From contig DATNQD010000084.1 of assembly GCA_036702865.1 (NCBI GenBank), forward strand, positions 1-64,000: a stretch of 64,000 nt of DNA. The letters run 5' to 3'. The translations under genes were made by a program, and so were the position numbers. Origin of the DNA: Trichocoleus sp. GTDB lineage: Bacteria; Cyanobacteriota; Cyanobacteriia; Elainellales; Elainellaceae. The notes under the pieces were generated by a model, which was not told the origin of the DNA, ran no database searches, and saw nothing but the letters and a program-made list of their open reading frames with translations. How positions within the stretch are numbered: position 1 is the stretch's first letter; each line of letters begins with the position of its first letter. Of this stretch, positions 1-64,000 are shown piece after piece.

Positions 1-160
1 TGTTTGAAGGTCTCGTTATCGTGTCGCCATAGACCGTGGACCACAGGTAATAGGCAACAGCCACCAGCACCAACTTCAATACGAACAATACGAACAATAC
101 GAAAAACTCTGCTACTAACCCAAAATTAAAACCTATCAGTAAAAGTAGAAGTAGGCGCTG
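1..160 (-). other. Possible partial membrane-protein reading frame running off the left edge
   Basis: Read on the minus strand, this stretch stays open from about 160 to base 1 and encodes a strongly hydrophobic segment (…VLFVLFVLKLVLVAVAYYLW…) followed by a polar stretch ending …YGDTITRPSN. That would suit an N-terminal membrane helix of a gene continuing outside the window. No ATG lies in frame and no ribosome-binding site is evident, so the start is unknown. The product is not recognised, and the frame could equally be chance in decayed DNA, since the next 1.3 kb is degenerate. Confidence 0.22.
77..103. repeat. Three tandem copies of a 9-bp unit (CAATACGAA)
   Basis: CAATACGAA occurs three times head to tail. 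On the minus strand the copies read Val-Leu-Phe, Val-Leu-Phe and Val-Leu-Lys within the hydrophobic open frame described above, so the repeat is in frame with that possible gene. Confidence 0.85.
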
Positions 161-449
161 TCGGACGCATCATCAATAACTAATTTTTAGATGAGCTGGA
201 ATTGGTGGACCTTGAGGTGAGCCAGCGAAGGCAACGATGATGGCTTTATGTTACGCTCTGCGCTGTGAGTGGAAACGGATAAAAGACTTGCTGCCAGGAC
301 ATAAAAGCATTTATGCACAAGTGCATAGAATAATTGGTTGGTTGTTGAAGCTGTGTTGCACTTAACGCCTTGCAAGGAGAAGTTAAACATTCTTTAATTC
401 CATGGACTGCTCTAGGAGAACAACTAAGCTTTGAGTAGTAGGGTTGGCA

Positions 450-1456
450 TGAGTAACATAACCAGAGCAGAAGTTGTTGAACGAATTCGGATTAAATATG
501 AAGCGTTTGCTCCGTATTTGAATGAGTAAACGCGACGAGTCTGGGCAGCAATTAAAGCGCAAAGCTTAGATTACGGGGTGAGCATTGCTGTCTCTCAGTT
601 AACTAGGATGAGCCGCAATCCAATTGCATGTGGACAAATCATGCTTGAGGAAGCAGCTAGAGGTACGGTTGTTGCTGGTGTGATTCGTAAACTGGGAAGG
701 GACGTAAACGAGTCGAAGATGATGACAAATTAGTTAAGAGTCTGGATGCCAACAAGCAGAGGGAACCTTGAATCTTTCTTACAGTGAGCCTGTAAAAGTG
801 TGAGTTAATTAGCTTAGCAACTGCAACGGCAGGAACATTGCGCCAGTAATAAAGCAGTCTGTACCTTGCTCAAGTCTGTGGACTATAGTCTGCAAAGCAA
901 TCGCAAAACCTGTGCAAGGTAAGAACCATCCTGACTGAAACACACAGTTCGAGTAAATTGCCATCACGGTTGCCCAGTTTCAACAGATGCACCACCTTGT
1001 GATTTCAATCGACCCTAAGAAAAAGGAACTGGTGGGCAATTTCCATCATCAGGGGCAAGAGTTGGAACCGAAGGGAGAAGGTCAACGTTCATGACTTTGC
1101 AGATAAAAAGTTGGGTAAAACGACTCCCCATCGCATTGATGATGTGATGTTGAAACAAGGTTGGGTAAGTGTGGGAATTGACCATCACACGGCTGAATTT
1201 GCCATGAGTCGATTCAGCACTGATGGTTAATGGGGAAACTGCTCTATCCTCGCATAAACATCTGCTGATTACTGCCGATTGTGGGGGGAGCAATGGCGAT
1301 CGTAATCGCTTGTGGAAGCTAAAGCTACAAGAGTTTACCAATGAGATGGGTTTAACCTCTTTCACTGGGAAGGTATGGACAGGCGCTTGGAAGGAGCCGA
1401 TCGACTGTTGCCCATTAGTCGCTATGATACTTGGGCATATAGGGATACGATACTGA
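450..1456 (+). pseudogene. Degenerate ISAzo13-type transposase (decayed insertion sequence)
   Basis: Transposase-like peptide blocks appear in the expected order but in different frames and broken by stops. MSNITRAEVVERIRIKYEAF begins at 450 and is stopped at about 528. A block reading …VDYSLQSNRKTC… lies near 880-925. VISIDPKKKELVGNF starts near 1000, followed after a frameshift by VHDFADKKLGKTTPHRIDD and GWVSVGIDHHTAEFA. From 1223 comes LLITADCGGSNGDRNRLWKL, resembling the catalytic Asp region of ISAzo13-like transposases. The C-terminal third of the family is missing or unrecognisable after 1370. I could not define terminal inverted repeats or a target duplication. The family call rests on remembered motif order and is fairly secure; the protein is certainly non-functional. 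Confidence 0.75.
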
Positions 1457-1546
1457 GGATCAATCCATGAGCCGTTTTAAGCTTCTGTTATTTAGCTCAA
1501 TTAGACGACCTGCTATAAATTAGGTTGAGCTTTGCAGCTTGCAGTT

Positions 1547-1566
1547 CTACAAACATAGTTTTGTAG
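1547..1566. promoter_or_regulatory. 7-bp dyad (CTACAAA-N6-TTTGTAG) upstream of ureF
   Basis: A perfect inverted repeat is centred about 80 bases before the ureF ATG. It is not followed by a T-run, so it looks more like a protein-binding site than a terminator. The regulator is unknown. A weak NtcA-like GTA-N8-TTA overlaps its right arm, but its distance to a possible -10 is wrong. Confidence 0.35.
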
Positions 1567-1635
1567 TTTGTGATTAGTTTATCTTGGATTGAGTTTTAAG
1601 ATAGGCTTAGTAAAAATTGGTCAAACGCTAGTTTA

Positions 1636-2310
1636 ATGGAATCTGAGTCCTTCTTTAGACTTTTGCAACTTGTCAGTCCGGGTTTACCAGTTGGGGCATA
1701 CAGCTATTCTGAAGGGCTAGAAACTCTTGTTCAAGCTGCAAAAATCAGAAATTTGCAAACATTACAGAGTTGGTTGACATATGAATTGGAGTATGGAGCA
1801 ATTCGAGTAGAAGCAGCAATTCTGGTTCGATCGCACCGATGTGCTCATGCTAAGGATTGGCAAGGACTGAATGCTTGGAATCATTGGCTTTCAGCTTTCC
1901 GAGAGACTGAGGAACTGCGGGAACAGAGTTGGCAAATGGGACGATCGCTCAGTCGTCTTTTGCAAGACCTCGCTCCTGAAACAAAGAAAGTTTTTGATGT
2001 TTGTGGTAATCCTTGTAACTTTGCTACTGCTTTTTCGATCGCGGCTGCTTGTTGGCAAATTGACTGTGAATCAGCTGCTTTAGGGTATTTACAGAGTTGG
2101 GCAGCAAATTTAGTCAACGCTGGAGTTCGCTTGATCCCCCTAGGGCAAACTCAAGGACAGCAACTATTACTAAACCTTTACCCAATAATGCAGATAGTGC
2201 TTGAACAGGTGTTGACATTAACTGATGAACGGTTCGACTGCTGTAACTGGGGATTAACGATCTCCAGCATGAACCACGAAGTTCTTTATACCCGCTTGTT
2301 TCGTAGCTGA
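1636..2310 (+). CDS. ureF: Urease accessory protein UreF
   Basis: UreF is part of the UreD-UreF-UreG complex that delivers nickel to apo-urease; it acts in the cytoplasm and gates UreG GTP hydrolysis. The 224-residue length matches the family. The N-terminal block LLQLVSPGLPVGAYSYSEGL (residues about 9-28) is the UreF hallmark, followed by an all-helical body. The ATG at 1636 places that block at the usual distance from the N-terminus. ureG follows on the same strand but 629 bases away, so the two are probably not tightly coupled. ureD, ureA, ureB and ureC are not in this window. The only upstream neighbour is a dead transposase. Confidence 0.93.
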   Translation: MESESFFRLLQLVSPGLPVGAYSYSEGLETLVQAAKIRNLQTLQSWLTYELEYGAIRVEAAILVRSHRCAHAKDWQGLNAWNHWLSAFRETEELREQSWQMGRSLSRLLQDLAPETKKVFDVCGNPCNFATAFSIAAACWQIDCESAALGYLQSWAANLVNAGVRLIPLGQTQGQQLLLNLYPIMQIVLEQVLTLTDERFDCCNWGLTISSMNHEVLYTRLFRS

Positions 2311-2939
2311 ATGCAGGAAAGAATCTACGTAGAACAATAGTAGTATGGGCACGTTAGAGAGCCTGTACATTTTAACAGTACAAAATATAGCTAATTCTGA
2401 ATACTCTTTACTTTCATTATGACAACAATCACTGCTGTCCTAGACTTTGTAGTGTGAATGAAGCCAGGATTAAGACGTAGTGCACGATCGCCTGCTCTAT
2501 TAACCAGCATTCTGTCGATTAGAGCAGGGAACACTCAGTAGAAGCGTCAAGGCATCATTGGGCAGATAATTAGCTCTGTTGTTGGTGCGTTGGTTGCAGA
2601 TTTTGAATTAAATTGTTGGCTCGTACAGCAGGCAATATCGTTAATTGTAGGATGCGTTAATTCAGAAGATAGTAGTTGTGGCGAGGGCAGATTTGCTTCA
2701 TACCATAAGGTGAATTGAAGATAGGCAAAAGCTTCCATAGTGAGGCATAAGTTAGGGGGGGCAATACCAACAGTAAAGAGCAACTAGAAACTGGCGTGGA
2801 GAGGAGGCTATCCAGTTCTTCAGTTGTCCTTCAGTCGAAACGAAAAGTTTGTCATTTTTCTTGTTTAGTAATGCTTTAACGGTGTACGCTTACCAAACTG
2901 ACTTGTAAAGCCTGTTTTGGAAAGATAGAGGCACGGACG
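2311..2939 (+). other. 629-base gap between ureF and ureG with one strong hairpin
   Basis: I see no credible gene here; short open frames on either strand have no recognisable content. The one clear structure is a perfect 9-bp inverted repeat, CCTGCTCTA at 2491-2499 and TAGAGCAGG at 2520-2528, with a 20-base loop and no T-run after it. It could be an RNA structure in the ureF 3' region or an old repeat. The ureG promoter must lie in the last part, but no confident box is visible. Confidence 0.5.
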
Positions 2940-3536
2940 ATGAATACCTTACGTATTGGAATTGCTGGACCTGTAGGGTCTGGAAAAACCGCTCTCGTTG
3001 ATGCCTTGTGCAAGACTTTGCGGCAGCGTCTGAGTATCGCAGTTGTCACAAACGATATTTACACTCAAGAAGATGCTCAGTTTTTAGTGCGTGCTGAAGC
3101 TTTAGAACGCGATCGGATTGTTGGTGTAGAAACGGGAGGATGCCCTCATACTGCAATCCGGGAGGACGCATCCATTAATCTAGTTGCGATCGAACAATTG
3201 GAGCAGCAATTTCAAAACCTGGACTTGATTTTTGTAGAGAGCGGCGGTGATAATCTCGCATCTACCTTCAGCCCAGAGTTAGTGGACTTAACAATTTATG
3301 TGATAGATGTAGCAGCTGGAGACAAGATCCCGCGTAAAGGAGGGCCAGGCATTACCAAGTCTGATTTGCTAGTGATTAACAAAATTGACTTAGCCCCTTT
3401 TGTTGGAGCAGATCTAGGCATTATGGAGCGAGATGCAGCCCGAATGCGGGGGCACAAGCCATTCGTATTCACAAATCTTAAAACTCGACAGGGATTAGAG
3501 GCTATTGTTGACCTCATCCAACTGCATTTAGGGTAA
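2940..3536 (+). CDS. ureG: Urease accessory GTPase UreG
   Basis: UreG is a SIMIBI-class GTPase that carries nickel to urease with UreE, UreF and UreD. The P-loop GPVGSGKT sits at residues 10-17. The metal-binding Cys-Pro-His motif is at residues 68-70 within [10 protein letters not shown]. The Walker B-like VESGGDN and the guanine-specificity motif NKID are also visible. The 198-residue length is typical. The product lacks the N-terminal His-rich extension of some plant and bacterial UreG proteins. The next gene downstream, urtA, has its own NtcA-type promoter, so ureG probably forms a separate unit. Confidence 0.97.
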
Positions 3537-3667
3537 TTAATTACTCTTAAGCCCAGTTTCAATCATCTCTATCTATCGTTAAATCATAATAGTTTAGATA
3601 TAGTTATCAAACTACTCTGCAATATCTTCCTTAAGAATGGCTACGGAACGTTGAGAAACCGTATTGT

Positions 3668-3709
3668 GTATCATTGAATACAATTTCACCGCATTGCAAG
3701 ATTTACTAT
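3668..3709 (+). promoter_or_regulatory. NtcA-activated promoter of urtABCDE
   Basis: GTATCATTGAATAC at 3668-3681 is a perfect GTA-N8-TAC box. It is followed by exactly 22 bases and then TACTAT at 3704-3709, matching TA-N3-T. This is the canonical layout of promoters activated by NtcA, the cyanobacterial global nitrogen regulator, in which the box replaces the -35 element. The predicted transcript start near 3716 would give a 5' leader of about 54 bases before the urtA ATG. The box is read directly; NtcA control is inference from the exact match and from known nitrogen control of urt genes. Confidence 0.85.
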
Positions 3710-3769
3710 CGCAGTCTGTTGTAATGTTCCTCTGTCATATTGCAATTTCAGAGGGGAGTGGTGAAATTC

Positions 3770-5101
3770 ATGTCTAAACTTGGTCGGCGTAAGTTTCTGT
3801 TATACGGTTCTGCAACTTTGGGAACCAGCATTTTACTGAAGGCTTGTGCAAGCCCATCTACTACTACAGAGTCACCTGCTGCCTCTCCGGATGCATCTTC
3901 AGGTTCTCCAGCTGCGTCAGGCGACACAATTAAGGTTGGCATTCTCCACTCACTGAGCGGGACGATGGCAATCAGTGAAAAGAGCGTAGTAGATTCAACG
4001 CAGCTTGCGATCGATGAGATTAATGGAAAGGGTGGCGTTCTTGGTAAGAAGATTGAGCCAGTTTTAGAAGATGGCGCTTCAGATTGGCCTACCTTTGCTG
4101 AAAAAGCCAAGAAATTGATTGAAGAAGATAAAGTTGTTGCTATTTTTGGTTGCTGGACATCAGCGAGCCGGAAAGCAGTCCTGCCTGTTTTTGAAGAGAA
4201 AAACCATATGCTCTTCTACCCTGTGCAATATGAGGGTCAGGAATGCTCAAAGAACATCTTTTATACGGGAGCAGCGCCAAACCAGCAGATTGAACCCTCT
4301 GTAGATTGGCTGCTGGAGAATAAAGGGAAAAATTTCTACTTGGTGGGTTCTGACTACGTTTTCCCTCGGACAGCGAACACCATTATCAAAGCTCAACTGC
4401 AGGCGAAGGGCGGTAAGACAGTTGGGGAAGACTACTTGCCTTTAGGTAGCACTGAAGTCGCACCAATCATTGCCAAAATCCGTTCTGCTCTTCCCAATGG
4501 TGGCGTCATTTACAACACGCTAAACGGTGATAGCAACGTTGCCTTCTTTAAGCAACTTCAAGGGGCAGGCTTGACGGTTGATAAGTATCCCGTTATGTCA
4601 GTCAGTATTGCAGAAGAAGAAGTGAAAGCGATCGGCGTAGACTTCCTTAAAGGTCAATATGCTGCCTGGAACTACTTCCAGACGGTTGATACTCCTGCGA
4701 ACAAAACTTTTGTAGATGCGTTCAAAGCAAAATTTGGAGGCGATCGCGTCACCAATGACCCAATGGAAGCAGGCTACATTTCGGTGAACCTGTGGAAGCA
4801 GGCGGTTGAGAAAGCGGGTGATGCTGGAACATCAACTGATCTAGAGAAAGTTCGCTCTGCCGTTATCGGTCAATCGATGGATGCACCTGAGGGTCCAGTG
4901 AAGATGTTCCCCAACCACCACATCTCGAAAACCGTTCGGATTGGTGAAGTGGAAGACGGTGGCTTGTTCAAAATTGTTTACGCAACGCCTAAACCAGTTG
5001 ATCCGGTTCCCTGGAACCAGTTTGTCGCTGAAACAAAGGGATTTACTTGCGACTGGACCAAAACAGACGTAGACAACCCCGGCAAATTTAAAGAGAGCTA
5101 A
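3770..5101 (+). CDS. urtA: Urea ABC transporter, substrate-binding lipoprotein UrtA
   Basis: UrtA is the periplasmic urea-binding component of the UrtABCDE importer, of the branched-chain amino acid transporter (HAAT) type. The ATG at 3770 is preceded by GAGGGGA and gives a twin-arginine leader ([22 protein letters not shown]) with a lipobox Cys at residue 26, so export by Tat and lipid anchoring are likely. A Ser/Pro/Ala-rich linker follows, then the type I binding fold ([20 protein letters not shown]…). Length of 443 residues is normal. A TTG 30 bases upstream is in frame but has no good ribosome site. It is the first gene of the urt operon, behind an NtcA box. Confidence 0.96.
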
Positions 5102-5151
5102 TCACGCTTGGTATCCGGGAGAACAGTACCCCTGATCCAGGGAATGTAAAA

Positions 5152-5209
5152 GTGGACTTGGGTTAGGATTTTGCTGAATTTAATGCAAAGTCCGATACCC
5201 AAAGTCCAC
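5152..5209 (+). promoter_or_regulatory. Long intercistronic stem-loop between urtA and urtB
   Basis: GTGGACTTGGGT at 5152-5163 is complementary to ACCCAAAGTCCAC at 5197-5209, giving 12 pairs with one bulged A and a loop of about 33 bases. No T-run follows, so it is not a simple terminator. Hairpins after a binding-protein gene commonly protect its transcript 3' end or cause partial termination, keeping the binding protein in excess over the permease. That role is inferred here. Confidence 0.6.
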
Positions 5210-5253
5210 AGTCGAATATCAAGGCGAATGTCCGATTGTCGGAGGGTGAACAG

Positions 5254-6414
5254 TTGCTAACTGGACTTCTAGACGGAATTTTTAACGGGTTGAGCATCGG
5301 TTCGATTTTGCTGTTGGCATCGCTGGGGCTGGCGATCGTCTTCGGCTTGATGGGCGTCATTAATATGGCGCACGGTGAACTGATGATGCTGGGGGCATAC
5401 ACAACTTATGTTGTCCAGAACGGTTTTAAGAAGCTGGGCGAACCCTGGATGGGCGCTTACATTTTTGTTGCCCTAATCCTGGCTTTTCTGGTCGCTGCTT
5501 TAGTTGGGCTATTGCTGGAGCGGGGTGTCATTCGCTTTCTCTACGGACGACCGCTCGAAACACTTCTGGCAACTTGGGGCGTGAGCTTGATGCTGCAGCA
5601 GTTTGTCCGCAGCGTCAATTGGGTGCTGCTTGTTGGGCTGCTCCTTTTCTCCCTATTCTTTTTTGGCGGATTGTGGCTGCTGCAAAAGCGACCTGATTTC
5701 TCTCGAATTCGGAATTGGGCAATTACTCTTCTTTTGCCCCTTTCAGTGGGGATTGCTTGGGCAGTTGGCTCGGTGTTAAGTAAGACCTACAAACTTGCAG
5801 TGACACAGCCCTGGTTTGGTGCCCAAAACGTAGATGTGACGGCTCCTAAGTGGCTTTTAGGAGGCTTACCCATTGGCAACTACCAGCTCCCCTACACGCG
5901 GATGTTTATTATGGTGCTGACTGTGCTGTGCGTCATCGGCATCTATCTATTTTTGCAGAAAACGCCTTGGGGCTTGCGGATTCGATCGGTCATGCAGAAC
6001 CGCAGTATGAGTGCTTGCCTGGGCATTCCGACTCAAAAGGTGGATGCGCTGACGTTTGCGCTGGGTTCTGGATTAGCTGGCATTGCTGGATGTGCTGTTA
6101 GTTTATTAGGTTCTGTTGGTCCAAATACAGGTCAGAACTACATTGTTAACACCTTCATGGTGGTGGTTGTAGGCGGTGTCGGCAAACTGGTCGGGACGAT
6201 CGCTGGGGCATTAGTCATTGGTTTAGCTGACTACATCCTTGGTGCGGGCGTTCTGACAACGGTGTTTAGCTCTATCCAGCCTTTAGCAGAGTTCTTTACC
6301 TTCTTTGCAACAACCAGCATGGCAAGGGTAATGGTGTTTTTCTTAATTGTGGTATTCCTTCAGTTTCGTCCGGCTGGTTTATTCCCTCAGAAAGGGCGAA
6401 CCGTGGACGCTTAA
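5254..6414 (+). CDS. urtB: Urea ABC transporter permease UrtB
   Basis: UrtB is one of two inner-membrane permeases of the urea importer, homologous to LivH. Eight or more hydrophobic segments are visible, with the family blocks LASLGLAIVFGLMGVINMAHGE near the N-terminus and MVVVVGGVGKLVGTIAGAL near the C-terminus. I chose the TTG at 5254 because GGAGGG lies 7 bases before it; an in-frame TTG at 5236 would add six residues but overlaps that ribosome site. The gene starts 152 bases after urtA, beyond the hairpin, and ends 32 bases before urtC. Non-ATG initiation may also lower its translation relative to urtA. Confidence 0.94.
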   Translation: MLTGLLDGIFNGLSIGSILLLASLGLAIVFGLMGVINMAHGELMMLGAYTTYVVQNGFKKLGEPWMGAYIFVALILAFLVAALVGLLLERGVIRFLYGRPLETLLATWGVSLMLQQFVRSVNWVLLVGLLLFSLFFFGGLWLLQKRPDFSRIRNWAITLLLPLSVGIAWAVGSVLSKTYKLAVTQPWFGAQNVDVTAPKWLLGGLPIGNYQLPYTRMFIMVLTVLCVIGIYLFLQKTPWGLRIRSVMQNRSMSACLGIPTQKVDALTFALGSGLAGIAGCAVSLLGSVGPNTGQNYIVNTFMVVVVGGVGKLVGTIAGALVIGLADYILGAGVLTTVFSSIQPLAEFFTFFATTSMARVMVFFLIVVFLQFRPAGLFPQKGRTVDA

Positions 6415-6446
6415 TTCATCTGTATACAGCATTGGGATAAACGGGA

Positions 6447-7616
6447 ATGGCGGTACAAGCGGTTGAGCGACGAGGTGTAGATTGGGCAAAGCGACGATCG
6501 ATTCTGGTTGAGTTAGCCATTGTTGCAGCGATCGCATTGTTCTTTATTTTTGTAGTTCCCCTACTGCTATCGGGGTTTCGGTTAAATCTGATGGGTCGGT
6601 TCCTATCACTCGCGATCGTAGCCTTGGGGATTGATTTGATCTGGGGCTTCACTGGGCTGTTGAGTCTAGGGCATGGCGTTTTCTTTACGCTAGGAGGCTA
6701 TGCACTAGCGATGTATCTGAAGCTCCAAATTCTACCTACTGCCAGCAGCCAGCTACCAGAATTCATGTCTCTCTACGGCGTGACAGAACTGCCCTGGTTC
6801 TGGAAGCCATTCTATTCTTTTGGCTTTTCAGCACTCGCTGTCATTCTTGTACCGGCAATCTTGGCAGCAATTATTGGCTTCTTGTTCTTTCGGAATCGAA
6901 TTCGCGGGGTCTATTTTTCAATTTTGACCCAAGCAATGACCATTATCTTTTTTAACTTTTTTAATGGTCAACAAAAGCTGTTCAACGGAACTAACGGTTT
7001 AACTGACTTTCAAACTTTCTTTGGTGCCAAGGTAACTGCACCTGGAACACAGTATGTTTTTTACGTACTAACCATCCTGTTTCTGATTGCTGCCTACGGG
7101 CTCTGTCGCTGGTTGACGAGTGGCCGCTTCGGGCGGTTACTGATGGCGATTCGAGATGATGAGAGCCGTGTTCGTTTTACAGGCTATGACCCTACTGGCT
7201 TTAAAGTCTTGGTCTTTGCAATTTCAGCCGGTTTAGCCGGAATTGCTGGAGCCTTTTTCACATTGCAAAGCGGCATCATTTCGCCCAACTCCATGAACAT
7301 CGCTTTCTCGATTGAAATGGTCATTTGGGTCGCGGTTGGGGGTCGAGCTTCTCTAGTTGGTGCGATTCTAGGCGCAGTCATTGTAAATTTTGCCAAGAGC
7401 TTGCTCAGTGAGAAGTTTCCAGACATCTGGCTGTTTTTCCAGGGCGGTTTGTTTCTGTTTGTTGTCATGGTGCTTCCCGACGGTCTTGTTGGCTGGTTCC
7501 GAACTCGCGGTATGGATCTTTTCCGCACTCTGACGGGCAGGCACAAACTCATCACCTATCCCAGTTTGGAGCAAGACCCAGAGGTTGAATATGAACGCCA
7601 AAATCTTAGAGATTGA
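6447..7616 (+). CDS. urtC: Urea ABC transporter permease UrtC
   Basis: UrtC is the second permease of the urea importer, LivM-like. It has an N-terminal cytoplasmic stretch and then multiple membrane helices. Family blocks include LGIDLIWGFTGLLSLGHGVFF (about residues 50-70) and the cytoplasmic EAA-like loop LLMAIRDDESRVRFTGYDP, which contacts the ATPases. Length of 389 residues is as expected. Its 3' end overlaps the start of urtD by 26 bases, so the two are translationally coupled. Confidence 0.96.
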   Translation: MAVQAVERRGVDWAKRRSILVELAIVAAIALFFIFVVPLLLSGFRLNLMGRFLSLAIVALGIDLIWGFTGLLSLGHGVFFTLGGYALAMYLKLQILPTASSQLPEFMSLYGVTELPWFWKPFYSFGFSALAVILVPAILAAIIGFLFFRNRIRGVYFSILTQAMTIIFFNFFNGQQKLFNGTNGLTDFQTFFGAKVTAPGTQYVFYVLTILFLIAAYGLCRWLTSGRFGRLLMAIRDDESRVRFTGYDPTGFKVLVFAISAGLAGIAGAFFTLQSGIISPNSMNIAFSIEMVIWVAVGGRASLVGAILGAVIVNFAKSLLSEKFPDIWLFFQGGLFLFVVMVLPDGLVGWFRTRGMDLFRTLTGRHKLITYPSLEQDPEVEYERQNLRD

Positions 7617-8385
7617 AAACCTGACTGTCAGTTTTGATGGCTTTAAAGCCTTAAATCATCTCAACTTCAACATGGATGTTGGAGAATTGCGGGTGATTAT
7701 TGGTCCAAACGGAGCAGGGAAAACAACTTTTCTCGACATCATTACAGGAAAAGTCAAGCCGACAGAAGGTCGGGTGCTCTTCAAAGGACGTAATCTTCGA
7801 TCGTTTTCGGAACACCAAATTGCCCGGATGGGAGTTGGTCGAAAATTTCAAACGCCACGGGTCTATCTCAATCTCAGCCCACGCGAGAATCTTGAAATTG
7901 CCTGTAATCGAAACAAGGATGTCTTTGCAACCTTGCTCAAGCGTCCTCCGGCAACAGAACGTCATACCGTTGCTGAACTGTTAGAAACGATCGGGCTACT
8001 GCACAAGGCAGACATTCAAGCAAACCTGCTCTCCCATGGTGAAAAACAGTGGCTTGAAATTGGGATGCTGGTTGCCCAATCGCCTGATCTGCTGTTAGTA
8101 GACGAACCAGTAGCTGGACTGACGGACGAAGAAACCTATCGCACAGGTGAATTGCTTCTTTCACTGGCAGAGAACCATTCTGTCATAGTGATCGAGCATG
8201 ACATGGAGTTTGTGCGGCAAATCGCTCGTAAAGTCACCGTTTTGCATGAAGGTTCAGTCCTTTGTGAAGGCACTATCGAAGAAGTCCAGAACGATCCCCA
8301 TGTCATTGAGGTCTATTTGGGTCATGAGATAGAGACCGAAGCAGATCTTATGCCAGCCTCCTCCGCTCAGTCATTTTCTCCCTAA
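7591..8385 (+). CDS. urtD: Urea ABC transporter ATP-binding protein UrtD
   Basis: UrtD is an ATPase subunit energising urea uptake, LivG-like. The Walker A motif GPNGAGKT lies at residues 38-45. The signature region reads LLSHGEKQWLEIG rather than LSGGQ, as is usual in LivG/UrtD proteins. Walker B LLLVDEPVAGL and the switch His in VIVIEHDM follow. I chose the ATG at 7591 within the 3' end of urtC; a TTG six bases upstream is possible. It probably pairs with UrtE as a heterodimer on UrtB/UrtC. Confidence 0.96.
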   Translation: MNAKILEIENLTVSFDGFKALNHLNFNMDVGELRVIIGPNGAGKTTFLDIITGKVKPTEGRVLFKGRNLRSFSEHQIARMGVGRKFQTPRVYLNLSPRENLEIACNRNKDVFATLLKRPPATERHTVAELLETIGLLHKADIQANLLSHGEKQWLEIGMLVAQSPDLLLVDEPVAGLTDEETYRTGELLLSLAENHSVIVIEHDMEFVRQIARKVTVLHEGSVLCEGTIEEVQNDPHVIEVYLGHEIETEADLMPASSAQSFSP

Positions 8386-8407
8386 TTCCTGATTCACTTC
8401 CTTTGCC

Positions 8408-9166
8408 ATGACGCAGACCTATTCTGATCCGATCGCTGGTTCCAGCCCTGATGCAGATTCTGTAATGTTGAGGGTATCTGGGCTAAACGTCTATTACGGG
8501 GAAAGCCATATTCTACGAGAGGTTGATCTCACGGTGCCGCAAGGTCAAATGGTTTGCCTCATTGGTCGAAATGGGGTAGGCAAGACAACCCTGCTCAAAA
8601 CAATCATGGGGCTACTTCCGCCCCGCAGCGGCAGTATCACTTTTGCCGGACAATCACTGGTTCGTAAATCTCCTGACCAGCGGGCTCGTCTTGGGATTGG
8701 CTATGTGCCTCAAGGCAGAGAGATTATTCCTCGTCTAACGGTCAGAGAGAACCTGTTGCTTGGACTCGAAGCCCGATCGACATTAGCTCGGAATGAGCGA
8801 GAAATTCCAGATGAAATTTTTGATCTCTTTCCCGTTTTAAGGACAATGCTCTCGCGGATGGGGGGTGACTTAAGCGGGGGACAACAGCAACAGCTTGCCA
8901 TTGCTCGTGCTCTTATGGGTCGTCCTAAACTTTTGGTGTTGGATGAGCCGACGGAAGGAATTCAACCGTCAATTATTCTTGACATCGAGTCTGCGGTACG
9001 CCGAATTGTTGCTGCCACTGGAATCTCGGTTCTGTTGGTTGAACAACATCTACATTTTGTGCGCCAAGCCGATCGCTACTACGCAATGCAAAAGGGAGGT
9101 ATCGTCGCTTCTGGTTCAACCAACGAATTGAGTAATGAAGTGATTCAAAGATTCCTAGCAGTGTAG
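8408..9166 (+). CDS. urtE: Urea ABC transporter ATP-binding protein UrtE
   Basis: UrtE is the second ATPase subunit of the urea importer, LivF-like. Walker A GRNGVGKT is at residues 53-60, the signature LSGGQQQQLAIARAL and Walker B LLVLDEPTEGI are complete, and the switch His is in VLLVEQHL. An N-terminal extension of about 20 residues precedes the usual LivF start, so an internal start is possible, though no other good ribosome site is visible. It is the last urt gene and is followed by a clear terminator. Confidence 0.95.
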   Translation: MTQTYSDPIAGSSPDADSVMLRVSGLNVYYGESHILREVDLTVPQGQMVCLIGRNGVGKTTLLKTIMGLLPPRSGSITFAGQSLVRKSPDQRARLGIGYVPQGREIIPRLTVRENLLLGLEARSTLARNEREIPDEIFDLFPVLRTMLSRMGGDLSGGQQQQLAIARALMGRPKLLVLDEPTEGIQPSIILDIESAVRRIVAATGISVLLVEQHLHFVRQADRYYAMQKGGIVASGSTNELSNEVIQRFLAV

Positions 9167-9263
9167 GCAAATTGAGCGTTCTATTGCAGGTGTTAAAGGC
9201 ACATTAGCCTGACCAAGCTTTGATACAAGCTTTGATAAGAGTCATTGAAACTAAAAATAAAAC

Positions 9264-9306
9264 GAGGGGCGATCGCTTTCTATTAAGTCGATTAGCCCCT
9301 TTTTAG
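9264..9306 (+). terminator. Rho-independent terminator of the urt operon
   Basis: GAGGGGCGATCG pairs with CGATTAGCCCCTT and is followed by TTTTT. The left arm contains a complete HIP1 octamer (GCGATCGC, 9269-9276), so the genome's commonest palindrome is part of this stem. Confidence 0.8.
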
Positions 9307-9331
9307 CTGTTCTCAATCGTCAAAAAAGCTG

Positions 9332-9634
9332 CTAAACAGGGTCATACAAAAGCGCTTCCTGCTGCTTCACTCTCTTAGAGGACTGCGTTTGAGCCTTCGC
9401 TTCTGAAGACAAATCAATCCAAACTCTATAATGTTGCTCGGAGACAGTAACGATAATTTCACGGCACTGGGCAAAACTACAAGCAAACTTCTGGGCATAC
9501 AATTGCTGCTCTACCTCAAAAGAATGGAGGAGCCTGTAGAGCTTCTTGTGGAAACTCATTCCCTGACAAATATCGCCCTGAAAATAGTAGTTAAATGGAT
9601 GGATAGTGTGTTCGTGAACAATGATCGGTAACAT
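9332..9634 (-). CDS. Conserved-looking cyanobacterial protein of unknown function, 100 aa
   Basis: The product is unrecognised. The 100-residue sequence starts MLPIIVHEHTIHPFNYYF and carries several aromatic and His residues, two Cys in a KFACSFAQCREII segment, and a basic Lys/Arg/Gln-rich tail. It has no signal peptide or membrane helix. The 3' end faces the urt terminator, so it is convergent with urtE, and its start lies downstream of ureE on the same strand, separated by 193 bases. Codon use looks like the neighbours and the frame fills the gap well, which supports a real gene. A link to urea metabolism is only positional. Confidence 0.5.
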   Translation of the reverse strand: MLPIIVHEHTIHPFNYYFQGDICQGMSFHKKLYRLLHSFEVEQQLYAQKFACSFAQCREIIVTVSEQHYRVWIDLSSEAKAQTQSSKRVKQQEALLYDPV

Positions 9635-9730
9635 GAAAGTAGACCTAGCTGTAGAAAATTGGGTGGGAATGGAACTTCACTTTTCTACTGTCTCTGATCT
9701 CCCTGTGATTCACATCAGCATCGTCGCGTA

Positions 9731-9745
9731 ATTCACTGCGTGAAT
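9731..9745. promoter_or_regulatory. Perfect dyad ATTCAC-TGC-GTGAAT between ureE and the 100-aa gene
   Basis: A 6-bp perfect inverted repeat with a 3-base spacer sits about 97 bases upstream of the minus-strand gene at 9332-9634 and just after ureE. It may be an operator or a small hairpin in the ureE 3' region. No T-run follows on either strand. Confidence 0.3.
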
Positions 9746-9827
9746 CTAGCAGAATCAACAAAATGCTGCTTGAGTTCCTGCTAACAAACCTAATTAAGCT
9801 AAGAAACCTAATGAGCATTAATCTATC

Positions 9828-10304
9828 TCAAACTTGATTTAGGTGCTGATGATTATTGTGATGATTACGATCGCCATGTCCGTAAGCACCAGCTTCTGGC
9901 TTAAAAGGGATAACCTCTTCTTGAACCATCAGCCCTAGCTGTTCCAGCATTACCTTTAATATAGGGTCAGGAGAAAGCCGCAGATGGGTTTCTGTGACTT
10001 CTAATGGCACATGACGATTTCCCAGATGATAAGCAGCTTTCAATAAGTCCAGCGGGGTTTTCGCTGTCACTGTCATTACGGGTTCTGGCTTAGCTTCGAT
10101 TAGGACTAAATCTCCTGTTTCAGATTCCAGCACATCTCCATGCTGTAGAACAGTTCCTCTAGCAAGGCGCAAGTATAGTCCCTGTCCATTCTCGGTTTCA
10201 AAATGATGGCGCGATCGAGTTCGTTCTTCGGCAGTCAGTGAAAGACGATGTTGAGCAACTATATTCGAGGGAGTTGGAAGACGACGAATAAAACTTAAGG
10301 TCAT
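9828..10304 (-). CDS. ureE: Urease accessory nickel chaperone UreE
   Basis: UreE is a dimeric metallochaperone that supplies nickel to UreG. The fold starts [24 protein letters not shown], continues with the family block about [18 protein letters not shown], and the nickel-site segment [12 protein letters not shown] carries the conserved His. The C-terminus is His-rich ([16 protein letters not shown]), as in many nickel-binding UreE proteins. I chose the ATG at 10304, preceded by AAAGGAG; a GTG five codons earlier lies within that ribosome site. The gene is on the opposite strand from ureF, ureG and urt, and directly behind the clpC terminator, which leaves almost no room for its own promoter. 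Confidence 0.93.
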
Positions 10305-10330
10305 GTAATCTCCTTTCACGAACTCACATC

Positions 10331-10373
10331 AAAAAGGGTGGTAGCTAGACCTTTTCGATCGAAACTACCACCC
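10331..10373 (-). terminator. Rho-independent terminator after clpC
   Basis: On the minus strand GGGTGGTAG (10373-10365) pairs with CTACCACCC (10344-10336) across a 20-base loop, followed by TTTTT. The stem is a perfect 9 bp and GC-rich. The ureE ATG is only 27 bases beyond the T-run. Confidence 0.85.
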
Positions 10374-10404
10374 GCTAAATCATTTAGTTTTTCACGACGA
10401 ACCG

Positions 10405-12879
10405 TTATTCAACGGCTTGAGGCAGGAGTTCACGCTTCTCGCCTTGGCGAACTTGAACCTGACCTTCTTCATTTACATCGATGATCGCTGTATCACCGTT
10501 CTTGACCCGACCAGAAAGAATTTCTTCTGCCAGCGAGTCTTCCAGGAGACGCATAATCGCTCGACGTAATGGACGTGCACCGTAGCTGGGGTTGTAGCCC
10601 TCCTCGATCAGTCGCTCCATAAAGCGCGGCGTGACTTCGAGAGTGATACCCTGCTCAATCAAACGACCCGTCACCTCCTTGAGTAGGATGCTGGCGATCC
10701 GCTTAATTTCTTCCTTGTTCAACTGACGGAAGACGATGATTTCATCAAGACGGTTGAGGAATTCTGGACGGAAGTACTGCTTCAGTTCTTCGTTGACCAG
10801 CGAGCGAATGCGGTTGTAATTTGCTTCGTCCTGGCTTTCCGAAGTAAAGTCGAAGCCCAATCCACCGCCGCCTTTCTCAATCACCTTAGAACCAATGTTC
10901 GAGGTCATAATCAACAGTGTATTTTTGAAGTCCACTGTACGACCCTTCGCATCCGTCAGGCGACCGTCTTCCAAAATCTGCAGCAGCATATTGAAGACAT
11001 CTGGGTGCGCCTTCTCAATCTCGTCAAACAGAACAACGGTGTAAGGACGACGACGTACTGCTTCAGTTAACTGACCGCCCTCGTTATAACCGACATAACC
11101 CGGAGGCGAGCCAATCAGCTTCGAGACCGTATGCCGCTCCATGTACTCCGACATATCCAGACGGATCATGGCTTCTTCAGAACCAAAGAAGTAGGCAGCT
11201 AGCGTCTTCGCCAATTCAGTCTTACCTACCCCAGTCGGACCGGAGAAGATGAAGCTGGCGATCGGACGGTTCGGATTCTTCAGACCCACGCGGGCACGAC
11301 GAATCGCACGAGAGATTGCCTTGACTGCCTCTTCCTGACCCACCATCCGGGTATGCAGGGTATCTTCCATGTGCAGCAGCTTTTCGGATTCAGATTCCGT
11401 CAGCTTATTCACCGGAACTCCTGTCCAGGAGGCGACAATTTGAGCAATATCCTCTTCGTCTACGACAGGTGAAGCATCTTCGCCATCCGTTGCTTCAGTT
11501 TTCTTGTTCTGAGCAATAGCGCGAATTTGATTCTTGATGTCCATTTCTCGATCGCGCAGTTCACCCGCCCGATCAAAGTCCTGAGAGCGCACCGCATCGT
11601 CCTTCTCTTTCAGAACCTGGCGCAATTCCTTATCAAGCTCCTTCGCTGCCGGGGGCAGTTGAGAGTTGATCAAACGGACGCGAGAGCCTGCTTCGTCAAT
11701 CAAATCGATCGCCTTATCCGGCAAATAGCGATCGGAGATATAACGGTCAGACAGTTTCGCAGCCGCTTCTAACGCCAAGTCAGAAATTTTCAGCTTGTGG
11801 TGCTGCTCATATCGATCGCGCAGACCATGCAGGATCTCAATGGTTTCAATCACGCTTGGTTCACCGACCATCACAGGTTGGAAACGGCGTTCTAGCGCAG
11901 CATCGCGTTCGATGTGTTTGCGATACTCATCCAGCGTAGTTGCACCAATACACTGAAGTTCACCACGTGCCAGTGCTGGTTTCAGGATATTAGCAGCATC
12001 GATCGCACCTTCCGCCGCACCTGCTCCAATCAATGTGTGCACTTCGTCGATGACCAGGATGACATTTCCGGCTTGACGGATCTCATCCATGATTTTCTTG
12101 AGGCGCTCTTCAAACTCACCGCGATATTTGGTTCCAGCAACTAGCAAACCAATATCAAGCGTGACGACGCGCTTATCCTCAAGGATATCGGGGATATCGT
12201 TGTTCGAGATGCGCTGCGCCAAACCCTCTGCGATTGCCGTCTTACCCACACCTGGTTCTCCAATTAACACAGGGTTATTTTTGGTTCGACGACCAAGGAT
12301 CTGAATTACTCGCTCAATTTCTTTTTGACGACCAACCACAGGGTCAAGCTTACCCTCGGCTGCCATCTGGGTCAGATTAGAGCCAAACTCATCCAACGTT
12401 GGGGTCTTGGTACGACCTTGACTTCCTCCGGCAGACACTTCGGCGGTTTCACCCAGCATGCGGATGACCTGAGTGCGGACTTTTGAGAGGTCTACACCCA
12501 AATTCTCCAACACTCTTGCAGCAACGCCTTCGCCTTCGCGGATCAGCCCTAACAGCAGGTGTTCTGTACCGATGTAGTTATGCCCAAGCTGACGAGCCTC
12601 CTCCAAGGAAAGCTCTAAGACCCGCTTGGCACGGGGGGTAAAGGGGATCTCTACCGCAACGAAACCAGAACCCCGACCAATGATTTTTTCAACTTCAATC
12701 CGGGCATCCTTTAGGTTGACACCCATTGATTTCAGCACTTTGGCGGCGACGCCGGTCCCTTCTCCAATCAGACCCAGGAGGATCTGCTCTGTTCCCACAA
12801 AATTGTGTCCCAGGCGACGTGCTTCTTCCTGGGCAAGCATTATCACCTTAATGGCTTTTTCTGTGAAGCGTTCAAACAT
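10405..12879 (-). CDS. clpC: ATP-dependent Clp protease ATP-binding subunit ClpC (Hsp100)
   Basis: ClpC is an AAA+ unfoldase that feeds substrates to ClpP-type peptidases; in cyanobacteria it is abundant and essential and is also tied to protein import and quality control. Two N-terminal Clp repeats cover about residues 1-145. The first AAA+ module has Walker A GEPGVGKT at 207-214; a UVR-like coiled segment ([12 protein letters not shown]) lies in the middle domain; the second AAA+ module has GPTGVGKT and Walker [15 protein letters not shown]. Length of 824 residues matches ClpC rather than ClpB. A strong terminator follows, then ureE. Upstream lies rimI on the same strand, 176 bases away. 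Confidence 0.97.
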
Positions 12880-13055
12880 GGCGTTCCTTTATCACCTGGT
12901 GCGTGCCGGTACGCTGATTTTAGCATAGGAAAATCTCCAAGCTGTCACTGGTAAACAGCAAGCCATGAGTAGAGATCCCCGTATTTGGTCGAGAGATCCT
13001 TGTAAGTTAGCAGCAGTGGGAGAATTCTTAAAGCTCTACCTCTCCGGAGGGATTT

Positions 13056-13676
13056 TTATGAAAAATGGGCTTCCAAGTCAAGAGGGAATATTGAAATAGG
13101 AGAATCCTTATTCCAGGAAAGCCACTCTGGGAGCCGGATCTGAGAGTTCGATCGCTCCAGTCGCTCTTTAAGTTTCTGTCTCCAGTTCTGCATGAATTCT
13201 CGAAATTCCGGCTTCTGAATTCCACTTCGCCATAGGATTAAAGCATCCTCTCCTGTGTCTTGGTAATACCGCTTTCGATGACCAACTTCGGAGAACCCAA
13301 ACTTTTGATAAAGATTAATTGCAGCCACATTGGATACTCTGACTTCCAGCGTTGCCCACTCTAGTCCCCGTTGATCAGCAAAAGACAACATGACATAGAG
13401 CATTAACTGCCCTAATCCCTGTCTCTGATAAGCTGGGTCGACTGCCAGAACAGTAATATGAGCTTCTTCTGCAATTGCCCACAAACAAGCTAACCCAATG
13501 AGAACAGGGGGATAGCCAGGAGTGTTTTGCTGCAAGACCAGGAGATCGCTATTGGGGCTATCAATTTCTCGGCGATAGCCTTCCAGCGACCACAGCCCGC
13601 CCAGGCAGCGTCGATCGAGTTCAACAACTTCTGCCAGCAGGTCAGCGGTTAATGGCTTTAATTCCAGAAAGTTCAC
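13056..13676 (-). CDS. rimI: Ribosomal-protein-alanine N-acetyltransferase RimI-like (GNAT)
   Basis: A GNAT-fold acetyltransferase, most like RimI, which acetylates the N-terminus of ribosomal protein S18. The acetyl-CoA loop reads LAVDPAYQRQGLGQLMLY, followed by the C-terminal LEVRVSNVAAINLYQKFGF motif typical of RimI. I chose the GTG at 13676, which has TAAGG five bases upstream and yields NFLELKPLTADL at the N-terminus; a GTG 16 codons earlier is possible. The C-terminus extends about 35 residues past the core fold. It is divergent from lysA with a short shared promoter region. Confidence 0.8.
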   Translation of the reverse strand: MNFLELKPLTADLLAEVVELDRRCLGGLWSLEGYRREIDSPNSDLLVLQQNTPGYPPVLIGLACLWAIAEEAHITVLAVDPAYQRQGLGQLMLYVMLSFADQRGLEWATLEVRVSNVAAINLYQKFGFSEVGHRKRYYQDTGEDALILWRSGIQKPEFREFMQNWRQKLKERLERSNSQIRLPEWLSWNKDSPISIFPLDLEAHFS

Positions 13677-13800
13677 AGAAGCCTTAGAAATTCCATTTAG
13701 GATGCACAGCCCCCAATTGTACACTGAAGTAATGGATAAGTATTACAGCGCGTCTGCGTACCCAAGTTCAGAACTGCATCGTTAAGGATAGACAACAGGA

Positions 13801-15201
13801 ATGGTTTCAACTCCGACTGCTGGGGTCGTGCGTTCAGGTCAGCAATACCTCACGACTGATATTCCCCCCCACGCCTCGCCCAATCAATACCTAATGCCGC
13901 TCACTGCAAGGGTGAATGAGCAAGATCATCTTGAAATTGGTGGTTGCGACGTTGCTGATCTGGTTCATCGCTTTGGTTCGCCGCTTTATATTTTGGATGA
14001 AGAGACGCTGCGAACAGCATGTCGTCAATATCGGCAATCGTTTCAGCAATACTACCCAGGTGAATCGCTTGTTATTTATGCTTCAAAAGCCTGGAACTGC
14101 CTGGCAGTTTGTGCGATCGTCGCTGCTGAAGGACTGGGAATTGATGTGGTTTCGGGGGGTGAGCTCTACACCGCACTCCAAGCTGGGCTGAAACCTGAAG
14201 TCACTTACTTTCACGGCAACAATAAGTCAGTTGAAGAACTCAAATTGGCGATCGAGAGTGGCTGTACGATCGTTGCTGATAACTGGCATGAGCTTAAAAC
14301 GTTGGTTCAGCTCAACCAGGGCAACAGTTCCCCAGTTCGGATCATGCTTCGTCTGACTCCTGGCATTGAATGTCATACGCATGAGTACATTCGCACCGGA
14401 CATCTCGATAGCAAATTTGGCTTTGACCCTGATCAGTTGGAATCTGTGTTTGCATATGTCAGTCAACAGGCTGAGTTAAACTGTGTAGGGCTTCATGCCC
14501 ATATTGGCTCCCAGATTTTTGAAATTCAACCGCATGAAGACCTAGGAACAGTCATGGTGCAGTGGTTGAGTAAAGCAAGCCAGCATGGTCTATCGATTCA
14601 AGAACTCGATATTGGGGGTGGGTTGGGCATTCGTTACACTGAATCAGATGATCCACCTAGCATTAATGCCTGGGTCAAAGTGGTTTGTGAGAGCGTAGTC
14701 AAAGCTTGTCAGGAGCAAAACCTCGCCCTACCTAAACTAATTGCTGAACCAGGACGATCGTTGATTGGGTCTGCCTGTGTCACCGCTTATACTGTGGGTA
14801 GCCAAAAGGAGATTCCTGGTGTGCGAACCTACGTTACAGTTGATGGCGGTATGTCAGACAATCCACGTCCGATTACCTACCAGTCTGTCTATCGGGCTGT
14901 TGTTGCTAACCGGATGTCTGCTGAAGTGACTGAAACAGTCGCGGTTGCCGGAAAACACTGTGAGTCAGGAGACATTGTGATCAAAGAAGCACAGCTTCCT
15001 CAGACACAAACAGGAGATGTACTGGTAGTAATGGCAACGGGAGCTTACAACTATAGTATGTCGTCCAATTACAATCGCCTTGCCCGTCCTGCTTCTGTTC
15101 TAGTTTCTCAAGGAGAGGCAAGCGTTATTCTCCAGAGAGAAAGCTATGAAGACCTCATTCGGCAAGACCGATTACCAGAGCGGCTAATGCTGCAAGGATG
15201 A
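13801..15201 (+). CDS. lysA: Diaminopimelate decarboxylase LysA
   Basis: LysA converts meso-diaminopimelate to L-lysine with PLP, the last step of lysine synthesis. It belongs to the group IV alanine-racemase-fold decarboxylases. The PLP lysine is K96 in VIYASKAWNC. Other family motifs are LHAHIGSQIF, the phosphate-binding ELDIGGGLGIRY, EPGRSLIG and the active-site Cys-Glu segment KHCESGDI. Length of 466 residues includes an N-terminal extension of about 35 residues common in cyanobacteria. It is followed 116 bases later by cdaA. Confidence 0.96.
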   Translation: MVSTPTAGVVRSGQQYLTTDIPPHASPNQYLMPLTARVNEQDHLEIGGCDVADLVHRFGSPLYILDEETLRTACRQYRQSFQQYYPGESLVIYASKAWNCLAVCAIVAAEGLGIDVVSGGELYTALQAGLKPEVTYFHGNNKSVEELKLAIESGCTIVADNWHELKTLVQLNQGNSSPVRIMLRLTPGIECHTHEYIRTGHLDSKFGFDPDQLESVFAYVSQQAELNCVGLHAHIGSQIFEIQPHEDLGTVMVQWLSKASQHGLSIQELDIGGGLGIRYTESDDPPSINAWVKVVCESVVKACQEQNLALPKLIAEPGRSLIGSACVTAYTVGSQKEIPGVRTYVTVDGGMSDNPRPITYQSVYRAVVANRMSAEVTETVAVAGKHCESGDIVIKEAQLPQTQTGDVLVVMATGAYNYSMSSNYNRLARPASVLVSQGEASVILQRESYEDLIRQDRLPERLMLQG

Positions 15202-15317
15202 GTAGTGAAGGATGAGAAATAAAATTTTTATTTTATGAATGATCTCGTCCTTCTCAGTTCAATGTTCATTGTTGTCGATCGCAGTTCCTTAGCGTAAGTT
15301 CATCCACAATCAATCAG

Positions 15318-16241
15318 ATGGGTTCTTCTTTAAAGCAATGGCTAACACACATTAGCTGGGCTTGGTCCTTGCTGCTGCCTGTCATTGACATCGGATTGGT
15401 TCTGGTGCTGACTTATATGATCCTCGTCATCATTGGGGAGCGGCGTACGCTTTGGATGGTGCGAGGGTTAATTATTCTCATGTTAGCGGCTGCCCTTGGT
15501 AGTGCATTACAGCTAAAGCTACTCAGTTTTGTGCTGGAAAAGCTTGTTATCGGTTCGGCAGTCGCAATGGCTCTAATTCTTCAAGGCGAGTTTCGACGGC
15601 TATTGGAGCAGCTGGGACGGGGCGAATTTTTGCAGCTTCTCCGTCCGGCAAGAGAGGCAATCCCAAAGCCTGACAGCGTTATTGATGAGATTGTGGATGC
15701 AGTCAAGGAGCTGTCCCAAAATCGAACGGGTGCATTGTTGATTCTAGAAACGAATGGTCCGATCGACGAACGGGATTTTTCTGTGCCTGGGGTACGACTG
15801 AATGCAGAAGTCTCAAAAGAGTTAATCCAAACTATCTTTCAGACCACAACCCTACTGCACGATGGAGCAGTTTTAATTCGAGGCTCGCGGGTCATTGCAG
15901 CCGGGGTCATTCTACCTATCTCAGAGCGTACTGCTTCCCGACAACTGGGAACCCGTCATAGAGCAGCAATGGGAATTACAGAGCGAGTCGAAAATTGCGC
16001 TTGTGTCGTTGTATCTGAAGAAACGGGGTCTATTTCACTGGCAGAAAGGGGTATGCTAGACCGACCCTTAACAAGCAGTAAATTGAGGGATTTACTCCGA
16101 CAGAAGTTTTCGCAAACCGTTGACCGTGAAGCGGTTGCCCCTCAATTACGAAGTCTTGGTCGTCAACTGGGGACGCGGATATCTTCCCTCCTTTCACGCC
16201 TATTTCGCTCTTCATCATCGGCTTCTCGGGAGAAAAAATGA
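15318..16241 (+). CDS. cdaA: Diadenylate cyclase CdaA (c-di-AMP synthase)
   Basis: CdaA makes the second messenger c-di-AMP from two ATP. Three membrane helices fill residues about 15-90. The DAC domain carries DGA at 182-184 ([11 protein letters not shown]) and RHRAA at 213-217, the two catalytic/ligand motifs. A Ser/Arg-rich tail of about 35 residues ends the protein. The stop overlaps the uppS start by four bases (ATGA), so the two are translationally coupled. In firmicutes cdaA usually travels with cdaR and glmM; here no CdaR is present and uppS is the partner, which links c-di-AMP to cell-wall lipid-carrier synthesis by position only. Confidence 0.93.
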
Positions 16242-16987
16242 CGGTAAAGCAAACCATCCTGCAAGAGTTACCTGCAGATTTAGACCGCGATCGTCTGCCC
16301 CGGCATGTGGCTGTAATTATGGATGGCAATGGTCGCTGGGCAAAGCAACAAGGATTTCCTCGAATTATGGGGCATCGGCGCGGCGTTGATACGCTTAAAG
16401 ATCTGCTGCGCTGCTGTCGAGATTGGGGCATCAAAGCACTGACTGCCTATGCCTTCTCCACTGAGAATTGGGGACGACCCCTGGAAGAAGTTGATTTCCT
16501 CATGACGCTGTTTGAGCGAGTGTTACGGCGTGAACTGCAGGAAATGATGGAGGAAAATGTCAGAATTCAGTTTGTTGGCAACCTCTCTGCGCTGCCCAAA
16601 TCACTGCAAGTTGAGATTGATCGATCGGTAGCAGCAACTAGAGAGAACCAGGGCATCGATTTTACGGTTGCTACAAACTATGGGGGACGGCAGGAGATTG
16701 TGCAGGCTTGTCGGCAGATTGCGATGCAGGTTCAAAAGGGGTTGCTTCAGCCAGAAGAGATTGATGAATCTCTCTTTGAAAAGCATTTATATACGGTTGG
16801 AATTAGCGATCCAGATCTGCTGATTCGGACAAGCGGCGAAATGCGAATCAGTAATTTTTTGCTGTGGCAGGTCGCTTATGCTGAGCTGTACGTGACTGAC
16901 ACGCTCTGGCCCGACTTCGATCGCAAAGCGTTTCATCATGCCTTGATTGCTTACCAGCGGCGAGAACGACGGTTTGGTAAGGTTTGA
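16238..16987 (+). CDS. uppS: Isoprenyl transferase (undecaprenyl diphosphate synthase)
   Basis: A cis-prenyltransferase that extends farnesyl diphosphate with isopentenyl units to make the lipid carrier for peptidoglycan and other envelope polymers. The diagnostic block [15 protein letters not shown] has the catalytic Asp at residue 29. Further motifs are [13 protein letters not shown] and the C-terminal [18 protein letters not shown]. Length of 249 residues is typical. It overlaps cdaA by four bases and converges with the DUF3143 gene, only 20 bases apart. Confidence 0.95.
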
Positions 16988-17007
16988 GGATTGGGAATCA
17001 GCAATTG

Positions 17008-17280
17008 CTAAGGTCCAGCAAAAATGGCTTCATCTAAGTCTTGACGACTGAGGGAGTATTTAAAGGAGCGTTGAATGTCGCGTCCTCCCTCTCCAACTCC
17101 CAAATATCGAACTGAGAGCGAATCGACTTCCATCCAGATCTCGGCTTTCCAACTTGGCTGCTCCATGTGCCAGCAGTGGACATCGCTTTCATCTTGGCGA
17201 CAGCCTTTGAAGCGTAGCCATGCTTCGATATCAGGAAGGGAGTGGTTATAAAGCGGGGTATCAGCCGAAGGAAGTGCCAT
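17008..17280 (-). CDS. DUF3143 family protein
   Basis: A small cyanobacterial protein of unknown function. The core reads PSADTPLYNHSLPDIEAWLRFKGC, then a segment HCWHMEQPSWKAEIWMEVDSL and the C-terminal QRSFKYSLSRQDLDEAIF. I chose the ATG at 17280, which matches the family start MALPSADTP; alternatives at 17340 (one base after the upstream stop) and 17316 would add N-terminal residues. It lies directly behind a J-domain gene on the same strand and is likely co-transcribed. DUF3143 next to a J-domain protein suggests, but does not show, a shared role. Confidence 0.78.
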   Translation of the reverse strand: MALPSADTPLYNHSLPDIEAWLRFKGCRQDESDVHCWHMEQPSWKAEIWMEVDSLSVRYLGVGEGGRDIQRSFKYSLSRQDLDEAIFAGP

Positions 17281-17341
17281 TGCGATCAGCTTCTGTAAAT
17301 AAACGTTAAGACTCATCTTGATCTTAACTGGCTGCGCCATC

Positions 17342-17884
17342 TTACGGAAGCAAGACGCGATAGATGGTAATCCATTCCCAAACGAGATGAATTCCTCGTT
17401 GCCCCACAAAACCGATCGGAGGCTCAAGAATCTGGAAAGCAGACTCACCGCGAGTATAGCCCACGGCAATCACAAGCAGCAGGCAGCCGACAAAGGTCAG
17501 GGTGAGGATAAATAGCGCAAAAAGTTCTCCGGCAGAGAGGGGACGATCGGTGGGATCGAGATAGGCCGAGGAGCGATAGGTGCGGACTTCGGAAACAGGA
17601 CGATCGAGATCAGTGCGGCGTTGAATCACTGAGAAGCGGGAGTAGCCAATCTTCAGATCATAGGCAACTCGCCTTTCTGGGTTACTGAGCGTAGCGTATG
17701 CCTCGTTTAACTGCTGAAATTTCCCGATGGCGATCGAGGCAGGCAAGTCTGTCGTGTCAGGGTGGTATTGCTTGCTCAACTCACGATAGGATTGCCGAAT
17801 TTGTTGAGCAGAGGCAGATGGATGCAGCCTCAGCAGATCATAGTAAGTTGCGGCTGCTTTTTCCTCTGAAACTGTCTCTGTCAT
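17342..17884 (-). CDS. J-domain protein with a C-terminal membrane helix
   Basis: An Hsp40-type co-chaperone. The J domain spans about residues 13-77 with YYDLLRLHPSASAQQIRQSY and the essential HPD at 41-43. There is no Gly/Phe region or zinc-finger domain, so it is a type III protein. A single membrane helix lies at about 121-143 (FALFILTLTFVGCLLLVIAVGY), followed by a tail of about 35 residues. It is therefore probably a membrane-tethered recruiter of DnaK. The ATG gives the J domain a normal short lead. The DUF3143 gene follows within about 60 bases. Confidence 0.88.
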   Translation of the reverse strand: MTETVSEEKAAATYYDLLRLHPSASAQQIRQSYRELSKQYHPDTTDLPASIAIGKFQQLNEAYATLSNPERRVAYDLKIGYSRFSVIQRRTDLDRPVSEVRTYRSSAYLDPTDRPLSAGELFALFILTLTFVGCLLLVIAVGYTRGESAFQILEPPIGFVGQRGIHLVWEWITIYRVLLP

Positions 17885-18042
17885 TGGCTGATCCCTGTAT
17901 TGCAGAGCAGTCTGGCAATATTGGCTCCTAGCTCACTATTTTAAAGGAACTTTGAAGGGAGGCTTGTCGATCAGCTATCTAAAACCATAATCGTTACGAT
18001 TGCAGATCCCCACAACATCCTTAAACTTAGAGCGTCAAATCA

Positions 18043-18930
18043 TTACGCTGGTTGAAAATCTGCCAGACGGGTCAGCCGAATCTGTGCCAGGGTAAACACA
18101 ACTGGAATAATGCGACCATAGTTCGTCGCAATCGATCGCCAGCCCAGATCCGCAAAGAACCAGACCCACAACGCCGGACCTACTAATGCAAACACACTCC
18201 GCACTGCGCCATAGCGGGCAGCATTGATTGCCATTCCTCTGGAAGCAGTTTGTAGAGCAACTCGGCTTTGAATCTGGGCTGCAATCACCGTTCCACTTTG
18301 AACAATCGCTTCTTTTGCCACTTGATAGGTTGCTGCATGAATCGCAAATTGCCTTGCAATCAACTGGAGTAGCCAGGGGCGAACCACAGAATGAATCGCA
18401 ATTGCACCGCCCCCTTTTAAGAGCAAGCCAACCGGATCAGTTTGAGGCGATCGAGGTAAATGGGCAGCCAGTTGGGAGTCTGTTACTGCTTGCTGAATTC
18501 TACCGCTTAAAACTCGGCGTTCTGAGGCTGAAAGCCTTTCCCAAGCACGGTTTAGCAGGTAAAGAAAGATTTCAGCTTCCAGATCTTCAGCTGTCAAATC
18601 TTGAGTGTAAGGAATCTTCAGATAACGACAGACTCGGACTAGAATTTGCCGATAGCTGATATCTGCGGATCGACCGCGCAAGACCGTAATACCATCTGCT
18701 GCCAAAAATCGAAATCTTTCCTCGATCGCCTCAATTTGATCCCAGCGATCTTGGCTTTGAACTTCGATCGGTTCAGGCGTGTAAACGTAATCCAGCGGGT
18801 TAAACTTACGACGGAACAGAATCTCTGTGAGGACTTGTAGCTCTTCATGGGTTGCCAGTTCTAAGGCAATTCTTAATTCGTCCAACGTCTCAACCCCCCG
18901 CTGCAAATTGCGTTGACAGCATTTCACCAT
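18043..18930 (-). CDS. YaaW/UPF0174-like protein
   Basis: The N-terminal half has the pattern of the YaaW family: LDELRIALELATHEELQVLTEIL, then a block about YRQILVRVCRYLKIPY. The C-terminal half is Ala-rich with a hydrophobic stretch FALVGPALWVWFFADLGWRSIA that could be a membrane helix. Function is unknown; E. coli YaaW is uncharacterised. The start is uncertain because the first 12 residues have no family likeness and a GTG at codon 13 could serve. It is divergent from the oxidoreductase gene at 18969 with only 38 bases between starts, so their promoters overlap each other's 5' ends. Confidence 0.65.
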   Translation of the reverse strand: MVKCCQRNLQRGVETLDELRIALELATHEELQVLTEILFRRKFNPLDYVYTPEPIEVQSQDRWDQIEAIEERFRFLAADGITVLRGRSADISYRQILVRVCRYLKIPYTQDLTAEDLEAEIFLYLLNRAWERLSASERRVLSGRIQQAVTDSQLAAHLPRSPQTDPVGLLLKGGGAIAIHSVVRPWLLQLIARQFAIHAATYQVAKEAIVQSGTVIAAQIQSRVALQTASRGMAINAARYGAVRSVFALVGPALWVWFFADLGWRSIATNYGRIIPVVFTLAQIRLTRLADFQPA

Positions 18931-18968
18931 ATTCTACTCAAGATAGAGGAATTCAGCATAAGGGAACT

Positions 18969-20009
18969 ATGGAAATTGTTGATTTGGTCGTTGTTGGAGC
19001 AGGTATGGCAGGAATCACCTGTGCTCAGCGAGTTCAACAAGCTGGATACCGGGTGGCTGTGATTGAAAAATCAAAAGGATTGGGTGGCAGAGTGGCAACC
19101 CGACGTCTTGATGGAACCTGTGCTGATCATGGCTTGCGCTATCTGGAGCCACAGGGAGAACAAACAGCAGCCTTGATTCAATCATTGCTGCAAACCGGAG
19201 TTCTTACGTTTTGGACAGATCAAATTTATGAGTGGAGCAGTAATCAAATTATTCCTGCGGGTGAGCCTTATCCTCGCTATGCTGCACCAGATGGCATGAC
19301 TATGATCGCTAAGGCAGCGGCAACTGGACTAACAATCTATCGAGGGCAATGCGTTTTAGCAGTCATTCCCACTCCTCAAGGTTGGAGGTTCACCCTAGAC
19401 CCGATCGCTGCCCCTGCCCCAGACTTGCTGGCAAAAGCGATTGTCCTAGCAATCCCGGCTCCCCAAGCCCTCAATTTATTAGAGCCACTTGCCTCACAAG
19501 GTTTGTCGAGTGAAATTTTAGCCAAACTGCGATCGGTGGAGTTTGATCCCTGCATGACGGCAATCGCGGTTTACGCTTCAGAGCATGAGGCAGAGATTGC
19601 AGTTGCGCCCTGGCAAGCGATTCGTTGTACTCACGATCCTGCTGTTGCCTGGATTGGGCAGGAAAGCAGTAAACGCCGCAAAGCTGAACAACCCGTCATC
19701 GTCACCCACAGTACGGCTGATTTTGCTAAACGATATCTTGAGTCTGATGATTTGCAAGCTGTCGGACAACAGCTGCTCGATCGCGCCGCTGCAATCTCTT
19801 TTCCCTGGCTCAGCCGTCCTCAAACATTGCAAGTCCACCGTTGGCGATATGCCTTTGTGAAACAAGCACTACCCGAACTTTATCTTGCCAGCTTATTCCC
19901 TTTACCCCTGGTTTGTAGCGGAGAGTGGTGTGGGGGCTATCAGATTGAAGCAGCACTACAGTCTGGACAGGCAGCTGCAATGCAAATTATGCAGGCAATG
20001 GTCACCTGA
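18969..20009 (+). CDS. FAD-dependent amine-oxidase/renalase-like oxidoreductase
   Basis: A flavoprotein of the NAD(P)/FAD-binding Rossmann type. The dinucleotide motif VVVGAGMAGITCAQRVQQAG starts at residue 7, and the second motif GLGGRVATRRLDG follows near residue 39, as in renalase-like and amine-oxidase-like proteins. The C-terminal FAD motif is degenerate but has GEWCGGYQIEAALQSGQAAA. The ATG at 18969 puts the Rossmann motif at the very N-terminus. The substrate cannot be told from sequence. A GC-rich hairpin lies shortly after the stop. Confidence 0.82.
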   Translation: MEIVDLVVVGAGMAGITCAQRVQQAGYRVAVIEKSKGLGGRVATRRLDGTCADHGLRYLEPQGEQTAALIQSLLQTGVLTFWTDQIYEWSSNQIIPAGEPYPRYAAPDGMTMIAKAAATGLTIYRGQCVLAVIPTPQGWRFTLDPIAAPAPDLLAKAIVLAIPAPQALNLLEPLASQGLSSEILAKLRSVEFDPCMTAIAVYASEHEAEIAVAPWQAIRCTHDPAVAWIGQESSKRRKAEQPVIVTHSTADFAKRYLESDDLQAVGQQLLDRAAAISFPWLSRPQTLQVHRWRYAFVKQALPELYLASLFPLPLVCSGEWCGGYQIEAALQSGQAAAMQIMQAMVT

Positions 20010-20031
20010 AAAAAGAGCCTTTCGATCAAAG

Positions 20032-20054
20032 AAGGGCGCGAACTGCACGCCCTT
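20032..20054. terminator. GC-rich hairpin in the convergent gap, probable bidirectional terminator
   Basis: AAGGGCG and CGCCCTT form a perfect 7-bp stem with a 9-base loop. It sits between the oxidoreductase gene and the minus-strand 60-aa gene. On the minus strand it is followed by a pyrimidine-rich CTTCTTTG, and there is no pure T-run on the plus strand, so efficiency is uncertain. Confidence 0.45.
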
Positions 20055-20133
20055 GTCGGAGTTGATGAATCATTGAAAAGCTGATAGATGGTAGCAGAAC
20101 TGGGCAATGTCGATCGCCTTAGTTTGCTTGAGC

Positions 20134-20316
20134 TTACTCTGCTTCAGCCCCATCTTGAGACGTGTTCTCCCGCTCCATATCATCATTGTCTTGGGTAGCA
20201 CCACCAAATCTTCTGCCTCTACCCATGCGTCCAGAGTTCGTGCGTTTGCGGAATTTTCGGGCGTATGCCAGGTTACGGAGCGCTTTTTCTTTTTTTTGAT
20301 TACGGCGTTTAGCCAT
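20134..20316 (-). CDS. Small very basic protein, 60 aa
   Basis: The product starts MAKRRNQKKEKALRNLAYAR and continues with KFRKRTNSGRMGRGRRF; the last third is acidic (DNDDMERENTSQDGAEAE). The Lys/Arg-rich front resembles ribosome- or RNA-binding tails. No known domain is recognised. GAGG lies six bases before the ATG, and the frame has strongly biased composition, so it is probably real. It follows cca on the same strand by 150 bases, which would fit an RNA-related role by context only. Confidence 0.6.
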   Translation of the reverse strand: MAKRRNQKKEKALRNLAYARKFRKRTNSGRMGRGRRFGGATQDNDDMERENTSQDGAEAE

Positions 20317-20466
20317 TCTTGACCTCGTAGGAAAAACAGTGAATGCGGAGACAATTAGATTGACGAGTCAACCAACTCAGAACGCTTAAAACAAATTTTT
20401 GACGTTCCCCGCAAAGAACTTATCGTAGCACAGTTGCCCCATGCCCCTGCAAGACTAACACCTTGC

Positions 20467-21810
20467 TCAGAGCACCGTTTTGGCAAACTGCAAAGCGGCT
20501 TCTCGACCCAAAATTTTGCCTTCTGCCTGCGCCAGTTGCAGGGTTTCCAGAAGCTGACCGATGCGCGGTCCTGGTGGGAGATCGAGTTCAGTCATCAGAT
20601 CTCGTCCAGTCAGGGGCGAAGACGGGTGGGCAATGGGATCATCTGGAGTCAGAAACCGCTGCATCAGGGGCGCGATCGTCTCAAGTGAGGTTCCTGCAGC
20701 AACTGCCAGCACTGCCAGAGCCGGAAACGCCATACCCACCCCCCGAAACAGAAGATATTGCTCGCGGCGAGACAGGTTTGAGACTACATCAGGCTGCACC
20801 TGCGGTGAGTGCTTTACGGCTGCCAGCACAGACTGAACCTCAGCCCGACTGTATTTCAAATGCCAGAGTTCTTGCTCCGCAACTACCAGATCAGGAGCAA
20901 CCAGACAAGCGAGTTTGGCGACCTTGAGCCAGCTTCGCCCTGCCCCAGACAACCGATGTTGGTCGCGCACCCAGCCTGATAGCTCTAGCCCCATTTCGGA
21001 CCAGCCTTGGGCGAGATCGATCGCCGCCTGATCCACTTGAGTAATCTGCTGCAAACCGCCTGCGGTGATGTGCGGTAGCCAATGTTTGAGCAACCCATCT
21101 TCCCAAACTTTCGTCAGCAAGGGCGTTCCTTTAGCCGTGCTGAGCAGATAGCTAAGTTCTGCCTGAACTCGCTCAGCCGCAACAGATTCCAGCAGGTTTG
21201 CAAGGTGCTGAATGGTGTGTTGGGTTTCTGGCTCAACGGTGAAACTAAGCTGAGCCGACTGCCGATAAGCCCGTAGCAACCGTAGCGGATCTTCCTTCAA
21301 ATTCTCAGGAGCAACCATACGAATCAATCGACGTTGCAGATCGGCATAGCCTTGCAAGGGATCAAGCAATTGCTCTGTGTAGGGGTTATAGGCAATTGCA
21401 TTCACAGTGAAATCGCGGCGGAGCAGATCATCTTCGAGCCGATCGCCCACTTGCTGCGCGAAATCAACGGTTGCTTTCTCAAAAACCACCCTGGCAATTT
21501 GACGTTCAGCATCAAGTAAAACAAAGCCTGCTCGGTAGTGATTGGCAATTGCTTTTGCCGTCCGAACTGCCCCTTCTGGCATCACAAAATCCAGGTCGAG
21601 GTATTCTGCCTGTCTGCCTAAGAGGGCATCACGAACATTTCCACCAACAAGATAGGTCGAAGGGGGCAGCCACTTTAGATCAAAGGGCCAAGTGTGGGGA
21701 GACAGAACTGATGCTGTCACAGGTAAAGACTGCTGAATCGTTGCAGGAAAAAGATCTGGGTACTTCAAAAATGACTCAATCCAAACAAATAAACAACTGG
21801 GAAGGCGCAA
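20467..21810 (-). CDS. cca: CCA tRNA nucleotidyltransferase / poly(A) polymerase family
   Basis: A class II nucleotidyltransferase that adds or repairs the tRNA 3' CCA end, or one half of that activity. The head domain has YLVGGNVRDALLGR and the metal-binding DLDFV, then DLLRRDFTVNAIAY and the RMVAPENLKEDPLRLLRAYR block. In some bacteria A-adding and CC-adding are split between two such proteins and sequence alone does not decide which this is. The start is uncertain: the first 40 or so residues have no family likeness, so initiation may be further in. Confidence 0.88.
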   Translation of the reverse strand: MRLPSCLFVWIESFLKYPDLFPATIQQSLPVTASVLSPHTWPFDLKWLPPSTYLVGGNVRDALLGRQAEYLDLDFVMPEGAVRTAKAIANHYRAGFVLLDAERQIARVVFEKATVDFAQQVGDRLEDDLLRRDFTVNAIAYNPYTEQLLDPLQGYADLQRRLIRMVAPENLKEDPLRLLRAYRQSAQLSFTVEPETQHTIQHLANLLESVAAERVQAELSYLLSTAKGTPLLTKVWEDGLLKHWLPHITAGGLQQITQVDQAAIDLAQGWSEMGLELSGWVRDQHRLSGAGRSWLKVAKLACLVAPDLVVAEQELWHLKYSRAEVQSVLAAVKHSPQVQPDVVSNLSRREQYLLFRGVGMAFPALAVLAVAAGTSLETIAPLMQRFLTPDDPIAHPSSPLTGRDLMTELDLPPGPRIGQLLETLQLAQAEGKILGREAALQFAKTVL

Positions 21811-22146
21811 GGCGCTGTAAGTCTAAACATCTATCATATTCTCAGGACAGTTCTGCCAGAAGCTCGTTTGAGGGATGCAATTTAACATTGCCCCAATTCA
21901 ACCGTTAAACAATCAATCGTTTTTAGACTGCTTTAAGCTTTCACTGTACAAGCTTTGCCTTGAGCCTGTGTCTCGTATCCCTGACTTGAGATGGAAGACA
22001 CCTCCCGATTCCTGCACTTCCCCATTCAAACTTTCCTTTCATTTTGAAACATCCCTCTCAATTCGCATCTGTTTTACAAAAACTTGAGATAGAGTAGCAG
22101 AAAAGGGGGTTACTCCCAGTGACCTTAATGCATGGAGGAATGGGCG
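21811..22146. other. Divergent intergenic region between cca and ycf34
   Basis: About 336 bases between two divergent genes. It must hold both promoters. I see no convincing open frame, hairpin or repeat in it. Confidence 0.4.
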
Positions 22147-22428
22147 ATGTGTATTTGTGTGAATTGTCACTATGTCGATCGATGCGTGACTTATAACGCT
22201 GTCGAAGCAGCTCATCAACAGCCCCACCTCACTGAAACCCCTGATTTTGAGCCAATCAACCCCAGCATTAACGCCAATATTCAACCACCTGAAGTGAGAG
22301 TCGAGAACAACCAGGTGGTACAGGATGGTGACTTTGGCTTTGAGTATGACGTCGTGGGTTGCGAAAGTTTCCGGGCAGAAATGGGCAAATGGGCGAGGTT
22401 GCGTCCGGGTGAGTTGGTGCCCACCTGA
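22147..22428 (+). CDS. ycf34: Ycf34 family protein (Cys-rich, iron-sulfur)
   Basis: Ycf34 is conserved in cyanobacteria and red-algal plastids; the cyanobacterial protein has been reported to bind an iron-sulfur cluster. The N-terminus MCICVNCHYVDRC has Cys at residues 2, 4, 7 and 13, with another Cys in VGCESFRAEM near residue 72. The block EAAHQQPHLTETPDFEPINP is the family hallmark. I chose the ATG at 22147 because the Cys cluster starts there; an ATG five codons earlier is in frame but outside the family pattern. No operon partner is evident. Confidence 0.93.
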   Translation: MCICVNCHYVDRCVTYNAVEAAHQQPHLTETPDFEPINPSINANIQPPEVRVENNQVVQDGDFGFEYDVVGCESFRAEMGKWARLRPGELVPT

Positions 22429-22501
22429 TACGGCTCGTTTCTAGCAGATGCGCTAAAGGACAAGGGGCTAGGATAAAGAAAATGCCTGTCCTGACAAGTC
22501 C

Positions 22502-24388
22502 ATGAGCTATTGTCTAAATCCAGCTTGTTCCAAGCCACAAAATCCTGATGATGTGAAATTTTGTCAGAACTGTGGCGTAAAGCTGTTGTTAGGCGATCGA
22601 TATCAGCCGATCAAGCTCATCGGTCAAGGTGGTTTTGGCAGAACTTTACTGGCGATCGATCGAGCAGCTTCAGCCTCTAAAAATCAGCCTCCATTTTGCG
22701 TCATTAAACAGCTTGTTGCTCAGTATCCTGGCATGAAGCGATCGGGCGATTTGATGCGGCAGGAAGCAGCACAGCTCGCAAGGTTGGGGCAGCATCCCCA
22801 AATTCCGGCTTTACTAGACCATTTTGAGCTGGAGACGGCTCAGTATTTGGTGCAAGAATTTATTGATGGACAAAATTTAGAGCAAGTTTTAGCAACAGAG
22901 GGGCTGTTCTCGGAGCAGCAAGTTCGATCGCTCCTGGCAGATTTATTGCCCGTCCTCCGGTTTATTCATGCCAATCAGGTAATTCATCGTGACCTGAAAC
23001 CCAGCAACATCATTCGTCCAGCCGGGGACGGACATTTGGTTTTAGTTGACTTTGGGGCATCCAAAATTGCGCCAGAAACAGCCAAAACTGAAACGGTGAT
23101 TGGCAGTGCTGGATATGCAGCTCCAGAGCAGGTGATGGGTCGGGCGGAGTTTGCCAGTGATCTATATAGTTTGGGTGTGACCTGCGTGCACCTGCTGACC
23201 GGAATGCATCCCTTTGATTTGTACTCCATTGGAGAAGATGCCTGGATTTGGCGGCAATATCTGCCCAAACCAATCAGTTCAGAACTGCGGCGCGTTTTAG
23301 ACAAGCTTTTGCAAAAGGCAACTCGACAACGCTATAGCAATGCTACAGAAGCCTTACAAGATTTGCGCTTAGAACGGGTTGCCCCGATCGACCCACCTGA
23401 TCAATTCAGCCGAACTGATGCCCAGACCCCTCAGAAAATTCCTTCCCGCAAACAATCAACCCGATCCCAGCCAACCCAAGCAATCTGGCGCTGTGTTCAA
23501 ACGATTGAAGGGCATGAGGGAGAGATCACAGCATTGGCAATCGATCGAGCAGGCAATCTGCTGGCCACTGGAGGAACCGATCGCGCCATTTATCTCTGGG
23601 ATTTAGCAACCGGAGAACGACTGCACTGCTTTCTCGGTCGATCGCTTTGGTTTGGCGTTGGGCATAGCGATCGGATTACAGCCCTCACCTTTAGCCCAGA
23701 AGGACGGTTTCTGATCAGTGCAAGTGATGACGGCACAATTAAACAATGGGACTTGAAAACGTTGCGCCTGGTCAGCACCTTATCCGGTCACGGTTGGGGC
23801 ATTTCTGCCATGACTTTGAGTGAGGATGGATACCTCTTAGTCAGTGGCGATCGAGAAGGCAGAATCCAGCTTTGGGATTTGGAAACTGAGACCGTGATCA
23901 GCAGCTTGAACAACCAGCGAAACGCAATCAGTGCCGTGGTTATCAGCCCAGACCAGCAACTTCTGGTCAGCAGCAGCCTTGATAAAACAATTTGTTTTTG
24001 GGACTTCCAGACAGATATTTTGCTCAAAACGCTTAAAGGGCATTTGGATAGCGTCACCGCAGCAACCCTCACACCCAACGGACGCACCCTCCTTAGCGGC
24101 AGTGCCGATCGAACCATTAAGCTATGGGATGTTGTCTCAGCTTCTCAAATCAAAGTCATTGCGGCTCACCGGGATAGCATTACCGATCTTGCTGTTCATC
24201 CAAGGGAATTGCTGTTCGCCAGCAGCAGCGAGGACAATACCGTTAAACTCTGGAACGTCCAGACTGGTAGCCGCATTGTTACACTTCCCCATCCTTGGGC
24301 AGTCAACCAAATTAGTTTTAGCCCAGATGGAGAATTATTAGTGAGCGGTAGTGCCGATGAAACGATCCGGATCTGGCAGCGAGACTAG
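22502..24388 (+). CDS. Ser/Thr protein kinase with N-terminal zinc ribbon and C-terminal WD40 propeller
   Basis: Domain order is visible directly. A zinc ribbon has Cys at 4, 9, 21 and 24. A Hanks-type kinase domain (about 33-300) carries GQGGFGRT, CVIKQL, HRDLKPSN, DFGASK and APEQ, so all catalytic motifs are intact. A short Ser/Thr/Gln linker precedes seven WD40 repeats (from about residue 334), each ending in WD, WN or WQ; seven makes one closed propeller. Such kinases are typical of filamentous cyanobacteria; partner and substrate are unknown. Its stop codon overlaps the stop of the convergent histidine-kinase gene. Confidence 0.95.
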   Translation: MSYCLNPACSKPQNPDDVKFCQNCGVKLLLGDRYQPIKLIGQGGFGRTLLAIDRAASASKNQPPFCVIKQLVAQYPGMKRSGDLMRQEAAQLARLGQHPQIPALLDHFELETAQYLVQEFIDGQNLEQVLATEGLFSEQQVRSLLADLLPVLRFIHANQVIHRDLKPSNIIRPAGDGHLVLVDFGASKIAPETAKTETVIGSAGYAAPEQVMGRAEFASDLYSLGVTCVHLLTGMHPFDLYSIGEDAWIWRQYLPKPISSELRRVLDKLLQKATRQRYSNATEALQDLRLERVAPIDPPDQFSRTDAQTPQKIPSRKQSTRSQPTQAIWRCVQTIEGHEGEITALAIDRAGNLLATGGTDRAIYLWDLATGERLHCFLGRSLWFGVGHSDRITALTFSPEGRFLISASDDGTIKQWDLKTLRLVSTLSGHGWGISAMTLSEDGYLLVSGDREGRIQLWDLETETVISSLNNQRNAISAVVISPDQQLLVSSSLDKTICFWDFQTDILLKTLKGHLDSVTAATLTPNGRTLLSGSADRTIKLWDVVSASQIKVIAAHRDSITDLAVHPRELLFASSSEDNTVKLWNVQTGSRIVTLPHPWAVNQISFSPDGELLVSGSADETIRIWQRD

Positions 24389-25578
24389 GAACGAATCGGC
24401 AGGTAAATGGTAAAGGTGCTGCCCTGCCCCAATTCAGACTTCACCTCGATCATGCCGCGATGTGCCTCAATAATCCGCTGAGAGAGATAAAGCCCCAAGC
24501 CACTCCCTGCCCGCTTATGTTCTCCCTGGCGGAACCGCTGAAACAGAGAAGCCTGATCTTCAGGAGAAATACCTGAACCTGTGTCCTGGATCTCGATCGC
24601 AATACAGCGAGATAGCTGCCCCTCATTTACAGATGGGGTTGTGCCCACAACGTTAAACTCTCCAGCTTCTAAAGTACTTTCAGAGAGATTGCGCTCTCTA
24701 ATACCCAGAAGCCGGACGGCAACAAAGCCACAATCGGTAAACTTGATCGCATTGCCAACCAAATTAGTAAACACCCGTTGCAGTTCCAGTCGATCGCCCT
24801 GAACGCTAGTTGTAGCTGCTGCTTCGTCAATCGTTTCAGTCTGAAGCTCAACTCCTTTATCTTTTGCCAGCGGCATCAGTTCCTGAACAACTTCCTGGAG
24901 CAGATCTTGCAGATTCAGCGATGAGAAGATCAGGTTTTTTTGCCCTGCCTCATGACGATAGACTTCCAACAGTGTGTTTACCATTTGCAGCAAGTTTTTA
25001 TTGCTGCGGATCATGATAGTAAAAGCATCGTCCATGTCATTGCCAACATCCCCAAATGCTCCATCACGGAACAAGTTGAGCATTCGATCGGCAGCAACCA
25101 GGGGTGTCCGCAGGTCGTGCGTTAAGCGCGATACAAAATCTTCTCGCTGGCGCACCATTTGTTCTCGTTCGTCAATGCTGTGCTTCAAACGAAGGAGCGA
25201 TCGAACCCGCGCCAACAGTTCATCAACATCAACGGGTTTACGAATGAAATCATCAGCTCCAGCATCTAAACCTTCAACAACGCTGGACTGCTCATGAGCC
25301 GTAATTAACAAGATGGGGATAAATGGCAGTTTGCGAAATCGCTGCGCCTGACGAACTCGCCGAGTAACTTCATAGCCGTCCATTCCGGGCATCATCACAT
25401 CGAGCAAGATCAAATCGGGAGGGAGTTTCTCGATTTTCTCTAGTGCCGAGCGACCATCTTCAGCCAGGCTAATCTCGTAGCCTCGATCCTCTAGGATAGT
25501 TTGTACCAGGAATAAGTTATCGGGAGAGTCATCAACTGCCAGGATGCGATCGACCCTAGAAGGTTGAATAGAAGACAT
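24385..25578 (-). CDS. Hybrid response regulator - histidine kinase (REC-HisKA-HATPase)
   Basis: A cytoplasmic two-component protein of 397 residues. The N-terminal receiver has the acidic pair DD near 16-17, phospho-acceptor Asp60 in LILLDVMMPGMDGYE and the switch Lys in IRKPVD. A HisKA domain follows with His154 in SRLTHDLRTPL. The HATPase_c domain has NLVGNAIKFTD (N box), DTGSGISPED (G1) and GSGLGLYLSQRI (G2). There is no membrane segment or sensor domain, so input probably comes from phosphorylation of the receiver. Its gene ends in a CTAG shared with the convergent kinase gene, so the two overlap by four bases. Confidence 0.95.
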   Translation of the reverse strand: MSSIQPSRVDRILAVDDSPDNLFLVQTILEDRGYEISLAEDGRSALEKIEKLPPDLILLDVMMPGMDGYEVTRRVRQAQRFRKLPFIPILLITAHEQSSVVEGLDAGADDFIRKPVDVDELLARVRSLLRLKHSIDEREQMVRQREDFVSRLTHDLRTPLVAADRMLNLFRDGAFGDVGNDMDDAFTIMIRSNKNLLQMVNTLLEVYRHEAGQKNLIFSSLNLQDLLQEVVQELMPLAKDKGVELQTETIDEAAATTSVQGDRLELQRVFTNLVGNAIKFTDCGFVAVRLLGIRERNLSESTLEAGEFNVVGTTPSVNEGQLSRCIAIEIQDTGSGISPEDQASLFQRFRQGEHKRAGSGLGLYLSQRIIEAHRGMIEVKSELGQGSTFTIYLPIRS

Positions 25579-26153
25579 ATAAATTTAGGCTGGACAGCAA
25601 AAAGGAACCACTAATTAGATAGATAAAAATCGCTAGTTGATTATGAAAGACAATCCCTAAGTTCGCAAGCCTTTAAACAAAGAGAGCGACAAAATTTCAC
25701 CTCCTCTACCTCACCCCTGAGAAATCAAGTTGCACGAAATGTTTTAATATTTCGAGAACATTTGTACAGAATGAACCAGTCCAGTTTACAAAGTTTTATT
25801 GACAGGTAACTTCCAGTGTCAACCTAAATGAGGTTTTCACCCTCACCCTAAAGAAGGAATGGCATTCCCGTAGTTGTATAACGTCTGAGGGATGCTTTAT
25901 GGCATTTATTTCACAGCATTCAATTGATTCCAGCCCCTCAACCAAAAATTACACGAATTAAGAGCTGATGTCCTGCTTTTTGCCAATGTCCTGTTTTTAA
26001 GCTAGGGGTTGTTTTGGAATAGGTCTTAAGCAGGAACCCGACTTTAGCTTTTAGGGAGGATTACCTCTCTTGATGGACACACTTTCTTAGTTCATCGTCC
26101 ATACTGGTGAATGTCTCGTAAAACGTTTGACGCATCACTAACGGGTACTGGCA
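25579..26153. other. Divergent intergenic region between hybrid kinase and LuxR-type regulator
   Basis: About 575 AT-rich bases between divergent genes. It should hold both promoters. Short direct similarities such as GATGTCCTGCTTTTT and AATGTCCTGTTTTT (about 25967-25996) form an imperfect tandem repeat. I see no gene, RNA gene or confident operator. Confidence 0.4.
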
Positions 26154-26870
26154 ATGGGTGAGATTTCTGTTGCTTTGGTTGAAGATCACGATTTGACTCG
26201 CGTGGGTTTGCGAACTGCACTGCAGCGGTATGAAGGAATTCGTGTCGTTGGCGAAGCAGCGAATGCATCCCAAGGATTGAAACTCTTAGAAACATCAAAG
26301 GCGGATGTGGCGATCGTTGACATCGGCTTGCCTGACATGGACGGAATTGAGCTAACTCGCCAGTTTCGGCAGTTTCAGGGTGAGCATGAGGACAATGGGA
26401 CAAAAGTGCTAATCCTGACGATGCATGACAGTGAGGAGTCTGTTCTCGCTGCCTTTGCTGCCGGAGCCGATTCTTACTGCATGAAAGACATCAGCACTGA
26501 GCGACTTGCAGAAGCACTCAGAGCAACTTATGGCGGCAACTCTTGGATTGATCCAGCAATTGCCAGTATTGTCTTACGGCAGGTTCGGCACGCTCCCGGG
26601 GGTGCAGCCAGTGAAGAAGCGAAGAAAGTGTCGATCGGCGCAGTCGAGCCGGAATATGAGCAAATTCTGGAGAGCTATCCACTAACCGAGCGTGAGCTTG
26701 AGGTGCTGGAACTCATTGTGGCAGGGTGCAGCAACGCAGCGATTGCCGAAAAGCTGTACATCACTGTTGGCACTGTCAAAACCCACGTTCGGAACATTCT
26801 CAACAAGCTCTGTGCAGATGACCGAACTCAGGCAGCTGTCCTTGCTCTGCGATCGGGCTTAATTGGTTAA
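26154..26870 (+). CDS. NarL/LuxR-family response regulator
   Basis: A DNA-binding response regulator. The receiver domain has acidic residues at 10-11 (VEDHD), phospho-acceptor Asp56 in VAIVDIGLPDMDGIE and a Lys in SYCMKDIS. A charged linker of about 30 residues leads to a LuxR-type HTH at about 175-238, with LTERELEVLELIVAGCSNAAI and the recognition segment TVGTVKTHVRNILNKL. The target genes are unknown. The neighbouring divergent hybrid kinase is a possible partner, as it has a transmitter domain, but pairing is inference. Confidence 0.93.
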   Translation: MGEISVALVEDHDLTRVGLRTALQRYEGIRVVGEAANASQGLKLLETSKADVAIVDIGLPDMDGIELTRQFRQFQGEHEDNGTKVLILTMHDSEESVLAAFAAGADSYCMKDISTERLAEALRATYGGNSWIDPAIASIVLRQVRHAPGGAASEEAKKVSIGAVEPEYEQILESYPLTERELEVLELIVAGCSNAAIAEKLYITVGTVKTHVRNILNKLCADDRTQAAVLALRSGLIG

Positions 26871-26894
26871 GCTCTTGCAATTTATCTCTGCTGA

Positions 26895-27812
26895 TCAGGG
26901 GTTGCAGTAAAGGCACTGCCCCGGATCGGCAGTTTTACAGCCATCAGGAAACAAGATTTCTTGCTGTTGGCTGCATTTTTGGCATCGATAAATCACCGAT
27001 CGCGTTAAGGGAGTTGGAAGTAGACAGAGTTCGCAAGGTAGACCAGGACGGCGATCGACGATCGAAAATCCGGGAAAGCCACACTCTGGACAAAGCTGTT
27101 GGAGTTTCGTAATCAGGTCTTGGGTTGCCTGAGCAATCACTTTCATCCGCATGGGGTTGTACATTGCTCGCATATCGGTTTCGAGATGCACAATCTCTGC
27201 CTGCTGCAATGCCCACTCGATCGCCTCAGTCAACTGTTCTTCCGTCGTAATCCCCTTCACAATCTGGCTACTGCTTTTAGGGACACCGTTTGCATCAGGG
27301 TCAGCAATTACTATCAAGCCGTGTTCTGGAAACCCAACTTTTGCAGCGAAAGCTTGAGCTTCTGCGCCAGTTCTTACCTGCTGATGCCTAAAATTGGTTG
27401 CTGTTGAGAGGGCTTCGCCGATCACTTCCAGGTCATGCTGGCGATCGATCAACATCACAATTTCTCGATTCGCAGGCAGCAAAGGCATCGCAGGGTGAGG
27501 AGCAAAACTTCCTTCGCTGGCAATACCGATCGTGTCTCCGGTTCGCTGCATCGCGGCTTGTGCTTTCAGGCGGGCAGTCAAAATTTGGTCGCCCGGACGC
27601 TTGACCTCGCGAGTAAATGTGCCGAATTGGTCTGTATTAAACTGATCGGTGTCGAAAGCGGGAACGGTGACTCGCAACCCAAATGACTGCTCCAGCAAAG
27701 GGGCAATCACCCGTTCTTTTTGATGCATGGTGGCAAGTGTCGCTGACCGATCGCCAAACCAGTGACGGATCGATCGATCCGGGTTTGCTTGCGGTTCACT
27801 AAATTCCATCAT
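26895..27812 (-). CDS. DUF6671-like protein with Cys-rich C-terminus
   Basis: The N-terminal part holds RSATLATMHQKERVIAPLLEQ, resembling the start of DUF6671 proteins. The middle alternates alpha and beta segments (EIVMLIDRQHD…, HGLIVIADPDA). The C-terminal 80 residues contain paired Cys: CPEC, CELC, CQKC and CLYC, enough for two zinc ribbons. Function is unknown. The family name is from memory. The gene is convergent with the LuxR regulator (24 bases) and downstream of the pentapeptide gene on the same strand, 29 bases away, so the two may share a transcript. Confidence 0.65.
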   Translation of the reverse strand: MMEFSEPQANPDRSIRHWFGDRSATLATMHQKERVIAPLLEQSFGLRVTVPAFDTDQFNTDQFGTFTREVKRPGDQILTARLKAQAAMQRTGDTIGIASEGSFAPHPAMPLLPANREIVMLIDRQHDLEVIGEALSTATNFRHQQVRTGAEAQAFAAKVGFPEHGLIVIADPDANGVPKSSSQIVKGITTEEQLTEAIEWALQQAEIVHLETDMRAMYNPMRMKVIAQATQDLITKLQQLCPECGFPGFSIVDRRPGLPCELCLLPTPLTRSVIYRCQKCSQQQEILFPDGCKTADPGQCLYCNP

Positions 27813-27841
27813 GAGATGCGCTACATCCAGTCAGTCTTCAT

Positions 27842-28480
27842 TTAATCGAGCTGATCCAAAATTGTTCCCTTGACACAAGCACTTGTAAGCGTGACGCCTT
27901 GAAGATTTGCGCCTTCTAAGCCTGCACAAAGGAGGTTTGCGCCGCTCAAGTTCGCACCTGACAAATTTGCATCTCTCAAATCCGCTTCTTCCAGGTTTGC
28001 TTCGGTTAAGACTGCCCCTTGCAGGTCTGCCTGTGCCAAATTTGCACCACTCAGGTTCGCACTGTTGAGGTTTGCCCCACGCAAATCGGCTCCGCGCAGG
28101 TCAACGCCCTGTAAGCTGACGCCCATCAGATTCGCGCCACTCAAGAATGCCCCTGTAAGCGTTGTATTGGCGAGTCGAGACTGCATCAAGTTCGCGCCCC
28201 GCAAGTTTGCGCCCCGCAGGTCTGCCTCAGTTAGGTCTGCCTGCATTAAGTTGACCCCAACCAGATTTGCCCGGAGGTCTGTTCCAACCAGCCGACAACC
28301 CATCAAGCTTGCACCATCTAATGTTGCACCAGTCAGGGTGGCTGCTGTTAAATTAGCTCCATTTAGGCTTGCCCCTGCCAAGTTGACGCGGCTTAAATCT
28401 ACTTTTGTCAGGTCTTCATCTTCCAAGTCTGCCCCTGCGAGACGCTTTAGCTTGCCTGCCCGGATTGCTTCTATATCCAT
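27842..28480 (-). CDS. Pentapeptide-repeat protein
   Basis: Nearly the whole 212-residue sequence (about 20-205) is built of A(D/N)LXX pentapeptides, for example NLAGASLNGANLTAATLTGA, which fold as a four-sided right-handed beta-helix of about nine coils. There is no signal peptide or membrane helix, so it is probably cytoplasmic. A short N-terminal segment DIEAIRAGKLKRLAGADLED precedes the helix. Such proteins are abundant in cyanobacteria and mostly of unknown function; some members mimic DNA, but nothing here shows that role. The DUF6671-like gene follows closely on the same strand. Confidence 0.93.
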   Translation of the reverse strand: MDIEAIRAGKLKRLAGADLEDEDLTKVDLSRVNLAGASLNGANLTAATLTGATLDGASLMGCRLVGTDLRANLVGVNLMQADLTEADLRGANLRGANLMQSRLANTTLTGAFLSGANLMGVSLQGVDLRGADLRGANLNSANLSGANLAQADLQGAVLTEANLEEADLRDANLSGANLSGANLLCAGLEGANLQGVTLTSACVKGTILDQLD

Positions 28481-28598
28481 AATCTGAAGATGACCTAGAT
28501 AAATTTAAAACCTGAACGAAGGAAACCATACCGACAGTTCTATCAGCTTTACCAACTGCAAGCTGATTAGGCACAACCGCGATCGTTAACGAAGATCG

Positions 28599-30038
28599 TT
28601 AATTGAGGCTCATTTCTTCCAAATAAGACAGTAGATCGTCTTCTGCATGAGAATCAAGCATCCACAAGCCTGCGGCAATTTTGGGCGTTGTTACAGGGAG
28701 GCTTAGCCCCTGCTGCATTCCGCTCACTAGCAGACCCAGAACCTCCACCAGTTTTGGATCCCATCGATCGCCTGCTTCTGCCTGACAAGACTGATATGCC
28801 TGGGTCACCGCTTCCGCTAAGGGCACTTCAGAATCAAACGCCTGTGCAATCCGCTGCTGAAACTCTGCTGCCAGTCCCAAAATCCGAGACTCAACTGGAA
28901 TTTCATCACCCGTCAGTCCGGCAGGTTTGCCTGAACCATTCCAGCATTCGGTCTGGTGCGCCAGGATGATCGAGACTGCTTTGAGGCGCTGCATCTTTCG
29001 CAACACCTGTACCCCCGGAACCAGAGGACAAGAGAGCGGCACACTAGGAGCTTCTTCGGTATAGCGTGCGGCAATCCCAGAACTCAGCATCATGTCCGAA
29101 GTTTGCAAGAATGCAATGCGATGGAGCAATCCGGAGAGCCGGAGCCGATGCAATTGCCAAGCCGGAAGATCAAGCAATTGACCGATCGCTTCTGCCAGAG
29201 ATGCCACTTCAGCCGCCGCTGCCGGATTACTGATATCCGTCTGATCGATCAGTTGAGCAACGCGCAAGAGTGCCTGGAGTTCGTTGGAAGTTAGGTTGCT
29301 GTCAAGGAACTGGGGCTGATTGGGGTAGGCTGGGCTACTGCGATCGAGTGTTTCCTGGCTCTGTTCCAGATATTCAATCACCCGCACCACAATTCCCCCC
29401 AGATGTTCAGCAGTCGGCTTTTGGCAAAGCGCATCTTCCTGTTGAGATTGGGAAATGATTTCTTGCAGTTGAGCAGTTAGCTTCTGGGACAAATCAGGAT
29501 TGTAGGGGCTGATATGGTCGATCGCGATGGCTGCGGTTTCCTGAACCAAGCTCGGTTCAAATGTCCACAGTCCATAAAACTTCCGCTCCAAATCAACTTT
29601 GGGCATGCCTGCTGCACCATAGTCTGCCTCTGAAAGCTCCTGACAAAGCACCATTGCAGTGTAGTGAGGCGACACGATAATTAAATGCCATTCCTGCGCT
29701 ACGGGGTCAGTCTCTTGAAGACTAGCCAGTTCGACGTTTGATTTTTGGCTGGTAGGATGCTCCGCAAAACCAGAGTCAGGAGCTGCCATAATGACGATTT
29801 GTCGCGATCGGTCGGCAATTTCCCCATAGCGATCTGCTTCTTGCAAATACCACTTTCCTCGCTGGAAAGCAGTAATCATTAAAGGCTGATAATCCGCATC
29901 TAAAATGGCATCTTCCAGAGCATGACAGAGCGCAACCAGCGTATTTTTATAGTACACCCCGAAATTTAGGGGCCGTTTTCCAGGTTGCCCCGATCGGTGG
30001 GCATCACCAAGCTTTTGTAGGATGGAACCTTCTAACAT
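28599..30038 (-). CDS. DICT sensory domain protein with a degenerate HD-GYP-like domain
   Basis: The N-terminal part (about 20-170) matches the DICT domain found with diguanylate cyclases and two-component proteins: KRPLNFGVYYKNTLVALCHAL and later the block YGLWTFEPSLVQETA. The C-terminal half (about 265-460) follows the HD-GYP pattern: LLHRIAFLQ replaces the usual LLHDIGK, HQTECWNGSGKPAGLTGDEIP replaces HHERWDGSGYP, and ESRILGLAAEF replaces ARILAVADAF. The catalytic HD and GYP residues are altered, so cyclic-di-GMP hydrolysis is unlikely and a sensory or binding role is more plausible. No membrane helix is present. Confidence 0.82.
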   Translation of the reverse strand: MLEGSILQKLGDAHRSGQPGKRPLNFGVYYKNTLVALCHALEDAILDADYQPLMITAFQRGKWYLQEADRYGEIADRSRQIVIMAAPDSGFAEHPTSQKSNVELASLQETDPVAQEWHLIIVSPHYTAMVLCQELSEADYGAAGMPKVDLERKFYGLWTFEPSLVQETAAIAIDHISPYNPDLSQKLTAQLQEIISQSQQEDALCQKPTAEHLGGIVVRVIEYLEQSQETLDRSSPAYPNQPQFLDSNLTSNELQALLRVAQLIDQTDISNPAAAAEVASLAEAIGQLLDLPAWQLHRLRLSGLLHRIAFLQTSDMMLSSGIAARYTEEAPSVPLSCPLVPGVQVLRKMQRLKAVSIILAHQTECWNGSGKPAGLTGDEIPVESRILGLAAEFQQRIAQAFDSEVPLAEAVTQAYQSCQAEAGDRWDPKLVEVLGLLVSGMQQGLSLPVTTPKIAAGLWMLDSHAEDDLLSYLEEMSLN

Positions 30039-30266
30039 CGCAGCAGGAGAAGCTTAAGTTTTATACATCATCATCGCAGATGATCCTGGTTTATAGGGTA
30101 AATCGTTTGATTGGAATTGAGAATTCTTGATACTTGGGGATCGTTATCATCAGCACCCCTACTCTTACTAACGAAATAGCTCGATCGATAGACGGCAGCA
30201 GAGAGAGACTTCCTTAACTTGAAGAAGAGTAAACGACCCTGAAGTTTTAGTAAGGATAAGTGCCTG

Positions 30267-31091
30267 ATGCGGCCGCAAAAAATTTCCTCCCTCAAAAGCA
30301 CCATTTCTATTGCCACTGCTCTAATTGGAGCTGTAGCGCTTCTGGGCTTACCGGCAAAAGCACAAACCAATTCTAACGGGGGACAGTCTCCTAATATGTC
30401 TCCCAATACAATTACTCAGCCGAGCAATACTGCGCCGAATACAACCCCAGGTAGCACAACGCCGGGTACCATTACCCCAGGCAACACAATACCGGGTAAC
30501 ACAACACCGGGTAATGCAGCTCCAACGAATCTGCCATCAGCGCCCACAACTAGCGCCCCCGCGGCTCCAGGCATTGCTCCAGCACCCAATAGCCCAGCAG
30601 CAAATACGAATACTCCAGCCCCCACTCCCACAGCAGCAACAAACGATCGCTATCTCAGCGAGTTGCTTGGGCAGGCAGCAGGGACAGGTTCGTTCAGTAT
30701 TCTTGCTCGTGCCGTAGAAGCAGCAGGAGTAACCAATGCACTGCGAGACACAGGTGAGAAGTATACGATTTTTGCCCCAACTGATGAGGCATTTCAAGCG
30801 TTACCTCCTGACACACTAGAGCGACTTTTACGCCCTGAAAATCGGGAATTACTGCGGGAAGTCTTGGCTTACCATGTGGTTCCAGGTGCAGTGACTTCTA
30901 AAGACCTCCGTTCAGGTTTAGTTGATACGCTAGGCGGTGGTGTAGCAGTGAGTGTTGCGCCCGATCGCATTGTTGTCAATGATGCCAGTATCATTCAGCC
31001 CGATATTCAGGCAGCAAATGGCGTAATTCATGTTGTGAACCGTGTTCTAATGCCACAGCAATTGCGTCAGCGGCTTGCCTCACTGCGATAA
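30267..31091 (+). CDS. Secreted fasciclin (FAS1) domain protein
   Basis: An N-terminal signal peptide (about residues 1-33, ending LLGLPAKAQ) is followed by a low-complexity Thr/Pro/Gly/Asn linker with repeated TTPG and TPGN units (about 35-122). A single FAS1 domain follows (about 125-274) with NALRDTGEKYTIFAPTDEAF and the closing NGVIHVVNRVLMP. FAS1 domains mediate adhesion outside the cell or in the envelope. The linker probably spans the cell wall. AAGGA lies about 12 bases before the ATG. A terminator-like hairpin follows. Confidence 0.93.
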   Translation: MRPQKISSLKSTISIATALIGAVALLGLPAKAQTNSNGGQSPNMSPNTITQPSNTAPNTTPGSTTPGTITPGNTIPGNTTPGNAAPTNLPSAPTTSAPAAPGIAPAPNSPAANTNTPAPTPTAATNDRYLSELLGQAAGTGSFSILARAVEAAGVTNALRDTGEKYTIFAPTDEAFQALPPDTLERLLRPENRELLREVLAYHVVPGAVTSKDLRSGLVDTLGGGVAVSVAPDRIVVNDASIIQPDIQAANGVIHVVNRVLMPQQLRQRLASLR

Positions 31092-31156
31092 ACACTGCTG
31101 CGATAGACATTTAAGTTACAGCAATGACCAAAGGCTGATAGCAGCGAGATCAAGCT

Positions 31157-31190
31157 TGAAAGCAGGTTTATCCTTTGTCTCCTGCTTCAG
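31157..31190 (+). terminator. Hairpin after the fasciclin gene
   Basis: TGAAAGCAGG and CCTGCTTCA can pair over nine to ten positions with one bulge, followed by a pyrimidine-rich stretch (CTCTATTTCTTT). It is a plausible but not strong terminator. Confidence 0.4.
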
Positions 31191-31316
31191 CTCTATTTCT
31201 TTGGATAGAAGCTCTGAAAAAACGAGATCATTACTCTATAAAAAGCAAACATCAGGATGAACAAGTTGCGATCGATTTGTCAATGTAGGGATGACCAAGC
31301 TGAGAACTGAATTGTA

Positions 31317-31335
31317 TTGATAGAACTGCTATCAA
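31317..31335. promoter_or_regulatory. Perfect 7-bp dyad (TTGATAG-N5-CTATCAA) upstream of the psaJ-like gene
   Basis: A perfect inverted repeat lies about 135-155 bases before the psaJ-like ATG. It has the size of a repressor or activator site. A TAAAAT at 31398-31403 could be a -10, but no matching -35 is visible. Regulator unknown. Confidence 0.4.
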
Positions 31336-31470
31336 GCCAACAGTTTTTATTCTGATCTTCACGCCTGCCATCGACTTCCCGTTCTATTGAGATGGGGTAA
31401 AATTTCGATCGTTTTGTTTGTCGGCTTCTCCTAATTTCACAACTCAAACTCTTCATTGGAGCATTCAGCA

Positions 31471-31620
31471 ATGCAACGTCCAACCGACCAACCTCACTAC
31501 TTTCTGCGCTATCTTTCTTTGGCTCCTGTTTTAGCAGTTCTATCGGTTTCGGTCGCATTTTCAGCCTTTATTATCTTTAATTCTTTCTTCCCAGATCTGC
31601 TATTTCACCCAATGCCTTAG
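31471..31620 (+). CDS. PsaJ-like photosystem I small subunit, stand-alone and divergent
   Basis: Forty-nine residues: MQRPTDQPHYFLRYLSLAPV, one membrane helix (about 17-36), then FNSFFPDLLFHPMP. The YLS-APV start, the single helix and the FFPDLLFHP end are the PsaJ (subunit IX) pattern. PsaJ binds chlorophyll at the edge of photosystem I next to PsaF. The C-terminal His46 that ligates chlorophyll is kept, but the family's conserved Glu in IEFNRF is replaced: here it reads IIFNSF (Ile35). psaJ normally follows psaF; no psaF is here. GGAG lies about ten bases before the ATG. This may be a second, specialised PsaJ or the main one moved. The family call is firm, the role is not. Confidence 0.72.
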   Translation: MQRPTDQPHYFLRYLSLAPVLAVLSVSVAFSAFIIFNSFFPDLLFHPMP

Positions 31621-31710
31621 TCAAAAAGGTAATTAACTCAATTCATACCTGTTTGGATCAACCTCAAATTTACCCTGGCATTCAATTTTGTTCTTAGCTT
31701 GCGAAAGAGA

Positions 31711-31735
31711 ACCCGATTGAGTCAGGGTATTTTTT
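31711..31735 (+). terminator. Terminator-like hairpin after the psaJ-like gene
   Basis: ACCC and GGGT (with GA/TC extending the stem past a bulge) enclose a short loop and are followed by ATTTTTT. It is placed well to end transcription of the psaJ-like gene before the convergent cobD gene. Confidence 0.5.
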
Positions 31736-31767
31736 GCGTTGTTAATTCTCTCTTTGCTATCCAATTG

Positions 31768-32754
31768 TTATCCAAGCTGCTTGCCCAAAATTTGTCCCAA
31801 CAATCCCAATAAACCGATCGATAGCCACAGTAAAAAATTTCGGCGCGTCAGGAAAGTTGCCTGATGAACTCGCTCTGGTGTAATAAGCTGGATCGGCTCA
31901 CCGAGTAAAGGTTTTTGCTTTACAACCCCGCGATACTGATTTTTGCCACCTACTTGCACCCCTAGCACTGCTGCATAAGCGCACTCACTCCAGCCCGCAT
32001 TCGGACTTGGATCATGAGGTGCATCTCGACAGCAAATTTGCCAGACCTGATGAGGCTTTCCAGAAAGCACAGCAAGCGTCAGCACTGTCAGGCGACAGGG
32101 AAACCAAGTTAAACCATCTTCGAGCCGCGCACTACACCAGCCCAGATGCCTGTAAGGAGGTTCCTTATAGCCCACCATTGAATCAAGCGTGCTAGATGCC
32201 TTATATGCGATCGCCAGAGGAACTGCCCCGATCGGCAACATTGCCCCCACCAGCGCATAGAACAGCGGAGCCATAACGCCATCAACCGCATTTTCAGTCA
32301 CGGTTTCCATCACTGCTCGCAGTACTTCAGCTTCAGGCAGGTTTTCAGTATCTCGACCGACATACAGCCGCAACTTCGATCGTGCCTCTGCTAAATCCCC
32401 TGCCTTTAAGGGACGCAAAACCTCCTCAGCAGCCCGTCTCAAACTCCGTCCGGCAAAGCAGCTTGCTAACAAAATAGCGGCTACTGCTGCGCCCAGCCAC
32501 GGATGAACCTGGTCTGCAATCCAGACGATCGTCCAGCCACTCAAGCCACTCAAGCCAACTAGCCCGATCGCTAAACCCACGCCTGCAAGCCGCTCCATCA
32601 ACGGTGAGAGTTTGGCACGCAATACCAGTTGGGTATATTGTTTGATGCCCCAGCCCATCACCTGTACCGGATGCAGCCAATTCCAGGGGTCGCCAATCAG
32701 GTAATCCAACAGCGCGGCGATCGTCAGCACAACAGCAGAAAATTCAGCAGCCAA
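31768..32754 (-). CDS. cobD: Adenosylcobinamide-phosphate synthase CobD/CbiB
   Basis: An inner-membrane enzyme that joins the aminopropanol side chain to adenosylcobyric acid in cobalamin (pseudo-B12 in cyanobacteria) synthesis. The N-terminus has LLDYLIGDPWNWLHPVQVMGW, the family hallmark. Later motifs are VTENAVDGVMAPLFYALVGA and the DSMVGYKEPPYRHLGW block. Four to five membrane segments are visible. Length of 328 residues is usual. It starts 95 bases from the divergent DUF4112 gene. Other cobalamin genes (cbiG-cobJ, cobQ) lie within 12 kb but in separate units. I see no B12 riboswitch upstream. Confidence 0.94.
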   Translation of the reverse strand: MAAEFSAVVLTIAALLDYLIGDPWNWLHPVQVMGWGIKQYTQLVLRAKLSPLMERLAGVGLAIGLVGLSGLSGWTIVWIADQVHPWLGAAVAAILLASCFAGRSLRRAAEEVLRPLKAGDLAEARSKLRLYVGRDTENLPEAEVLRAVMETVTENAVDGVMAPLFYALVGAMLPIGAVPLAIAYKASSTLDSMVGYKEPPYRHLGWCSARLEDGLTWFPCRLTVLTLAVLSGKPHQVWQICCRDAPHDPSPNAGWSECAYAAVLGVQVGGKNQYRGVVKQKPLLGEPIQLITPERVHQATFLTRRNFLLWLSIGLLGLLGQILGKQLG

Positions 32755-32848
32755 TGACTTTAGTCAATCCTTATTTCTATCGAATCATTCTTGTTTGCTA
32801 AGAGGAAACTCGCTATGGTCAAATCAACCGTTCCTCTGCAAGATATCA

Positions 32849-33346
32849 ATGTCTAAATCTAACACCCGCTCGACGGCTGTTCCTGCAACCAGAATGCAAC
32901 GGCTCCGAAACTTGAGCCACTGGCTTGATAGCGCGATCGGCATTCCTGGAACCCGATTCCGGATTGGTCTTGACCCAATTATCGGACTCCTCCCCGGCGG
33001 CGGAGATACGGCTGGGCTTCTGCTTTCCTCCTATATCGTGCTGGAAGCAGCAAAACTGGGAGCCTCCCGCGCAACGCTGACACAAATGGCATTCAACATT
33101 GTGCTGGAAACGCTCGTTGGCACAGTTCCCATTGTTGGAGACTTTTTTGATGTCACCTGGAAATCCAACGTTCGCAATATCCAGTTACTGGAAGAACACT
33201 TGAAGTTGCCTGTTGCCAGGCGATCGACCCATCACGGCTACGCCATTTTTCTGATCATTGGGCTAATCCTCGTTTTCCTTGGCTGTATTGCTTTGTCCGT
33301 CATGCTTCTCCGCTGGATCGCGCAGCAATTGGGATGGATTGGATAA
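32849..33346 (+). CDS. DUF4112 domain membrane protein
   Basis: A 165-residue protein with the DUF4112 core: LDSAIGIPGTRFRIGLDPIIGLLPGGGDTAG, then a helix pair, and VGTVPIVGDFFDVTWKSNVRN. A C-terminal membrane helix (IFLIIGLILVFLGCIALSVML) is clear and the central Gly-rich region is also hydrophobic. Function is unknown. The ATG at 32849 gives a short basic lead. It is divergent from cobD with a short gap and is followed by a hypothetical gene 96 bases away. Confidence 0.88.
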   Translation: MSKSNTRSTAVPATRMQRLRNLSHWLDSAIGIPGTRFRIGLDPIIGLLPGGGDTAGLLLSSYIVLEAAKLGASRATLTQMAFNIVLETLVGTVPIVGDFFDVTWKSNVRNIQLLEEHLKLPVARRSTHHGYAIFLIIGLILVFLGCIALSVMLLRWIAQQLGWIG

Positions 33347-33442
33347 TTCCTCACTCACCAAGACTCATCGCCCCTGCTTTCTACCCCCTGCCTTCCGCCC
33401 AATTCATGCCATAATATTTCGGCTGCAACGGACAACGGCTTC

Positions 33443-34555
33443 ATGGTTCAGGCAATCTCTTCATTTGATTCAACAGACGACTTCGACGCAGTACGTCAGC
33501 AGATGCCCGACATTTTGGCAGATGGGGTTGATCTCAATTTTCAGCTTCCCGACCCCGAAGACGATCGCATCTCAGAACATGAGTTTTGGCAGCAGGTTGA
33601 GGTTGCCTGGCAGGTGTGCGATCGATTTGACCTGCAAACAGAGATTTGGCGCGGCAGAATCTTACGAGCAGTGCGCGATCGAGAGAAGCGAGGCGGAGAG
33701 GGACGAGGCGGTGGTTTTTTGAATTGGCTCAAAGACCGGGAGATCAGCAAAAGTCAGGCGTACTCGCTGATTGAATTGGCAAATAGTGCAGATGCGCTGC
33801 TGGAAGATGGCTTGCTGGAATCAGAAGATGTGAATCAGTTTAGTAAGCGGGCATTTGTGGAAACGGCTCAAGCTGCGCCAGAAGTCCAGCAAATGATCAG
33901 TGATGCGGCGCGAAAGGGCGATCGAATCACCCGACGCGAGGTGCGCCAACTGACCGATGAATGGACAGCAATGGCATCAGATTTGCTGCCGATCGAAGTG
34001 AAGGAAAAGGCTGCGAACCATACGCTCCCATCACGCTACCTGACCCCTCTCGTACGCGAAATGGAAAAGCTGCCAGAAGCACATCAAACGGTTCTGAAAG
34101 CAGAAATTGCTGAAAACCCAGATATAGACACGGTGAAGCAGGTAACAGCAGAAGCGCGCTACTTGGCGAGGTATCTCAGCGCAGCGATTCAGGTACAGGC
34201 ACTGAACCAATCCTCGCTTGACCTGGAAACTGCCCTGGAAGAAGCCCTGCGAATTGGTTGTCTTAACAGCACTGCTGATCTCGTCAATCAAGCTGCCCAA
34301 CTCGAGCAAACGATCGCCAAACTCTATACCACCTGGAAACGATTGAACAATCTGGCTGAGCGGGTTTACGTTGATAGTGGTTCCAGCACTCCGCACCTCC
34401 GATCGCTCCTCAATCATCTTGGTTCTCTCACAGGAGAAGTCTTAGAGGTGAGCCTGGGCGATCCAGAAAGCAATTTCTCACGCCTCATTCGGCTGCGGGT
34501 ACTGCCTGATGAAATGGTTGATACAGGGGGAACGAGCCTGGGTGATTTGAATTAG
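33443..34555 (+). CDS. Hypothetical protein, 370 aa, helical and acidic at the N-terminus
   Basis: Not recognised. The first 50 residues are acidic (FDSTDDFDAVRQQ, LPDPEDDRISEHEFW). A basic Gly/Arg-rich patch (REKRGGEGRGGGF) at about 80-92 leads to a segment KDREISKSQAYSLIELANSA that looks like a helix-turn-helix of the kind seen in ParB-like or DUF3102-like DNA-binding proteins. The rest is mostly alpha-helical with long Leu/Ala/Glu repeats, likely a coiled coil. No signal or membrane segment. A DNA-binding role is a guess from that one segment. It stands alone between DUF4112 and cbiG-cobJ. Confidence 0.75.
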   Translation: MVQAISSFDSTDDFDAVRQQMPDILADGVDLNFQLPDPEDDRISEHEFWQQVEVAWQVCDRFDLQTEIWRGRILRAVRDREKRGGEGRGGGFLNWLKDREISKSQAYSLIELANSADALLEDGLLESEDVNQFSKRAFVETAQAAPEVQQMISDAARKGDRITRREVRQLTDEWTAMASDLLPIEVKEKAANHTLPSRYLTPLVREMEKLPEAHQTVLKAEIAENPDIDTVKQVTAEARYLARYLSAAIQVQALNQSSLDLETALEEALRIGCLNSTADLVNQAAQLEQTIAKLYTTWKRLNNLAERVYVDSGSSTPHLRSLLNHLGSLTGEVLEVSLGDPESNFSRLIRLRVLPDEMVDTGGTSLGDLN

Positions 34556-34809
34556 GTGATAGAGGTTAGGGCTACTGGAATTTGCAATTGAGCAGTGTCA
34601 GGATTCTTGAACACAAGATTCTTGAGGTTAGGGCAGGTTAGCCGAAATGGCATGATCTGAATCGATCGCGCCATCCCAAAACTCGCCCTTACAGGTTGTT
34701 TGCTCGAAGATTACCTGAATCATCGGCGTCGATGGGGACAAAGATGACCAGGCGATGAGATTAAACTATGAAATGGAGTATTTGCGGGTAGGCTGCCTGC
34801 CCGATTGTT

Positions 34810-36708
34810 GTGAGTCAAGATTTGGTGCTTCGTGATTTTCAGCCCGTGGCGGCAATCGCTACAACCCCTCAAGCCGTCAACTGCCTCAAGCCCCTGTGCG
34901 AACTAGGCGTAAGGCTCTACATTCCAGAAGCGCTTGCTTCCTTTTCTGGCTCTGCTCAAGTCCAAACTTATCAAGGAGCGTTAAAAGACCACATTGCTTT
35001 ACTCTGGCAAACCCATCGATCGCTGATTTTTTGTTTAGCAACTGGGGCAGTCGTCCGGCTCATTGCGCCTCTTCTCCAAGACAAAGCCACCGACCCCGCT
35101 GTTCTGGTACTCGATGCCGCCGGACAAGTTGTCATTAGTCTCTGCGGAGGTCATCAAGGTGGAGCAGATCAACTGACCAGGACGATCGCTCAACAGCTTG
35201 GCGCAACCCCTATCCTGACAGGCGGCGCAAACGATCTGAACCTCCCTGGCATTGATGTTTTGGGCGTCCCTTTTGGTTGGCAAAAAGGAACCGGAGATTG
35301 GACAGGCACCAGTGCTGCGATCGCTCGGCAAGCGCCGATTCAAGTCATCCAAGAAGCAGGCTCAACTTTGTGGCAGCAGCATCTACCGATCGGGCATTCT
35401 TTTTATTTTGAGGCAGAAGAAGAAGATCCCAAGAGTCAGAAGACCAAAACGCCTGCTGCAAGAGTTTGGATTAGCCCAATTCAGCGACAGTTTTCTGCCG
35501 AGTCAGATTTTCCTAAGGTGCAGTGGCATCCGCGTGTGTTGTGGGTGGGAGTGGGCTGCGAGCGGGGGACTTCAAGACAGCTCATTGAAACGGCAATTGA
35601 GCAGGTTTGTCGGGCGGCTCACCTGGCAGAAGCTTCGATCGCGGGAATTGCCACAATTGACATCAAAGCAGATGAACTGGGAATTCTGGAGCTCTGCCAC
35701 GATCGACAGTGGGCAATGCGCTGTTTTCCCGCCGAGTCGCTCAAAACGATCGAAGTTCCAACCCCCTCACAGGTCGTTAATGCCGAAGTTGGCACCCCCA
35801 GTGTTGCCGAAGCCGCTGCCCTCCTCGCTGCCAGTTCCCCTGAATCTTCTTCTAGCCAACTCCGCGTCGCCAAAAAAATCATTCGGCAAGAAGGACAACC
35901 CGGAGCCGTGACGATCGCCATTGCCCAGTCAGAGCAGGAATATACCGGGCGTACCGGGCAACTGTGGCTTGTTGGCATGGGTCCCGGACAGTTGAATCAA
36001 ATGACCCCTGCTGCCAAAGCGGCGATCGTCCAGGCGGATGTGCTAATTGGCTATGGGCTTTATATCGATTTAGTCCGTCCCTTATTACGCCCTGGACAGA
36101 TCATCGAGACATCTCCGATTACGCAAGAACGCCAACGCGCCGAACGGGCGATCGATCTGGCTCAGTGGGGCTTAACCGTTGCAGTCATCTCTTCTGGTGA
36201 TTGCGGCATCTATGGCATGGCAGGTTTGGTGATGGAACAACTCCGCGCTGCCAATTGGGATGGCAAAACACCCGAAGTTCAGGTCTTTCCCGGCATTACT
36301 GCTCTACAGGCAGTCGCTTCCAGAGTAGGTGCACCTTTAATGCATGACTTCTGCGCCATTAGCCTCAGCGATTTGTTGACCCCCTGGAGCATGATCGAAC
36401 AAAGACTCACTGCCGCTGCCCAAGCCGATTTTGTGACAGCCCTCTACAACCCCCGATCGCAGACCCGGATTCATCAAATCATCACGGCTCAGGAAATTTT
36501 CCTGAAATATCGCAACCCTGACACTCCTGTTGCTGTCGTGCGATCGGTCTATCGTCCCGATGAACAGATCACGCTGACCACTCTTGGAGAACTGCATGAT
36601 GCACCGATCGACATGCTGACCACGGTTCTGATCGGCAATCAAAGCACCCGCATTCATGAGAATTGGATGATCACGCCGCGAGGGTATCTGGGTTTTGGGG
36701 AAGCGTAG
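34810..36708 (+). CDS. cobJ: CbiG-CobJ fusion: cobalt-precorrin-5A hydrolase / precorrin-3B C17-methyltransferase
   Basis: Two cobalamin-ring enzymes in one chain of 632 residues. The N-terminal half is CbiG-like: LIFCLATGAVVRLIAPLLQDK and GGHQGGADQLT, then a CbiG C-terminal block WVGVGCERGTSRQLIE. The C-terminal half (from about 390) is a SAM-dependent tetrapyrrole methylase of CobJ/CbiH type: WLVGMGPGQLNQMTPAA, VISSGDCGIYGMAG and VTALYNPRSQTR. Such fusions are common in cyanobacteria. It starts with GTG at 34810. No other cobalamin gene abuts it. The gap upstream (254 bases) shows no convincing B12 riboswitch. Confidence 0.93.
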   Translation: MSQDLVLRDFQPVAAIATTPQAVNCLKPLCELGVRLYIPEALASFSGSAQVQTYQGALKDHIALLWQTHRSLIFCLATGAVVRLIAPLLQDKATDPAVLVLDAAGQVVISLCGGHQGGADQLTRTIAQQLGATPILTGGANDLNLPGIDVLGVPFGWQKGTGDWTGTSAAIARQAPIQVIQEAGSTLWQQHLPIGHSFYFEAEEEDPKSQKTKTPAARVWISPIQRQFSAESDFPKVQWHPRVLWVGVGCERGTSRQLIETAIEQVCRAAHLAEASIAGIATIDIKADELGILELCHDRQWAMRCFPAESLKTIEVPTPSQVVNAEVGTPSVAEAAALLAASSPESSSSQLRVAKKIIRQEGQPGAVTIAIAQSEQEYTGRTGQLWLVGMGPGQLNQMTPAAKAAIVQADVLIGYGLYIDLVRPLLRPGQIIETSPITQERQRAERAIDLAQWGLTVAVISSGDCGIYGMAGLVMEQLRAANWDGKTPEVQVFPGITALQAVASRVGAPLMHDFCAISLSDLLTPWSMIEQRLTAAAQADFVTALYNPRSQTRIHQIITAQEIFLKYRNPDTPVAVVRSVYRPDEQITLTTLGELHDAPIDMLTTVLIGNQSTRIHENWMITPRGYLGFGEA

Positions 36709-36853
36709 GGGGTCGATCGGGGGTGGATAGGAAGTTGAAGATGGAGTTCAGGAGTGGGGGTATCAGGTAACGAAGAGAAAACCAAGGTGGAGGATCATGC
36801 CATTTCAGCTAACTCTGCCCCACCCTTTATCCCCAAATCCTAAATGAAGTCAC

Positions 36854-37579
36854 TTAAAATCGTTTCCCTAGAAGCCGTTGCTTCATCCCTTCCGCGATCT
36901 TTTGCCCCAAATATTCTGGGATGAGGCTTTCGTTTGGTCCCAGTAAGTAGAGAATCAGGCGAGTTCTGCCGCGCCAGACCAGAAGATTGGCATTGACGAC
37001 AAGCAGATCTTCCTGCCAAATGGCATACATCACTTTATAAAACAGTCCAGGCTGGTTGTCAGCTTCGATGAGGAGGGCAGGCAGGTGAAAAACCGGATCA
37101 ACGTAAAATTCTGTTTCCACTTGCTCCAAGCCAGCATCGAGGTTAAACTCAACAGCCAGCATTTCTTCGACTTCAAAGCGTCCAGCCAGAGCTTCGCGAA
37201 TTGCCCGACAGACATTGTCAGCGGTTTTGTCAACAAGCGCTTTGCCACCTCTTGACACCACCAGTTTGATAAAAACGAGCATGGGCGGATAGATTTGCCC
37301 GTAAAGACTGAGGCTATGAATGGTTAGTCCATAAGCCGCTAAAACCCCAAAAATATCACTTAGCAAGAAGGACTGATTGCGATAGGCAAAATGAAGGGCA
37401 CTTTTGCTGCCCTCGGCACTCAGTTCGATCACCGCTTGTTTGGTCTTGTAAAGCTGGTAGGCAAGCCGGAGATTCTGTAGTTGAATTTCACTACTAACAA
37501 ATTGTTCGTAAAACTGCGGAAACGCTCGATTGAAGCGCTTTAACAGTTCTAGGGTAGAAGATTTCAAACCCGGAGCCAT
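36854..37579 (-). CDS. ACT-domain-like protein
   Basis: The C-terminal half has two ACT-like modules: SDIFGVLAAYGLTIHSLSLYG and, later, EADNQPGLFYKVMYAIWQEDLLVVNANLLVW, similar to the regulatory ACT repeats of GlnD but without the nucleotidyltransferase or HD parts. It could bind an amino acid or be a GlnD-related regulator; the ligand is unknown. I chose the ATG at 37579; an in-frame TTG at 37690 would add 37 residues with no clear family match. It converges with cbiG-cobJ and is divergent from the GNAT gene. Confidence 0.68.
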   Translation of the reverse strand: MAPGLKSSTLELLKRFNRAFPQFYEQFVSSEIQLQNLRLAYQLYKTKQAVIELSAEGSKSALHFAYRNQSFLLSDIFGVLAAYGLTIHSLSLYGQIYPPMLVFIKLVVSRGGKALVDKTADNVCRAIREALAGRFEVEEMLAVEFNLDAGLEQVETEFYVDPVFHLPALLIEADNQPGLFYKVMYAIWQEDLLVVNANLLVWRGRTRLILYLLGPNESLIPEYLGQKIAEGMKQRLLGKRF

Positions 37580-37845
37580 ACAGTTGGGTAATTGCTTGCC
37601 TGAAGAATGGGCAGAAGTTCGATTGGCGGAAGTTAAATGAATGTAACATTTGCCCCCTTCATTTAGAGTACTCCCAGGTCGATCGCCCAATCAAACCCTC
37701 AATCGAATCCAACCTTCTTATTCCAGCTTTCCCCCATTCTGAAAGATTTATTCAGTGTGAGCGAATGGGATGAGGATGAGAAGAGAGATACGCACTATAC
37801 TAACTATTACTGTGATCAAATCTGTACTACTCTTGCCGCGCCTAC

Positions 37846-38364
37846 ATGGGTTTCTGGAAAAGCCTGTTTAGCACTTCTGAAACTTCCGCTACATCCAAGC
37901 CCGCTGAAACGGAAGGGCAGGGAGGTCCGAGTGTGATGGTGGGTAACTCCCGCATCTTCTTTAGCACTGACCGTGAAATTGACTTATATGAACTTGAAGA
38001 ACTGTGTGACGCGGTAGGCTGGTCACGTCGTCCGCTGCGAAAGGTCAAAAAAGCAATTCAGCACAGTTTTTTGGTCGTCTCCATGTGGGAACAGCGAGGG
38101 GCACAGCGACGGCTGGTCGGGTTTGCCCGCGCCACGTCTGACCATGCCTTTAACGCTACAATCTGGGATGTCGTTGTCCATCCAGACTTTCAAAGCAAAG
38201 GGTTGGGAAAAGCCCTGATGCGCCAGATGATCAAAAAGCTTCGTAGCGAAGACATTAGCAACATTACGCTCTTTGCCGATCCTCACGTCGTTGACTTCTA
38301 CCGGGGCTTAGGCTTTATGTCTGACCCAGAAGGCATTAAGGGGATGTTTTGGTATCCCGATTGA
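37846..38364 (+). CDS. ycf52: GNAT acetyltransferase of the Ycf52/NSI type
   Basis: A GNAT-family N-acetyltransferase related to red-algal plastid Ycf52 and plant plastid NSI (GNAT2), which acetylates Lys of photosynthetic proteins. The acetyl-CoA site reads [17 protein letters not shown]. Family blocks are [18 protein letters not shown] and the C-terminal [31 protein letters not shown] variable N-terminus of about 35 residues precedes the fold. The closeness to the plastid enzymes suggests a photosynthesis-related target, which is inference. Confidence 0.88.
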
Positions 38365-38422
38365 CCGAATTGATGCCAATGGAGAACCCTAAACCTGAGT
38401 TGCAAGAAGCGAATCAGCAAGC

Positions 38423-39946
38423 TTAGGGAAGCCAGAAGGGAGGCAGCAATTCTTGGGTAAAGGCTCGAACCGATCGATTGAGCTGACGAGCAATTTGAAT
38501 ATGCGGCTCATCGGGCGCGATCGGCAGAATATTGGCTGGGGTGCCAAGCTGGAATCGATTGATGATATGATTCGCGGCTTCTAGCCCAGTGACATAGGCT
38601 TTTTCCTGCGACCAGGAGCCATGCCGGGTGATTACCCAATCTCCACTCATGAAAACATTGGCGATCGGGGTTTGAGCAGGCAACATCGATTGATAGCTGC
38701 CGGGTGAGAAATGCGTGACGGCTTTAGGCAGTCGGACAACGCTGCTATCGATCACTTCAGCAGACCGAAATTCAGGAACACAAGTTGCCAGATCGCGGTG
38801 GACTTTGGCAATTACCTGTTCGTCACTGAGGGGAAGCAACTGATTCGCGTGATAAAAATCTGCTTCAATTACGCTGCCCGGAGCATCTCGATATTCATCA
38901 TGAAGCGCATTCAAATCAAAGAATGTCCAGCCTGTTGAACGATCGAAGCCAAAACAAGCATTGGAAGGCAGTGGCACAGACACTTTACGATCGAACCAGA
39001 GCCGGGTTGCCAAACCATCGATCGTCCCCAGATTCAGCAAATTGGCAAAAGCAGGAAAGCTTTGTAATGCAGGGCTGTTGCTGACAATCTTCTGCATTCC
39101 GGTTACACCAACTGCAAAAATCACGGCATCTGCGGCAAAAACCTCTTCACCGCAAACAACCCCAGTCACGATCGGCGCTTCAGCCTCAGCATTCAGGATC
39201 AAATCAGTGACACGACGCTGCGTCAGCACCCGACCTCCTGCTTGCTCAATCTGCTCCACCCAGGGACGGAAGATTTTCTCGCCCACCGTTCCCCGACACC
39301 ACACCACATCAAAATCGGGTTGGTGCGCCAGGATGAAGTAATAGAGCATCCCCAAAGCTGCTGCCGCTGAGCATTGTTCTCCCGGTGCAAACAAACCGAC
39401 GAGAAGCATTGGCTCAAATGAGTCGCGATAGAGTCTTGCCGACACGCCAAACTGCTTGAAGAGTTCGCGGGCAGTCACCGAGTCATAGCGTTGCCAGGCG
39501 TCATCGGAGTTATCGAAATCAACCACAGCATAAAGCAGTGGCAGGGCAGAGAGGCGATCGATCAGCGGTAATCGCTTGAATTGAGGATAGAGGAATGTAC
39601 CCAGTGGGGTTGGCAGCGCGGGTTCTTGCTGAAAGATAGGCGACTCCACTTCCAAACCTGCCGGAGAATATTGTGAAGAGCGCGTCCAGGATGTAAATGG
39701 AGTGAGTTCAAGCTCCCGTACCAGCGAGAAAATATTGCGATAGGGATACCAGAAGCCGTGAATTCCTGCTTCGATCGATCGTCCGCCCGCAGTTTTCCAG
39801 CCTGCCACTAAGCCACCCGGATAAGCTCCTGCTTCCAGCAGTGTCACCTCATAACCCTGCTTTGCCAAATGATAGGCTGCACCTAACCCTGCCCATCCTG
39901 CTCCAACAACAATGACTTTTGGCGGTTGCTCAGGCGTTTCAACCAC
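38423..39946 (-). CDS. FAD-dependent oxidoreductase of the carotene desaturase/isomerase type
   Basis: A flavoprotein of the phytoene/zeta-carotene desaturase superfamily, product and substrate undetermined. The Rossmann motif VIVVGAGWAGLGAAYHLAKQGYEVTLLEA begins near residue 11. FAD-contact motifs GGLVAGWKTAGGRSIEAGIHGFW and the C-terminal VFMSGDWVITRHG…KAYVTGLEAA are present. I chose the GTG at 39946: AGGA sits seven bases before it, and it overlaps the stop of the upstream SH3 gene by eight bases. An ATG at 39973 would add nine residues. The overlap implies coupling to the SH3 protein, an unexpected pairing of an exported protein with a flavoenzyme. Confidence 0.82.
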   Translation of the reverse strand: MVETPEQPPKVIVVGAGWAGLGAAYHLAKQGYEVTLLEAGAYPGGLVAGWKTAGGRSIEAGIHGFWYPYRNIFSLVRELELTPFTSWTRSSQYSPAGLEVESPIFQQEPALPTPLGTFLYPQFKRLPLIDRLSALPLLYAVVDFDNSDDAWQRYDSVTARELFKQFGVSARLYRDSFEPMLLVGLFAPGEQCSAAAALGMLYYFILAHQPDFDVVWCRGTVGEKIFRPWVEQIEQAGGRVLTQRRVTDLILNAEAEAPIVTGVVCGEEVFAADAVIFAVGVTGMQKIVSNSPALQSFPAFANLLNLGTIDGLATRLWFDRKVSVPLPSNACFGFDRSTGWTFFDLNALHDEYRDAPGSVIEADFYHANQLLPLSDEQVIAKVHRDLATCVPEFRSAEVIDSSVVRLPKAVTHFSPGSYQSMLPAQTPIANVFMSGDWVITRHGSWSQEKAYVTGLEAANHIINRFQLGTPANILPIAPDEPHIQIARQLNRSVRAFTQELLPPFWLP

Positions 39947-40835
39947 AGGTTCTTCCTCCCAAATTACTGCCACCATTGACCACACCAACTGAAATCCAGC
40001 CTTGATAGGGTGACACGATATATGCCCAACGACGTTGTCCTTCTGGAGAAGGAACGGTGCGAGTTGCCCCAGTGAACTGGAAGTTATATGTGCCTTGAGG
40101 CAGGGTGTAAAGCCCGGTGCCAGTGTCGGGCTGGGTGCGAACGATCAAGCCTTCTGCGGGGAGGACATCACAAGTCACAGCAACGATCGTGGGTGTAGCA
40201 GGCGCACTGGTGAAAGGGATGGCAGGCGCGAGGGGACGGGCTGCAACTGTTGTTTGAGGCTGGTTAGCAGTTTGAGATTGGTAAGTGGTTCGAGGCTGAT
40301 AGCGAGTTTGAGATTGAGGAACGGGCTGCTGCGGAGAAGGCAAATTTGGAACCCTGACTGATGGAGCATTAGCGACGGGTGGAACGGTCGGCTGTGGGAA
40401 ATTGGGCTGGGCTGGTGCAGCAGGTTGTGGCGGTGTTGTGCCCGGAGGATTGGCAGCGATCGATGGGTTGATTTGCTGGTAGGCAGTGGGAGTGGCGCAA
40501 GGGGTTACAGGAGTCAAATATTTTGCTTCCACCCAACCGACAGCCGGTTCACTAATTCTCACCCAACCGGTGCCAGTGCCCAAGACTTGCAGGCGGATCG
40601 TTTGCCCAGCAGATAAAACGCCTGCCGAAGTACTGTTTAAGTCAGGCTGAAGATAAATCCCAGTCACCGCATTGGTTTGACGACAGCCTGTATCTGTAGC
40701 CTGTGCGAGTTGTTCACCCAATTGCCCAATCTGTCCTACCTGAGTCGATCGCTCCACCGCTTTTGCAGAAAAAGAGCTGACCGCGATCGTCATGATGCCG
40801 AAAAACAACGCACTCCCAAGCTTGCCCATTTTCAT
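39939..40835 (-). CDS. Exported bacterial SH3-domain protein with Pro/Gln-rich linker
   Basis: A signal peptide (about 1-26, ending SSFSAKAVE) precedes an SH3b domain (about 50-110: TGIYLQPDLNSTSAGVLSAGQTIRL…GWVRISEPAVGWVEAKYLTP). A long Pro/Gln/Thr linker with YQPRTTYQSQTANQPQTT repeats follows, then a second Cys-containing domain (about 218-298) that starts IVAVTCDVLPAEGLIVRTQPD and ends GGRTCG, probably closed by a disulfide. It may bind peptidoglycan or act in the envelope. Its stop overlaps the start of the flavoenzyme gene by eight bases. Confidence 0.85.
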   Translation of the reverse strand: MKMGKLGSALFFGIMTIAVSSFSAKAVERSTQVGQIGQLGEQLAQATDTGCRQTNAVTGIYLQPDLNSTSAGVLSAGQTIRLQVLGTGTGWVRISEPAVGWVEAKYLTPVTPCATPTAYQQINPSIAANPPGTTPPQPAAPAQPNFPQPTVPPVANAPSVRVPNLPSPQQPVPQSQTRYQPRTTYQSQTANQPQTTVAARPLAPAIPFTSAPATPTIVAVTCDVLPAEGLIVRTQPDTGTGLYTLPQGTYNFQFTGATRTVPSPEGQRRWAYIVSPYQGWISVGVVNGGSNLGGRTCG

Positions 40836-40943
40836 ATCATTCGCTCCAGCACAACCTAAGAATCTCAGTGCGTTGGAATGATATCACGGGTCAACGGATT
40901 GCAAATATTTCGCTAAAGCGATCGCACAAAACTCAAACAGATT

Positions 40944-41489
40944 TTAGAGAAACGGACGTGCTAAAAAGAAGCTGCAAATTGATTTTGCATCGATCGGTTC
41001 CCCACTCAAGATCGCTGCTTCCAACTGCTGAGGAGTCATCAAAACGGTTTCCATGTCCTCGTCCTCATCCTGACTTGGCGGCGTTTCTAGCTTAGTTAAA
41101 TCGGTAGCAAGATAGGCGTAGATCACTTCGTCTGAGTAGCCCGGAGCCAGAAAGAACTGCCCGAGGGAACGCCAGCGATCGGCATGATAGCCTGTCTCTT
41201 CTTCAATTTCTCGCTGCACCGTCGTTAAAGGATCTTCATTCGGTTCGATCGTACCTGCCGGAAACTCCAGCAATCGCCCATTTGCCGCAAAACGATATTG
41301 GCGCACCAACACTAGCTGACCTTCATTCGTGACCGGAACTGCCAAAGCTCCACCCGGATGACGCACACATTCCCAGTCTCCTTCTGCTCCATTCGGTAAG
41401 CGCAGCCGGGTTACCTCAAAGTTGAACTTGCGTCCACGATGGAAGAGGTTTTGTTGGATGAGTTCGGGGGGTTCGGGTTGGGGGGGCAT
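40944..41489 (-). CDS. Nudix hydrolase, ADP-ribose pyrophosphatase type
   Basis: A Nudix enzyme that probably cleaves ADP-ribose or a related nucleotide sugar. The Nudix box is GTIEPNEDPLTTVQREIEEETGYH, with the Gly, Glu and REXXEE residues intact. The preceding LVLVRQYRFAANGRLLEFPAG segment is typical of the ADP-ribose subgroup. A catalytic Glu is likely in the acidic DEDEDMETV stretch. It lies 24 bases after folK on the same strand and closes a five-gene run (Npun_F0494-like, cobQ, ferredoxin, folK, Nudix). Confidence 0.9.
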   Translation of the reverse strand: MPPQPEPPELIQQNLFHRGRKFNFEVTRLRLPNGAEGDWECVRHPGGALAVPVTNEGQLVLVRQYRFAANGRLLEFPAGTIEPNEDPLTTVQREIEEETGYHADRWRSLGQFFLAPGYSDEVIYAYLATDLTKLETPPSQDEDEDMETVLMTPQQLEAAILSGEPIDAKSICSFFLARPFL

Positions 41490-41513
41490 GAGCGTAGATA
41501 GTAGGAGTCGGAG

Positions 41514-42050
41514 TCAGAGATTGGGGGTTAGGTCGGGTGGGCTAAGGATTTGCGGTTTGTCGTCTGGATGCGGGAGTTGCGTGACGCCAGAGGCATCAAC
41601 TTTGTGGGCGAGTGTGGCGATCGTTTGCTGAGAAATGGGGTCAACCCAATCAGGGGCAATTTCAGCAAGAGGAATGAGAACAAAAGCGCGATCGATCATG
41701 CGGGGATGTGGGATCTGGAGGTGAGGCTGGTTGAGGATCAAGTCATCGTAAAGCAGGAGATCGAGATCTAGCGTTCTAGCGCCCCATCGTTCGCGACGGA
41801 CTCGCCCAAATTTTGCCTCAACATCAAGCAGCATTTGCATCAGCACTTCCGGCGACAGAGTGGTGGAGAGCAGCGCACAAGCGTTGAGATAGTCAGGCTG
41901 AGGAGGTCCAACAGGGGCAGTCTGATAAAGATGAGATTTTACCTTAACCGTGATGCCTGGTATTTTGTTGAGGCGATCGAGCGCCGCTTCGAGGGTCATT
42001 CGAGAATTACCCAGATTACTGCCCAACGCAATTGCTGCTAGATGTACCAT
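41514..42050 (-). CDS. folK: 2-amino-4-hydroxy-6-hydroxymethyldihydropteridine pyrophosphokinase
   Basis: HPPK transfers pyrophosphate from ATP to the pterin in folate synthesis. Family motifs: AALGSNLGNSRMTLEAAL near the N-terminus, LYQTAPVGPPQPDYLNAC and WGARTLDLDLLLYDDLIL carrying the metal-binding Asp residues, then IPHPRMIDRAFVLIPLAEIAPDW. The 178-residue length is typical. It sits between a ferredoxin gene and a Nudix gene on the same strand and is probably co-transcribed with cobQ upstream, giving a mixed folate/cobalamin unit. Confidence 0.95.
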   Translation of the reverse strand: MVHLAAIALGSNLGNSRMTLEAALDRLNKIPGITVKVKSHLYQTAPVGPPQPDYLNACALLSTTLSPEVLMQMLLDVEAKFGRVRRERWGARTLDLDLLLYDDLILNQPHLQIPHPRMIDRAFVLIPLAEIAPDWVDPISQQTIATLAHKVDASGVTQLPHPDDKPQILSPPDLTPNL

Positions 42051-42092
42051 CCCTCCTCTAATTCCTACCTCATTTCCTATCTCAATTCTTGC

Positions 42093-42332
42093 CTACCAGG
42101 TTGGATCAACAAATAAACTAATCGTCAGTTCTGGCTGACCAGATGGCACAGAACTAATGCAGGCACAGACTGTATTCCCGTTAGAAAGCTCGACTTCACA
42201 AGCATGACAGGAACCCATCAAGCACCCAGTTGGGATGCTTAATCCAGCGCGATCGGCAACTTGCAACAGAGGTTCTCCAACTTCTGCTTCAATCAGAACA
42301 TCATCAGGGAGGAAACGAACTTGCATAGCCAT
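42093..42332 (-). CDS. Short 2Fe-2S ferredoxin-like protein
   Basis: Seventy-nine residues from the ATG at 42332 (an earlier in-frame start would add four). The fold starts MQVRFLPDDVLIEAEVGEPL and the cluster loop is GCLMGSCHACEVE, with Cys at 37, 42 and 45. A fourth ligand must be Cys56 or Cys58 (VCACIS), only 11-13 residues on, much closer than in plant-type photosynthetic ferredoxins, where the gap is about 29. This is nearer the spacing of succinate-dehydrogenase-type centres. It follows cobQ by 33 bases, so a reducing role in corrin chemistry is possible but unproven. Confidence 0.82.
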   Translation of the reverse strand: MAMQVRFLPDDVLIEAEVGEPLLQVADRAGLSIPTGCLMGSCHACEVELSNGNTVCACISSVPSGQPELTISLFVDPTW

Positions 42333-42365
42333 GAATGCGCTCAAAAGAATTGAGGATTGGGTTTG

Positions 42366-43865
42366 CTACTGATTTAACTGTTGCAGAATTGGATTAAGGT
42401 CAATGTGCTTCCCAACTGCATCTGCCAGTGTATCAAACATGGCTTCTCGCTGTTCTCGATAGTTGGGAATTCCCGTCGGCAAAGATTTTAGCCCTCGCTG
42501 CTGCCGAAGCCGATTCAGCCAAGCTCGTCGCCAGGGACCATTATCAAAAATGCCATGCAGATAAGTTCCCCAAATCGATTGTGTTGTATCAACAACCCCG
42601 AGGTTGACATCATCAAACAATGGCTTGAAGATGGGCGCATTTCCCTCAGCTTCTGCTTCTGCCAAATGGCTTCTCCCCTGGTGAATTTCATAGCCAGAGA
42701 CAGGTAACCCCACCTGCGGGAAGTTTGAAGTGACCAGCCGCTGCCGTGCTACTTTCTGTCCCGTAATCACGGTTTTCAGGGGTAATAGCCCTAAGCCTTT
42801 ATAGCGTCCTTCCTGTCCTTCAAGCCCTTCCGGGTCTGCCAGCAGCTTACCCATCATTTGAAAACCGCCACAAATTCCCAAAATTGTGCCGCCTGCTGCC
42901 ACGTAGTTTTGAATTGCCTCCGCCATGCCCGTTCGCTGCATTGCCACTAGATCAGCGATCGTCGTTTTGGAGCCAGGGATAATCACGGCATCAGGGTAGC
43001 CCAACGAGTCCTTTAGCGTTACGTATTTGACTCTGACAGAAGGTTCCGATTCGAGTGGATCAAAATCTGTGAAATTTGAGATGCGGGGCAGGCGGATCAC
43101 TGCAACCGTCAGATCGCTGTTGTCATTATTTTTGTTGGGGCGATCGAGCAAGGACAGAGAATCCTCTGCCGGAAACTCTTCATCAAACCAGGGAATGACA
43201 CCAAGTACCGGAATTCCTGTTCGCTTCTCTAGCCATTCAACTCCTGGCTGCAAAAGTGACTTGTGTCCGCGAAACTTGTTGATCACAATGCCACGAATGA
43301 GTGCTCGTTCTTCAGGGTCTAGCAGTTCCAACGTCCCAACAATATGGGCAAACACGCCACCTCGCTCAATATCAGCGATCAGCAGTGTAGGTGCATTCAG
43401 GTGACGCGCCACCCGCATATTGGTCAGATCGCGGTGCTTCAAATTAATTTCTGCCGGACTCCCTGCCCCTTCGCAGATCAGCAGATCAAACTCTTCGCCC
43501 AGTCGCTGCAATGACTCCTCGATCGCCTGCCAACCCGTATCAAAAAACTGCTCGTAATACTCAGATGCCCCGACTCTACCGATCGCTCGCCCCTTCAAAA
43601 TCACCTGTGAGGTCATATCTCCCTGGGGTTTCAGCAAGATTGGATTCATCTCGACGCGAGGCATAATCCCCGCAGCCCAGGCTTGCACCGCTTGAGCATG
43701 ACCAATTTCGCCGCCGGAAGGTGTGACATAGGCATTAAGCGCCATGTTCTGCCCTTTAAACGGAGCAACACGCCAGCCTCGCCGACTCAAAAGGCGACAT
43801 AAAGCGGTTGTCAGCATTGATTTCCCGGCATGGGATGTAGTTCCAACAACCATAATGGCTTTCAT
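42366..43865 (-). CDS. cobQ: Cobyric acid synthase CobQ/CbiP
   Basis: CobQ amidates four side chains of adenosylcobyrinic acid diamide using glutamine and ATP. The N-terminal ATPase part has IMVVGTTSHAGKSMLTTAL and PFKGQNMALNAYVTPSGGEIGHAQ. The C-terminal glutamine amidotransferase has ILGICGGFQMMG with the nucleophile Cys, and ends with a His-containing GTYLHGIFDN. I chose the ATG at 43865, because MKAIMVVGTTSH is the family start; a start five codons earlier is possible. The ferredoxin gene is next. Confidence 0.96.
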   Translation of the reverse strand: MKAIMVVGTTSHAGKSMLTTALCRLLSRRGWRVAPFKGQNMALNAYVTPSGGEIGHAQAVQAWAAGIMPRVEMNPILLKPQGDMTSQVILKGRAIGRVGASEYYEQFFDTGWQAIEESLQRLGEEFDLLICEGAGSPAEINLKHRDLTNMRVARHLNAPTLLIADIERGGVFAHIVGTLELLDPEERALIRGIVINKFRGHKSLLQPGVEWLEKRTGIPVLGVIPWFDEEFPAEDSLSLLDRPNKNNDNSDLTVAVIRLPRISNFTDFDPLESEPSVRVKYVTLKDSLGYPDAVIIPGSKTTIADLVAMQRTGMAEAIQNYVAAGGTILGICGGFQMMGKLLADPEGLEGQEGRYKGLGLLPLKTVITGQKVARQRLVTSNFPQVGLPVSGYEIHQGRSHLAEAEAEGNAPIFKPLFDDVNLGVVDTTQSIWGTYLHGIFDNGPWRRAWLNRLRQQRGLKSLPTGIPNYREQREAMFDTLADAVGKHIDLNPILQQLNQ

Positions 43866-43928
43866 GTGAAATCTCCACAAATAGGACAGAAAAAAACAGC
43901 TCTGGTGAGTACCAGAGACAACTTGCGG

Positions 43929-44345
43929 TTAGAACCAGCTGGGCAAGCGAAACCACTGTTGCACAAGATTGAAGAACCGATCGCCCCGATTTGGAGCAGG
44001 CAGCTTATCGCCTTGATTCTGCCACTTTTCAACGATTTGATGCCCCAACGGAGTCAAACGAAAACTATCTGTTAGCCCTTGCCCATCGACTTCCCGGCGC
44101 AGTAGCCCCACCTGAATCAACCAGAGCAGCGAATTTTCGGCAGCCAGTTCTGGGATTGATTGCTGGGTATAGCCATTCTCGACGCCTGCTTTGCCAGCAA
44201 TGGCTCGAAGCTCCACGCTTTGCCAGCGCATTGTTGCAAATAGGGATAACTGAAATGGGGCACAGCGTAATGCTCGTTCCGCCCGATCGATCGTTGCTGG
44301 GGAATATTGAATGGAGGGGTTGCGAGAGGGACTTGTGAACGTCAT
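43929..44345 (-). CDS. Npun_F0494-like conserved protein
   Basis: A 138-residue cyanobacterial protein of unknown function. The central block RAERALRCAPFQLSLFATMRWQSVELRAIA and the C-terminal LLWLIQVGLLRREVDGQGLTDSFRLTPLG match the Npun_F0494 family as I remember it. The second half resembles a winged-helix, so it may bind DNA or RNA, though this is a guess. It lies 63 bases upstream of cobQ on the same strand and probably heads that unit. Confidence 0.65.
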   Translation of the reverse strand: MTFTSPSRNPSIQYSPATIDRAERALRCAPFQLSLFATMRWQSVELRAIAGKAGVENGYTQQSIPELAAENSLLWLIQVGLLRREVDGQGLTDSFRLTPLGHQIVEKWQNQGDKLPAPNRGDRFFNLVQQWFRLPSWF

Positions 44346-44494
44346 GGAGCTACTGTCAGAAGTAAGTTAAAAATTGAGCCAATTGAATGCTAAAGGACAG
44401 ATATTTGTCTATCTTATGCCGTTTCTTTCAGGTGGTGAAATATCACGAAATGGAAGAGGTGGGGTAAAGTACGGAGAAATCGATTTGATCATAG

Positions 44495-44929
44495 ATGACC
44501 ATGAGCCACGCAGCGAAAGACGAAGCTTTCGGCATCATTCCCATTTTGCACCAGCCGGAGGGCAATCAGTTTCTCTTAATTCAGCATTGGGCAGGACATT
44601 GGGGGTTTCCCAAAGGGCATGCAGAAGCCGGAGAAACGCCGCTTATGGCAGCCTGTCGAGAATTTGAGGAAGAAACAGGCGTACAGGCATATGAGGTGAT
44701 AGAAGGATCCTCTTTTTTGGAGCAATATTACTTTACAAAGAATAAACAGACGATCGAAAAAACAGTGACTTACTTTCCAGCATGGGTGAAGTCAACAGCA
44801 GTCATCTGCCAGGACAAAGAGATTCAGAACTACTGTTGGCTACCGTTTGAAGCAGCTTTAGAGAAGCTAACCTTTGCTCAAGGGAAACGCTTACTGCGTC
44901 AGGTCGAGGCTTATTTAAACAAACTGTAG
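44495..44929 (+). CDS. Nudix hydrolase, diadenosine-tetraphosphatase type
   Basis: A 144-residue Nudix protein. The box reads GHAEAGETPLMAACREFEEETGVQ, complete. The preceding QFLLIQHWAGHWGFPKGHAEAG has the WGFPKGH signature of bis(5'-nucleosyl)-tetraphosphatases, which clear Ap4A. Two in-frame ATG codons lie at 44495 and 44501. It stands alone between a divergent gene and the phycobiliprotein lyase gene. A second Nudix gene of another subgroup lies 3 kb to the left. Confidence 0.9.
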   Translation: MTMSHAAKDEAFGIIPILHQPEGNQFLLIQHWAGHWGFPKGHAEAGETPLMAACREFEEETGVQAYEVIEGSSFLEQYYFTKNKQTIEKTVTYFPAWVKSTAVICQDKEIQNYCWLPFEAALEKLTFAQGKRLLRQVEAYLNKL

Positions 44930-45162
44930 ACAAAACTCTCAGCTCAATACCAGGCGGGCGGTGAGAAGGCCCATGCTTTCAGCAGCAAACCAGTAGCAGA
45001 GAACTAACCTTTCGGCATCTCCAATGTCTTTCCAGGGAAAGAGTCAGTATCCTGAGCTACCTTGTTAAACTTCACGTAAGTTATATTAAGAAATACGAAC
45101 AAAGTGATCTTCTTTCATGAAGTGATGCTTTGTCCCCACCCTTTATTTGTGAGGCATAGACA

Positions 45163-45702
45163 GTGACAGCTTCTCTGTTTCCCACATCGGCAATTTACGA
45201 AGCCCGGATTGCAGAATTTTTCCAGCGTTCACAAGGGCAATGGCGATCGGAACGGCGATATTACACGTTACCCGATGGGAAGACCAAGGAGATGGTCAGC
45301 ATGATTCGGGTTCGCTTTTTGCCGCAAGGATGTCCTGAACTGCGTCAGCTTGCCCAGCTTCATCATTTAACAGACGAAACCATTATGACCTGTGGTGCGG
45401 AGGTCACCTGGGATAGCGAAGATTCTGTTTCTGGGCGCAAGCAGTCTAAGGGGCACACGCTGTTTGGAGCACATGGATCGATCCTCTACCGCGATCGAGG
45501 ATTTGCCACTCCCCAACCTGTCACTGCCACTTATCATTTCATCAATCCTGAAACCATGTCTCTGCGAACTGAGTATCAGGGATCTGTGTTTGAGGAAGAA
45601 CTGAAGCTGATCGGTAGCCAATATCGCACCCGTCAAACCATCATTTCCAGAGCTGGGGAGCAGCAGATGATTGGTCAATATCTAGAAAAGCGGATCGCTT
45701 AG
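45163..45702 (+). CDS. Phycobiliprotein bilin lyase, CpcS/CpeS family
   Basis: A chromophore lyase that attaches phycocyanobilin to a Cys of phycobiliproteins, often the Cys of beta chains and allophycocyanin. The 179-residue chain fits the lipocalin-like CpcS/CpeS fold, with EFFQRSQGQWRSERRYYTLPDGKTKE and FINPETMSLRTEYQGSVFEEEL as family blocks. It starts with GTG. CpcS, CpcU and CpcV paralogues cannot be separated from sequence alone here. Allophycocyanin genes lie 8 kb to the right. Confidence 0.82.
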   Translation: MTASLFPTSAIYEARIAEFFQRSQGQWRSERRYYTLPDGKTKEMVSMIRVRFLPQGCPELRQLAQLHHLTDETIMTCGAEVTWDSEDSVSGRKQSKGHTLFGAHGSILYRDRGFATPQPVTATYHFINPETMSLRTEYQGSVFEEELKLIGSQYRTRQTIISRAGEQQMIGQYLEKRIA

Positions 45703-45831
45703 CTCTCTTTAGATACTCAATTGCAGGTAACTGTAGTCAATTGCAGTGAGAGAGAATTGAGGGGAGTAGCAACGGAAGCTGAAAGTAATCCTTTTTCTTC
45801 GTATCCGCTTCCCCCCGATCGATTCCATACC

Positions 45832-47502
45832 TCATTCAGCAGGCATCGCCCACCAAGCCAACCCATACGCTTGAGTGGGTTCGTTTTTTTGCGTGCGATA
45901 GACTACGCGAATTTTGTAGCGTCCGGTGCTCGGAATTTGGTGAAAGATGTGTTCAATGCTATCGACGTCGCTCACCGATGACCAGATACTTTTGCTAATG
46001 TCCTCATCCTCTGCCCGCATCAGATAAATATCCAGATCGTTCAGACCTCGATCGCGAAACGTTTCTCCCAGATCAAACTCCTCGTTTTGGTTGGCATCCC
46101 TTAACGTAACCAGTCGATTCCAGGTTAAGGTTGCAGAAATGAAGCTGCCCCCCTGCAAAGGCTTTTCAAATATATAGTCTCGAAAAGCAGGCACGTCTGT
46201 GGCGCTCACACGACTCACCTGACCGTAATCCCACCCAATTGCCGGAACAGAGGCATCTGCGCTCCACTGACCAGGACTGAACTGCTTGTAAGCTCGAAAT
46301 GCGTTGAGGTGTCCTGTGCCCATTTCAGCATCCAGTGGAATTTTGGGATCACGGTAAGCATCCGAATCAAGCCAGTTGCGGTTCATCAGGTCGAGAAATG
46401 TGCGAGTCATACCGAGATATTGCCCGTTTCCGCTGTCCTGAACTTTGTCTGCGGAGTTCATCAATACGGCTCGGCTCACTTCCTGCTGACGCGCATTCAG
46501 ATTCCAATGGGCTTTCTGTTGCGAATCATTATTCCGAATTGCCTGCCGAATGAATCGATCGCCAAGCTCCTGCAGCAGCGCAATCGTTGCCGTAACGTGG
46601 GGAGAAGCAAAACTTGTGCCTGTCGCAGCCTCCGCAACTGTGCCATCTGGGGCGATCGTTTCAAGATCATCACCTGGAGCCACTAAAACAACCGATCGTC
46701 TGCCACCAACATTTGTTTCTGTCGCAGGATCGCGTCCGATCACCATACGTGGGGTACTGCCAAGACTGAGAAAATCGACTTTTGTAAAAACACCATTGAC
46801 GGTCATGGAATTAGCGATCGTCATACCGTTAAAGCTATCGGTTGGGATAGGATAGCCACCTCTACCCTGATTACCCGAAATCACGTAAACAACGTTGTGC
46901 ACTCGCGCTGACCAATCAACACACTGTGTTAACAGCGCATTACCGTCGAGAACAGCCTTCGGACGCGGATCAACTAAAAGCGATTCTCCAAAACTAAAGT
47001 TAATCGCTCGAACATCTCCGCCGTTTTGACTCGCTACAGTTTGAGCAGAAAGGCACTCCTCCGGTTGTCCGCTTCGCTGCTCATGTCCCACGGCTGAAGA
47101 GTAAAGCGTCGCATTTGGCGCAACACCCGGCAGTGATTTGTCGCGGCTAATCATGATACTGGCAACGCTGGCAGCATGTTTATCAACGTAGTCATTGGCT
47201 TCAGCGTGCTTATCCTGATAAAACTGCCTTCCCGTCCGAATCACACGATTATTTGCAGCAGCTTTATCTAGCCCAAACTGCGCCGGACGCCCGACCTCGA
47301 CTTGCCCGATCGCAATTTTTCGTCCGGTTAAATCATAAGGTGGTTCGTGAAGTCGCTGTGCGTCAATTCCGGCTGCACTAATTGAGTTAATGAATCGGGG
47401 ATTAATCCGTGCCATCACAGGCAAACTAACGAATACCAGTGCAATTCCGCCAATCCATCCTGTTAAGTGCCTGAGTTGCTGATGCTGCATCGCCTTTTTC
47501 AT
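45832..47502 (-). CDS. S8 family (subtilisin-like) serine peptidase with altered Asp site
   Basis: A 556-residue exported or membrane-tethered protein; an N-terminal hydrophobic segment (about 14-31) is likely a signal or anchor. The catalytic Ser is S297 in TGTSFASPHV, the His is H109 in DKHAASVASI, and the oxyanion Asn is N211 in ISGNQGRGG. The usual catalytic Asp in the V(I)DTG motif is replaced by Glu69 in IGQVEVG, unless the Asp comes from elsewhere. A C-terminal beta-domain of about 170 residues resembles a P-domain-like module with aromatic residues. Activity is uncertain because of the Glu. Confidence 0.85.
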   Translation of the reverse strand: MKKAMQHQQLRHLTGWIGGIALVFVSLPVMARINPRFINSISAAGIDAQRLHEPPYDLTGRKIAIGQVEVGRPAQFGLDKAAANNRVIRTGRQFYQDKHAEANDYVDKHAASVASIMISRDKSLPGVAPNATLYSSAVGHEQRSGQPEECLSAQTVASQNGGDVRAINFSFGESLLVDPRPKAVLDGNALLTQCVDWSARVHNVVYVISGNQGRGGYPIPTDSFNGMTIANSMTVNGVFTKVDFLSLGSTPRMVIGRDPATETNVGGRRSVVLVAPGDDLETIAPDGTVAEAATGTSFASPHVTATIALLQELGDRFIRQAIRNNDSQQKAHWNLNARQQEVSRAVLMNSADKVQDSGNGQYLGMTRTFLDLMNRNWLDSDAYRDPKIPLDAEMGTGHLNAFRAYKQFSPGQWSADASVPAIGWDYGQVSRVSATDVPAFRDYIFEKPLQGGSFISATLTWNRLVTLRDANQNEEFDLGETFRDRGLNDLDIYLMRAEDEDISKSIWSSVSDVDSIEHIFHQIPSTGRYKIRVVYRTQKNEPTQAYGLAWWAMPAE

Positions 47503-47643
47503 TTATCTTGAATTTAATGGAATGAATTTGTGATGAATTTCCAGCCTGTGAATCAAACAAATTAAATAAACCTGAAAGGACAGGGAACAGGCTTTGTTAA
47601 ACTGAGTACAAAACAGGACGCAGGAGAGATCCAGGTAGAGCTT

Positions 47644-48351
47644 ATGACCGAAAACACATCCCGCAAACCGATCGTTATTGCACCTTCTATTCTATCGGCA
47701 GATTTTAGTCGGCTGGGCGAAGAAATCCAGGCGATCGATCACGCTGGCGCAGATTGGATTCACGTTGATGTCATGGATGGTCGCTTCGTTCCCAATATTA
47801 CAATCGGTCCCCTAATTGTTGATGCGATTCGCCCTTACACTCAAAAAACGATCGATGTTCACCTGATGATCGTTGAGCCAGAGAAGTATGTGGCTGACTT
47901 TGCGAAAGCAGGTGCAGATATTATTTCTGTCCATGCAGAACACAATGCTTCGCCTCACTTGCACCGGACGCTCTGCCAGATCAAAGAATGCGGCAAGCAA
48001 GCGGGTGTGGTTCTGAATCCTTCAACGCCGCTCGATTTCATTGAGTATGTGCTGGAGGTCTGTGATCTGGTGCTGATCATGAGTGTTAACCCTGGTTTTG
48101 GTGGTCAAAGCTTCATCCCGGCTGTGTTACCTAAGATTCGCCAACTGCGTCAGATGTGTGACGAGCGAGGACTCAACCCTTGGATCGAAGTGGATGGTGG
48201 CTTGAAGATTAACAATACCTGGCAAGTTTTGGAAGCAGGAGCCAATGCAATTGTTGCAGGTTCTGCTGTCTTCGGCGCGAAAGATTACGCTCAAGCGATC
48301 GAAGGAATTCGGAATAGTAAGCGTCCTGAACCAGAGTTAGCGACTGTATAA
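47644..48351 (+). CDS. rpe: Ribulose-phosphate 3-epimerase
   Basis: Interconverts ribulose-5-phosphate and xylulose-5-phosphate in the Calvin cycle and the oxidative pentose phosphate pathway. The TIM-barrel motifs are complete: [17 protein letters not shown], the metal-site [39 protein letters not shown] and the phosphate-binding [14 protein letters not shown]. Length of 235 residues is typical. A strong terminator follows at 48375. The minus-strand NYN gene converges. Confidence 0.97.
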
Positions 48352-48374
48352 CATTTACATCTAAAACTCTTGTG

Positions 48375-48400
48375 AGGTGGGCATCTTGTCCACCTTTTTT
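48375..48400 (+). terminator. Rho-independent terminator after rpe
   Basis: AGGTGG pairs with CCACCT across a 9-base loop and is followed by TTTTT. The position, 20 bases after the rpe stop, supports it. Confidence 0.85.
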
Positions 48401-48429
48401 AGTCAGAAGTTTTTAGCCAAAAGTAAGTT

Positions 48430-49833
48430 CTAAAGGCTAATTTCCCATCCTTTAGCAGTTTGCTGAAGTTTAAATTTTTTGCACTCCTTCAAAAAAACAA
48501 CGTATTTCTTGTTGATGTTTAATTGCTCAAGCACCTGCTTTACTTTCAAGCCATAAGCTTTTTCAAATTGACATTGCAAAGTTGTGACGTGAGCCGTTTT
48601 TGTAGAGGTTTTATTTGTTAATTCCTTTAGTGCTTTAGTCAGTGCTTGTTCTAATTCAGCCTTTGTTAGAATTTTGAAGTTATCTAGCGTTTTCTGGGCT
48701 TGAGGTTTAGATGAAGCGGGAGCGATCGAAGCGGTTGGATTAGAAACTGGCTCAAACAAAGAGATATAGATCGCGTCCTGCTCCGAAATTTGATGGGTTA
48801 CAAATACCATTGGGCGATCGAGAAAGATGTCTCTTGCTCTTTTCCCAGGAGCGTGAGTATTGACTAAATCATTAAGGCTAAAATGATGCTCTTCTTTGAG
48901 CTTTTTAGAAATACTGGATAGCCGAATCCATTGTTTCTGTTCTGATAATTGCTCTTGCTGAATAATCTTCTTCAGGAGCGGAATAGATTCCTCAACGGAT
49001 GGAATTTGAGCAGCGAGTTTAGCAAAAAATTCTTTAGTTTGCTCGGTTTCTAAGTTTTTGATTTTGACTCGATCGCCCTGCTTCTGCACAGCATAAACTA
49101 TTAATCCATGTACCTTAAGCGTGTTGCACAGATGAGTTAAATCTCCGTCCGATGAACAAACGATCACTTCTTTTGCTGTTGGATAATGGAGAAACAGGGA
49201 AGAGCCAATGGCAGTCATTTTCATGTCGGCGCTGTTTTTACCAGGCGGAACGTGAATCATTTGATAACCGCGACTGTGTAGCTCTACATCTCTCTTAGCA
49301 GTACCACTATGACGCCAGTTAGCAAAAGCAATTTTAATCTGGATCGGATAAGCGCAAACTTTTTGGAGAAACTGTTCTTCTTCAGGCTGTAGCCATAAAT
49401 TCTCAGCATCTAATAAAAGAATTGTATTGCGCTGAGTACTGGTACTAGATGGCTGAGTAGAAGAATTTATCTGATTAGCAAATTGCTTGGTTGGGCTGAT
49501 ACTGTGAATGAGCTGATGGCAACGATCGCCCAGGCCAGAAATGAGTGGAGAGCTGGAAAAGTCAGGCGTAAAGATTTTGTTTAGGAGAAACTGAGTTTTT
49601 GCTTGTAAATCAACTGAATCAACAGCCTTACTGAGTTCTCTGCTGAAGCCCTCAATAAATTGAGCTTTGGTTTCTGCTTTTTCCCAATCGATCGTTCGAT
49701 ATTTTTCCGCTAAGAATTGCGATCGTTGCTTTTGCACAGTCACCACCCACTCATAGAACAGTAAGCCAATTTGCTGGTGTACCGTTTGCTGGTGTACCGT
49801 CCTATGTCCCATATCCATGCAGCTTAAGTCCAC
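48430..49833 (-). CDS. NYN-domain nuclease-like protein with OST-HTH/LOTUS-like C-terminus
   Basis: The NYN domain (about 136-260) has the PIN-like acidic residues: D142 in LLLDAEN, D203 in NSADMKM, and D229/D231 in SSDGDL. This points to metal-dependent RNA cleavage. The C-terminus (about 410-467) resembles an OST-HTH (LOTUS) RNA-binding module, with QCQFEKAYGLKVKQVLEQLN. An N-terminal 15-bp tandem DNA repeat encodes TVHQQ twice. It converges with rpe and is divergent from ubiD. Such NYN-LOTUS proteins in bacteria are sometimes linked to RNA turnover or defence; here the role is unknown. Confidence 0.82.
   Translation of the reverse strand: MDLSCMDMGHRTVHQQTVHQQIGLLFYEWVVTVQKQRSQFLAEKYRTIDWEKAETKAQFIEGFSRELSKAVDSVDLQAKTQFLLNKIFTPDFSSSPLISGLGDRCHQLIHSISPTKQFANQINSSTQPSSTSTQRNTILLLDAENLWLQPEEEQFLQKVCAYPIQIKIAFANWRHSGTAKRDVELHSRGYQMIHVPPGKNSADMKMTAIGSSLFLHYPTAKEVIVCSSDGDLTHLCNTLKVHGLIVYAVQKQGDRVKIKNLETEQTKEFFAKLAAQIPSVEESIPLLKKIIQQEQLSEQKQWIRLSSISKKLKEEHHFSLNDLVNTHAPGKRARDIFLDRPMVFVTHQISEQDAIYISLFEPVSNPTASIAPASSKPQAQKTLDNFKILTKAELEQALTKALKELTNKTSTKTAHVTTLQCQFEKAYGLKVKQVLEQLNINKKYVVFLKECKKFKLQQTAKGWEISL
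49771..49800 (-). repeat. Two tandem copies of a 15-bp unit within the NYN gene
   Basis: TTGCTGGTGTACCGT occurs twice in direct succession. On the coding strand it reads TVHQQ TVHQQ, giving an in-frame repeat near the N-terminus of the NYN protein. Copy number could vary between strains. Confidence 0.9.
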
Positions 49834-49995
49834 ATCTCAGCCAAAAACAATTAATCTCTGTCTAGAATTCACTGTATTTTATGAAAAATAACAGGGGTAG
49901 AGGCACTGTCTCTCTTTCTCTGGCTTACTGGCTTTTCCGCCATACAGGTTCCCTGCTCCCGCATAATGTAAAGAGATGCTTTACATGAGTTCACG

Positions 49996-51507
49996 ATGGC
50001 GAGAGATCTGCGCGAATTTCTGAAACTACTGGAAGAGCGGGGACAACTCCGCCGCATTAAGGCCTTGGTTGATCCCAATCTAGAAATTGCCGAAATCAGT
50101 AACCGAATGTTGCAGGCCGGGGGACCAGCGCTGTTGTTTGAGAATGTGAAAGGGGCAGATTATCCAGTTGCCGTGAACGTCATGGGTACTGTGGAGCGGG
50201 TCTGTTGGGCAATGAATATGGAACGCCCAGAGGAACTGGAAGACCTGGGCAAGAAACTGGCGATTCTATATCAGCCGCGTCCACCAAAGAAAATTTCTCA
50301 GGCGATCGAACTGGGTCAGGTGCTTTTTGATGTGGTGAAGGCAAAGCCTGGTCGAGATTTCTTTCCCCCCTGTCAGCAAATCGTTTTGCAGGGTGATGAA
50401 GTAGATCTAACAAAGCTGCCGCTGTTGCGCGTCTATGCTGGCGATGCCAATAAGGTGATCACATTGGGCTTAATGATCACCAAAGACCCAGAAACTAAAA
50501 TTGTGAATGTAGGCGTGTATCGCTTGCAGTTGCAGTCAAAAAATACGATGACGGTGCAGTGGCTCTCAATTCGTGGTGCAACCCGCCATTTACGAAAAGC
50601 CGCAGAACGTGGGCAAAAGCTGGAGGTGGCAATTGCTCTGGGTGTTGATCCGTTGCTGATTATGGCAGCCGCAACCCCTTTACCGATCGATCTGTCTGAG
50701 TGGCTGTTCGCCGGACTCTATGCAGGTCAGGGCGTAAAATTGGCAAAGTGCAAAACAGTCGATCTGGAAGTTCCAGCAGATTCAGAAATTGTGCTGGAAG
50801 GGACAATTACCCCAGGTGATGTAGAGGTGGATGGTCCGGCAGGCGATCACATGGGCTTTTATGGCGGCGTCAACGAAAAGGCTCCTTTGCTGCGGTTTCA
50901 GTGTATGACGCATCGCAAAGATCCAATTTATATGACGACGTTTAGCGGTCGTCCGCCGAAAGAAGATGCGATGATGGCGCTCGCTTTGAACCGAATCTAT
51001 ACACCTATCCTGCGGCAGCAAGTCCCAGAAATTGTTGATTTCTTTCTGCCAATGGAAACCCTGAGCTACAAAGCGGCAGTTCTATCGATCGACAAAGCCT
51101 ATCCTGGTCACGCAAGACGGGCAGCGCTGGCTTTCTGGAGTGCTTTACCGCAGTTCAACTACACCAAATTTGTGATTGTAGTAGACAAAGACATTAATAT
51201 CCGCGATCCGCGTCAGGTCGTCTGGGCGATTGCCTCTAAGGTTGATCCGGGTCGAGATGTGTTCATTCTGCCGAATACGCCGTTTGATTCGCTTGACTTT
51301 GCCACTGAAAAAGCAGGTTTAGGCGGGCGCATGGGCATCGATGCCACAACCAAGATCTACCCTGAAAGCGATCGTGCCTGGAGCGAACCACTTGAATCTG
51401 ATCCGGACACAGCAACGATGGTCGATCGACGCTGGGCAGAATATGGTTTGGCAGACCTCAATTTGGGTGAAGTCAACCCAAATCTGTTTGGCTATGACAT
51501 GCACTAG
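49996..51507 (+). CDS. UbiD family decarboxylase
   Basis: A prenylated-FMN decarboxylase of 503 residues. The N-terminus starts MARDLREFLKLLEERGQLRRI. Family features include the E(X)PAGDHMGFYGG region with the metal/substrate contact, MTHRKDPIYMTTFSGRPPKED, and the C-terminal FDSLDFATEKAGLGGRMGIDAT. UbiD acts in quinone synthesis in some bacteria; cyanobacterial members are often suspected in plastoquinone synthesis, but the true substrate is not shown here. It needs a UbiX partner, not in this window. Upstream is a short divergent region to the NYN gene. Confidence 0.9.
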   Translation: MARDLREFLKLLEERGQLRRIKALVDPNLEIAEISNRMLQAGGPALLFENVKGADYPVAVNVMGTVERVCWAMNMERPEELEDLGKKLAILYQPRPPKKISQAIELGQVLFDVVKAKPGRDFFPPCQQIVLQGDEVDLTKLPLLRVYAGDANKVITLGLMITKDPETKIVNVGVYRLQLQSKNTMTVQWLSIRGATRHLRKAAERGQKLEVAIALGVDPLLIMAAATPLPIDLSEWLFAGLYAGQGVKLAKCKTVDLEVPADSEIVLEGTITPGDVEVDGPAGDHMGFYGGVNEKAPLLRFQCMTHRKDPIYMTTFSGRPPKEDAMMALALNRIYTPILRQQVPEIVDFFLPMETLSYKAAVLSIDKAYPGHARRAALAFWSALPQFNYTKFVIVVDKDINIRDPRQVVWAIASKVDPGRDVFILPNTPFDSLDFATEKAGLGGRMGIDATTKIYPESDRAWSEPLESDPDTATMVDRRWAEYGLADLNLGEVNPNLFGYDMH

Positions 51508-51560
51508 GGGCAATTGAGAAATGGGCAGCAGGTACATCTGGTTTAACAACGCCCAAAAAT

Positions 51561-52529
51561 TCAGTGGCGAATCAATTGATGAAACCAGTGATTAAACCAG
51601 CGATTTGCTTGTTTCTCCAGATAATAAAACGGGCTGATTAACCCACCCCAAAAAAACGCCGTTTCGCAGGCTAATCCCAAGTTAGAAAAGGCTCGATCGC
51701 GGTATTTCACTAAATGCCAGATCAGCCGCTTTAAGCTACCCAAAAAATTCCTGATTAAGACGATCGGTCTCTGCCAGGGTTTTGTAATAATCATCCGAAT
51801 TTCACAAGTACAAAGCCCATAAATTCGAGCAATCTTAGTTAAATAAGACTTCTCCATTCTCCAAGCAGGAATGAGATGCTCAATTTTCATTTCTGGGTTG
51901 TGCCAAATCTCCCATCCATGCTTGTGCAAATGCAGGGAAATTTCGTAGTCATGCCCACCTCGATGCGCCCGAGTAAAGCGATCGGGTAGGCTCTCTATCC
52001 AAGCTTGTTTCCGCACAACTAAACCTGCACCGGGAGGCAATCTTAAATGTTCTGGCTCGTAAAGCTTAGGCTGACGAGAAAACTCTCGAATCACTAAAAA
52101 AAGCTTTGCTCTCTCAAATTCTGGAGGAGGCTCAACTTCATATTTGCCGCGAATTTGCCCCCCGAATGCTCCGGCTTTGGGATGTGCTAAACCAAATTGA
52201 TAGGCAGCAGCAACCCAACTCGAATCAGGCAAATTGTCATCATCTAGAAAACCAACAAACTGTCCGTTTGCTTCTTTGATGGCTCTCTGTCGGGCATAGG
52301 CAGAGCCTTGAGTCGATTCATTGCAGTAGCGTAACGGCGTTTGCGGTAGCCAATTTTGCTGAAATGCTTCTACAATTTTTGCAGTTTCATCAGTGCTGTT
52401 GTTATCAACAACAATAACTTCCCAGCTTAGAAAATCAATTTGAGTTTGCGATCGCAATTTCTCTAATACGAACTGCAAAGTTTTTGCGCCATTGTAAGTT
52501 GGAATTGCAACGGTAAATTGAATATCCAT
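51561..52529 (-). CDS. Family 2 glycosyltransferase, HpsE-like (copy 1)
   Basis: A GT-A fold transferase related to HpsE of the hormogonium polysaccharide locus. Motifs: FTVAIPTYNGAKTLQFVLEKLRSQ, WEVIVVDNNSTDETA, YARQRAIKEANGQFVGFLDDDNLPD (DDD metal site) and the acceptor-side GGHDYEISLHL. A C-terminal hydrophobic/Trp-rich tail may touch the membrane. I chose the ATG at 52529; a TTG two codons earlier is possible. A second HpsE-like gene follows upstream, 58 bases away and on the same strand, with about the same architecture. Confidence 0.85.
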   Translation of the reverse strand: MDIQFTVAIPTYNGAKTLQFVLEKLRSQTQIDFLSWEVIVVDNNSTDETAKIVEAFQQNWLPQTPLRYCNESTQGSAYARQRAIKEANGQFVGFLDDDNLPDSSWVAAAYQFGLAHPKAGAFGGQIRGKYEVEPPPEFERAKLFLVIREFSRQPKLYEPEHLRLPPGAGLVVRKQAWIESLPDRFTRAHRGGHDYEISLHLHKHGWEIWHNPEMKIEHLIPAWRMEKSYLTKIARIYGLCTCEIRMIITKPWQRPIVLIRNFLGSLKRLIWHLVKYRDRAFSNLGLACETAFFWGGLISPFYYLEKQANRWFNHWFHQLIRH

Positions 52530-52586
52530 AATCAACCGTAGATGAATGCTGACAGGTTCACTTTCAATAGAATAAGCGCCAATGAA

Positions 52587-53534
52587 TTACTGCTTTTGCA
52601 AATACCCTTTCTTCCAAAGATAAAAAGGACTGACTAAGCTATTCCAGATCAGTTCTCGCTCGCAGGCAGCAGCTAGATTTGATTGAACTCGCCAGCCATA
52701 TTTGAGAAGGTGTATAAGAATTTTTCGTAAATCATTTACGAGATATACAACAAACGCTAAGCTTCGCTGTGAAGGTTGGATGCCTGCCATCCGAGTGACA
52801 AAACGGCTCAAGCCAATCCCGCGAAAGAATGGAATGAGATAAGCTGCTTCCAATCTCCAAGCAGGAATGATGTGAGTAATTTTCATCTCCGGGTTGTACC
52901 AAATTTCCCAACCCGATCGCTGAATATGTGCCAGCACTTCCAGATCTTCTCCGGTCAACATATTGCCTTCTACCCTGCCCCCCAACGTGGTTACGGCAGG
53001 CACACTCAACATCCAGGCTTGTTTTCGTACCACTAGCCCCGCTGAGGGAGGCAGAGTTTTTTGCTGAGGCTCATAGCGCAACGGTTGAGAGCCGCGATCG
53101 GTCAGTGCCAAAAATGGCAACAGAGGTTTTAATTCGGGAGAGGGCGCAACCTCAAACTCACCCTGAATTTGGCTGCCATAAGCTCCGGCTCGGCTATGAG
53201 CTTGGGCAAACCGATAAGCCGCCGTAACCCAATTGCTATCTGGCAGGTTGTCGTCATCCAGGAAGCCAATTAACTCACTCGCTGCTTCAGAAAGAGCACG
53301 TTTTCGGGCATAAGCCGCTCCCTGTTGAAGTTCGAGGCAGTAGCGCAAAGGACAGGGAAAATTGGACTGAAAGGCTGTAACGATTTGAGAAGTTCGATCG
53401 TGGCTGTTGTTGTCAACCACAATCACTTCCCAAGAAAAATCAGTTGGGATAATTTGCGATCGAAGTCGCTCCAAAACCGCCGGTAAACGCTGTTCCCCGT
53501 TATAGGTGGGAATTGCTACGGTAAAATCAACCAC
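52587..53534 (-). CDS. Family 2 glycosyltransferase, HpsE-like (copy 2)
   Basis: A tandem paralogue of the preceding gene with the same order: FTVAIPTYNGEQRLPAVLERLRSQ, WEVIVVDNNSHDRTS, YARKRALSEAASELIGFLDDDNLPD and EDLEVLAHIQRSGWEIWYNPEMKITH. The copies keep nearly the same motifs but differ in length and in the middle, so the duplication is old. I chose the GTG at 53534, preceded by GGGGCAAGG, since the sequence before it lacks family likeness. Probably co-transcribed with copy 1 downstream. The HpsE link suggests motile hormogonia, but by family only. Confidence 0.85.
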   Translation of the reverse strand: MVDFTVAIPTYNGEQRLPAVLERLRSQIIPTDFSWEVIVVDNNSHDRTSQIVTAFQSNFPCPLRYCLELQQGAAYARKRALSEAASELIGFLDDDNLPDSNWVTAAYRFAQAHSRAGAYGSQIQGEFEVAPSPELKPLLPFLALTDRGSQPLRYEPQQKTLPPSAGLVVRKQAWMLSVPAVTTLGGRVEGNMLTGEDLEVLAHIQRSGWEIWYNPEMKITHIIPAWRLEAAYLIPFFRGIGLSRFVTRMAGIQPSQRSLAFVVYLVNDLRKILIHLLKYGWRVQSNLAAACERELIWNSLVSPFYLWKKGYLQKQ

Positions 53535-54103
53535 GCCTTGCCCCTGATAGACTGTGCGACTGAGCTTAGAGTGCCCGATTTGCCTGTTCTGTTCCCATAG
53601 AAGACAGCAAAAGTAGAAGACAGCAAAAGTTCTGGGGCGATCGGGGCAGTTGGCAACAGAATCTTGCCTTGATGTTTGACTTAACGATCGCTGAGGAAAC
53701 AACCTGATACTTAACAAACTGTTACCGTTTCTCAGCTCTCTAAGCTTGCGATATTGTCATAGCTGTGCTCTGTCAAGCCTCTATTTCCTGATTTATGCGG
53801 CTGGATGAGGAAAACTATTACAAAATGTTGCGATGTGCCTAAGAAGGTGAGCTCAATGCCGGAAAATAAATCGGGAAGATGACTGAGACACAACCATTGA
53901 GTCCAACTTATATTTCCGAGAAAGTCAGTAGGTTAGTTTGAGATAAATTAACCTGTGCAAAAAGTTCTGAGTAATATTTAGAGCTTGATGCAGGTACATT
54001 CTTCAGAAACGGTTGTACTTCGGCTTGTACTTCAGACATTTTTATAGATGCACGCCAGTTTAAACATCTCTGGTTACATTTTGCTTTTCGGAGGAATCCA
54101 TCG
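53535..54103. promoter_or_regulatory. Divergent upstream region of apcA
   Basis: About 569 bases between the minus-strand glycosyltransferase and apcA. It should hold the apc promoter and the glycosyltransferase promoter. The apcA ribosome site CGGAGGAAT is clear at about 54089. No confident -10/-35, operator or gene was found; no apcE precedes apcA. Confidence 0.45.
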
Positions 54104-54589
54104 ATGAGTATTGTCACGAAGTCAATCGTGAATGCCGACGCTGAGGCTCGTTACCTTAGCCCTGGTGAACTGGATCAGATCCGTGGTTTCGTTACATCTG
54201 GTGAGCGCCGTCTGCGGATTGCTCAAGTGCTGACCGACTCCCGCGAGCGTATTGTGAAGCAAGCAGGCGATCAACTGTTCCAGAAGCGTCCTGACGTTGT
54301 TTCCCCCGGTGGCAACGCTTATGGCGAAGAAATGACTGCTACTTGCCTGCGTGATCTCGACTACTACCTGCGCCTTGTGACCTACGGTGTGGTATCTGGC
54401 GACATTACCCCTATCGAAGAAATCGGTATCGTTGGCGTTCGTGAGATGTACAAGTCTCTGGGCACCCCCATCGATGCAGTTGTCGAAGGTGTACGTGGCT
54501 TGAAGAGCGCGGCTCAGTCTCTGCTGTCTGGCGAAGACGCTGCTGAAGCAGGCTCTTACTTCGATTATGTTATCGGTGCAATGAGCTAA
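54104..54589 (+). CDS. apcA: Allophycocyanin alpha subunit
   Basis: ApcA is a core phycobilisome chain that passes energy to the photosystems. The bilin-binding Cys is C81 in [15 protein letters not shown]. Family landmarks are [34 protein letters not shown] and [13 protein letters not shown]. Length of 161 residues is exact. A strong ribosome site precedes it. apcB follows 81 bases later on the same strand. Unlike many filamentous cyanobacteria, no apcE lies directly upstream. Confidence 0.98.
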
Positions 54590-54670
54590 TTGAGATCTGA
54601 GTCCATCAGTCTCTTAGTCATCCTGCAATTCTTTAGACTCCTAGAGATCACGTTTTAAGGAAGCGAAATC

Positions 54671-55156
54671 ATGCAAGACGCAATTACCTCTGTAATTAAC
54701 TCTGCTGACGTTCAGGGTAAATACCTGGACACGGCTGCTCTCGAAAAGCTCAAGAGTTATTTTTCGACTGGTGAACTGCGCGTTCGTGCAGCAACCACCA
54801 TCAGTGCAAATGCTGCTGCGATCGTTAAAGAAGCAGTTGCAAAGTCCTTGCTGTACTCTGATATCACCCGTCCCGGTGGTAACATGTACACCACCCGTCG
54901 CTATGCTGCCTGCATCCGCGACCTCGACTACTACCTCCGCTATGCGACCTACGCAATGCTGGCTGGCGACCCCTCCATCCTTGATGAGCGGGTTCTGAAC
55001 GGTCTGAAGGAAACCTACAACTCTCTGGGTGTACCCATCTCTGCTACCGTACAAGCAATCCAGGCAATGAAAGAAGTTACCGCTAGCCTGGTTGGTGCTG
55101 ATGCTGGTAAGGAAATGGGCGTTTACTTCGACTACATTAGCTCTGGTTTGAGCTAG
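54671..55156 (+). CDS. apcB: Allophycocyanin beta subunit
   Basis: ApcB forms the alpha-beta monomer with ApcA in phycobilisome cores. The bilin Cys is C81 in [13 protein letters not shown], and Asn71 in PGGNMY is the residue methylated in phycobiliprotein beta chains. Landmarks [26 protein letters not shown] and [16 protein letters not shown] are normal. Length of 161 residues matches. apcC starts 245 bases later after a long inverted repeat. Confidence 0.98.
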
Positions 55157-55250
55157 TTCTGAGTCCTGAGCATGGGGTTATTGGTTCTGCTTGCAGAATC
55201 CTAAAACTCATCTCTGAGAACTCATAACTCGAATTTCCTAGAGGTCTGGG

Positions 55251-55335
55251 AAGTCTGGAGTGAGTGTTAGATAGTCAAGGGCGGCTTTAAGGGCAAGCTG
55301 TGACAGTCTAAGATTGATTCTGGACTCCCAGACTT
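55251..55335 (+). promoter_or_regulatory. Long-range inverted repeat between apcB and apcC
   Basis: AAGTCTGGAGT at 55251-55261 pairs with ACTCCCAGACTT at 55324-55335 over eleven positions with one bulge; the loop is about 62 bases. No T-run follows directly. It could be an attenuator or RNA-stability element setting apcC below apcAB, since the small linker is needed in much lower amounts than the core chains. That role is inferred. Confidence 0.5.
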
Positions 55336-55401
55336 TGAGTAAGTATCGGGTTACGTAACTTTAGAAAAATGTTTTCGCCTACGCAGGAGAGGTTGACAAT
55401 T

Positions 55402-55605
55402 ATGCGGATGTTTAAAATTACTGCCTGTGTTCCCAGTCAAACCCGGATTCGTACTCAACGGGAACTGCAAAACACCTATTTCACCAAGCTTGTTCCTTAT
55501 GACAACTGGTTCAAAGAACAACAGCGCATCATGAAAATGGGTGGCAAAATCCTCAAGGTGGAATTGGCAACGGGTAAGCAAGGCGCAAACGCAGGTTTGT
55601 CGTAA
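55402..55605 (+). CDS. apcC: Phycobilisome small core linker ApcC
   Basis: ApcC (LC 7.8) is the small core linker that caps allophycocyanin trimers. The 67-residue sequence starting MRMFKITACVPSQTRIRTQR and ending KVELATGKQGANAGLS matches the family exactly in length. I chose the ATG at 55402 for that reason; in-frame starts further upstream would add eleven residues not found in the family. A clear terminator follows. Confidence 0.96.
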   Translation: MRMFKITACVPSQTRIRTQRELQNTYFTKLVPYDNWFKEQQRIMKMGGKILKVELATGKQGANAGLS

Positions 55606-55652
55606 CTGCCTTAAAAAAATTTGAGCTTCGTTTGAAGACGTTGCATGTATTG

Positions 55653-55685
55653 AGAGGGGTCAGAGTTGACCTCTTTCTTTTTGCT
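55653..55685 (+). terminator. Rho-independent terminator of the apc operon
   Basis: GAGGGGTCA pairs with TGACCTC (one G-T pair) around a 4-base loop and is followed by TTTCTTTTT. It ends about 75 bases after the apcC stop. Confidence 0.75.
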
Positions 55686-55879
55686 AAACGAACTTTCTAG
55701 CACATAAACAACCTATAAGGTCAGGTTTTGCGGCGATCGCTTCGATAATTTCGTTTCCACAAAATCCGACCCAACATTCAGATATCTTTTCTCCTAAAAA
55801 TCTACTTTGCTTGAGTCAATTTGCGCTAATCTGATACGCACTTCAACTTGTTGGCGCTGACACTTGAGTAAGATAGGCT

Positions 55880-57061
55880 GTGATCGTTGTGAAGCTTCGA
55901 CATCTCATTCCATTTTTTGATACCTCTACCCAAGATTGGGGACAGGAAGCCCGACTGCTCCGCTGGCTCACGTTCCTCTGGATGTTTGTCGGCTTAGTGG
56001 TCATGTTTTCCGCTTCCTATGCGGTTGCAGATGCGACAATAGGTGACGGTTTGTATTACACCAAAGTGCAAATCCTATGGATCTGCCTTGGCATGATTGG
56101 TTTTAATTTCATTGTGCATTCGCCATTACGATCGATGCTGCGAATCGCTGATTGGGGAATGCTGATGCTGCTAGGGCTAATCTTGATTACACTCTTGCCA
56201 GGGTTAGGAACAACCGTCAATGGGGCAACGCGATGGCTCGTGATTGGTCCCGTTGGAATTCAGCCCTCCGAACTCATCAAGCCTTTCTTGGTGTTGCAAA
56301 GTGCCCGAATTTTTGGACAGTGGGAGCGGCTGAGTTGGGCAGTACGACTGAGTTGGGTGGGCATTTTTGTCGTCACGATCGCCGCAATTTTGCTTCAGCC
56401 CAACCTTAGTACGGCGGCGCTGTGTGGCATGATGCTCTGGCTAATTGCGCTGGCTGGTAGCTTGCCTTATCTTTATTTGGGCAGCGCAGCAGGGCTAGGA
56501 TTGGTTGCAGCGGTGGTGAGTGTTAGCCTCAAGTCCTATCAGCGGCGACGTTTAATCTCATTTCTCAATCCTTGGGCAGATCCGCGTGAAGATGGCTATC
56601 AGTTGATTCAGAGCCTTCTGGCGATCGGATCAGGGGGCATTTTTGGAACTGGATTTGGGCTCTCACAACAGAAATTGTTTTATCTGCCGATCCAATACAC
56701 TGACTTTATTTTTGCCGTCTTTGCCGAAGAGTTTGGCTTGCTAGGCTGCTTGCTGTTGTTTGTGATGCTAACCGCTTATGCAACGCTAGCTCTACGAGTT
56801 GCCCTGAAAGCAAAAAATCGGGTTCACCAGTTAATTGCCGTGGGCGTGATGATTCTCATGGTCGGTCAATCGTTGTTGAACATTGGCGTTGCTACAGGTG
56901 CACTACCAACAACAGGATTGCCGCTTCCCTTGTTTAGCTACGGTGGTAGTTCTATGATTGCGAGTCTGTTGGCCGCCGGACTAATGATTCGAGTAGCGCG
57001 AGAAAGCAGTGAAGCCGCTGTTGTCTCCCTCGATCGACGGCAGCCTGCTCCTGAATCTTAA
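55880..57061 (+). CDS. ftsW: FtsW/RodA/SpoVE-type peptidoglycan polymerase
   Basis: A SEDS-family integral membrane glycosyltransferase of 393 residues with about ten helices. Family blocks are NPWADPREDGYQLIQSLLAIGSGGIFGTGFG and FSYGGSSMIASLLAAGLMIRV. It carries PLPLFSYGGSS and the conserved FAEEFGLLGC. SEDS proteins polymerise glycan with a cognate class B PBP; FtsW works at the septum, RodA along the cell. The NPWADP and division-type blocks favour FtsW, but the split is not certain. It starts with GTG at 55880; a second GTG lies three codons on. Confidence 0.88.
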   Translation: MIVVKLRHLIPFFDTSTQDWGQEARLLRWLTFLWMFVGLVVMFSASYAVADATIGDGLYYTKVQILWICLGMIGFNFIVHSPLRSMLRIADWGMLMLLGLILITLLPGLGTTVNGATRWLVIGPVGIQPSELIKPFLVLQSARIFGQWERLSWAVRLSWVGIFVVTIAAILLQPNLSTAALCGMMLWLIALAGSLPYLYLGSAAGLGLVAAVVSVSLKSYQRRRLISFLNPWADPREDGYQLIQSLLAIGSGGIFGTGFGLSQQKLFYLPIQYTDFIFAVFAEEFGLLGCLLLFVMLTAYATLALRVALKAKNRVHQLIAVGVMILMVGQSLLNIGVATGALPTTGLPLPLFSYGGSSMIASLLAAGLMIRVARESSEAAVVSLDRRQPAPES

Positions 57062-57064
57062 AGT

Positions 57065-57194
57065 CACGCTGATTTGCTCGTTCTAGGACGGCGGGGACGA
57101 TCGCATCAGCGAATTGTTTTTAGGAAGTGTGAGTAACTACGTGCTGCACCATGCTCCCTGTCAGGTACTAGTTGTTCAAGGTAAGAAGCCGTAG
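57065..57194 (+). pseudogene. Remnant of a universal stress protein (C-terminal fragment, frameshifted)
   Basis: HADLLVLGRRGRSHQRI is read in one frame from 57065, and then, after a shift, ELFLGSVSNYVLHHAPCQVLVVQ in another, ending at TAG 57194. Together they spell the C-terminal half of a UspA-type protein, including the ATP-loop GRRGRS and the SNYVLHHAPCQVLVV end. The N-terminal half is absent. It lies just after ftsW and before the convergent CO2-hydration gene. Confidence 0.75.
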
Positions 57195-57207
57195 TTTAAT
57201 TTCCTGA

Positions 57208-58335
57208 TTATTGAAGCGTTAAAAGGCGGGATTCCGACAGGCGATCGAGCCAGCCTTCCAGATAAGCGCGATTAGCTTGTTGTTCTTCTGGATTGGTTGT
57301 GTCTTTGGGGTAGGGCATTAGTCCCAGGATTGCAGCTGTTGTAACGCAAAACATAGACTTCTGGAAACTAAGGCAGATTTTGACACGCATATCATCTTCG
57401 CCGCGCAACCCATACAGATAGACCTGCCGCAAATAGTCTGGAATGTAGTGACTCATATCCTGCATCAGCAGTGTTGGCGGAATCCCTGGTCCCCCGATCG
57501 GTAATGGGTCTGCAAAGAGTGCACCATAGTTAAAGTCTGCTTGCTCAGACGAGATTTGTCGGGCTTGAGCGTTGTAAGAAACGGTGCCGAAGAAGGGGAA
57601 GGAACGGAAAAAGACGGCTTCAATGTAGGGAACTGCCGTATCCTTGAGAAACGTTAATCCAACCGACTGAGGAATAATTTCATACCGGTCGCCATGGATT
57701 TCTACAGCATAGGTAATCGGTTTTGAGGCAGCAGCCACTAACTCATCCAAAATGTGCTGGACAACATCGGGAATCGTTTCAATTTCCCCTGCATCATAGC
57801 GATCGGAGAGCGTCAGAAACATGCGGCTCATCACATTCCAGAACTGCCCTAAAGCACTATAGTAAGCCAGCATCCTTACCTGCTCTGGGAGAAACCCAGG
57901 ACAGAGACGATTGAGACCCTGCATCATTGGATTACCGCGCAGTTTTACCTGAAGTATTGCCGTGACGCGCTGTAAAAACTCCTCACTATCCAAATAATTA
58001 TCCAGCCCTTCTGCGCCATGCCAGAACATTGCCTTCATGCAGTATTCGGCGAACTCGTAGTTGATCCGATCGTGCCACCAATGCTTCAGCAACTTCTGCA
58101 GCGTCACTTCTCCATTGAAGTACTTAAAGAAGGGGAAAAGCACTAAAAACTGGTGTTCTGCAATGTAAGTCAGATTGCGCTGATAAGCATCAAGAACAAT
58201 GCCGTAGCTCTTGAGAATGCCTACCACTTCCATCACGTTTTCAGGAGAATCAGGCAAGAGTGCCCCACCCGATTCAAGCCGCTGAATCAAGTCAGCAAGA
58301 GGATGTGTGCTAGAGGAGGAAACCAGAGTAACCAT
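57208..58335 (-). CDS. cupB: CO2 hydration protein (ChpX/CupB or ChpY/CupA type)
   Basis: A 375-residue cyanobacterial protein that, with NdhD and NdhF variants, forms the CO2-uptake NDH-1 complex hydrating CO2 to bicarbonate at the thylakoid. It has the family blocks RNLTYIAEHQFLVLFPFFKYF, MKAMFWHGAEGLDNYL and FSFQKSMFCVTTAAILGLM-like C-terminus. The length is closer to ChpX/CupB than to the longer ChpY/CupA, and no cupS follows, so the constitutive NDH-1MS' form is favoured; the subtype is inferred. It ends the ndhF-ndhD-cup operon on the minus strand. Confidence 0.85.
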   Translation of the reverse strand: MVTLVSSSSTHPLADLIQRLESGGALLPDSPENVMEVVGILKSYGIVLDAYQRNLTYIAEHQFLVLFPFFKYFNGEVTLQKLLKHWWHDRINYEFAEYCMKAMFWHGAEGLDNYLDSEEFLQRVTAILQVKLRGNPMMQGLNRLCPGFLPEQVRMLAYYSALGQFWNVMSRMFLTLSDRYDAGEIETIPDVVQHILDELVAAASKPITYAVEIHGDRYEIIPQSVGLTFLKDTAVPYIEAVFFRSFPFFGTVSYNAQARQISSEQADFNYGALFADPLPIGGPGIPPTLLMQDMSHYIPDYLRQVYLYGLRGEDDMRVKICLSFQKSMFCVTTAAILGLMPYPKDTTNPEEQQANRAYLEGWLDRLSESRLLTLQ

Positions 58336-58394
58336 CGCTTTACTACCAAGATACAGGGAGGAACATGAAGCGGGATAAAGGGACTATCAAGCAA

Positions 58395-59981
58395 TTAGCT
58401 AGCCGCTGGCATCTCGCCAGAGACAGAGGGCACTACGATCGCCGTTGGGGTATCAACCTCTTGTCCAGGATCCACTGTTGAGACAGGCGCGACTGGAATT
58501 GCCCAAATCATCGTCGTGCGATTCGGGCTATCAATGCCTAATGAGCTTGTCACTTGATGACTCCAGTAAACAATCCAGTTAGGTTGAAGTCCGAGGAATA
58601 CAATCAAAATAGCCACGATTGTTGCAGGAATGCGGTCTTGCCAACGGACTCTGGGTAGATTCGCTAATGTATCAGGCAAGCGACCAAAAAAGACTTTGTT
58701 GATCAAAATCAGGAAATAGACTGCTGTTAATCCAGTACCAACCATACAAAGCAGGGTCTGCACTGGAAAGACAGGTAAACTGCCGCGATAAACAATGAAT
58801 TCAGCAATAAAACCAACCATCCCTGGAATACCAGCACTTGCCATTGCCCCGACAACCATGAGGCTGCCAATTAAGGGCAAGCCGCGCTCGGGGCTTAGCA
58901 GACCTCGCAACACATTAATATCTCGCGTTCCCGTCTTGGCATAAACAACCCCAACCAGCAAAAACAGCAGGGCTGAAATGAGACCGTGACTAACCATCTG
59001 AGCAATTGCTCCCGTCAGGCTAAGCGGCGTTGCTGCGGCTGCCGCTAAAATCACAAAGCCCATGTGCCCAACTGAGCTGTAAGCCACGATCTTCTTCATG
59101 TCGGTTTGGGCAATTGCCGCAAAAGAGCCATAGAGCACACTGATAACCGCGATCGTTGCTAATCCAGGAGCCAAAACCTGCCAGGCATCGGGAAATAGCC
59201 CCAAACCAAAGCGCAGCATTCCGTAGGTTCCCAGCTTCAGCAACACCCCTGCTAGCAATACTGAGGCAGGAGTCGGGGCTTCGACGTGAGCATCCGGCAA
59301 CCAGGTGTGAAGCGGGACAACTGGAACTTTGATACCAAATCCCACCAGGAGTGTAATCAGCAGCACTAGTTGCGAAGCCATCGGGAGAGTCTGCGATCGA
59401 ACCACTTCATAATCAAAGCTATCAAAGCCAGAGAGCAGGGATAGTCCAAAAAAAGCAGCAAGAATTACGACTCCTGAAAATGCCGTGTAGATCAAAAACT
59501 TCGTGGCTGCGTACCCTCGTCTTGCACCGCCCCAGATCGCAATAATCAGGTAAAGCGGAATCAATTCGACTTCATAAAACAGAAAAAACAGCAGCAGGTT
59601 TTGCGCCAAGAATGCCCCTGAAACGGCTCCACTTAGCAGCAGGATAAGACTGTAATAAAGCTTAGGGCGGTTAATTTGAACATCACTACTGTAAAGGGCA
59701 ATCCAGGTGAGCAAGCCATTCATCAGCAGGAGCGGCATTGATAAGCCGTCAACGCCCAACTCATAGCTTAATCCTAGGCTTTCGATCCAGGGCAGTGACT
59801 CCTGAAACTGCATTCCGGTTGCGCCTAAATCAAACTGGTAAGACAAATAAATCGACCAAACAATCACAAAACTCGTCAGTACCAGTGAAACTTGACGGGC
59901 TCTTTCAGGCAGCTTGGATTCGGGCAGCAAACAAATGAGAGCAACTCCCAGGAACGGAACCCAAACAAAGGTACTCAGCAT
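58395..59981 (-). CDS. ndhD: NAD(P)H dehydrogenase subunit NdhD (CO2-uptake type)
   Basis: A proton-pumping membrane subunit of NDH-1. About 14 hydrophobic segments are visible. Conserved parts include FYEVELIPLYLIIAIWGG with the functional Glu, PLHTWLPDAHVEAPTPASVLLAG and KKIVAYSSVGHMGFV. I chose the ATG at 59981, with AAGGAG eleven bases before it; the longer frame starts 23 codons earlier without family support. It lies between ndhF and the CO2-hydration gene, as in NDH-1MS-type operons. Whether it is NdhD3 or NdhD4 is not settled by eye. Confidence 0.93.
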   Translation of the reverse strand: MLSTFVWVPFLGVALICLLPESKLPERARQVSLVLTSFVIVWSIYLSYQFDLGATGMQFQESLPWIESLGLSYELGVDGLSMPLLLMNGLLTWIALYSSDVQINRPKLYYSLILLLSGAVSGAFLAQNLLLFFLFYEVELIPLYLIIAIWGGARRGYAATKFLIYTAFSGVVILAAFFGLSLLSGFDSFDYEVVRSQTLPMASQLVLLITLLVGFGIKVPVVPLHTWLPDAHVEAPTPASVLLAGVLLKLGTYGMLRFGLGLFPDAWQVLAPGLATIAVISVLYGSFAAIAQTDMKKIVAYSSVGHMGFVILAAAAATPLSLTGAIAQMVSHGLISALLFLLVGVVYAKTGTRDINVLRGLLSPERGLPLIGSLMVVGAMASAGIPGMVGFIAEFIVYRGSLPVFPVQTLLCMVGTGLTAVYFLILINKVFFGRLPDTLANLPRVRWQDRIPATIVAILIVFLGLQPNWIVYWSHQVTSSLGIDSPNRTTMIWAIPVAPVSTVDPGQEVDTPTAIVVPSVSGEMPAAS

Positions 59982-60059
59982 CACAATAGACGGCTCCTTC
60001 CAGCAGATAGCGCAATAACAACGAGAGAGGAGAGAGAACGAGCAGATCAAACTCCTACA

Positions 60060-61901
60060 TCAGCCCACCCAGGCAGCCCAACTCATCAAGGTTAGAGCCA
60101 GGAAAACGCCGACAAAAAGGCTGAGGAGATAATTGCGAGACTGTCCCGAAATCGTGTACTTCAGACTCTCGCCACTAAAGATTGAGGCAACCCCCACAAA
60201 GTTCACCAGCCCATCAATGATATAGCGATCGAACCAGGCAGTGAACCGCGACCCTTGTACAACTCCAAAAACAACGCTGAGCTTGTAGAGTCGGTCAATA
60301 AAAAAGTCGTATGCCAGCATCTCTCGGGCAGCTGTCCAAACAACATTGATTGGTTTTGAAACATTTGGATTCAGGTAAGTCAACGCGCCAAAACCAGCAC
60401 CCAGAACACCAGACCCTAACAGCAGTGTAATTGCGATCGGATTAATAGCCGCCAAATCAGGCAAAATTTGCCACTGGTTCAGGAGCAGCGGTAGGAGCAG
60501 CGTAAACACCGCCAGTGTCACCATTGGTACTGCCATCAGCCAAGGCACTTCGGGCGCTCGCCGAGTCTTCGGTTGGGGCTGTCCCCAAAATACCAAACCA
60601 AATACGCGGACTAAGTTGAAAGCAGTTAAGCCGTTTACAATCACCAGAACGGAAACTAGCCAGGGTGACACTGCCCAAACGCCATCCGCCCACTCCACCA
60701 TCGCCCAGAAGCTACCGAGCGGCAGCAAAGCAACCGAAGCCAGTGAACCAACTACGTAAGCCATTGTTGTTGCAGGCATCCGGGAAGCTAGCCCTCCCAT
60801 TTCCGTCAAGTCTTGCGTGCTCGTGGTCAGGATAATCGAACCAACGCTCATAAATAGAAGCGCTTTGGCAATCCCATGTGCCAGCAGCAGCAGCAAGGCA
60901 ACTTCATCCTGCTGAGTTCCAACAGCCAGAAAAACTAGCCCTAGATAAGCACTCGTTGAATGAGATAGCGTCCGTTTGATATCAATTTGGGCGATCGACA
61001 CGAGAGAAGCCCCGATCGCTGTCAACGTTCCCAACACCATCAAGGTAGTCAATGTGATGGGAGAAAGGGCTAACACAGGCTGAAGCTTGATTAAGAAAAA
61101 GGCTCCGCAGGCAACTACAACTGAGTTTCTCAAGATGGAAGCGGGATTTGGTCCCTCCATCGCCTCGTCCAGCCAAAGGTTCAACGGAAATTGAGCACAC
61201 TTTCCAGTCGGACCTGCTAGCAGCGCTAACCCTAGTAATGTCGCCACAAGCGTCGGCAGCTGGACATTTTCTGCCCAAAGTGCCAAATGGGTAAAGTCCA
61301 TGCTTCCAGCTAAAGCAGAGAGAGCTACCACACCCATCAGCAGCAGCAAATCTCCAACTCGTTTTGTCAAGAAGGCATCTCGCGCCGCTGTTACCACAAG
61401 AGGCTGAGCATACCAGAAACCAACAAGCAGGTAAGTCGAGAGCGTGAGCATTTCCAGCAGGGCATAGCTGAGAAACAGTGAATCACTCAAGGCAATGCCG
61501 CTCATTGCTGCTTCAAAAAAGCCCATTAGGGCATAAAATCGCGCCAGCGCCCAATCTTTTTCTAAATAGCCTAGGGCAAATACTTGTGCTAGCAGACTCA
61601 GGGAAGTAATAAAAAAAGCTGCGCCAATACTGGATCGAGAAGTCTCAAGTGTGAGCCAAAGATCAAATCCGGGTACGCTAAACCAAGGAATCAACGATCG
61701 CATTGGTGGCTCGTCCCAAATTGCCCATAGCATCAAGCCACTATGCACAAGTGCCAGCACGGTCATAAGAATATTAAAATAAGCCGCGGGGCGAGAACCT
61801 GTCCGACGAATCAGACCAATCGACCAGGGCAAAGTCAAAATAGCACCAATTAGACCGTATACAGGAACCCACCAGCTAGTCTGGACGAGAAGCTGATCCA
61901 T
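60060..61901 (-). CDS. ndhF: NAD(P)H dehydrogenase subunit NdhF (CO2-uptake type)
   Basis: The large proton-pumping subunit, 613 residues. Markers are LLEMLTLSTYLLVGFWYAQPL, RDAFLTKRVGDLLLLMGVVA and CAQFPLNLWLDEAMEGPNPASILRNS. This last block differs from respiratory NdhF1, in which the segment reads differently, and fits the CO2-uptake NdhF3/F4 group. The long C-terminal amphipathic helix is present. The gene starts this three-gene operon, and its upstream region is shared with the divergent ccm operon, 846 bases apart. Confidence 0.93.
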   Translation of the reverse strand: MDQLLVQTSWWVPVYGLIGAILTLPWSIGLIRRTGSRPAAYFNILMTVLALVHSGLMLWAIWDEPPMRSLIPWFSVPGFDLWLTLETSRSSIGAAFFITSLSLLAQVFALGYLEKDWALARFYALMGFFEAAMSGIALSDSLFLSYALLEMLTLSTYLLVGFWYAQPLVVTAARDAFLTKRVGDLLLLMGVVALSALAGSMDFTHLALWAENVQLPTLVATLLGLALLAGPTGKCAQFPLNLWLDEAMEGPNPASILRNSVVVACGAFFLIKLQPVLALSPITLTTLMVLGTLTAIGASLVSIAQIDIKRTLSHSTSAYLGLVFLAVGTQQDEVALLLLLAHGIAKALLFMSVGSIILTTSTQDLTEMGGLASRMPATTMAYVVGSLASVALLPLGSFWAMVEWADGVWAVSPWLVSVLVIVNGLTAFNLVRVFGLVFWGQPQPKTRRAPEVPWLMAVPMVTLAVFTLLLPLLLNQWQILPDLAAINPIAITLLLGSGVLGAGFGALTYLNPNVSKPINVVWTAAREMLAYDFFIDRLYKLSVVFGVVQGSRFTAWFDRYIIDGLVNFVGVASIFSGESLKYTISGQSRNYLLSLFVGVFLALTLMSWAAWVG

Positions 61902-62747
61902 TTACGCTAAGTCCTTCAATAAAATAAGGCTTTGGTGATGTTGCAGGATAAATTCCGACTCAAACCAAGCCACAAAGACAAGGTTCTATCGGAACCTCAC
62001 ATCATACAAAAGTTTACACAAGTGTTAGCAGCCTTACATCAATCCATGTCTCCCAATCGGAGCAAAATGAATACGCTAGATGTAAGCACTTTGAATCGTT
62101 GTTCTCTTATTAGAAGAATACTAACATCTTATTGTTAAGCAGTATAACCAGTTTCACACATCACTGATGCTTCACAAATTGAGATAGATTCTCTGCAACA
62201 AATAACGCTCTGCTCAAAAAATGAGAAAATTGCGCTCAATAAACTTTTTCTTATAGATGATATAATTCAACCTATAGACCGTAGATTAAATTTGCAAGGA
62301 GTCAGGATTTAAGACTAAACAAAGTTCGCCTTTTTAAGCCCTTTCAGTAGCGGTCTTGGTAAGGTTCTCTAAATTCTCTCATCGCTTCCTTTGAAATTGA
62401 GATGAATGAATACAAACCAGTAATCCAGATCTGCCGCTTCAGTTGTACCAATTCCTAATTTATTAAGTAGAAGTTAAGTAGAAGTATGAGCTTGAAAGGC
62501 TAAATTTAATTAACTTGGGCTTGTCTTTCTTAAGTTACCTCACAACATCAAATAACATTGCCTTATAGTTGTAGCTTATATTAAGTATAAAAATTATCAT
62601 CCTAGATTATATTGCAAAGGGTTCTCAATCCCTTGTATTCTAATCATGGGAATTCTAAGGTGCTTTCTGAAAATTTAAGAATTGGTCACTCCGTCAAAAT
62701 TTTCAGATGCTAAATGCCATTTTCTTAACGCTTGCGGGAGATAAACA
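61902..62747. promoter_or_regulatory. Divergent control region between the CO2-uptake and carboxysome operons
   Basis: An AT-rich 846-base gap with no credible gene. Visible structure: a perfect 6-bp hairpin AGGTTC-TATCG-GAACCT at 61981-61997 in the ndhF leader; an 11-bp tandem repeat TTAAGTAGAAG twice at 62463-62484; a small AAGGG/CCCTT stem near 62619. The ccmK ribosome site is GGGAG before the ATG. No sure LysR-type (CcmR/CmpR) box was found by eye. Confidence 0.6.
62463..62484. repeat. Two tandem copies of an 11-bp unit in the ccm upstream region
   Basis: TTAAGTAGAAG occurs twice end to end, about 265 bases before the first ccmK gene. Eleven bases is about one helical turn, so a protein could bind both copies on the same face. 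Confidence 0.7.
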
Positions 62748-63056
62748 ATGCCGATTGCTGTTGGAATGATTGAGACTAAGGGCTTCCCTGCCGTGGTGGA
62801 GGCAGCGGACGCAATGGTCAAAGCAGCAAGGGTTACCCTGGTTGGCTATGAAAAAATTGGCAGTGGGCTAGTGACTGTCATTGTGCGGGGAGACGTTTCA
62901 GAAGTGCAAGCGTCGATCGCCGCAGGGATTGAGAATGTCAAGCGTGTGAATGGAGGAGAAGTCGTCTCTACTCACATCATTGCTCGTCCCCATGAGAACT
63001 TGGAATATGTTCTGCCTATTCGTTATACAGAAGCGGTTGAACAGTTCCGTTCCTAG
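62748..63056 (+). CDS. ccmK2: Carboxysome shell protein CcmK (CcmK2-like)
   Basis: A single-BMC-domain shell protein that forms hexamers tiling the beta-carboxysome facets. The 102-residue sequence carries [22 protein letters not shown], the pore-lining KIGSG segment and [29 protein letters not shown]. Length and the short C-terminus favour the CcmK2 form; the next gene has the longer CcmK1-like tail. A good ribosome site precedes it. Confidence 0.95.
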
Positions 63057-63143
63057 CAAATTGCTGCTGGGTTTTAACAAGTTGCTGAAACGATCGGCAA
63101 ATTTACATCTAGACTGACTTTATTACTGGAAGGGAGAATCAAA

Positions 63144-63485
63144 ATGGCTATTGCAGTTGGAATGGTTGAAACGCTAGGTTTCCCTGCTGTTGTCGAAGCA
63201 GCAGACGCAATGGTAAAAGCGGCTCGCGTTACCCTGGTCGGCTACGAAAAAATTGGTAGCGGTCGCGTTACCGTTATTGTCCGGGGAGACGTTTCAGAAG
63301 TGCAAGCCTCTGTTGCAGCAGGAATTGAGAACGTTAAGCGAGTGAATGGCGGACAGGTGCTTTCCACTCACATCATTGCTCGTCCTCATGAGAACCTGGA
63401 ATATGTCCTGCCTATTCGCTACACCGAAGCGGTTGAAGCATTCCGTGAAAGTGTGAGCGGTATCCGCCCCATCAGCCGTTCCTAG
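63144..63485 (+). CDS. ccmK1: Carboxysome shell protein CcmK (CcmK1-like)
   Basis: A second BMC hexamer protein, nearly identical to the first through residue 97 with a longer tail ([14 protein letters not shown]) typical of CcmK1. Mixed hexamers with CcmK2 are possible. The pore residues KIGSG are conserved. It is 87 bases after ccmK2 and 14 bases before ccmL; ribosome site GGAAGGGAG is strong. Confidence 0.95.
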
Positions 63486-63499
63486 TTGCTTAATACCTG

Positions 63500-63802
63500 A
63501 TGCAAATTGCTAAGGTCTGCGGCACAGTTGTCAGCACTCAGAAAGAGCCGAGCCTGACTGGTGTGAAATTTTTGCTCGTGCAGTTCATAGACAAAGAAGG
63601 GCAGCTTTTGCCAGAGTATGAGGTGGCTGCTGACAGCGTTGGAGCAGGCATTGATGAGTGGGTCCTGATCAGTCGTGGTAGTGCGGCTCGTCAGACTCAG
63701 CGCGGGGAATCACGTCCGCTAGATGCATTGGTCGTTGGCATTATTGATACAGTTAGCGTCGATAATCAACGCCTTTACAGCAAGCGAGATCAGGAGCGTT
63801 AG
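63500..63802 (+). CDS. ccmL: Carboxysome vertex protein CcmL
   Basis: A pentameric shell-vertex protein of the EutN/CcmL family, closing the corners of the carboxysome. The sequence starts MQIAKVCGTVVSTQKEPSLTG and includes the DSVGAGIDEWVLISRGSAAR pentamer-interface block and the C-terminal LVVGIIDTVSV. Length of 100 residues is typical. It starts 14 bases after ccmK1 without a strong ribosome site, which fits its need in only small amounts. A hairpin separates it from ccmM. Confidence 0.96.
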   Translation: MQIAKVCGTVVSTQKEPSLTGVKFLLVQFIDKEGQLLPEYEVAADSVGAGIDEWVLISRGSAARQTQRGESRPLDALVVGIIDTVSVDNQRLYSKRDQER

Positions 63803-63871
63803 GTTGCTTAATACAAAGAAAACTCTACGGATAAGTCTTGTGTTCAGCCCAGCATAACGCCTGGAACCTCT

Positions 63872-63907
63872 CTACGAGCATTTAGTGATTTCTGCTGGTG
63901 CTCGTAG
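63872..63907 (+). promoter_or_regulatory. Perfect 9-bp hairpin between ccmL and ccmM
   Basis: CTACGAGCA at 63872-63880 pairs with TGCTCGTAG at 63899-63907; the loop is 18 bases. No T-run follows, so attenuation, pausing or RNA processing is more likely than full termination. It lies 74 bases before the ccmM ATG. Confidence 0.6.
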
Positions 63908-63980
63908 CCTCAACCAACGTCGTACTAGTTCTCTGGCAACGGCTCATTGTGCTGTTGTTTCAGATGGGAGAAGTTTAGTT

Positions 63981-64000
63981 ATGGTCGTCCGTGGCTCTGC
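63981..64000 (+). CDS. ccmM: Start of carboxysome scaffold protein CcmM (truncated by window end)
   Basis: The last 20 bases read ATG GTC GTC CGT GGC TCT GC, giving MVVRGSA, similar to the N-terminus of CcmM (MAVRSTA-type). GGGAG lies about 11 bases before it. The position after ccmL is that of ccmM in beta-cyanobacteria. Too little is present to confirm the gamma-carbonic-anhydrase domain or the RbcS-like repeats. Confidence 0.6.

What the first reader, a model, noticed from the sequence alone, without database searches (positions are those of the whole stretch)
31471..31620. A lone, divergent PsaJ-like gene missing the family's conserved Glu
Seen: a 49-residue frame with YLSLAPV, one helix and FFPDLLFHP, plus a ribosome site and a possible terminator. 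It lies between a fasciclin gene and cobD, with no psaF. Known: PsaJ usually follows psaF and reads ILIEFNRFFPD. Here the segment is IIFNSFFPD (Ile35 for Glu, Ser38 for Arg), while the chlorophyll-ligating His is kept. A side-chain that may help bind a chlorophyll at the PsaF/PsaJ edge is therefore lost. This suggests a second PsaJ for special conditions, changing energy uptake into photosystem I.
Basis: partly seen in the sequence, partly recalled or inferred. Interest (0 to 1): 0.62.

Follow-up and report, generated by a model that had tools for sequence, protein, structure and literature searches.

The report
Unnamed alternative photosystem I subunit, PsaJ3
The small gene encodes a second version of the photosystem I subunit PsaJ that has lost two of its three chlorophyll-holding residues; it belongs to a conserved, so far unnamed family in many cyanobacteria and tends to appear and disappear together with an unexplained third version of the core protein PsaB, which suggests an alternative form of photosystem I.

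Summary
Window 31471-31620 (+) is a real 49-aa PsaJ gene (Pfam PsaJ, 46 bits), lone, with a ribosome site and a strong terminator hairpin. The same genome carries a normal psaF-psaJ pair elsewhere. The gene is not a one-off: it belongs to a well-supported clade, called PsaJ3 here, found as a lone second psaJ in 73 of 217 genomes of one Nostocales family and in 8 of 36 genomes of the window's order. In Chroococcidiopsis-type genomes the same clade is the ordinary psaF-psaJ-psaL copy. His39 is kept. It is not the far-red PsaJ2. The main new result is that PsaJ3 travels with PsaB3, a third PsaB paralog of unknown role: 45 genomes have both, 28 only J, 10 only B, 134 neither (p 7e-18). The link survives within-genus shuffling and tree-based pairs, and far-red clusters show none. 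The window's genome has PsaB3. Best reading: PsaJ3 replaces PsaJ1 in a subset of photosystem I, preferentially with PsaB3, closing part of the antenna entry at the PsaF/PsaJ edge. No expression or structural data were available.

The parts
31471..31620 (+). psaJ3: 49-aa lone PsaJ paralog; Ala29 and Ile35 at the Thr22 and Glu28 chlorophyll-ligand positions, His46 at His39
31458..31461 (+). probable Shine-Dalgarno GGAG, 9 bases before the ATG
   Evidence: sequence
31671..31735 (+). probable intrinsic terminator: hairpin 31671-31729, then T6
   Evidence: dG -23.8, z -3.7
30267..31091 (+). upstream neighbour: fasciclin-domain protein; not part of the unit
   Evidence: PF02469, 123 bits
31768..32754 (-). 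downstream neighbour: cobD/cbiB, convergent; not part of the unit
   Evidence: PF03186, 332 bits

Best explanation
The gene encodes PsaJ3, a conserved alternative PsaJ. It is inserted next to the genome's only PsaF at the outer edge of photosystem I in place of PsaJ1, in a fraction of the complexes and preferentially in those that also carry the alternative core subunit PsaB3. Without Thr22 and Glu28 it should not hold two of the three PsaJ chlorophylls, while His39 can still hold the third. The PsaF/PsaJ edge, a place where IsiA antenna pigments touch the core, would then take in less energy or fit a different neighbour. Shown here: a conserved gene under purifying selection, clade membership, loss of both ligand residues, one psaF per genome, and linked gain and loss with PsaB3. 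Inferred: expression, incorporation, loss of the pigments, and physical partnership with PsaB3.
For: PsaJ family match. A canonical psaF-psaJ lies elsewhere in the genome and there is only one psaF. The clade splits from all other PsaJ with SH-aLRT 99; 0 of its 71 rows has Thr22 or Glu28 and 64 of its 69 Ala29 rows keep His39. pN/pS is about 0.2. Thr22, Glu28 and His39 are the published ligands of the three PsaJ chlorophylls (PMC7002129). IsiA carotenoids lie 4.6-5.8 A from two PsaJ chlorophylls (PMC7214436). The window's genome has PsaB3 with the diagnostic Gln insertion beside FX. PsaJ3-PsaB3 co-occurrence: OR 21.5, p 7e-18; within-genus shuffling 45 against 28.5 +/- 2.4; 20 independent tree pairs, PsaB3 going the same way in 9.5 and the other way in 0.1, p 0.004; robust to genome size, no such link with far-red clusters.
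Against: 28 of 73 PsaJ3 genomes in the Nostocales family lack the PsaB3 signature and 10 PsaB3 genomes lack PsaJ3, so the partnership is not obligatory. The two genes are never neighbours in the genomes looked at. In Chroococcidiopsis-type genomes a PsaJ3-type protein works without PsaB3. Chlorophyll can be held by water or a backbone group, so ligand loss does not prove pigment loss. No transcript, protein or structure was seen.
Confidence: 0.6

Rival explanations
1. PsaJ3 is a general-purpose second PsaJ that swaps with PsaJ1 in any photosystem I complex; its co-occurrence with PsaB3 reflects a shared lifestyle (for example terrestrial, desiccation-prone habitats) rather than one complex.
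For: 28 PsaJ3 genomes lack PsaB3 and Chroococcidiopsis-type genomes use the clade as their main PsaJ without PsaB3. The genes are unlinked.
Against: Habitat would be expected to link PsaJ3 with other accessory genes too, yet far-red clusters show no link, and changes go together within genera and on the tree.
Confidence: 0.27
2. PsaJ3 is a condition-specific subunit (far-red, low light, low iron or high light).
For: Loss of antenna-facing ligands resembles far-red PsaJ2, which binds no chlorophyll.
Against: No far-red cluster in this genome (one psaF, no psaA2). It lacks the PsaJ2 insertion and lies outside the PsaJ2 clade. Upstream regions show no enrichment of HLR1 or Fur-like sites. PsaB3 is described as constitutive (PMC10694217).
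Confidence: 0.1
3. A decaying duplicate without function.
For: It is short, lone, and scores below the NCBIfam equivalog cut-off.
Against: pN/pS about 0.2, invariant residues across orders, intact ribosome site and terminator, repeated retention.
Confidence: 0.03

Closest known systems
PsaJ1, the canonical photosystem I subunit IX (PF01701; T. elongatus PDB 1JB0 chain J)
   Same: Single hydrophobic helix, YLSxAPV start, conserved Asn, PDLLFHP lumenal end with the His39 ligand.
   Different: Lone gene; Thr22 to Ala and Glu28 to Ile/Val; longer polar N-terminus; separate clade.
PsaJ2 of the far-red light (FaRLiP) cluster
   Same: A second PsaJ that has lost chlorophyll ligands.
   Different: PsaJ2 lies in the far-red gene cluster with its own psaF2, has the insertion with Tyr40, and displaces His39; none of this holds here.
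Chain J of PDB 7qco and the psaF-linked PsaJ of Chroococcidiopsis-type genomes
   Same: Also lacks Glu28 (LIVFNYLYPD); shows that a Glu-less PsaJ can sit in a purified photosystem I.
   Different: Keeps Thr22, and its near-identical genomic relative (L088) falls outside the PsaJ3 clade in the tree; other Chroococcidiopsis-type genomes have true PsaJ3-clade proteins in the psaF-psaJ-psaL unit. That 7qco is the Chroococcidiopsis TS-821 tetramer is from memory.
PsaB3 (third PsaB paralog, Gisriel et al. 2023, PMC10694217)
   Same: Lone accessory photosystem I gene with the same taxonomic spread (Nostocales, Leptolyngbyales); co-gained and co-lost with PsaJ3.
   Different: A core reaction-centre protein; no PsaJ partner is mentioned in the passages of that paper read here.

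Membership tests
PsaJ (PF01701) | Score over the family cut-off along the whole domain | tested here: met
   46.3 bits against 22.4, profile positions 2-37 of 37
PsaJ (PF01701) | NCBIfam equivalog PRK02733 cut-off | tested here: not met
   44.4 bits against 69: a divergent paralog, not a standard equivalog
PsaJ (PF01701) | Chlorophyll ligands Thr22, Glu28, His39 (usual but not universal: other natural Glu-less PsaJ exist) | tested here: not met
   Ala29, Ile35, His46: one of three kept
PsaJ (PF01701) | Sits beside PsaF in photosystem I | not testable with these tools
   Needs biochemistry; the genome's one psaF is elsewhere
FaRLiP PsaJ2 | Insertion before the terminal His with the Tyr that binds chlorophyll f | tested here: not met
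   FFPDLLFHP has no insertion; PsaJ2 copies read FFPGLQYGTYFH
FaRLiP PsaJ2 | Within the far-red cluster with psaF2, psaA2, psaB2 | tested here: not met
   Lone; genome has one psaF, one PsaA and two PsaB, the second being PsaB3
PsaJ3 clade (named here) | Branches inside the clade of lone Glu-less PsaJ | tested here: met
   SH-aLRT 99 split, 71 rows, from only 49 columns
PsaJ3 clade (named here) | Ala at the Thr22 position and a hydrophobic residue at the Glu28 position | tested here: met
   A-I-S-H signature; 69 distinct sequences share A-[IVLF]

The most novel reading that the evidence does not exclude
PsaB3 and PsaJ3 together define a third kind of photosystem I, besides the visible-light and far-red kinds: a complex with an altered FX/phylloquinone surrounding and a partly closed PsaF/PsaJ antenna edge, kept by many filamentous cyanobacteria next to normal photosystem I.
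Probability: 0.5. Interest if true: 0.75.

Novelty: new variant of a known kind. Interest (0 to 1): 0.57.

Why it matters
PsaB3 has been known since about 2011 and its role is stated to be unresolved (PMC10694217). A second subunit that is gained and lost with it turns a lone oddity into a candidate two-part module and gives a direct test: purify PsaB3-complexes and look for PsaJ3 and for missing chlorophylls at the PsaF/PsaJ edge. It also means that structures and proteomes of these cyanobacteria should be searched with both PsaJ sequences, since a 49-residue protein is easily missed.

Tried and rejected
Far-red PsaJ2: rejected on insertion, clade and genome content. A second PsaL as a third partner: rejected, extra PsaL copies are common in the order whether or not PsaJ3 is present. 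Counting three PsaA/PsaB hits as PsaB3: replaced by a PsaB3-specific DNA signature after two genomes proved to have a tandem ordinary PsaB. Regulatory sites: no enrichment of HLR1 or Fur-like sites; an NtcA-like GTAN8TAC excess lies mostly among near relatives and is absent from the window gene. Shared upstream element of psaB3 and psaJ3: none seen. The two-genera tree alone was too small (p 0.125), so it was enlarged. Possible PsaB fragments in G011 and G015 could not be classified. Structure prediction was not run: one helix says little. Papers naming PsaJ3 or a second psaJ: none in the held library.

Full report
Observation. It is a member of the PsaJ family (Pfam 46.3 bits, cut-off 22.4) but falls short of the NCBIfam equivalog cut-off (44.4 against 69), so it is a divergent paralog. 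It has a GGAG nine bases before the ATG, and the downstream hairpin at 31671-31729 with a following T6 is much stronger than shuffles (z -3.7). Neighbours are a fasciclin-domain gene and convergent cobD.

Same genome. A Pfam PsaJ search of the whole assembly finds two copies above the cut-off: this one and a canonical one on contig C42. The canonical copy lies 70 bases behind the genome's only psaF. The genome holds one PsaA and two PsaB, hence no far-red photosystem I set. PsaJ3, if used, must therefore pair with the ordinary PsaF.

A clade, not an oddity. In 36 genomes of the order there are four kinds of PsaJ: canonical, far-red PsaJ2, this kind (8 genomes), and a fourth ending in FVPDRLFVP. 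Searches with an alignment of this kind bring in 65 loci from named genomes, most of them of this kind and mostly Nostocales, with some Chroococcidiopsis-type and Leptolyngbyaceae genomes; a copy is present in 73 of 217 genomes of one Nostocales family (after leaving out one low-scoring hit). A tree of 147 distinct PsaJ splits this clade (71 rows) from all others with SH-aLRT 99, though only 49 columns are available and most inner forks are weak. The core of the protein evolves with pN/pS about 0.2.

Gene context. In eight loci, from Aliterella, Chlorogloea, Chroococcus, Gloeocapsa, Chroococcidiopsidaceae MAGs and two Scytonema/Tolypothrix strains, the gene stands next to psaF and/or psaL: it is their ordinary psaJ (psaF and psaL were recognised there from the sequences). 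In G342, a Chroococcidiopsis-type genome, it is the only psaJ found, between psaF and psaL. In most Nostocales and in the window's order it is a lone extra gene with varying neighbours. So the Glu-less protein can evidently serve as a normal PsaJ.

What the substitutions mean. The far-red photosystem I paper names Thr22, Glu28 and His39 of T. elongatus PsaJ as the coordinating residues of the three PsaJ chlorophylls (PMC7002129). In this clade no row has Thr22 or Glu28; the positions hold Ala and Ile/Val/Leu/Phe (Ser in two rows at the first). His39 is kept in 64 of the 69 Ala29 rows. In the PSI-IsiA structure, IsiA carotenoids approach two PsaJ chlorophylls at 4.6 and 5.8 A and may pass energy to the core (PMC7214436). 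Losing two PsaJ chlorophylls would reduce that entry point. This is inference: ligand loss does not prove pigment loss. The best solved-structure match, 7qco chain J, also lacks the Glu.

The PsaB3 link. The second PsaB of the window's genome carries CQTSAWEQ with an inserted Gln where PsaB1 has CDISAWD. That matches the published description of PsaB3, whose role is stated to be unresolved and which is reported as constitutively expressed and as entering photosystem I tetramers in L. ohadii (PMC10694217). A DNA signature for this site finds PsaB3 in 55 of 217 genomes of the Nostocales family, with no hit of the reversed control pattern. PsaJ3 and PsaB3: both 45, J only 28, B only 10, neither 134; odds ratio 21.5, p 7e-18. 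Shuffling within genera gives 28.5 +/- 2.4 against 45 observed. On a psaA-psaB1 tree of 100 genomes PsaJ3 changes state at least 23 times and PsaB3 25 times. Of 20 independent pairs that differ in PsaJ3, PsaB3 goes the same way in 9.5, the other way in 0.1 and does not differ in 10.4 (median p 0.004, range 0.0002-0.125). Genome size does not explain it and far-red-type genomes show no such link (p 0.5). In the window's order the counts are 4, 4, 3, 25 (p 0.03).

PsaB3-specific sites. Between 7 PsaB3 and 14 PsaB1 sequences the non-overlapping positions are mainly at the FX loop (577-588), plus 314, 542, 563 and 714. Position 542 is two residues from Lys544, which the far-red evolution paper places at chlorophyll B30 near PsaF and PsaJ. 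This is suggestive only.

Verdict. A real, conserved, unnamed paralog of PsaJ. The most useful addition is the PsaB3 association, which makes the function of both testable.

Noticed in passing
L048, L049, L050, L051, L052 (order-level genomes G019-G022): A further PsaJ kind ending in LSNFIYFVPDRLFVP or LSYFVYFVPDRLFFP, without Glu28 or the terminal His, starred as its own branch in the PsaJ tree; in G019 it is the only PsaJ found.
   Followed up: partly
L355 and L356 (genomes G490, G492): A tandem second ordinary PsaB directly behind psaA-psaB, without the PsaB3 signature.
   Followed up: no
Nostocales psaJ3 upstream regions, e.g. L090 at -160, L096 at -187, L112 at -156, L129 at -132: A recurring element GTTAGARG about 130-200 bases before psaJ3 in some 20 Nostocales loci; not found upstream of psaB3 or of the window gene.
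   Followed up: partly
L057, L058, L059 (genomes G015, G007, G004): Directly upstream of psaJ3 lie one or two related genes for about 150-166 aa membrane proteins with a shared pattern (HNxxHxLxG ... GN); not classified.
   Followed up: no
L070 (genome G323): Two psaJ genes close together, one canonical and one without Glu28 and the terminal His.
   Followed up: no
G000:C63:78941-79372 and G000:C59:281930-282364 (own genome, outside the window): The window's genome has two psaL genes at separate places; two psaL copies are common in the order.
   Followed up: partly
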